IMG/VR virus record: IMGVR_UViG_3300030102_006092
Span: 1 to 21,395 of that record
From: a virus
Length of the DNA: 21,395 nt
Direction: 5' to 3' (one strand)
In this document: in pieces, positions 1-21,395 of the stretch
Layout: every line of letters begins with the position of its first letter
Numbering within the stretch: position 1 is the first letter of the stretch
Translations under genes and position numbers: made by a program
Notes under the pieces: generated by a model
The model's database searches: none
Told to the model about the DNA's origin: nothing
What the model saw: the letters and a program-made list of their open reading frames with translations, nothing else

Positions 1-450
1 ATCATGCTCCATGTTCGGCGTGGTGATGCTGGTCTTACTGATCCTCGTGGATTCAAATGGTCTTATACGCAATGTGGTGATCAACATCCTGTGCAACCCC
101 TTGCATACTATGACGAGGCACTTTCTTACTTTGATGATGATCAACCAGTTATCGTGTTCTCAGACTCTCCTGAGTGGGTACAAGAGCAAGAATTTTTTGG
201 AGATGATAGGTTTATGATTTCTGAACCACAAGAAAAGTATGGGGATGGTTCGTATACACCTTACACTGATCTGTGCTTGATGAGTCTTTGCTCTCATGCT
301 ATAATTGCAAATAGTTCCATGAGTTGGTGGGGCGCATGGTTGCAGTCAAATCCAGATAAGAAAGTGATTGCACCTAAAATGTGGTTTGGTCCTGCATATG
401 CAGACAAAGACACATCTGATTTGTATTGTAAAGACTGGATGGTTGTATGA
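1..450 (+). CDS. Glycosyltransferase family 11 (alpha-1,2-fucosyltransferase-like), 5' truncated by window edge
   Basis: The reading frame is open from base 1, so this is the C-terminal half of a longer gene and the ATG at 4 is probably internal. It opens on the GT11 nucleotide-sugar motif LHVRRGD. It then follows the family order: a YYDEAL segment, VIVFSDSPEW, a SLCSHAIIANSSMSWWGAW block, and VIAPKMWFGP near the end. GT11 enzymes move fucose from GDP-fucose to a sugar acceptor; the real donor and acceptor here are unknown. The C-terminal half closely resembles the gene at 6112-6894, so the two look like paralogues. Its stop overlaps the next start by ATGA (447-450), suggesting coupled translation within a glycan gene cluster. 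Confidence 0.88.
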   Translation: MMLHVRRGDAGLTDPRGFKWSYTQCGDQHPVQPLAYYDEALSYFDDDQPVIVFSDSPEWVQEQEFFGDDRFMISEPQEKYGDGSYTPYTDLCLMSLCSHAIIANSSMSWWGAWLQSNPDKKVIAPKMWFGPAYADKDTSDLYCKDWMVV

Positions 451-1439
451 AAATTTTTGTTACTGGATGTGCAGGCCTGCTAGGATCTAATTACAGCAGA
501 CACCTGCTTCAAAATGGATATGAAGTTGTAGGTATTGATAATCTCTCTGGAGGGTACAAGGCATTCATACCTGAAGGGGAGAACTTTACTTTTGTAAAAC
601 TAAACTTAGAGAGACAAAAGAAACTTGCAGAACTCTTCGAAGAACACAAACCAAAAGCACTTTTTCACTTCGCTGCCTATGCCGCTGAAGGTTTGTCTCC
701 TTTTATTCGTAATTTCAATTATCGAAACAACCTTATTTGTTCTGCTAATTTGATCAATGAATGTATCAACCAAGATACAAAGATGATCTTTACCTCAAGT
801 ATGGCAGTGTATGGTGAACAAGAACCACCATTTACTGAGGATAAGAAACCACAACCAATCGATCCATATGGTATTGCAAAGTTTGCAGTAGAGACTGATC
901 TGCGACTTGCAAGCAAGCAGTTTGGTCTTCGATATAATATTGTCCGTCCTCACAATGTTCTTGGTGTTTATCAAAACATCTGGGACAAGTATAGAAATGT
1001 GATTGGTATCTTCATCAGAAAGACTCTGAATGGTATCCCTATCCTTGTATATGGCGATGGTGAGCAGACTCGTGCCTTTTCTGATATCAAGTATTACATG
1101 GAACCATTTGACAAGTTAATTGATAACTATGACGGTGAGATCTTTAACATTGGTGCCGACAAGTATTTCAGTCTGAATGAAGTTGCTGAGACGGTTCAGA
1201 GAGTTGGTCGTAAGTATGGATATGATGTTCCCATTGAGCATGGTGAAGGTCGTCATGAAGTGAAGCACGCATACTGTGACCATACTAAAGCAAAGACTAT
1301 GCTTGACTTTAAGGATGATACTCGTCTCGAAGAACTGATTGAAACGATGTTTGTTTGGGCGATGAAGCAACCGAATCGTAAAGTCAAGATGAGGGATTAT
1401 GAAGTTTCTAAAAACATTTACGATTATTGGAAAGAGTGA
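447..1439 (+). CDS. NAD-dependent sugar epimerase/dehydratase (extended SDR)
   Basis: This 330-residue protein is an extended short-chain dehydrogenase of the UDP-glucose 4-epimerase type. The N-terminal Rossmann motif TGCAGLLGSN (residues 6-15) binds NAD. Catalytic residues are visible as Ser117/Ser118 (IFTSSMAVYG) and the YxxxK motif Y141-GIAK-145. The NIVRPHNVLG and YGDGEQTRAFSDI segments are usual in this family. Length matches family members of about 310-340 residues. It probably converts or prepares a nucleotide sugar for the neighbouring transferases, but the substrate cannot be read from sequence. The start overlaps the previous stop by ATGA and the stop overlaps the next ATG by one base. 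Confidence 0.9.
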   Translation: MKIFVTGCAGLLGSNYSRHLLQNGYEVVGIDNLSGGYKAFIPEGENFTFVKLNLERQKKLAELFEEHKPKALFHFAAYAAEGLSPFIRNFNYRNNLICSANLINECINQDTKMIFTSSMAVYGEQEPPFTEDKKPQPIDPYGIAKFAVETDLRLASKQFGLRYNIVRPHNVLGVYQNIWDKYRNVIGIFIRKTLNGIPILVYGDGEQTRAFSDIKYYMEPFDKLIDNYDGEIFNIGADKYFSLNEVAETVQRVGRKYGYDVPIEHGEGRHEVKHAYCDHTKAKTMLDFKDDTRLEELIETMFVWAMKQPNRKVKMRDYEVSKNIYDYWKE

Positions 1440-2374
1440 TGAATCTGTTGGAAGGTGTAGCACTGTCCAGACTTTGTGATTATTCTTTTGTTGAAGAGTC
1501 TGCACAGTGGGGTAATATCTTCTCTCCATTTATGAAACCAAAACTCATTGGACTTCAAAATCATGAGTTTCAGAATAAATGCAGAGAGGTCAAAAAACAA
1601 AGAGACTACATGACTCTTTTTGTTGATAACATTAGATTGTATAAACGGGAACTATATGATCTGAATGATGATGATAAGCAAACATTTGAACATCTAATGC
1701 AACAAGGAACTGTATTGGATCTGTGTAGTAAACTAAATATGAATTTTATCATCTTTACAAACCTAGAAGATGTTCCTATTGATGATAAAATCCACGATTT
1801 AATACCAAAAAATGTTCTTGCTATTTCTGCAATCAATGCTGTTTCTTATGGCGGCAAAGTATATCCAGCACCGTATGGTCTCCAGAGACAAATGCATCCT
1901 GGTGACAATCGAAAACAAATCATCGAAGAGATACTGAGTCACGAAGATATTGAACCTACAAATCTTTTATACATAAACCATAGCACATACACTAACCCGA
2001 AAGAGAGACTCGGAATTAACGAAATCTTTGAAGGAAATGATTGGGCACTTGTAAATAAAGAGCGAGTAGGTTATGATGAATTCCTGAGTCACATCAGAGA
2101 TCATAAGTTCATGGTTTGCCCGATCGGCAATGCCTTGGACTGTCATCGTAACTGGGAAGTTTTATATTTACGAAGAGTTCCTGTGATGCGAAAGCATCCA
2201 TATCTAGAGGAACTATACAAGAACTATCCAGTTTTATTTGTGGACAGATATGAAGATGTAACTGAAGAACTATTGATTCAGAACAATCATCTTTATGAAT
2301 GGGCAAAGACACTTGACTTTACCGAACTGTCCCTACCATATTTTTACGACAACTTTGTGAAACAATATGCTTGA
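1439..2374 (+). CDS. Putative glycosyltransferase with exostosin-like C-terminal block
   Basis: This 311-residue protein starts at the ATG that overlaps the previous stop (TGATG). An in-frame TTG at 1427 would add four residues but lies inside the upstream gene. Residues 227-240 read CPIGNALDCHRNWE and are followed by LYLRRVPVMRKHPYLEELY. This 'G-N-D-HR-WE ... PV' arrangement is the sugar-nucleotide signature of exostosin/GT47-like and related GT-B transferases. The N-terminal half has no motif I recognise. It lies between an epimerase and a methyltransferase in the glycan cluster, which supports a role in glycan assembly. The donor is unknown and the family assignment is moderate. Confidence 0.6.
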   Translation: MNLLEGVALSRLCDYSFVEESAQWGNIFSPFMKPKLIGLQNHEFQNKCREVKKQRDYMTLFVDNIRLYKRELYDLNDDDKQTFEHLMQQGTVLDLCSKLNMNFIIFTNLEDVPIDDKIHDLIPKNVLAISAINAVSYGGKVYPAPYGLQRQMHPGDNRKQIIEEILSHEDIEPTNLLYINHSTYTNPKERLGINEIFEGNDWALVNKERVGYDEFLSHIRDHKFMVCPIGNALDCHRNWEVLYLRRVPVMRKHPYLEELYKNYPVLFVDRYEDVTEELLIQNNHLYEWAKTLDFTELSLPYFYDNFVKQYA

Positions 2375-2957
2375 AAAATTTCGTGACAAGGCACTGTATG
2401 GTGACCTTGATTCTGATAGACACATTATTACTATCTTCTCGATTGCATTAGCATCAAGAGGTAAAACTTTTGTGGAACTTGGAGTCCGTGAAGGTCACAC
2501 AAGTGAACCTTTGTATGAAGCAGCAAAGTTGACTGGTGGTCATTTGTGGTCTGTAGATCTGAATGATCCTACAGAGTACAAACCAAACAATGGTCACTAT
2601 ACTTTTTGTAAGAGTGATAGCATCAAATTCCTAGAGGAGTGGCCAAAGGACAAGAAGATTGATGTTGCTTATGTGGATGACTGGCATTCATATCCTCATG
2701 TTAAAAAGCAACTTGAACTCCTTGATAGTCTGGTAGGACCAAGCAGTGTAATTCTTTTGCATGATCTCATGTATGGCGGCACGGATCCTTTCTATCACTG
2801 TGATCTTTCTCACGGTGGTCCACAATGGGATGGTGGCGGTCCTTATCGTGCTGTAGCAGAACTCAATCCACAGTTCTGGGAATGGTCAACACTTCCTTGG
2901 AACAATGGACTCACAATCTTGAGAAAGAAATACAGTAATCGTTATCATCGGAGGTAA
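2367..2957 (+). CDS. Class I SAM-dependent methyltransferase
   Basis: The 196-residue product has the class I methyltransferase layout. Motif I is VELGVREGHTS (residues 36-46), the acidic end of strand 2 is LWSVDLND, and DVAYVDDWHSYPHVKKQL (about 99-116) matches the post-I/II region. It resembles the Methyltransf_24 and cephalosporin-hydroxylase-like group often found in sugar-modification clusters. The WDGGGPYRAV segment near residue 150 may line the acceptor site. It overlaps the end of the preceding gene by 8 bp and ends one base before the FkbM-type gene, so both methyltransferases are probably co-translated and act on the same glycan. The methylated atom is not predictable. Confidence 0.75.
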   Translation: MLEKFRDKALYGDLDSDRHIITIFSIALASRGKTFVELGVREGHTSEPLYEAAKLTGGHLWSVDLNDPTEYKPNNGHYTFCKSDSIKFLEEWPKDKKIDVAYVDDWHSYPHVKKQLELLDSLVGPSSVILLHDLMYGGTDPFYHCDLSHGGPQWDGGGPYRAVAELNPQFWEWSTLPWNNGLTILRKKYSNRYHRR

Positions 2958-2958
2958 T

Positions 2959-3675
2959 ATGTCCCAAGATCTACAAATCCCTATGACTGCTTCTGAACTG
3001 GAAGCATTTGAATATTTCAAAGATGATATCAAAGTATTGGTTGATATCGGATGTAGAGAGAACTTTGAGTATTCTGAGATCAAACCTGCAGTAAAGGCAT
3101 ATCTGTTTGATGCAAATGAATACTTCATCAATAGATTGAACGAAAAAGTTAAAGGAAAGAAGAATATCAAGACCTTTGCATTTGGTCTCTCTAATCGTAA
3201 TGAAGAAGTTCAATACGATGATGATAGTGAATCAATCCAGGAGCATCGATTCAGGAAGAGTAATCTAACTACAGTCAAGATTAGGAAGTTTGATGAGGTA
3301 ATGAAGGAGTGCAAGATCCTGGGTAAGATTGACTTTCTGAAAGTTGATATTGAAGGATGTGAACCTGATATTCTTGAGCACTACGATGTCATCAAAGATA
3401 TTAAGTATGTTCAGTTTGAGTTTGGTAGGGGATGGGCAGACTTAGACAATTACAATGTCTGGAGTGTTATTGAACAGTATAGTGATACTCACAAGTTCTA
3501 CTATCTCAAAGATCCTAATCATAGTATTTGTAGAGAGTCTGATCTTGATTTGTTTACTCTGATTGATAAAGATTTTCACGATCAACTTCATCGTAAACTA
3601 GTTGGTGGTCCATACGGTGAAGGTGGAAATGTTTGGATGATCAAAAAAGAAATTGCAGAAGAACTTGGAGTTTAA
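2959..3675 (+). CDS. FkbM family methyltransferase
   Basis: A good Shine-Dalgarno sequence (GGAGG, about 2950) precedes this ATG. The 238-residue product carries the FkbM order: VLVDIGCREN (about 26-35, SAM loop), AYLFDANEYF (strand 2 acidic end), FAFGLSNRNEEV, and the diagnostic KVDIEGCEPDIL (128-139). FkbM enzymes O-methylate small molecules and sugars, and in polysaccharide loci they cap or decorate glycans. Following directly after another methyltransferase, it suggests a doubly methylated sugar, which is an inference. The family call is strong and the substrate is unknown. Confidence 0.87.
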   Translation: MSQDLQIPMTASELEAFEYFKDDIKVLVDIGCRENFEYSEIKPAVKAYLFDANEYFINRLNEKVKGKKNIKTFAFGLSNRNEEVQYDDDSESIQEHRFRKSNLTTVKIRKFDEVMKECKILGKIDFLKVDIEGCEPDILEHYDVIKDIKYVQFEFGRGWADLDNYNVWSVIEQYSDTHKFYYLKDPNHSICRESDLDLFTLIDKDFHDQLHRKLVGGPYGEGGNVWMIKKEIAEELGV

Positions 3676-3677
3676 TT

Positions 3678-4607
3678 ATGTTAGCAGCAAGTATTCACGA
3701 ACACGCTGGACTTGGTAACCAGATCTGGAGAGCAGTTGTCTGTAGAGTTTTTGCAGATCGTCTTGGGTATGACTATGGAATCAGTTATCCAGGATGGAGA
3801 GGTAAATTCCTTGACTTTGATTGGGGAAAGGAAGTAAATTTAAATGTTGAAGAGGACTCACACTTCCAACAATCAGATGAGTTTCAACATTATTATAAGG
3901 AATTGTTTGAACCTTTCCCTGAAGTTATGGGAGAGATTGGTCGAGCAGATAAGAATCTCTGGGAACTGAAGGATAATACTTATATCAATGGCAACTTTCA
4001 AAGGATGTCATATATTGAAGATTACCGAGATAAGATCTGTGATTGGTTGTCTTATGACGACAAGTATAAGGTAAGAGATTATTCTTCCGAGAATGTTTGT
4101 GTCATTCAATTGAGAGGTGGAGATTATACTACAGGACACTCAATGCTTCCCCCTGAGTATTATCGTTCTGCAATGACTCATATGCGTGATAATAATCCAG
4201 ACATTGAGTTTGTGATTGTGACTGATGATCCGAACACAGCAAGGAGAATGATTCCTGGTGTTCCCATTGTTGGGTCTGCTGCTTCGGATGAAAAGGATCC
4301 AGATCAAAAATTCATCTCTTGGTATGAGTACACTGGCGGTCCTGTTTCAATTGATTACAGTATCCTCAATACTGCCAAGTATGCTATAATATCATCATCT
4401 ACCTTCTCATTCTGGCCAATTTGGACAAACAACGAATTGGAGAATGTGATTGCTCCAATGTATTGGTTTGATTGGTCTAGGTCAACTGGTTGGTGGAGAC
4501 CATATGATTCAATCGTGAATGACGAGAGATGGTTGTGGTTAGATAGGTTTGGTGATCTTTACCAGAGTGACGCTTGTATTGAGGAGAGAGATCGTGAAAG
4601 TAATTGA
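3678..4607 (+). CDS. Glycosyltransferase family 11 (fucosyltransferase-like), divergent copy
   Basis: I start this at the ATG two bases after the previous stop (309 residues). The frame is open further upstream, but only inside the FkbM gene. GT11 marks are GLGNQIWR near the N-terminus (the usual GxxGNQxFQ), VIQLRGGDY (HxRRxD position with Gln for His), YYRSAMTHM, FVIVTDDP, and a C-terminal ISSSTFSFWPIW...VIAPMYWF block. It is the most divergent of the three GT11 genes here. The Q/G changes in the HxRRxD motif may alter activity. Its 3' end overlaps the GTG start of the broken GT17 gene by 14 bp. Confidence 0.8.
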   Translation: MLAASIHEHAGLGNQIWRAVVCRVFADRLGYDYGISYPGWRGKFLDFDWGKEVNLNVEEDSHFQQSDEFQHYYKELFEPFPEVMGEIGRADKNLWELKDNTYINGNFQRMSYIEDYRDKICDWLSYDDKYKVRDYSSENVCVIQLRGGDYTTGHSMLPPEYYRSAMTHMRDNNPDIEFVIVTDDPNTARRMIPGVPIVGSAASDEKDPDQKFISWYEYTGGPVSIDYSILNTAKYAIISSSTFSFWPIWTNNELENVIAPMYWFDWSRSTGWWRPYDSIVNDERWLWLDRFGDLYQSDACIEERDRESN

Positions 4608-5417
4608 TGTATTTCCATTTTTCAATGAACTTGATATTCTGGAAATTCGACTGAATGCATTAGATTCATTCTGAGTGAAGCAACTAAAACTTTTTCTGGT
4701 CTTGATAAACCATTGTATTATCAAGAGAACAAAGAAAGGTTTGCTAAGTTTGAGGATAAGATTATCCACAACATTGTGGAAGACAATACTGATCCCAATC
4801 TCCACCCCTATGAAAGAGATATCTTTCAAAAGAATAGCATCAAAGAAATTGTTATGGAGAAAGCATCAGATGATGATGCAATTATCTGGAGTGATGTAGA
4901 TGAAGTTCCTAATCCAGAAGCAATTGAAGAAATCGATAGTTATTTTGAGAAGGATGTCATCTTTCACTTTGCACAAGAGAATTGCATTGGATATCTGAAT
5001 CTAGTCGAGACCACTGGTCAGATCAGAGCGATGACTCCTGACTGGGGATTTGAAGATCATGCTCGATGGATGGGTACGAAACTTTTCAGTAAGTCAATTC
5101 TGGAAAGGTATACAATGTCCGAACTGCGTAGTAAGCAAGAAAGAGAAACTAACTCTAGGATCTTCCCAGGTGGTTGGCACTGGAGTTATGTCGGAAGTGA
5201 AGGACTCTCAGTTGAAGATCGTATTATTAAGAAACTAGAGTGTGCAGCACACTTAGAATCAAATACTGATCAAGTGAGGAGTCAAGTATCTGTTGTTAAG
5301 GATAATAAGGATCCACTTGGTCGATACTATGCAAACTATAATGTTGTGGATGTTGATGAGTCTTATCCACAATATATCGTAGAGAATAAAGAGAAATTTG
5401 CTTACCTGATTAAATGA
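4594..5417 (+). pseudogene. GT17 family glycosyltransferase, broken by a frameshift near 4662-4671
   Basis: The N-terminal piece begins at GTG 4594, preceded by GAGGAGAG, and reads VKVIDVFPFFNELDILEIRL before a TGA at 4672-4674. The homologous frame resumes about 4662-4671 as RFILSEATKTFSG and runs to 5417. GT17 (beta-1,4-mannosyl-glycoprotein GlcNAc-transferase-like) marks continue there: WSDVDEVPNPEAIEEID, the DWGFEDHARWMG region, and FPGGWHWSYVG. GT17 members usually carry about five residues (…VVD-like) between the two pieces, and these are missing, fitting a loss of about 16 nt. A TTG at 4713 could start a truncated 234-residue product lacking the first part of the domain. Probably inactive, unless the break is an assembly error or rescued by frameshifting. 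Confidence 0.8.
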
Positions 5418-6115
5418 TTGAACTCTCTGATGTTACTCTAATCTCAGTTGATACCACTGATAATCTGGAAGGTACTTTGAACGGTATCTACACCAGCATG
5501 AGTGGTATCAACTTTGGTGCTGTGAAGTTGATTACAACTAAAGAGCAGATTAAAAGGAATACTGATCTGAAAGAGGAAGGTATCACATTAGAAGAACCTG
5601 TCCGAGAGATCAAGAATTATAATGACTATAATTATTATGTCATTTATTGTCTTCATAATCATGTAGAGACTTCTCATTGCCTTCTGGTTCAACCAGACGG
5701 TTTTGTTTTGTTCCCAGACAAATGGGATGATGAATGGTTGAAGTATGATTACATCGGTGCTCCATGGCCTTTGGTGAAGGACTCATACATTGATCCCTTT
5801 GGTAATCAACATCAAGTTGGGAATGGTGGATTCTCTCTTCGTAGTAAGAAACTATTAAAGGTTCCCACAAAGGTTGAAGTTCCATGGGAAACAAACAATA
5901 GTGACTTCTACTGGATGCCACCTGGAGTTGTCAACTATCATGAGGATGGAAATATTTGTGTACATAATAGGCATATCTTTGTCGAACAAGGTTGTGAGTT
6001 TGCACCAGCAGATGTTGCAGTAAGATTTTCACAAGAGAATAGAATTCCAGAGTGTGAAGGCATTATACCATTTGGATTTCATTATAGGTTACCACCAGGA
6101 GTTGAACTATCATGA
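5414..6115 (+). CDS. DUF5672 family protein, probable glycosyltransferase
   Basis: The 233-residue product matches the DUF5672 pattern: LLVQPDGFVLFPDKW (about 91-105), YDYIGAPWP (111-119), VGNGGFSLRSKKLL (135-148), and a C-terminal CEFAPADVAVRFSQEN...PFGFHYRLP segment. Members occur in polysaccharide and virus glycosylation loci and are thought to be GT-A-like sugar transferases. The QPDGF aspartate could serve the DxD role, which is an inference. Its start overlaps the broken GT17 stop by ATGA, so translation may depend on ribosomes ending on the GT17 fragment. It likewise overlaps the next GT11 gene by ATGA. Confidence 0.78.
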   Translation: MIELSDVTLISVDTTDNLEGTLNGIYTSMSGINFGAVKLITTKEQIKRNTDLKEEGITLEEPVREIKNYNDYNYYVIYCLHNHVETSHCLLVQPDGFVLFPDKWDDEWLKYDYIGAPWPLVKDSYIDPFGNQHQVGNGGFSLRSKKLLKVPTKVEVPWETNNSDFYWMPPGVVNYHEDGNICVHNRHIFVEQGCEFAPADVAVRFSQENRIPECEGIIPFGFHYRLPPGVELS

Positions 6116-6894
6116 TTGGTTCTAATTACATTGGCAGGAATGGACGCTTTGCTAATCAGATGTTTCAGTATGCTGCCTTGAGAGGCATCGCAGCAAAGCA
6201 TGGGTATGACATTTGTATTCCTTCTGGTCCTAAAACTGAAGAAGAGTTTACTGATGAAGAGAACCAGCATAAACTCTTCATGGCATTTGATCTAGATGTT
6301 CAAGAGGGTGCTGGGTATATTGACTATAGACAGGAAAAGTCATTTACTTTTGATCAGGAACTATTTGATACATGTCCTGATCATATTAGTCTGTATGGAT
6401 TCTTTCAGACAGAAAAATACTTCAAGCATATTGAAGGTGAGATTCGTAAAGACTTTACTTTCAAAGAAAGTATTCGTAAGGCATGTGAGGAGTCATTTCC
6501 ATTTGAAGATGCTATCTCTTTGCATGTTCGTCGCAGTGACTATGTTCAGAAACAAAGTTATCATCCTCTCTGTCCTCTGGAATACTATGAGGCAGCATTG
6601 GAGAAACTTCCTGAGGATGTACCAGTCATCATCTTTTCTGATGATCCTGAGTGGTGCATGAAACAAGATCTGTTTGAGTCTGATCGATTTAATGTTTCTG
6701 AGACATACGATAACTTGGTTGACATGTGTCTCATGACAATGTGTAGTTTTCATGTTGTTGCAAACTCGTCATTCTCTTGGTGGGGTGCATGGTTGGCAGA
6801 CAGTGCTAAGGTGATTGCACCAAAGATTTGGTTTGGTCCTCAAGCAAATATTGATGACAGTGATCTTGTACCTGAGTATTGGGAGAGAATCTGA
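6112..6894 (+). CDS. Glycosyltransferase family 11 (alpha-1,2-fucosyltransferase-like)
   Basis: This is a complete 260-residue GT11 protein. The N-terminal GRNGRFANQMFQYAALRGIA matches the family's GxLGNQxFQYA opening. HVRRSDY (138-144) is the donor-binding HxRRxD motif. YYEAALEKL, VIIFSDDPEWC, SSFSWWGAWLA and VIAPKIWFGP follow in the usual order. Length is slightly shorter than the family's usual 280-300. No signal peptide is seen, so it would act in the host cytoplasm. It is a close paralogue of the truncated gene at 1-450. Both ends overlap neighbours by 1-4 bp. Confidence 0.9.
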   Translation: MIGSNYIGRNGRFANQMFQYAALRGIAAKHGYDICIPSGPKTEEEFTDEENQHKLFMAFDLDVQEGAGYIDYRQEKSFTFDQELFDTCPDHISLYGFFQTEKYFKHIEGEIRKDFTFKESIRKACEESFPFEDAISLHVRRSDYVQKQSYHPLCPLEYYEAALEKLPEDVPVIIFSDDPEWCMKQDLFESDRFNVSETYDNLVDMCLMTMCSFHVVANSSFSWWGAWLADSAKVIAPKIWFGPQANIDDSDLVPEYWERI

Positions 6895-7652
6895 TGCCAG
6901 AGTTTAGTATTGCCATTCCCACTCATGATCGTGGGAAGAATGGTCCGAAGTGGATGAGACAATTGCTGACCACTTTGCAGAATCAAACCTTTCGTGATTT
7001 TGATATCGTTGTATCTGATCAGAGTAAGAATGATAATATTCTGGATGTCTGTAAAGAATACTCTGATGAGTTTGATTTCACTTATGTGAAGTATGAAGGA
7101 ACTGTTCCTTGTGAAAATATCAATATCGCCCTGAATGAGTGTACAGGAAGAATTATCAAGATTATGTTCTCTGATGATGTTATCGTCGATAACAACGCCT
7201 TAGAGATCATTCAGAAGGCGTATAATGACACTGGGTGCAAGTGGGCATTTAGTGGGTTCTGTGGCACTCGTGATGGAGAGAACACTTATGAGCACAAAGT
7301 TCCCATGTGGACTGACTATATGTTGGAGGGTAGAAACCTTCTTAGCAGTCCATCTGTAGTCTCATTTTTGAATGAATGCAAACTTGAATTTGATGAGAAT
7401 CTCAAGCTGTTTCTTGACACAGATTTCTATCACAGGATGCGATGGGAACATGGTATGCCACACATTATCAAAGATGTATTGGTTGCTAATCGAGATCACA
7501 ATGAACGGATCAGCAGCCATGCAACCTCACAGTATGACGGCATCTTTCAACACCCTGAAGGGGGTTGGCAAATCAATATTAGTGAGTTAAAATATCTACA
7601 GTCCAAGTATCCAGAATTCTGCAAGAATAGGAAATACCCAGATGAGACCTGA
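6894..7652 (+). CDS. Glycosyltransferase family 2-like (GT-A fold)
   Basis: The ATG at 6894 overlaps the preceding stop (TGATG) and gives 252 residues. The N-terminus SIAIPTHDR (5-13) followed by LLTTLQNQTFRDFDIVVSDQ is the GT2 opening. The acidic DxD-like metal site is MFSDDVIVDN (91-100). A later LFLDTDFYHRMRWEHG may hold the catalytic base region. GT2 enzymes extend glycans processively or one sugar at a time; nothing suggests a membrane-bound synthase. Its last 11 bases overlap the next transferase. The fold is clear, the donor and acceptor are not. Confidence 0.82.
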   Translation: MPEFSIAIPTHDRGKNGPKWMRQLLTTLQNQTFRDFDIVVSDQSKNDNILDVCKEYSDEFDFTYVKYEGTVPCENINIALNECTGRIIKIMFSDDVIVDNNALEIIQKAYNDTGCKWAFSGFCGTRDGENTYEHKVPMWTDYMLEGRNLLSSPSVVSFLNECKLEFDENLKLFLDTDFYHRMRWEHGMPHIIKDVLVANRDHNERISSHATSQYDGIFQHPEGGWQINISELKYLQSKYPEFCKNRKYPDET

Positions 7653-8460
7653 CCTCAAAGACACCACCTTCATCATTCCGATTCGTATTGAGTCGGAAGA
7701 CCGCCTCCGAAACATTATTACCTCAACTTGTTTCTTACTTGATAACTTTGATACGAATGTTTTGATTCGCGAGGTGGATGCAACCTCTGTTTTCGCAGAG
7801 AGTGCCCTGCCTCAAATTTATGAGTTCTGTGATGATATCTCTGGACTCAAGCACTCATTTGTCAAATCCGATTCTCCCACTTTCCATAGACAGAAAGTAT
7901 TGAATGAGATGATTGACGAATGTAGTACTGATATTGTTGTTAATTATGATTGCGATGTTTTACTTCCTATCCGTAGTTACTGTGCTGCTGTGGATGCTAT
8001 CCGCGAACTGAAAGCAGATGTTGTCTATCCTTATGGACAGGGCATGTTCCAGAGACAAGTAGAAGCAGATGATGAACTTGTTTCTATGTTTTTGTCCAAT
8101 GATTTTAATTTTGATATTCTAGATAAGAGTTCTAGAGTTCATACCTCTGACTTTGGATGGGCACAGTTCTTCAGACGCTCTGTGTATGTGGAGGGTGGAA
8201 TGGAGAACGAAAACTTTGTTGCATATGCACCTGAAGACAAGGAACGGTTTTACAGGTTCACCACAATGGGGTATAATGTTTCTAGAATCAATGACTTCGT
8301 TTATCATCTGGAGCATTCAAGAGGGCAGAACTCCTGGTTCAATAATCCCCACATGAATGGTAACAACAGCGAGTGGGAAAAGATCCAGAAGATGGACACC
8401 AAAGCACTCTTTGAGTATTACAAAGATCAAGATTATCTCAAGCAGTATGGAAAAAAATAA
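7642..8460 (+). CDS. GT-A glycosyltransferase, galactosyltransferase/GT7-like
   Basis: The 272-residue product begins with TTFIIPIRIESEDRLRNI, like a GT2 N-terminus. The metal-binding acidic motif is YDCDVLLP (102-109). GWAQFFRRSVYVEGG (172-186) and YAPEDKERFYRF (195-206) match the 'GG...F...G.DE/W..EDxE' acceptor-side block of GT7 C-terminal (galactosyltransferase-like) domains. It overlaps the preceding gene by 11 bp and the following GT25 gene by 14 bp. The chemistry is a family inference; specificity is unknown. Confidence 0.75.
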   Translation: MRPDLKDTTFIIPIRIESEDRLRNIITSTCFLLDNFDTNVLIREVDATSVFAESALPQIYEFCDDISGLKHSFVKSDSPTFHRQKVLNEMIDECSTDIVVNYDCDVLLPIRSYCAAVDAIRELKADVVYPYGQGMFQRQVEADDELVSMFLSNDFNFDILDKSSRVHTSDFGWAQFFRRSVYVEGGMENENFVAYAPEDKERFYRFTTMGYNVSRINDFVYHLEHSRGQNSWFNNPHMNGNNSEWEKIQKMDTKALFEYYKDQDYLKQYGKK

Positions 8461-9229
8461 GTCGGCATTCAAACTTCAAGGTATGCCTCCCATCTACTAT
8501 CTCAATCTGGATGGGCAAGAGGATCGTAAGATCTATATGGAGTCTCAGTTTAAGTATTGGGACATTGAAAACTATACTCGCATCTCTGCTTATGATGGAC
8601 GAGATGATGATCTGAGTGATATTGTCAAAGGTAGGTATCCTGACAATATGAATTCAGGTGAGATTGGATGTACCACATCTCACTTGAAAGCAATCAAGCA
8701 TTGGATGGAAACATCAGACTCTCCATGTGCAGTTATCATGGAAGATGATGTTGATCTTCAGATTGTCAAAAATTGGAACTTTACTTGGAAGGACTTCTAT
8801 GGGCAAGTTCCTTATGATTATGATGTGATTCAACTTGCAATTATCTGTACAGGAAATCTTCATGTAGCATTGCATAAGAGATTTGTTAATGACTTCTCAA
8901 CTGCTTGTTACATGATCACTAGACACCATGCTGAGAAACTTCTGAAGCATCATGTGCGAGGTGACAAATACAAACTGGATCAAGGTGTCAAGCCTCGTGC
9001 AGTTGCAGATGACTTGATCTACAATTCAGGTAATACCTTTGCAATTCCTTTGTTCTTGTATCGGATTGCTCTGGGGTCTTCTATTCATCCAGAGCATGTT
9101 GATCTCATCCATAAGCAGAGTCATGATGGTCTGTTAAACTTCTGGACACAGAACGGTCCAAATCTTAAAATTGAAGAGTTGATGAACTATGATCCATACT
9201 TGGGACGAATCACCAACCCAGGTGAGTGA
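8447..9229 (+). CDS. Glycosyltransferase family 25 (LPS-type)
   Basis: I start at ATG 8447, which puts the family N-terminus IYYLNLDGQEDRK at residues 16-28. Codons further upstream lie inside the previous gene and add nothing typical of GT25. GEIGCTTSHLKAI (71-83) and the acidic IMEDDVDL (97-104) are the strong GT25 signatures. A late DDLIYNSG segment follows. Length is 260 residues, normal for bacterial LPS GT25 enzymes. It is the last clear member of the glycan island; a T-run follows within 10 bp of its stop. Confidence 0.9.
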   Translation: MEKNKSAFKLQGMPPIYYLNLDGQEDRKIYMESQFKYWDIENYTRISAYDGRDDDLSDIVKGRYPDNMNSGEIGCTTSHLKAIKHWMETSDSPCAVIMEDDVDLQIVKNWNFTWKDFYGQVPYDYDVIQLAIICTGNLHVALHKRFVNDFSTACYMITRHHAEKLLKHHVRGDKYKLDQGVKPRAVADDLIYNSGNTFAIPLFLYRIALGSSIHPEHVDLIHKQSHDGLLNFWTQNGPNLKIEELMNYDPYLGRITNPGE

Positions 9230-9244
9230 TCCCTCCTTTTTTAT

Positions 9245-9427
9245 ATGAGATACCTTTTTCACCCTGTCACAATTATAAACCTGATGATCTGTGGATCTCT
9301 TGGGGTAATTGAATTTGTCCACACCAGAACACATCATACTTTAGAACAAGATGTTCATAGTCATGTTCATAGAGCACTACAAAAAAATCCAGAGTTAGCA
9401 CGCTCTACCTGTTGGGAGTTAGAATGA
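9245..9427 (+). CDS. Small hypothetical protein with one hydrophobic segment
   Basis: This 60-residue product has a hydrophobic stretch at about 7-24 (PVTIINLMICGSLGVIEF) and a His-rich, polar remainder, so it may be a small membrane protein with a cytoplasmic or periplasmic tail. I recognise no family. The ATG stands three bases after a T6 run (9236-9241). A weak five-pair stem (TCACC/GGTGA) lies further upstream, but not next to the T run. The stop overlaps the next start by ATGA, which supports both being real. Confidence 0.55.
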   Translation: MRYLFHPVTIINLMICGSLGVIEFVHTRTHHTLEQDVHSHVHRALQKNPELARSTCWELE

Positions 9428-9573
9428 TGAAGAAGAAACAAAAAGAAAATGTAGCAGAAATGACTAATTTGTATGATTTGATCTCTCAATTGCAGAACGA
9501 TATGCAAGAGTTACAAGATCAACACATTATTCTGTTACGAGAACTACTAGAAATCAAGAATAGACTTGACTAA
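9424..9573 (+). CDS. Small coiled-coil protein (49 aa)
   Basis: The product starts MMKKKQKENVAEMTNLYDL and continues as a Leu/Gln/Glu-rich helix with heptad spacing of Leu and Ile (LISQLQNDM, LRELLEIKNRL), so it is probably a short coiled coil. No family is recognised. The ATG overlaps the previous stop (ATGA). The 3' end contains the -35 element of the hli promoter, so the two transcription units overlap slightly. Confidence 0.5.
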   Translation: MMKKKQKENVAEMTNLYDLISQLQNDMQELQDQHIILLRELLEIKNRLD

Positions 9574-9594
9574 ATCGTTACATTACTATATAAT
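9566..9594 (+). promoter_or_regulatory. Sigma70-type promoter for the hli operon
   Basis: TTGACT (9566-9571), a 17-bp spacer and a consensus TATAAT (9589-9594) give a near-perfect host sigma70 promoter. Predicted start is about 9601, leaving a leader of about 20 nt before ATG 9621. The -35 box lies in the last codons of the upstream gene. Confidence 0.75.
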
Positions 9595-9602
9595 ATTGTA
9601 AC
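9577..9602. promoter_or_regulatory. Operator-like dyad GTTACA-N14-TGTAAC over the -10 box
   Basis: GTTACA at 9577-9582 and TGTAAC at 9597-9602 form a perfect inverted repeat centred on the -10 hexamer of the hli promoter. The placement fits a repressor or regulator site. No protein is assigned. Confidence 0.4.
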
Positions 9603-9620
9603 AGTTCTTTACACAAGACC

Positions 9621-9839
9621 ATGACCGTAACAACAAATGAGTTTGGACAACAGAATCTGTTTGCCAAAGAACCTCAAATGTATGTTTCCAAGACTGACGC
9701 TGAGCGTTACGGATATGAGACCTATGCAGAGCGTGCTGAGAAACTCAATGGGCGTGTTGCTATGCTAGGATTCGTAGCAGCGGTGGTTTCTTATGCAACC
9801 ACTGGTAGTCTCTTCTTCTTTGGAGCATTCGGTATCTGA
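9621..9839 (+). CDS. hli: High-light-inducible protein (HLIP)
   Basis: The 72-residue product carries the HLIP/CAB-like core AERAEKLNGRVAMLGFVAAV (36-55), with the conserved ExxNGRxAMxGF chlorophyll-binding signature and one membrane helix ending in SYATTGSLF. HLIPs bind chlorophyll and carotenoid in the thylakoid and protect photosystems from excess light and during PSII repair. The N-terminal 35 residues are polar and typical of longer phage and cyanobacterial HLIPs. It is first in a four-gene operon behind a strong promoter. Its stop overlaps the next start (TGATG). Confidence 0.95.
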   Translation: MTVTTNEFGQQNLFAKEPQMYVSKTDAERYGYETYAERAEKLNGRVAMLGFVAAVVSYATTGSLFFFGAFGI

Positions 9840-10060
9840 TGGAAAACTCCCTTCTTGAAATTCTCACTTATTATGTAATTGGTGGTGCCCTTTTTATTGG
9901 TGCCCCAGGAGTATTTTTCTTTGTTGTATTCATGTCAGCTCTTCAAAATACGAAGGGTCGTATGGTTGGATACAAAGATCACAAAACCTACGGTGATTCC
10001 TCAATCTATGAGAACACTAGTAGCGACAACAGCAAATTTTACCTCACTTTAGAACAATGA
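9839..10060 (+). CDS. Small single-span membrane protein in the hli operon
   Basis: The 73-residue product has one hydrophobic span at about 8-35, centred on YYVIGGALFIGAPGVFFFVV, followed by a polar C-terminal tail. The span contains small-residue patches (GGALFIGAPG) that suit helix packing. I do not recognise a named subunit. Tight coupling to two hli genes (1-bp overlap before, ATGA overlap after) suggests a thylakoid-associated role, which is an inference from position only. Confidence 0.7.
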   Translation: MENSLLEILTYYVIGGALFIGAPGVFFFVVFMSALQNTKGRMVGYKDHKTYGDSSIYENTSSDNSKFYLTLEQ

Positions 10061-10164
10061 CTGAAAGAGCAGAACGCATTAATGGATGGGCAGCAATGAT
10101 CGGTGTTATTGCAGCAATCGGATCCTACGCAACTACAGGACAAATCATCCCAGGTGTATGGTGA
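10057..10164 (+). CDS. hli: Short high-light-inducible protein (HLIP), 35 aa
   Basis: This very short frame encodes nearly only the HLIP core: ERAERINGWAAMIGVIAAIG, then SYATTGQII. ExxNG.xAMxG is kept, and the SYATTG turn matches the longer HLIP at 9621-9839. One chlorophyll-binding helix is predicted with almost no N-terminal extension. The start overlaps the previous stop by ATGA and its stop shares one base with the next ATG, which supports its expression despite the small size. Confidence 0.88.
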   Translation: MTERAERINGWAAMIGVIAAIGSYATTGQIIPGVW

Positions 10165-10247
10165 TGGCACTATTAGCACTTTCAGGAATCCTTATTGGTG
10201 CCTTTGTAGGTGCTGCTTTCCTGACACAAGACGAACAAACTGAATAA
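10164..10247 (+). CDS. Tiny membrane protein (27 aa), last gene of hli operon
   Basis: The product is one glycine-rich hydrophobic helix (LSGILIGAFVGAAFL) followed by an acidic tail TQDEQTE. The GxxxG-like spacing suggests helix-helix packing, as in tiny photosystem subunits or HLIP partners. I do not recognise a family. It overlaps the short HLIP by one base and is followed within 10 bp by the operon terminator. Confidence 0.55.
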   Translation: MALLALSGILIGAFVGAAFLTQDEQTE

Positions 10248-10256
10248 TATTGATTA

Positions 10257-10287
10257 GACTCTCTACATACAGTAGAGGGTCTTTTTT
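10257..10287 (+). terminator. Rho-independent terminator of hli operon
   Basis: GACTCTCTAC (10257-10266) pairs with GTAGAGGGTC (10272-10281) over 10 bp with one G-U pair and a 5-nt loop, followed by T6 (10282-10287). Confidence 0.85.
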
Positions 10288-10289
10288 AT

Positions 10290-10475
10290 ATGCCTAGGAA
10301 TCAAGTAAGCATTGAAGAGTTGCGCTGTCGTATTATGAAACTCAAGAACAGTGCATATTATGATGTTGTTGAAGATATTGGTGGTCAGAGAAGACACCTT
10401 TATCCTGGAGAGCAGCAGTTGGTTCAGAAGCATTTTAGTTATGTTTTAGACATACTGGATGAGTATAGGTTCTAA
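10290..10475 (+). CDS. Small hypothetical protein (61 aa)
   Basis: A soluble, charged 61-residue product (begins MPRNQVSIEELRCRIMKLKN, ends DILDEYRF) with predicted helices and no membrane span. No family is recognised. Its ATG lies three bases after the T-run of the hli terminator, with no Shine-Dalgarno sequence, so it would need readthrough of that terminator or leaderless translation. The frame uses codons like its neighbours, so I think it is real. Confidence 0.55.
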   Translation: MPRNQVSIEELRCRIMKLKNSAYYDVVEDIGGQRRHLYPGEQQLVQKHFSYVLDILDEYRF

Positions 10476-10483
10476 TTTAAAAC

Positions 10484-10491
10484 AATAAATA
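10484..10491 (+). promoter_or_regulatory. Possible T4-type late promoter (AATAAATA)
   Basis: AATAAATA differs by one base from the T4 late consensus TATAAATA and lies 28 bp before ATG 10520. AT-rich context makes a chance match possible. Confidence 0.3.
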
Positions 10492-10519
10492 TAATGAGGC
10501 AAAGAATTATCCTTTATTA

Positions 10520-10648
10520 ATGAGTAAGATATTACATCACGTTGGCAGAAAAGAGTTTAAGAAAACTTATCAGAAGAAACTTGATGAGCAAAAAAATCTT
10601 GCTGTAAAAAAATTAGAAGAAGAGAAAAGAAGAGGAAGAAGTGGTTGA
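10520..10648 (+). CDS. Small basic hypothetical protein (42 aa)
   Basis: The product starts MSKILHHVGRKEFKKTYQKK and is dominated by Lys, Arg and Glu, with a C-terminal helix EEEKRRGRSG. It may be a short charged helix or nucleic-acid-binding peptide, but there is no recognisable family. No strong ribosome site is seen. The only support is the open frame and its place between genes, so this is a tentative call. Confidence 0.4.
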   Translation: MSKILHHVGRKEFKKTYQKKLDEQKNLAVKKLEEEKRRGRSG

Positions 10649-10687
10649 ATCCACTTGGAGTAAATTGAAAAAACATCAGAAAAGGGG

Positions 10688-10717
10688 TTGACAGGTTCGG
10701 TAGGTTCGGGTTATACT
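10688..10717 (+). promoter_or_regulatory. Sigma70-type promoter upstream of the porin-like gene
   Basis: TTGACA (10688-10693), an 18-bp spacer and TATACT (10712-10717). The upstream GGGG and the TATACT -10 box are shared with the psbA promoters at 18096-18172. Confidence 0.7.
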
Positions 10718-10728
10718 AAGAGTTCGGT
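10693..10728 (+). repeat. 9-bp phased repeats AGGTTCGGT around the -10 box
   Basis: AGGTTCGGT (10693), AGGTTCGGG (10702) and GAGTTCGGT (10720) share one 9-bp register. The missing unit (10711-10719) holds the -10 TATACT. This looks like iterated operator half-sites. Confidence 0.5.
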
Positions 10729-10730
10729 TG

Positions 10731-10738
10731 TATAAATA
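10731..10738 (+). promoter_or_regulatory. T4-type late promoter TATAAATA
   Basis: An exact match to the T4 late promoter octamer lies 151 bp before the porin-like ATG and just downstream of a sigma70 promoter, so this gene could be transcribed both early and late. Confidence 0.6.
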
Positions 10739-10803
10739 CCTACTCGTAAAGCGCATTACGAATTGTTACAGTCCTATCGTCTCAACTACTCACGACGGAT
10801 CTG

Positions 10804-10812
10804 TGGTATAAT
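10804..10812 (+). promoter_or_regulatory. Extended -10 promoter TGGTATAAT
   Basis: TG-N-TATAAT (TATAAT 10807-10812), with no clear -35 box. The following bases ATACAT are shared with the petF-upstream element at 20559. Predicted start is about 10819, just before two leader hairpins. Confidence 0.45.
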
Positions 10813-10821
10813 ACATCCAAC

Positions 10822-10866
10822 GCAGACAAGTCGAGTCTGCTACCATCTGCGGGTAAACACTCCGCA
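10822..10866 (+). other. Two leader hairpins in the porin-like mRNA
   Basis: Stem 1 is GCAGAC (10822-10827) with GTCTGC (10835-10840). Stem 2 is TGCGG (10848-10852) with CCGCA (10862-10866). A second TCTGC at 10846-10850 can also pair with GCAGA of stem 1, which would exclude stem 2, so alternative folds are possible. Confidence 0.45.
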
Positions 10867-10888
10867 AGTAAAAACGAGGTTTAAACAA

Positions 10889-11260
10889 ATGATCAAATCT
10901 GTATTCGCAGCGACCGCTGCTCTGTCTATGTCCGCAGGCGCTGCCCTTGCAGGTCCCTACGTCAACGTGGAAGCGAACTCTGGTTGGACTGGTTCGGACT
11001 ACACTGGTACGACGACAGACGCTCACGTAGGATACGAGGGCACTATCGGTGAAGGTGCTTCCTACTATGTCCAGGCAGGTGCTTCTGTCGTTTCTCCTGA
11101 CAGTGGTGAGTCTGATACCGTTCCTTCTGGCAAGGCAGGTCTTGGTGTCGCTCTGACCGATGCACTGGGTGCATATGGTGAAGTCTCCTTCATCGGTTCT
11201 GGTTATGCTGACGTTGACCGTGGTTATGGCGGTAAATTGGGTGTTAAGTATAACTTCTGA
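10889..11260 (+). CDS. Porin-like outer-membrane beta-barrel protein (short)
   Basis: I start at ATG 10889 because it begins a clear signal peptide: MIKSVFAATAALSMSAGAALA, cleavage before GPYVNVEANS. The frame is open further upstream through the leader, but without family-like sequence. The mature part (about 100 residues) alternates polar and aromatic residues in short strands (SYYVQAGASVV, GKAGLGVAL, AYGEVSFIGSG, GKLGVKYNF). It ends on Phe, the signal recognised by the BAM machinery of outer-membrane barrels. The length suits a small barrel or half-barrel. Codons are C-ending (TAC, GAC, AAC, TCC) as in psbA, unlike neighbouring genes, which suggests high expression. Multiple promoter elements precede it and a strong terminator follows. 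Confidence 0.78.
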   Translation: MIKSVFAATAALSMSAGAALAGPYVNVEANSGWTGSDYTGTTTDAHVGYEGTIGEGASYYVQAGASVVSPDSGESDTVPSGKAGLGVALTDALGAYGEVSFIGSGYADVDRGYGGKLGVKYNF

Positions 11261-11272
11261 TGTAGTTCGTAT

Positions 11273-11295
11273 GGGGGGCAACGCCCCCCTTTTTT
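11273..11295 (+). terminator. Rho-independent terminator after the porin-like gene
   Basis: GGGGGGC (11273-11279) pairs perfectly with GCCCCCC (11283-11289) around a 3-nt loop, followed by T6. It is the strongest hairpin in the window. Confidence 0.92.
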
Positions 11296-11297
11296 GT

Positions 11298-11696
11298 ATG
11301 ATTCTCGAATTAATTCTTTCTCTTACTCCTATTGACTATCAGCATCTTGCTCGTACCGTACAAGTAGAAACTCCATCTGGAAATTTTGACGAGTATTGTG
11401 TTGCTGTATCAATTCTGAATAGAGTTAGATCTTCAAAATTTCCAAACACTGTTGCGGATGTAGTTTATTCTCCTGGACAGTACGAGGGACTTTTTAATCA
11501 TCGTCCAGTAGCAAATCAAAGTCTAGTGAACAGGTTGCGATCTGAAGAAGGTCGTGCTAAACTGTTAACAGCATATTCTATCATTGGAGATAGGACTGAC
11601 TTCAAAGGTCAAAGTATGCTTAACTATCGTGTACCATCGGAAGATCCGATGTGTGATCCCAAAGGAAACTTCTATCACTATCATTGGCAGTCATGA
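11298..11696 (+). CDS. SleB-like cell-wall hydrolase (Hydrolase_2 family)
   Basis: I start at ATG 11298; the frame extends upstream only through the terminator and porin-like gene. The 132-residue product matches the SleB/Hydrolase_2 core: ARTVQVETPSGNFDEYCVAV (18-37), SILNRVRSSKFPNTVADVVY (38-57), then PGQYEGLF. The Glu in QVETPSG sits where the family has its catalytic glutamate. A C-terminal GNFYHYHW segment corresponds to the family's closing FYH motif. Such enzymes cleave peptidoglycan, so a lysis role is likely. The mature domain lacks a clear signal peptide, though residues 1-10 are hydrophobic. The ATG stands three bases after the terminator T-run. Confidence 0.8.
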   Translation: MILELILSLTPIDYQHLARTVQVETPSGNFDEYCVAVSILNRVRSSKFPNTVADVVYSPGQYEGLFNHRPVANQSLVNRLRSEEGRAKLLTAYSIIGDRTDFKGQSMLNYRVPSEDPMCDPKGNFYHYHWQS

Positions 11697-12160
11697 TCAG
11701 CAAATTCAAGGCACTTATCAATAAAGTCATTCCTAAAGGAGAAGAATCTAAAGTTGAATGTGCTATTGATGATCAAGTAGTATCATGCTCTGAAGTTGAT
11801 AGTGTTCCATTTATTGGTGAGGACACAACCAATTATCATGATTGGATTGAAGAGGAATATGAGCAGGAACCTTACATTGGAATTCCTGCTCCTGCATACT
11901 TAGAGTATGATCCTTGGTTTTCTCCTCCTGTGTATTCTGAAAAACAGATTACTGTAAAAGAAGCATATGATCATGCAGTTGCAGATAATCAGATCCTGGA
12001 AGAGTCTGAGACTTCAGAACCTCCAGACATTCATGAAAGGATCTATCAAATTGCAACTGCTAGTTGGAACACCGTTAAGGAAACTCAAGGTGGTTCTGAA
12101 AACTTTCAGGAAGGACCTGGTGGTTGGAATTCTGGTAATGGTTGGGGACTTTACAAATGA
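11693..12160 (+). CDS. Acidic hypothetical protein (155 aa)
   Basis: The product begins MISKFKALINKVIPKGEE, then is strongly acidic and rich in Tyr, Pro and Trp (IGIPAPAYLEYDPWFSPPV), and ends in a Gly/Trp-rich tail NSGNGWGLYK. No membrane span or known motif is seen. The start overlaps the hydrolase stop by ATGA and the stop overlaps the next start by ATGA, making an operon likely. The composition suggests a partly disordered protein; I cannot assign a function. Confidence 0.65.
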   Translation: MISKFKALINKVIPKGEESKVECAIDDQVVSCSEVDSVPFIGEDTTNYHDWIEEEYEQEPYIGIPAPAYLEYDPWFSPPVYSEKQITVKEAYDHAVADNQILEESETSEPPDIHERIYQIATASWNTVKETQGGSENFQEGPGGWNSGNGWGLYK

Positions 12161-12369
12161 ATCAAGACTGGCGTTACAGTGAAGAAAGAATGGATGTTCG
12201 TACACAAGGACTGAATATTCTACTCAAGAAGTTTGGTTCTCAGATTTGCTCTGATGGATCTCCTAGATATTCTAATCAAAGCATTTACGAGTGTGTTCAT
12301 GATTGGGTGTCACAAGGTAATATAACTACTAGTGGTATTGTCAAGTATTATGAGGCGTATTACACATGA
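12157..12369 (+). CDS. Small hypothetical protein (70 aa)
   Basis: A soluble 70-residue product (begins MNQDWRYSEERMDVRTQGLN) with two Cys (SQICSDG, IYECVHDW) and a Tyr-rich end (IVKYYEAYYT). It may form a small helical domain. No family is recognised. ATGA overlaps link it to both neighbours, which supports translation and the choice of ATG 12157. Confidence 0.65.
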   Translation: MNQDWRYSEERMDVRTQGLNILLKKFGSQICSDGSPRYSNQSIYECVHDWVSQGNITTSGIVKYYEAYYT

Positions 12370-13037
12370 AAAAAATTATTGCATCCTTGGTTGCTGCGGT
12401 AGCGGTTGCCCTACCTGTTCATTCAGATCCACTCCAAGAAAATGAGTATCGTACCAATCACTCTATGGGGTGTATGTTACTTCGGGAATGTACAGATGGA
12501 GTCAAACAAGTCTTTAGTCTTTTGGATATTTCTAGTCAGTATTCCAATACTTACGATTTTTATCCGGTTGCTACTGAATTCAACAACATGCTCACTCATC
12601 TCAACCGGGTCGGAGTTAATGTGTTTCTAGCAGATGAAAAATATTTTCCTGTAGGACATCGTGGAGTATATCATACGGTAAGTAATAATTTCTTCCTTAA
12701 TAAATCACATATGCATCGTCCTGGTGTATTGATGTCAGTGATGCGCCATGAAGGATGGCACGCTGCACAGGATTGTATGGCAGGCACTATTAATAATAGT
12801 ATGATTGCTATCATCATGCCTGAAGAATCTGTTCCTTCTTTCTGGCGTGAAATGGTAGAAAGAACATATCCTGAATCTGCTATACCTTGGGAAGCAGAAG
12901 CAACCTGGGCAGGTAAGACTGAAGGTATGACTGCCAAAGCACTTGAGTCTTGTGCTCGTGGAACTATGTGGATTGATTACGATCCAACACCTATGACTCG
13001 TGAGTGGTTGGTGGAGAAAGGATTTATTGCTAAATAA
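12366..13037 (+). CDS. Exported protein with HEGWH zinc-protease-like motif
   Basis: The 223-residue product starts with a signal peptide, MKKIIASLVAAVAVALPVHS, cut before DPLQEN. The central helix VLMSVMRHEGWHAAQDC (121-137) contains HEGWH (128-132), a match to the HExxH zinc motif. Glu176 or Glu178 in PWEAEATWAG could be the third metal ligand, as in gluzincin-like enzymes. Cysteines at 36, 42 and 137 could form disulphides in the periplasm. The activity is inferred from the motif alone. It is co-transcribed with the SleB-like hydrolase, so a role in the envelope during infection or lysis is plausible. Start overlaps the previous stop (ATGA). Confidence 0.72.
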   Translation: MKKIIASLVAAVAVALPVHSDPLQENEYRTNHSMGCMLLRECTDGVKQVFSLLDISSQYSNTYDFYPVATEFNNMLTHLNRVGVNVFLADEKYFPVGHRGVYHTVSNNFFLNKSHMHRPGVLMSVMRHEGWHAAQDCMAGTINNSMIAIIMPEESVPSFWREMVERTYPESAIPWEAEATWAGKTEGMTAKALESCARGTMWIDYDPTPMTREWLVEKGFIAK

Positions 13038-13057
13038 AGTTGCCTTGCTCTCTACTA

Positions 13058-13351
13058 ATGGCGGATACAAAACCTAAGGTAGAGAAGGAAGACCACGATG
13101 AAGATAAAGGTGAAGTTCTTGGTAATCTAGTCAAAGTTGTTGTATTGATTTGGTCTGCCTCTCTTCTTACATTCTCATATGTTCGACTTCCAAATGGAAA
13201 CAAAATCTTAGATTTTGATCCTACTTTCATCGCTTCGGTCTTTTCTGGATCGTTAGCTGCATTTGGTTTGAGTCCCGCTAAAAATGGTAGTTCTCCTAAG
13301 AAAGCACCTGAGATCAAAAGAAAAGAAGAACCTACTGAACCTAAGATCTGA
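13058..13351 (+). CDS. Small membrane protein, possibly holin-like
   Basis: The 97-residue product has a charged N-terminus (MADTKPKVEKEDHDEDKGE), a membrane span at about 21-42 (GNLVKVVVLIWSASLLTFSYV), a short loop, and a second weaker hydrophobic segment (FIASVFSGSLAAFGL, about 57-71). A Lys/Pro/Glu-rich tail follows. Two spans with charged ends fit class II holins, but also many small phage membrane proteins. Its position between lytic-type genes supports, but does not prove, a lysis role. Confidence 0.6.
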   Translation: MADTKPKVEKEDHDEDKGEVLGNLVKVVVLIWSASLLTFSYVRLPNGNKILDFDPTFIASVFSGSLAAFGLSPAKNGSSPKKAPEIKRKEEPTEPKI

Positions 13352-13357
13352 TGAAAA

Positions 13358-13987
13358 ATGAAACTCTTTTCTGAAAAGGAAACTCAAACACCTGAGATTC
13401 CTGTACAGTCAACTCCTAAGTCCCCCTTTAAGTGGTTTGCACTTGCAGTGGGGACTTTTTTTGGTGTTGCCCATATCGGTGTATTGGGTTATTTGATTGA
13501 TGATAAGTCTCCAGATTTTCCAGTCATTCAATTTCCAAGAGGAGATTATTCTTCTTATGAAGTTGAAGGTAATCGAGATGGATATAGGATTAGATATAAA
13601 GCAAATGATCCTACTGTATTGAACTCTAATAGATCTTTAGAGTTGGATCAACATAAAAAGGGATTCTTCGGTGGAAACACTGAAACTCGTAGAAGAGAAT
13701 ATCGTTCCGATCAATATACAATGGATGGTGCTAGAAATATGGGAGGTGCCGTTACTAACGGCGAGGGAAAGAATCTTGCAAAAAGCAAAGAGTGTATACG
13801 GGCGGACGCTGGAGCACGGTCACAAGGTGCAATGGCAGGAACTAGTCTTGCTGCTGGTTTAGTTGTCCCTGTAGTTTCTAACATTCCATATATTGGTTGG
13901 TTAGCAGGTGGTTGGGCAATGCTCTTAGGTCAAAAGGCAGGTTCAGAAATTGGATCTGAAATTGGTTCTTCATTCAATGATTGTTAA
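13358..13987 (+). CDS. Hypothetical membrane protein with glycine-zipper end
   Basis: The 209-residue product has a membrane span at about 25-47 (FKWFALAVGTFFGVAHIGVL), a polar middle with an RRREYRSDQYTMDGARNMGG segment, and a C-terminal hydrophobic region (AGTSLAAGLVVPVVSNIPYI, GWLAGGWAML). It ends in the small repeat GSEIGSEIGSSF, resembling glycine-zipper membrane motifs. No family is recognised. It starts seven bases after the previous stop. The glycine zipper could mediate oligomerisation in a membrane, which is an inference. Confidence 0.65.
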   Translation: MKLFSEKETQTPEIPVQSTPKSPFKWFALAVGTFFGVAHIGVLGYLIDDKSPDFPVIQFPRGDYSSYEVEGNRDGYRIRYKANDPTVLNSNRSLELDQHKKGFFGGNTETRRREYRSDQYTMDGARNMGGAVTNGEGKNLAKSKECIRADAGARSQGAMAGTSLAAGLVVPVVSNIPYIGWLAGGWAMLLGQKAGSEIGSEIGSSFNDC

Positions 13988-14002
13988 GTTAGCATATCAA
14001 CT

Positions 14003-14033
14003 TATTCCTTCTACTGATAGTAATAAAGGAATA
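14003..14033 (+). other. Intergenic hairpin before PTOX
   Basis: TATTCCTT (14003-14010) pairs with AAGGAATA (14026-14033), and TACT/AGTA pairs inside. No T-run follows, so it is more likely an mRNA stability or processing hairpin than a terminator. Confidence 0.45.
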
Positions 14034-14043
14034 TAGATAATTA

Positions 14044-14063
14044 CATATGCCTGTATGCATATG
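14044..14063 (+). other. Hairpin covering the PTOX start codon
   Basis: CATATGC (14044-14050) and GCATATG (14057-14063) are perfect inverted repeats around a 6-nt loop. The 3' arm contains the ATG at 14061 and the 14055 ATG overlaps the loop and arm, so folding would hide the start region. No Shine-Dalgarno sequence is seen. Confidence 0.45.
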
Positions 14064-14654
14064 AAAAGGTTAAACACATTCGTTTTAGGGATCACGATTT
14101 CGATCATTGATTACTTGTATCGAGGAAGATTTTTTCAGAGATTCTGGGTTCTAGAAGAAATTGCTAGAGCACCTTACTTTGCGTTTTTGAGTGTATTGCA
14201 TCTGAGAGAATCTTTAGGGTTGCGGGGTCAATGGCACATCTATTTGATGAAAGAGCACTTCGAACAGAGCGTCAATGAGACAGAACATCTGGAATATATG
14301 GAAAGTAGGGGTGGTAATCGTTATTGGATTGATCGTTTTTTTGCCAGACACCTCGTACTCATCTATTATTGGATCAATGTGGTTTATTACTGGGTGGCTC
14401 CTCGCGCTGCATACCATTTGTCATACGAAATAGAGATGCACGCTGCAGAAACTTATGCACATTATTTGAGATATCAAGATTGGAATGATAAAAAGATCTG
14501 GGAAATCATGAATGATGAGATTCAGCACTTCCAAGAACTTGCTGAAGCAATGAGAATCTTAGATTCAGATTATTTAACTGTTAGAGAGAAGGATCGGGAA
14601 CCATTCCCACCAGATGTAAGCGATTTGGAACGAGTATATGAATCTATTTCTTAG
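14055..14654 (+). CDS. Plastoquinol terminal oxidase (PTOX/AOX family)
   Basis: The 199-residue product has the di-iron oxidase motifs in order: LEEIARAPYFAFLSVLHLRE (33-52), NETEHLEYM (74-82), EIEMHAAETYAHY (125-137) and DEIQHFQ (154-160). The Glu and His residues in these are the expected iron ligands. A hydrophobic segment (LVLIYYWINVVYYWVAP) lies between motifs 2 and 3. PTOX oxidises plastoquinol with O2 in the thylakoid and gives an outlet for electrons from PSII when carbon fixation falls. It is shorter than plant PTOX, as usual for cyanophage forms. ATG 14061 is an equally possible start (MKRLNTF). The end overlaps the next gene by 17 bp. Confidence 0.92.
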   Translation: MHMKRLNTFVLGITISIIDYLYRGRFFQRFWVLEEIARAPYFAFLSVLHLRESLGLRGQWHIYLMKEHFEQSVNETEHLEYMESRGGNRYWIDRFFARHLVLIYYWINVVYYWVAPRAAYHLSYEIEMHAAETYAHYLRYQDWNDKKIWEIMNDEIQHFQELAEAMRILDSDYLTVREKDREPFPPDVSDLERVYESIS

Positions 14655-14877
14655 ACCACTAAGTGATCCAAATGGTGTTACATGGAGTGTTATCTGGTGC
14701 TTGATACTACTCCTTGCTGGCGTTGCCTATTACATATATACAATTATGAGTATGGCATTCGAGGAACTGGAGGATGACACAAATCAATCAGAAAGACGCG
14801 GATCAGGATCAGATGCTAGCAGTCCTGACTCACAGGATAGAGGACGCGGAGAAGGAAGCGAGGGAACTGAAGGATAG
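14638..14877 (+). CDS. Small single-span membrane protein with acidic/polar tail
   Basis: The 79-residue product has a membrane span at about 16-39 (SVIWCLILLLAGVAYYIYTI) followed by MAFEELEDD and a low-complexity Gly/Ser/Arg/Glu tail. That tail is read across the first 104 bp of the next gene in another frame. It starts inside the end of PTOX. No family is recognised. The overlap and membrane topology resemble phage lysis-accessory gene pairs, but no definite assignment is possible. Confidence 0.55.
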   Translation: MNLFLRPLSDPNGVTWSVIWCLILLLAGVAYYIYTIMSMAFEELEDDTNQSERRGSGSDASSPDSQDRGRGEGSEGTEG

Positions 14878-15067
14878 AGTTCGGAATCTTGAGAAGAAGG
14901 TTTGGGGTGCGAGTGCAGTCATCACTGCACTTATAACTATCATAGGAATCGCAGATGTGTTAAATGCCCAAGAAATTAAGTATGAAAATCAACCTCAAGA
15001 AATATGTTCCGTATCTAATTGTGGCACAGACGGCAATGCTTTCAATCATCACACTAGCAACCCTTAG
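14774..15067 (+). CDS. Coiled-coil plus membrane anchor protein, XhlA-like
   Basis: ATG 14774 follows GGAGG closely. The 97-residue product has an N-terminal coiled coil (RIEDAEKEARELKDRVRNLE, about 21-40), then a membrane span (GASAVITALITIIGIADVL, about 45-63), then a polar tail with two Cys. Coil-then-span order with the ERxxxLE-like heptads resembles haemolysin XhlA, a holin partner in some phages. The match is by pattern only. It overlaps the previous gene by 104 bp and the next by 86 bp. Confidence 0.55.
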   Translation: MTQINQKDADQDQMLAVLTHRIEDAEKEARELKDRVRNLEKKVWGASAVITALITIIGIADVLNAQEIKYENQPQEICSVSNCGTDGNAFNHHTSNP

Positions 15068-15140
15068 TAGTGCCTTGTCAACTAACGCATTTATGTGTAG
15101 AATGGTTGGATCACAACGAGTCATCTGTATTCAACAATGA
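14982..15140 (+). CDS. Tiny exported or membrane protein (52 aa) nested across two genes
   Basis: ATG 14982 opens a 52-residue frame. Basic residues (MKINLKKYVPY) are followed by a hydrophobic core (LIVAQTAMLSIITLATLSSA) and a possible cleavage site near STNA, then a short tail with two Cys (FMCRMVGSQRVICIQQ). It looks like a signal peptide or anchor. Its first 86 bp overlap the XhlA-like gene in another frame and its stop overlaps the next start by ATGA, the coupling seen throughout this genome. No lipobox is evident, so a spanin assignment is only speculative. Confidence 0.5.
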   Translation: MKINLKKYVPYLIVAQTAMLSIITLATLSSALSTNAFMCRMVGSQRVICIQQ

Positions 15141-15415
15141 ATCTTTTTCTTTCTATTTTCTTTGCTGCAACTCTATGGGTTCAAGTCCCTCAATGGTCAG
15201 ATGATTGGAGTAATTGTGCTGTTGATGTTCCTGATTCATCTTGTCATTGGTACATTGTCGATGCGGACAATACCTTTGGAGACGGATTCGACTGGGAAAC
15301 AGCACCATGGTTCGATGTAAATGGTCTGCAGGATATTGCAAATTTACATGATGATGTTATAGATAGTGGGTATCAATATACTGTTGAGGCACTTAACAAT
15401 GCAAAAACTAATTAA
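15137..15415 (+). CDS. Small exported acidic protein (92 aa)
   Basis: The N-terminus MNLFLSIFFAATLWVQ is a short signal peptide, followed by a soluble acidic, Trp- and Asp-rich domain (WSDDWSNCAVDVPDSSCHWY). Two Cys (about 27 and 36) could form a disulphide in the periplasm. The DADNTFGDGFDWET stretch is Asp-rich but I cannot call it a true EF-hand. No family is recognised. It is coupled to the previous gene by ATGA and overlaps the next by 17 bp. Confidence 0.6.
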   Translation: MNLFLSIFFAATLWVQVPQWSDDWSNCAVDVPDSSCHWYIVDADNTFGDGFDWETAPWFDVNGLQDIANLHDDVIDSGYQYTVEALNNAKTN

Positions 15416-15665
15416 TGTACTCGCGCTGTCGTCTTTTGTTGTATCTGCTGCCGTTGTCGGTGGCGGTGCTTATGTTTATCTTAACAAGGACGCAATGATC
15501 GAAAGCGCCAAAGAGAAAATCACTTCTGCAGCAACAGAAGCAATTGCAGGAGCACTTCCTGGAATGTTAGATGCAGCAATGCCTGAACTTCCTAATGTAA
15601 CTGGTGGTGCTATCCCTATGGGAGAAGGTAGGGGTGGAGCAGTTCCTGGTATGAGACTTCCATAA
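15399..15665 (+). CDS. Small membrane-anchored or exported protein (88 aa)
   Basis: I start at ATG 15399, where MQKLINVLALSSFVVSAAVV forms an N-terminal hydrophobic segment (signal or anchor). GGGAYVYLNKDAM and an amphipathic Ala/Glu/Lys helix follow. The C-terminal half is rich in Gly, Pro, Ala and Met (GGAIPMGEGRGGAVPGMRLP), typical of flexible regions. It shares one stop/start base with the next gene, suggesting joint function. I do not recognise a family. Confidence 0.65.
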   Translation: MQKLINVLALSSFVVSAAVVGGGAYVYLNKDAMIESAKEKITSAATEAIAGALPGMLDAAMPELPNVTGGAIPMGEGRGGAVPGMRLP

Positions 15666-16432
15666 TGGCAGACATTCGTGATATTGATATTAGAAATGTG
15701 GAAATTAGTAATATAAACATTCCAAACTGGATGACGAATCAACCACGCCTTCCATCTGTTCCGCCAGTAACGGTGCAGGTGGGAGTTCCTGTCATTGATA
15801 TTCCTGGATGTGTTGAGGCACACCTTGATAATCAACAAGGAACCAATGATAATTTGGTTGATGATGACTCTGATGGTGCTAAGGTATTTTGTGATGGTAA
15901 TATGCCATCATTTAATCCGTTACGGTATGAACCTGAGAATATGGTTATTGAGCGATCTGCTCCTATACCAAAGGTTAATCCACCAGAGGTTCCTGCACCA
16001 GAGATTCCAAAAGATACCACTCCTCCTAAAGTAGAGAAGAAAGAAGTGGAGTGTCCTCCACCAAATGCCCCACGCATTGGTGATGTAGCGCAGAACCAGA
16101 AGGAAAGAGTATCTGGTTTTGAAGTACAGAATGGTGTCTGTGTGACTCTCTACGAAGATATTCCTTGGCAGGCACAATACTTACCAGCACCACAGATCGC
16201 TGCGACCACTGCTGGTATTGCTGTAGTTGCCACAAGTTCTGCTCTCTTGGCAAAACCATTGGCAGACTTATTACTCAAAGTATTCAAACCTGTAATTAAA
16301 AAAGTAATTACAAAGATCTCAAAGATCAGGAGGAAGAAGGTAAAGATTGAGTCCTTAAAGGAACGCCGAGATCTTCAGCGCGAACGCTCACGGGCGATTC
16401 GGATTCTCCGGAGGATGAAGGACGGGAAATAG
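15665..16432 (+). CDS. Proline-rich protein with C-terminal membrane span and basic tail
   Basis: The 255-residue product has an N-terminal region rich in Ile/Asp/Asn (IRDIDIRNVEISNINIPNW). A Pro-rich, partly disordered middle follows (VNPPEVPAPEIPKDTTPP), then a C-terminal hydrophobic span (IAATTAGIAVVATSSALLA, about 178-196). The tail is strongly Lys/Arg-rich (KKVITKISKIRRKKVK). Cys residues at about 49, 75, 130 and 159 are present. The basic tail after the span suggests inner-membrane insertion with a cytoplasmic end. No family is recognised. Its last 107 bp overlap the convergent minus-strand gene. Confidence 0.65.
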   Translation: MADIRDIDIRNVEISNINIPNWMTNQPRLPSVPPVTVQVGVPVIDIPGCVEAHLDNQQGTNDNLVDDDSDGAKVFCDGNMPSFNPLRYEPENMVIERSAPIPKVNPPEVPAPEIPKDTTPPKVEKKEVECPPPNAPRIGDVAQNQKERVSGFEVQNGVCVTLYEDIPWQAQYLPAPQIAATTAGIAVVATSSALLAKPLADLLLKVFKPVIKKVITKISKIRRKKVKIESLKERRDLQRERSRAIRILRRMKDGK

Positions 16433-17096
16433 AATGAACGTGTGGTGCAATAACATTCTTATTTTCCACTATGACATCAGCACATATTGCAGCATACTTA
16501 CTTCTAGGATGAAAGCGAATTCCTTCTTTTATCAATTGGCCACAATTCTTGAGACGGGCGATCTCAAAATCGAGCCTCTTATTGGCAGTCAACTGTTGTT
16601 GTAATGCGATCTGTGTTTGTGCTGCTTCTTTACATTGATCTTGCAGTTTTTTATCTAAAGGTGTGCTCCAAGTCATAGAGAAACCCACAGACAAGTTAGT
16701 ATTATTTTTCTGTCCTGTTCTAGTCGGTACGTGATATAAAATATCGCCTGGATTATCTGGTGCTCCGTCTCCCTTGGGATTCCCATTCGCATCAAAGTCA
16801 CCTGTCAGGTCGCGCATATCAAATACGGGATCCATATAGATGTCTTCATATGGATGTTGTTGGGAAAGAGATCCTGTAACGAATGGTGTAAAATTTACAG
16901 TAGGACCTTGACACTGGATTCCTCCCCCATAAGTGTTAGTGATATATGGGCCTTGTAAAACCTGGATTGCTTGGTTAGTAACTGAACCTGAACTATTTGC
17001 GATTGGAGATGCTGTTGCACTTACACCCCCTACAGTCTCTGCATTTACAGGGGCAGTTACAATTACACTTAGGACAGATAGACATAATGCTTTTAT
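16326..17096 (-). CDS. Exported hypothetical protein, apparent ATA start
   Basis: Translation from ATA at 17096-17094 gives 256 residues. It begins with a convincing signal peptide, (M)KALCLSVLSVIVTAPVNA, then ETVGG. No ATG, GTG or TTG is in frame nearby, and sequence upstream in this frame is just the neighbouring gene. The ATA overlaps the previous stop as ATAA, where other junctions here have ATGA, so one G-to-A change could explain both. The mature part has a glycine/asparagine-rich region (GPYITNTYGGGIQCQGPTV), an acidic DFDANGNPKGDGAPDNPGD loop, and a Gln-rich helix. The C-terminus is Ser/Pro-rich. No family is recognised; an envelope or extracellular role is inferred from the signal. 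Confidence 0.68.
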   Translation of the reverse strand: MKALCLSVLSVIVTAPVNAETVGGVSATASPIANSSGSVTNQAIQVLQGPYITNTYGGGIQCQGPTVNFTPFVTGSLSQQHPYEDIYMDPVFDMRDLTGDFDANGNPKGDGAPDNPGDILYHVPTRTGQKNNTNLSVGFSMTWSTPLDKKLQDQCKEAAQTQIALQQQLTANKRLDFEIARLKNCGQLIKEGIRFHPRSKYAAICADVIVENKNVIAPHVHSISRPSSSGESESPVSVRAEDLGVPLRTQSLPSSS

Positions 17097-17539
17097 TGTT
17101 GGAAAATACTTGTAGTGTCCGTTACGCTTGTAACGGTTGTCTCCCTTTGGATAATCGTGTGGTTGCTTAAACCTGGACCAGAAACGGTCTGCGTAAACTG
17201 AAACGCTGCTCCTGGTGTTGATTGCCTGAATGCTGGTGTCGCTGTGACTCCTGTCCATTTTGAATTCACCCCTTCAATTGTTACATTAACATCACCTGTT
17301 GTTGGTGATAAAGTTCCACTGGTTGATTCTACTCCACTACCAGTTACAGAATATTGATATCCTGTGTTGTAATCCATCGAATTGATGGTTTCGGTCACGG
17401 TAGAAGTTGTCTCCGTGTGGCTAGTCATGGAGCCCTGAGTAAAGTTGGGCACCACTGGAACGCTGTATGCGGGTTGCACTAATCCATGGATAATGCCAAG
17501 AATCAACCCTAACCCGATTGCTTCTTGTAATCTAGACAT
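17093..17539 (-). CDS. Exported Thr/Ser-rich protein (148 aa)
   Basis: The product starts MSRLQEAIGLGLILGIIHGL, a hydrophobic signal segment, with likely cleavage near VQPAYS. The rest is rich in Thr, Ser, Val and Gly (HTETTSTVTETINSMDYNTG, TVTSVTDTTSIFQQ), with alternating polar and hydrophobic residues that suggest beta structure. No Cys is present in the mature part. GAGG lies about a dozen bases before the ATG. No family is recognised. It is the middle of three minus-strand genes for exported proteins; its TAA overlaps the ATA start of the next. Confidence 0.68.
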   Translation of the reverse strand: MSRLQEAIGLGLILGIIHGLVQPAYSVPVVPNFTQGSMTSHTETTSTVTETINSMDYNTGYQYSVTGSGVESTSGTLSPTTGDVNVTIEGVNSKWTGVTATPAFRQSTPGAAFQFTQTVSGPGLSNHTIIQRETTVTSVTDTTSIFQQ

Positions 17540-17551
17540 TACTATTTAACC

Positions 17552-18052
17552 TCAGTCGATTACAGTAATCTCAGAGACAAATTGTCCCGTAGCACTTGTA
17601 CCTGCTCCACCTGCTGTCACAGCGATAGCACCATCTTGTCCGATAGTACCTGCCAGATCGCCAGCAGTACCAGCAGTATAAGAAGTTTGACTGGAGAAGT
17701 TACTAACTTCACCCACTGTAGGTGCAGATGTACTTAGAGCGTCACCTTGAGTAAATGAGGTGCTGAATGAGAATGCTTCTCCATCAGTAGCATTTAATTG
17801 GTTTGCTGAAATAGTACCAGGAGCGTAGATTCCGCTGCTAATAGTTCCAGTAGAAAGCATTCCAGCAGTGGTTCCGTCTGAGGTGCCCACATTAGTACCA
17901 GAAATTGCGTAGGAGTTACCTACTCTGGTTGCAGTAGTGCGAGCAGCATCAACAGTTAATTGAACGCTGGTAGCATGTTTTGATACAATTCCGCCTGCTT
18001 GTGCAGCACTTGCGGTCATCAGAAGCATAACGAGTGGTAATAATTTTTTCAT
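17552..18052 (-). CDS. Exported low-complexity Gly/Ser/Thr/Ala-rich protein (166 aa)
   Basis: I start at the ATG giving MKKLLPLVMLLMTASAAQA, a textbook signal peptide, cut before GGIVSK; an ATG nine bases upstream would add MVV. The mature chain is low-complexity, with many Gly, Ser, Thr and Ala and beta-prone repeats (GTISSGIYAPGTISANQL, GEVSNFSSQTSYTAGTAG). It has no Cys and few charges, like secreted adhesins, S-layer-type proteins or amyloid-forming proteins. No specific family is recognised. It is the first gene of the minus-strand trio, transcribed away from psbA. Confidence 0.72.
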   Translation of the reverse strand: MKKLLPLVMLLMTASAAQAGGIVSKHATSVQLTVDAARTTATRVGNSYAISGTNVGTSDGTTAGMLSTGTISSGIYAPGTISANQLNATDGEAFSFSTSFTQGDALSTSAPTVGEVSNFSSQTSYTAGTAGDLAGTIGQDGAIAVTAGGAGTSATGQFVSEITVID

Positions 18053-18095
18053 AACCACCATGGAGGATTTATTTTTATTTAGATGGTTTAGGGGG

Positions 18096-18124
18096 TTGAC
18101 CTGGTTTTTGTTATGCGTTATACT
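18096..18124 (+). promoter_or_regulatory. psbA upstream promoter 1
   Basis: TTGACC (18096-18101), a 17-bp spacer, TATACT (18119-18124). The GGGG before the -35 box is shared with the promoter at 10688. Confidence 0.7.
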
Positions 18125-18143
18125 GTATGGGTACTCAGGTCAG

Positions 18144-18172
18144 TTGACAAAACTCAAGATCTGGTATATACT
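18144..18172 (+). promoter_or_regulatory. psbA upstream promoter 2
   Basis: TTGACA (18144-18149), a 17-bp spacer, TATACT (18167-18172). Predicted start is about 18179, giving a leader of about 160 nt. It lies 48 bp downstream of promoter 1. Confidence 0.75.
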
Positions 18173-18186
18173 AAATAGATCAACGA

Positions 18187-18201
18187 GTTACGAAATGTAA
18201 C
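18187..18201. promoter_or_regulatory. Dyad GTTAC-N5-GTAAC in the psbA leader
   Basis: A perfect inverted repeat just downstream of the predicted start site. The same half-site occurs in the hli promoter dyad (9577-9602) and, in altered form, before the porin-like gene (about 10756-10769). Confidence 0.4.
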
Positions 18202-18219
18202 AATTTCCAACTTGGTGTA

Positions 18220-18263
18220 ACACGCCTTACCAGGACTAAACAGCGTGTATAAACAACAGTCCT
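18220..18263 (+). other. Candidate pseudoknot in the psbA 5' leader
   Basis: ACACGC (18220-18225) pairs with GCGTGT (18243-18248). AGGACT (18232-18237), inside that loop, pairs with AGTCCT (18258-18263). The crossing order is that of an H-type pseudoknot with 6-, 5- and 9-nt loops. CTTGGT (18211-18216) can instead pair with ACCAGG (18229-18234, one wobble), giving an exclusive alternative. Confidence 0.45.
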
Positions 18264-18268
18264 TCATA

Positions 18269-18291
18269 CCAACTCTGGAGGGTAGAGTTGG
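18269..18291 (+). other. psbA leader hairpin with purine-rich loop
   Basis: CCAACTCT (18269-18276) and AGAGTTGG (18284-18291) form a perfect 8-bp stem with loop GGAGGGT, which resembles a Shine-Dalgarno sequence but lies about 50 nt before the ATG. Confidence 0.6.
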
Positions 18292-18340
18292 AATATTCTA
18301 ACTTGTGTTCCCCGCACTTATACATAACCCTTTTTCAAAA

Positions 18341-19417
18341 ATGACAACTCTTTCAAGGCAACAATCACAATCTACTTGGGAAAACTTCTGCGAGTGGGTA
18401 ACTTCTACCAATAACCGCCTCTATGTCGGTTGGTTCGGCGTGTTGATGATTCCAACTCTGTTGGCAGCAACTATCTGCTTCATCGTCGCCTTCGTCGCTG
18501 CTCCCCCTGTGGACATCGACGGTATCCGTGAACCCGTCGCTGGTTCACTGATCTATGGTAACAACATCATCTCTGGTGCAGTTGTACCTTCTTCCAACGC
18601 AATTGGTCTCCACTTCTATCCCATTTGGGAAGCAGCATCACTCGACGAGTGGCTGTATAACGGTGGTCCTTACCAACTTGTAGTATTCCACTTCCTCATT
18701 GGCATCTTCTGCTACATGGGTCGTGAGTGGGAACTTTCCTACAGACTGGGTATGCGTCCTTGGATCTGTGTGGCATATTCCGCTCCTGTTGCTGCTGCCT
18801 CAGCAGTGTTCCTTGTTTATCCTTTTGGTCAAGGAAGTTTCTCAGATGGAATGCCTCTCGGTATCTCTGGCACATTCAACTTCATGCTTGTCTTCCAGGC
18901 TGAGCACAACATCCTGATGCACCCCTTCCACATGCTGGGAGTCGCAGGTGTCTTCGGTGGTTCACTCTTCTCTGCAATGCACGGTTCACTCGTAACTTCT
19001 TCACTCGTCCGTGAGACGACTGAAACCGAGTCACAGAACTATGGTTACAAGTTCGGACAAGAAGAAGAGACCTACAACATCGTTGCTGCTCATGGATACT
19101 TCGGTCGTCTGATCTTCCAATACGCATCCTTCAATAACTCCCGTTCACTGCACTTCTTCCTGGCAGCATGGCCTGTCGTTGGAATCTGGTTCACTGCACT
19201 TGGTGTCAGCACCATGGCATTCAACCTGAACGGTTTCAACTTCAACCAGTCCATCCTTGCTAACGATGGTCGTGTCCTGAACACCTGGGCAGACGTACTT
19301 AACCGTGCTAACCTGGGTATGGAAGTAATGCATGAGCGTAACGCTCACAACTTCCCCCTCGACCTTGCCGCTGCTGAGTCAACTCCTGTTGCACTCAATG
19401 CACCTTCTGTCGGTTGA
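18341..19417 (+). CDS. psbA: Photosystem II reaction centre protein D1
   Basis: The 358-residue product is full-length D1, starting [19 protein letters not shown]. Upstream in-frame codons lie in the leader and are not D1-like. It has five membrane helices. TyrZ lies in LVYPFGQG (Y160 here, 161 in standard numbering), the Mn ligand Asp in SFSDGMP, His in AEHNILMH, and [13 protein letters not shown] at the C-terminus. The cleavable tail after DLA is 15 residues. The position-130 equivalent is Glu (GREWELSY), the high-light D1 type. There is no intron. Phage D1 replaces photodamaged host D1 and sustains energy supply during infection. Two promoters and a structured leader precede it; codons are C-ending as in highly expressed genes. 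Confidence 0.99.
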
Positions 19418-19440
19418 TATAAAAACTGAATACTTTTCAA

Positions 19441-19467
19441 GGGGGGTCTTCGGGCCCCTTTTGTTTT
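19441..19467 (+). terminator. psbA terminator with UUCG tetraloop
   Basis: A GGGGTC arm (19443-19448) pairs with GGCCCC (19453-19458, one G-T pair) around the stable loop C-TTCG-G, followed by TTTTGTTTT. It separates psbA from psbD, though readthrough is possible since psbD has no obvious promoter. Confidence 0.85.
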
Positions 19468-19505
19468 CTCAATTTCTATGAAGTTTAGTAAAAGGTTAAA
19501 CGCAA

Positions 19506-20561
19506 ATGGTTGCATCTACATTACAACCAACAAAAAGGGGATGGTTCGATGTCCTTGATGACTGGCTTAAACGGGATCGCTTTGTCTTTGTGGGCTGGTC
19601 TGGACTATTACTTTTTCCCACTGCTTATCTTGCCATTGGTGGTTGGCTTACTGGGACAACTTTTGTTACGTCTTGGTACACCCACGGCCTTGCTAGTTCC
19701 TATCTTGAGGGTGCTAACTTTCTTACAGCAGCTGTCTCGACGCCTGCTGATGCTATGGGTCATTCTCTTCTTCTACTTTGGGGTCCTGAAGCTCAGGGAG
19801 ATTTCGTCCGTTGGTGCCAACTTGGAGGGCTTTGGGCCTTTGTTGCTCTCCACGGTGCGTTCGCTCTAATTGGTTTCATGCTCCGTCAGTTTGAAATTGC
19901 ACGTCTCGTCGGAATCCGTCCTTACAATGCTATTGCTTTCTCTGGTCCTATTGCTGTTTTTGTCAGCGTCTTTCTCATATATCCTCTGGGACAGTCGTCC
20001 TGGTTCTTCGCGCCATCGTTTGGGGTTGCGGCTATTTTCCGCTTCCTACTTTTCCTACAAGGTTTCCACAATTGGACGCTTAATCCGTTCCACATGATGG
20101 GAGTCGCAGGTATCTTGGGTGGTGCATTGTTGTGTGCAATCCATGGTGCTACTGTAGAAAACACGCTGTTTGAAGATGGCGAACAAGCAAATACTTTCAA
20201 AGCTTTTGAACCTACGCAAGAGGAGGAAACTTACTCGATGGTTACTGCGAACCGTTTCTGGTCTCAGATCTTTGGTATTGCGTTCAGTAATAAGAGGTGG
20301 TTACACTTCTTTATGTTGTTTGTTCCTGTTATGGGTCTTTGGACAAGTTCCATCGGTATTATTGGTCTTGCTCTCAACCTTCGTGCTTATGACTTTGTAT
20401 CCCAAGAGATCAGAGCAGCAGAAGATCCAGAGTTTGAAACCTTCTACACAAAGAACATTCTTCTAAATGAAGGTCTCCGTGCTTGGATGGCACCTGCCGA
20501 CCAACCACATGAGAACTTTGTGTTCCCAGAAGAAGTCCTTCCTAGAGGTAACGCTTTGTGA
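19506..20561 (+). CDS. psbD: Photosystem II reaction centre protein D2
   Basis: The 351-residue product is complete D2, one residue shorter than the common 352. [20 protein letters not shown] opens the conserved part. Five membrane helices are visible, with TyrD in [11 protein letters not shown] (Y159 here, 160 in standard numbering), the chlorophyll/iron His in LNPFHMMG and [10 protein letters not shown], and an intact C-terminus ending [13 protein letters not shown]2 pairs with D1 in the PSII core. An AAAGG sequence about 12 nt before the ATG is the only ribosome-site candidate. The psbA terminator lies in the 88-bp gap, so expression may depend on readthrough or an unseen promoter. Confidence 0.99.
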
Positions 20562-20567
20562 TATAAT
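20559..20567 (+). promoter_or_regulatory. Extended -10 promoter before petF
   Basis: TGATATAAT (TG-N-TATAAT, TATAAT 20562-20567) has no clear -35 box, and its ATACAT continuation matches the element at 10804-10812. It begins in the last codon of psbD. Confidence 0.5.
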
Positions 20568-20596
20568 ACATAAGATACATCCTAATTAAACAAAGT

Positions 20597-20887
20597 ATGT
20601 CCTTCATCGTAACTTTCAAAACCTCTGAGGGTGAGTTTACTTTCCCCTGTGAACCTGATCAGTATATTCTAGATGCTGCAGATGAAGCAGGTGTGGACGG
20701 TCCTTATTCATGTCGTGCTGGTGCCTGTTCTACTTGTGCTGGAAAGATAGAAAGTGGTACTGTTAATCAAGAAGATCAATCTTTCTTAGATGATGATCAA
20801 ATTGAAGCAGGTTTTCTTCTTACTTGCGTGTCATACCCTACGAGCGATGTTGTTATCGCCGCTGAAAAAGAGGAGGAACTCTATTAA
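20597..20887 (+). CDS. petF: Plant-type [2Fe-2S] ferredoxin
   Basis: The 96-residue product has the ferredoxin cluster motif CRAGACSTC (Cys39, 44, 47) and the fourth ligand Cys77 in LLTCVSYP, with the usual length of 95-99. The acidic end AAEKEEELY and [11 protein letters not shown] are typical of the surface that binds partner reductases. Ferredoxin carries electrons from photosystem I to NADP reductase, nitrite reduction, bilin reductases or ribonucleotide-related enzymes. Cyanophage copies probably feed phage metabolism such as bilin synthesis or nucleotide supply. Its stop overlaps the next ATG by one base. Confidence 0.98.
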
Positions 20888-21105
20888 TGTCTTGTAATTT
20901 AAGAGAGAATACACTTAATGCTCTACGTAGTAATGCTCAAGGTAATATTGAGAAAGCAAAACTAAACGTAGAGATCTATCTACACAATCCAGTAGGTATT
21001 GGTGAGCATCCAGACGTATTGGGTGCCATTCAAGAACAACTGGATATCATTGCACATGAAGAAGAACGTATCGAAGTTCTTGACAAGCACTTCAGCAATC
21101 ACTAG
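20887..21105 (+). CDS. Small hypothetical helical protein (72 aa)
   Basis: A soluble 72-residue protein beginning [20 protein letters not shown] with two predicted helices (AQGNIEKAKLNVEIYL and IQEQLDIIAHEEERIEVLDK). A short turn, HNPVGIGEHPDV, lies between. The helical hairpin could dimerise. The next reading frame is nested across its end. It is coupled to petF by a one-base overlap, so co-expression is likely. I recognise no named family. Confidence 0.7.
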   Translation: MSCNLRENTLNALRSNAQGNIEKAKLNVEIYLHNPVGIGEHPDVLGAIQEQLDIIAHEEERIEVLDKHFSNH

Positions 21106-21169
21106 AGGATGTTGTGGAGCAGGATGTTATGACTGTCCATTCAGACCACCACCAAGAACCAAACGGTGA
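21080..21169 (+). CDS. Tiny Cys-rich protein, CCGxGCxxCPF motif (start uncertain)
   Basis: In a frame different from both neighbours, the sequence reads TRGCCGAGCYDCPFRPPPRT before a TGA at 21167-21169. CCGxGCxxCP(F/Y) is the signature of small bacterial Cys-rich proteins of the DUF5522 type, probable metal- or redox-linked proteins of unknown function. No ATG is available. TTG 21080 would give 29 residues; an ATC at 21098 would give a start just before TRGCC. The frame overlaps the end of the 72-aa gene and the start of the 44-aa membrane gene, as other coupled genes do here. The motif makes a chance frame unlikely, but translation is unproven. Confidence 0.45.
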   Translation: MTSTSAITRGCCGAGCYDCPFRPPPRTKR

Positions 21170-21263
21170 GGATAGTATTCCTAGATGGGTATTAACGGTG
21201 GGAATATCTCTAATGATTTTCACCGTATTTTGTTTTTCTGTTATGCTTGCAGGAATGCTTTAA
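21129..21263 (+). CDS. Small single-span membrane protein (44 aa)
   Basis: The product begins MTVHSDHHQEPNGEDSIPRW and then has one membrane span (VLTVGISLMIFTVFCFSVML), ending AGML. GTG 21114 would add five residues. The start overlaps the Cys-rich frame. It may be an inner-membrane or thylakoid peptide. No family is recognised. A terminator follows 14 bp after the stop. Confidence 0.6.
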   Translation: MTVHSDHHQEPNGEDSIPRWVLTVGISLMIFTVFCFSVMLAGML

Positions 21264-21275
21264 TCATGTTATACT

Positions 21276-21300
21276 AAGGGGGTGTTGAACCCCCTTTTTT
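21276..21300 (+). terminator. Rho-independent terminator after the petF operon
   Basis: GGGGGT (21278-21283) pairs with ACCCCC (21289-21294) around GTTGA, with A-T pairs extending the base, followed by T6 (21295-21300). Confidence 0.9.
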
Positions 21301-21301
21301 A

Positions 21302-21395
21302 ATGGCTGCTAAGAAGAAAGAGCACGTTGAATCCGTCTCACCCGTATCGGGTAATGGTGTTAATTATGAAATAATCAGTCGCACGGTAACTGAGA
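21302..21395 (+). CDS. Hypothetical protein, 3' truncated by window edge
   Basis: The frame is open from ATG to the edge (31 codons): MAAKKKEHVESVSPVSGNGV, then NYEIISRTVTE. The Lys-rich start and polar content suggest a soluble or structural protein, but too little is present to identify it. The ATG is two bases after the terminator's T-run, the same arrangement as at 10290 and 11298, with no Shine-Dalgarno sequence. Confidence 0.6.
   Translation, partial: MAAKKKEHVESVSPVSGNGVNYEIISRTVTE

Follow-up and report, generated by a model that had tools for sequence, protein, structure and literature searches.

A PhotoRC-II leader with a compensated pseudoknot upstream of psbA in a T4-like cyanophage genome fragment

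The leader of the marine phage psbA gene described here is a real folded RNA belonging to PhotoRC-II, a known family without a demonstrated function. Comparison with related leaders shows that it folds into an H-type pseudoknot made of a first stem (P1) and a crossing stem, which is followed by two hairpins, P3 with an AGGG loop and then P4 with a CCC loop. Its likeliest role is that of a cis-acting mRNA module which would serve psbA translation initiation and/or mRNA stability. The window, i.e. the whole stretch of 21,395 nucleotides that was analysed, is a fragment of a Synechococcus-type, T4-like cyanophage genome. The features of its psbA region are as follows.

18144-18172, plus strand: sigma-70 type promoter; TTGACA (18144-18149), 17 nt, TATACT (18167-18172), 11 of 12 consensus positions
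18184-18214, plus strand: P0 hairpin at the 5' end of the transcript, from the fold; outer CGAGTT/AACTTG, inner GAAAT/ATTTC
18208-18304, plus strand: match to PhotoRC-II (Rfam RF01717)
18220-18225 / 18243-18248, plus strand: P1, first pseudoknot stem, ACACGC/GCGTGT
18229-18231, plus strand: unpaired ACC of loop 1
18232-18237 / 18258-18263, plus strand: crossing stem, AGGACT/AGTCCT, the sixth pair not conserved
18269-18276 / 18284-18291, plus strand: P3 hairpin of 8 bp, CCAACTCT / AGAGTTGG, loop GGAGGGT at 18277-18283
18305-18308 / 18314-18317, plus strand: P4 hairpin, loop TCCCC
18319-18340, plus strand: unstructured, nearly G-free stretch of about 22 nt before the start codon
18341-19417, plus strand: psbA (photosystem II D1), without a Shine-Dalgarno sequence of at least 4 nt near the ATG
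19438-19463, plus strand: intrinsic terminator 3' of psbA, 11 pairs and then a T run
19506-20561: psbD, the next gene after psbA
20597-20887: ferredoxin gene after psbD, which gives the order psbA, psbD, ferredoxin

Family membership and the sample of related leaders

The leader matches the whole PhotoRC-II model (positions 1-96) with 57.4 bits (E 1.3e-7) and thus passes the curated gathering score of 39 bits at full length. In the window no Rfam family but RF01717 exceeds its threshold: PhotoRC-I (RF01716) gives no match there, and none of the pseudoknot riboswitch families of Rfam (preQ1, SAM-II and others) reaches its threshold. Both helices of the RF01717 model (P1 and the hairpin P3) are formed by the window sequence, and they covary among its relatives. 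The closest psbA leaders belong to Synechococcus phages, which fits the range of PhotoRC-II (cyanophages and marine sequences), and at E 0.001 the model has no hits in 14 control genomes. In all 12 isolate genomes the element is found exactly once, immediately upstream of psbA. Phage psbA sustains the work of photosystem II in infected cells and is among the most widespread viral metabolic genes at sea; an RNA that is present once per genome and only before this gene is a plausible control point. The element itself is already known, so that no new family is at issue: PhotoRC-II was described in 2010 as a cis element upstream of psbA (Weinberg et al., 2010, PMC2864571), its cis-regulatory action on this gene being solely a prediction in the literature (PMC2864571, PMC9602691), and in later cyanophage work the cis-element annotation is applied untested (PMC9602691).

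The leaders used for comparison were gathered by D1 similarity, by motif patterns and from 12 named isolates, and the set was reduced to 167 non-redundant psbA leaders; 58 of them were aligned with plain MAFFT, which is blind to structure, the alignment beginning at 18213. The filter applied to the leaders required ACC and the purine-rich start of the 5' strand of the crossing stem, and one of the collecting patterns fixed this 5' strand as AGGAC, the 3' strand being left free in both cases. In bacterial genome contigs a P3-loop pattern gave scattered matches in unrelated bacteria and archaea, which we read as chance, and another P3 pattern, run on viral contigs, likewise appeared to give mostly chance matches. 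Some psbA annotations in other phages deserve a remark. In ACG-2014d and S-B43 psbA is annotated to begin some 100 nt within the gene, possibly by an annotation error in both, and in S-B43 the annotated frame also extends far past the usual end of D1. In Synechococcus phage S-SRM01 (NC_070963.1, 207387-209498) the psbA match is split, and a homing endonuclease gene is annotated within it.

The promoter layout of the window is common to 142 of the 167 related leaders (the spacer being 17 in 135 of them), and the transcript should start near 18179, which agrees with the interval, 18179-18340, taken as the leader in the earlier note. A second promoter-like site, TTGACC-17-TATACT, is located in the window at 18096-18124, some 48 nt further upstream. 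The P0 region, for which GTTAC/GTAAC is an alternative pairing, has a mean fold energy of -8.3 in the 167 leaders as against -4.3 (sd 2.5) in shuffled letters.

Pseudoknot and hairpins

Taken alone, the sequence of the leader proves little, as 16 of 500 dinucleotide-shuffled versions of 18179-18340 also contain two crossing stems of 6 Watson-Crick pairs with short loops, i.e. about 3% by chance, and the stability of the overall nested fold is unremarkable (z -1.23). We therefore regard the comparison across relatives as decisive for the reality of the crossing stems. The earlier note had proposed these two stems at precisely the coordinates listed above and had suggested looking for compensatory changes across cyanophage psbA leaders. 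Such changes are found for P1, for the crossing stem and for the hairpin with the GGAGGGT loop, and both crossing stems are kept by compensation.

The crossing stem, counted over 18232-18236/18259-18263, is paired in 166-167 of the 167 psbA leaders; at four of the five pairs both bases have changed. In the alignment of 58 leaders 97.9% of its cells are paired, as against 36-71% in slid controls, and double-changed cells number 29 versus 5.5 +/- 1.9 in shuffles; RNAalifold, left to itself, selects this stem over P1. Its versions are GAGAC/GTCTC, AGGAC/GTCCT, AAGAC/GTCTT, GAGAT/ATCTC, GAGGC/GCCTC, GGGAT/ATCCC, GGGAC/GTCCC, and GGGGC/GCCCC. Mapped onto a D1 gene tree, the first pair shows 21 changes and the second 20, counts that are inflated by recombination of leaders among phages and do not represent independent mutations; one-sided changes never occur, and their absence, in spite of recombination, is in our opinion telling.

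P1 is carried by many differing versions of 5-7 bp across the 167 leaders (ACACGC/GCGTGT, ACACCC/GGGTGT, CCTGCC/GGCAGG, CTTCTG/CAGAAG and more). Its pair counts are low in the plain alignment because loop lengths differ, and therefore duplex swapping was used for this stem: over the 167 leaders the energy of the duplex is -9.3 kcal/mol with a leader's own strands and -5.9 kcal/mol with strands swapped between leaders. When P1, the crossing stem, P3, and P4 are taken jointly, the 58-leader alignment contains 276 double-changed cells versus 94.7 +/- 10.0. The unpaired ACC of loop 1 is invariant in the same 58 sequences, an invariance that is partly built in, since the selection of leaders partly required ACC or CC.

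The third pairing of the earlier note, a competing stem between CTTGGT (18211-18216) and ACCAGG (18229-18234), is present in the window, with one G-U pair, but is not conserved. With the inner four pairs counted, 29.7% of its cells are paired, the same as in shuffles, with no double changes, and the outcome is the same with all six pairs. We reject it as a mutually exclusive stem, so that of the structured leader envisaged in that note the pseudoknot and the hairpin stand and the competing stem falls.

The P3 hairpin, present as that note had described it (8 bp, GGAGGGT loop), shows strong covariation in relatives. The AGGG of its loop is constant and nearly invariant across the leaders, AGGG being also among the criteria by which leaders were chosen; the loop reads GGAGGG in 92 of the 167, and TGAGGG, TAAGGG, TTAGGG, CTAGGG and the like in the others. 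The distance from the P3 loop to the ATG is 59-68 nt in nearly all 167 leaders. P4 lies outside the Rfam model, which stops at 18304. It is weak in the window (4 bp, one G-U), most relatives having 5-6 bp, and its double-changed cells number 59 versus 27.6 +/- 4.6, among forms such as AGTGT/GCACT, TCCAG/CTGGA, GTCAC/GTGAC, GTTCAG/CTGAAC, and ACCATT/GATGGT; the CCC of its loop is almost invariant.

Several leaders depart from this arrangement. The Prochlorococcus phage P-SSM3 has the pseudoknot alone, without P3 and P4, and scores 37.2 bits, just under the Rfam threshold; the leaders of P-SSM4 and P-RSM3 are 98.5% identical to that of P-SSM3 over the stretch searched with BLAST. The viral contig L193 (1241-1500) also carries a pseudoknot without P3 and P4, a second apparent loss of both hairpins. 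That the pseudoknot is kept without the hairpins in P-SSM3 and L193 suggests a leader composed of two modules. In L183 (1317-1497), P3, P4, and the ACCC element are kept, and the upstream part is quite different (AGTCCCATCGGGTTCGACTCTAAACGCCC); it may be a pseudoknot whose stems have changed entirely.

After P4, the stretch before the ATG is mostly 19-25 nt long, contains 3.2% G and is unstructured in the 167 leaders. A Shine-Dalgarno sequence of at least 4 nt near the ATG is missing in 165 of the 167; since it is also missing in 35 of 36 psbA leaders that are not recognised as PhotoRC-II (a few of the 36 being variant members), its absence is no argument for the element and was dropped. An upstream open reading frame that would start after the G-rich loop and end at the psbA ATG was considered and rejected, a start codon being present in 82 of the 167 leaders and the stops being scattered.

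Loop contacts and candidate function

The AGGG of the P3 loop and the CCC of the P4 loop could kiss, as their complementarity suggests. The energy of the duplex between the two loops is -6.68 kcal/mol for a leader's own loops and -6.41 +/- 0.11 kcal/mol for swapped ones (4 of 500 as good), a weak test, in which both constant parts hardly vary and relatedness is ignored. The Watson-Crick run between the loops is 4.0 versus 3.4 with letter-shuffled P4 loops, and there is no difference in run length between own and swapped loops. Telling variants are P3 loop AGAGGGT with P4 loop GTCCCTCA, and GGAGGGT with ACCTCC. In L162 (1365-1491) and L165 (893-1019) the P4 loop CACCTCC, opposite a GGAGGGT P3 loop, equals the anti-Shine-Dalgarno core of 16S rRNA.

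A second C-rich sequence, ACCCTT (18327-18332), lies in the stretch before the ATG and is complementary to GAGGGT of the P3 loop, with which it is predicted to pair. A CCC/CTC element is present before the ATG in all 92 leaders with a GG-AGGG loop and in 15 of the 75 others, and on the D1 tree 21 of the 32 steps involve a joint change of loop and tail; block-wise swapping of leaders by recombination could also explain this association.

We tentatively favour, at somewhat less than an even chance, the view that the leader is a PhotoRC-II cis module acting on the initiation of psbA translation, a folded platform that would keep the landing site of the ribosome open. Translation in cis is favoured because the ATG spacing is fixed, the stretch before the ATG is open and G-free, and the element is restricted to psbA. 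The folded module stops some 20-25 nt short of the psbA ATG, and the open, G-free stretch that remains is of a size suitable for ribosome landing; the platform would hold this site open at a fixed distance from the ATG. The G-rich P3 loop would be either held by the C-rich P4 loop in a kissing contact or freed for other partners, which might be the ACCC element before the ATG (in the window's class of leaders) or the 30S subunit. Against a role of this module counts the fact that S-PM2 and many other psbA loci carry or express psbA without PhotoRC-II.

The main rival is protection of the mRNA, in which P0, the pseudoknot and the hairpins would shield the psbA mRNA of infected cells from decay that depends on the 5' end, initiation being unregulated; we judge it rather unlikely, though to be reckoned with. 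P0 lies where the transcript is predicted to begin and shows conservation of structure, and S-PM2 retains P0 in the absence of PhotoRC-II. The psbA leader of that phage shows a promoter and a P0-like inverted repeat only; the repeat, GTTAAGGAATC...ATTTCTTAAC (positions 212-255 of locus L574), follows the psbA promoter and resembles P0 of the PhotoRC-II phages. It is probably the 36-bp inverted repeat for which the authors who noted it suggest a role in mRNA stability (PMC5931967). On the other hand, stabilisers would not require the tight ATG spacing, and the conservation of the AGGG and CCC loops exceeds the needs of plain stems.

In the window's class of leaders, the two complementarities may be combined into a psbA-specific translation switch of the phage, composed of the pseudoknot platform and the G-rich hairpin loop. 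GGAGGGT would pair either with the P4 loop, in a kissing contact, or with ACCCTT, each C-rich partner excluding the other. We hold this unlikely.

A riboswitch or sensor, whose pseudoknot would bind a small molecule, an ion or a host protein and set psbA control by the state of the cell, possibly in connection with light, seems improbable. The H-type pseudoknot does have conserved unpaired bases (ACC in loop 1 and AA in loop 3), is separable from P3 and P4 in P-SSM3 and L193, and is specific to psbA. However, such bases are few, no other Rfam family reaches threshold, and Weinberg et al. judged a riboswitch probably not to be the case ('n' in their table, PMC2864571). Light, moreover, raises psbA where the element is lacking: in S-PM2d psbA is reported as the sole phage gene with a proportionate increase under high light, and is the single documented light-responsive phage gene that we found (PMC5931967), and the genomes of S-PM2 and S-PM2d contain no PhotoRC-II above chance (best score 17 bits, away from psbA). 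PhotoRC-II is therefore not needed for a light response at the transcript level, and experimenters should not presume that it is a light sensor; the light-, redox- or ribosome-linked control raised in the earlier note, including any light-dependent action on translation, is a conjecture.

Still less probable is a split ribosome-binding site, in which GGAGG of the P3 loop would be the Shine-Dalgarno sequence of psbA, brought to the ATG by P4 and folding. Split sites have been proposed for some T4 genes. GGAGG matches the cyanobacterial anti-Shine-Dalgarno sequence 5'-GAUCACCUCCUUU-3' (PMC6847405), and no other such sequence is near the ATG; nevertheless the P3 loop lies some 60 nt from the ATG, and its Shine-Dalgarno-like part is not conserved (GGAGG, as GGAGGG, in 92 of the 167 leaders, AGGG alone being constant), so that the loop is disfavoured as the main Shine-Dalgarno and does not conform to the T4 kind. 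Finally, a DNA-level element (a promoter or protein-binding repeats instead of an RNA), which the promoter directly upstream might bring to mind, is scarcely credible, as the element lies downstream of the predicted transcript start and compensatory changes, those of the crossing stem included, keep pairing rather than sequence.

Comparison with known systems

The H-type pseudoknot riboswitches preQ1-II and SAM-II share with the leader its topology and an A-rich third loop; the leader has no Rfam match to either of them. PhotoRC-I (RF01716), known from cyanobacteria and marine samples, likewise precedes psbA-type genes as a conserved RNA, but is of distinct structure (PMC2864571). The hairpin in the psbA 5'-UTR of S-PM2 (Puxty et al., 2018, PMC5931967) follows a sigma-70/late promoter of the same kind and appears equivalent to P0, whereas the leader of that phage is without the pseudoknot, P3, and P4.

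The closest system is PhotoRC-II itself (RF01717), to which the leader corresponds by the whole-model match, the position upstream of psbA, the occurrence in cyanophages and marine sequences, and the helices P1 and P3, which are the two of the model. The difference is that the crossing stem and P4 are both missing from the nested search model that Rfam displays. RF01717 is listed in the CaCoFold paper among families with covarying pairs absent from the database structure, and the crossing stem may already have been reported in that work (PMC7657543). The additions made here are P4, the ATG spacing and the complementarity of the P3 loop to the P4 loop and the tail, of which we found no published description in the literature searched. 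The refined fold, with its compensated crossing stem, a P4 outside the Rfam model and a fixed G-free stretch, provides specific testable mutants for the family.
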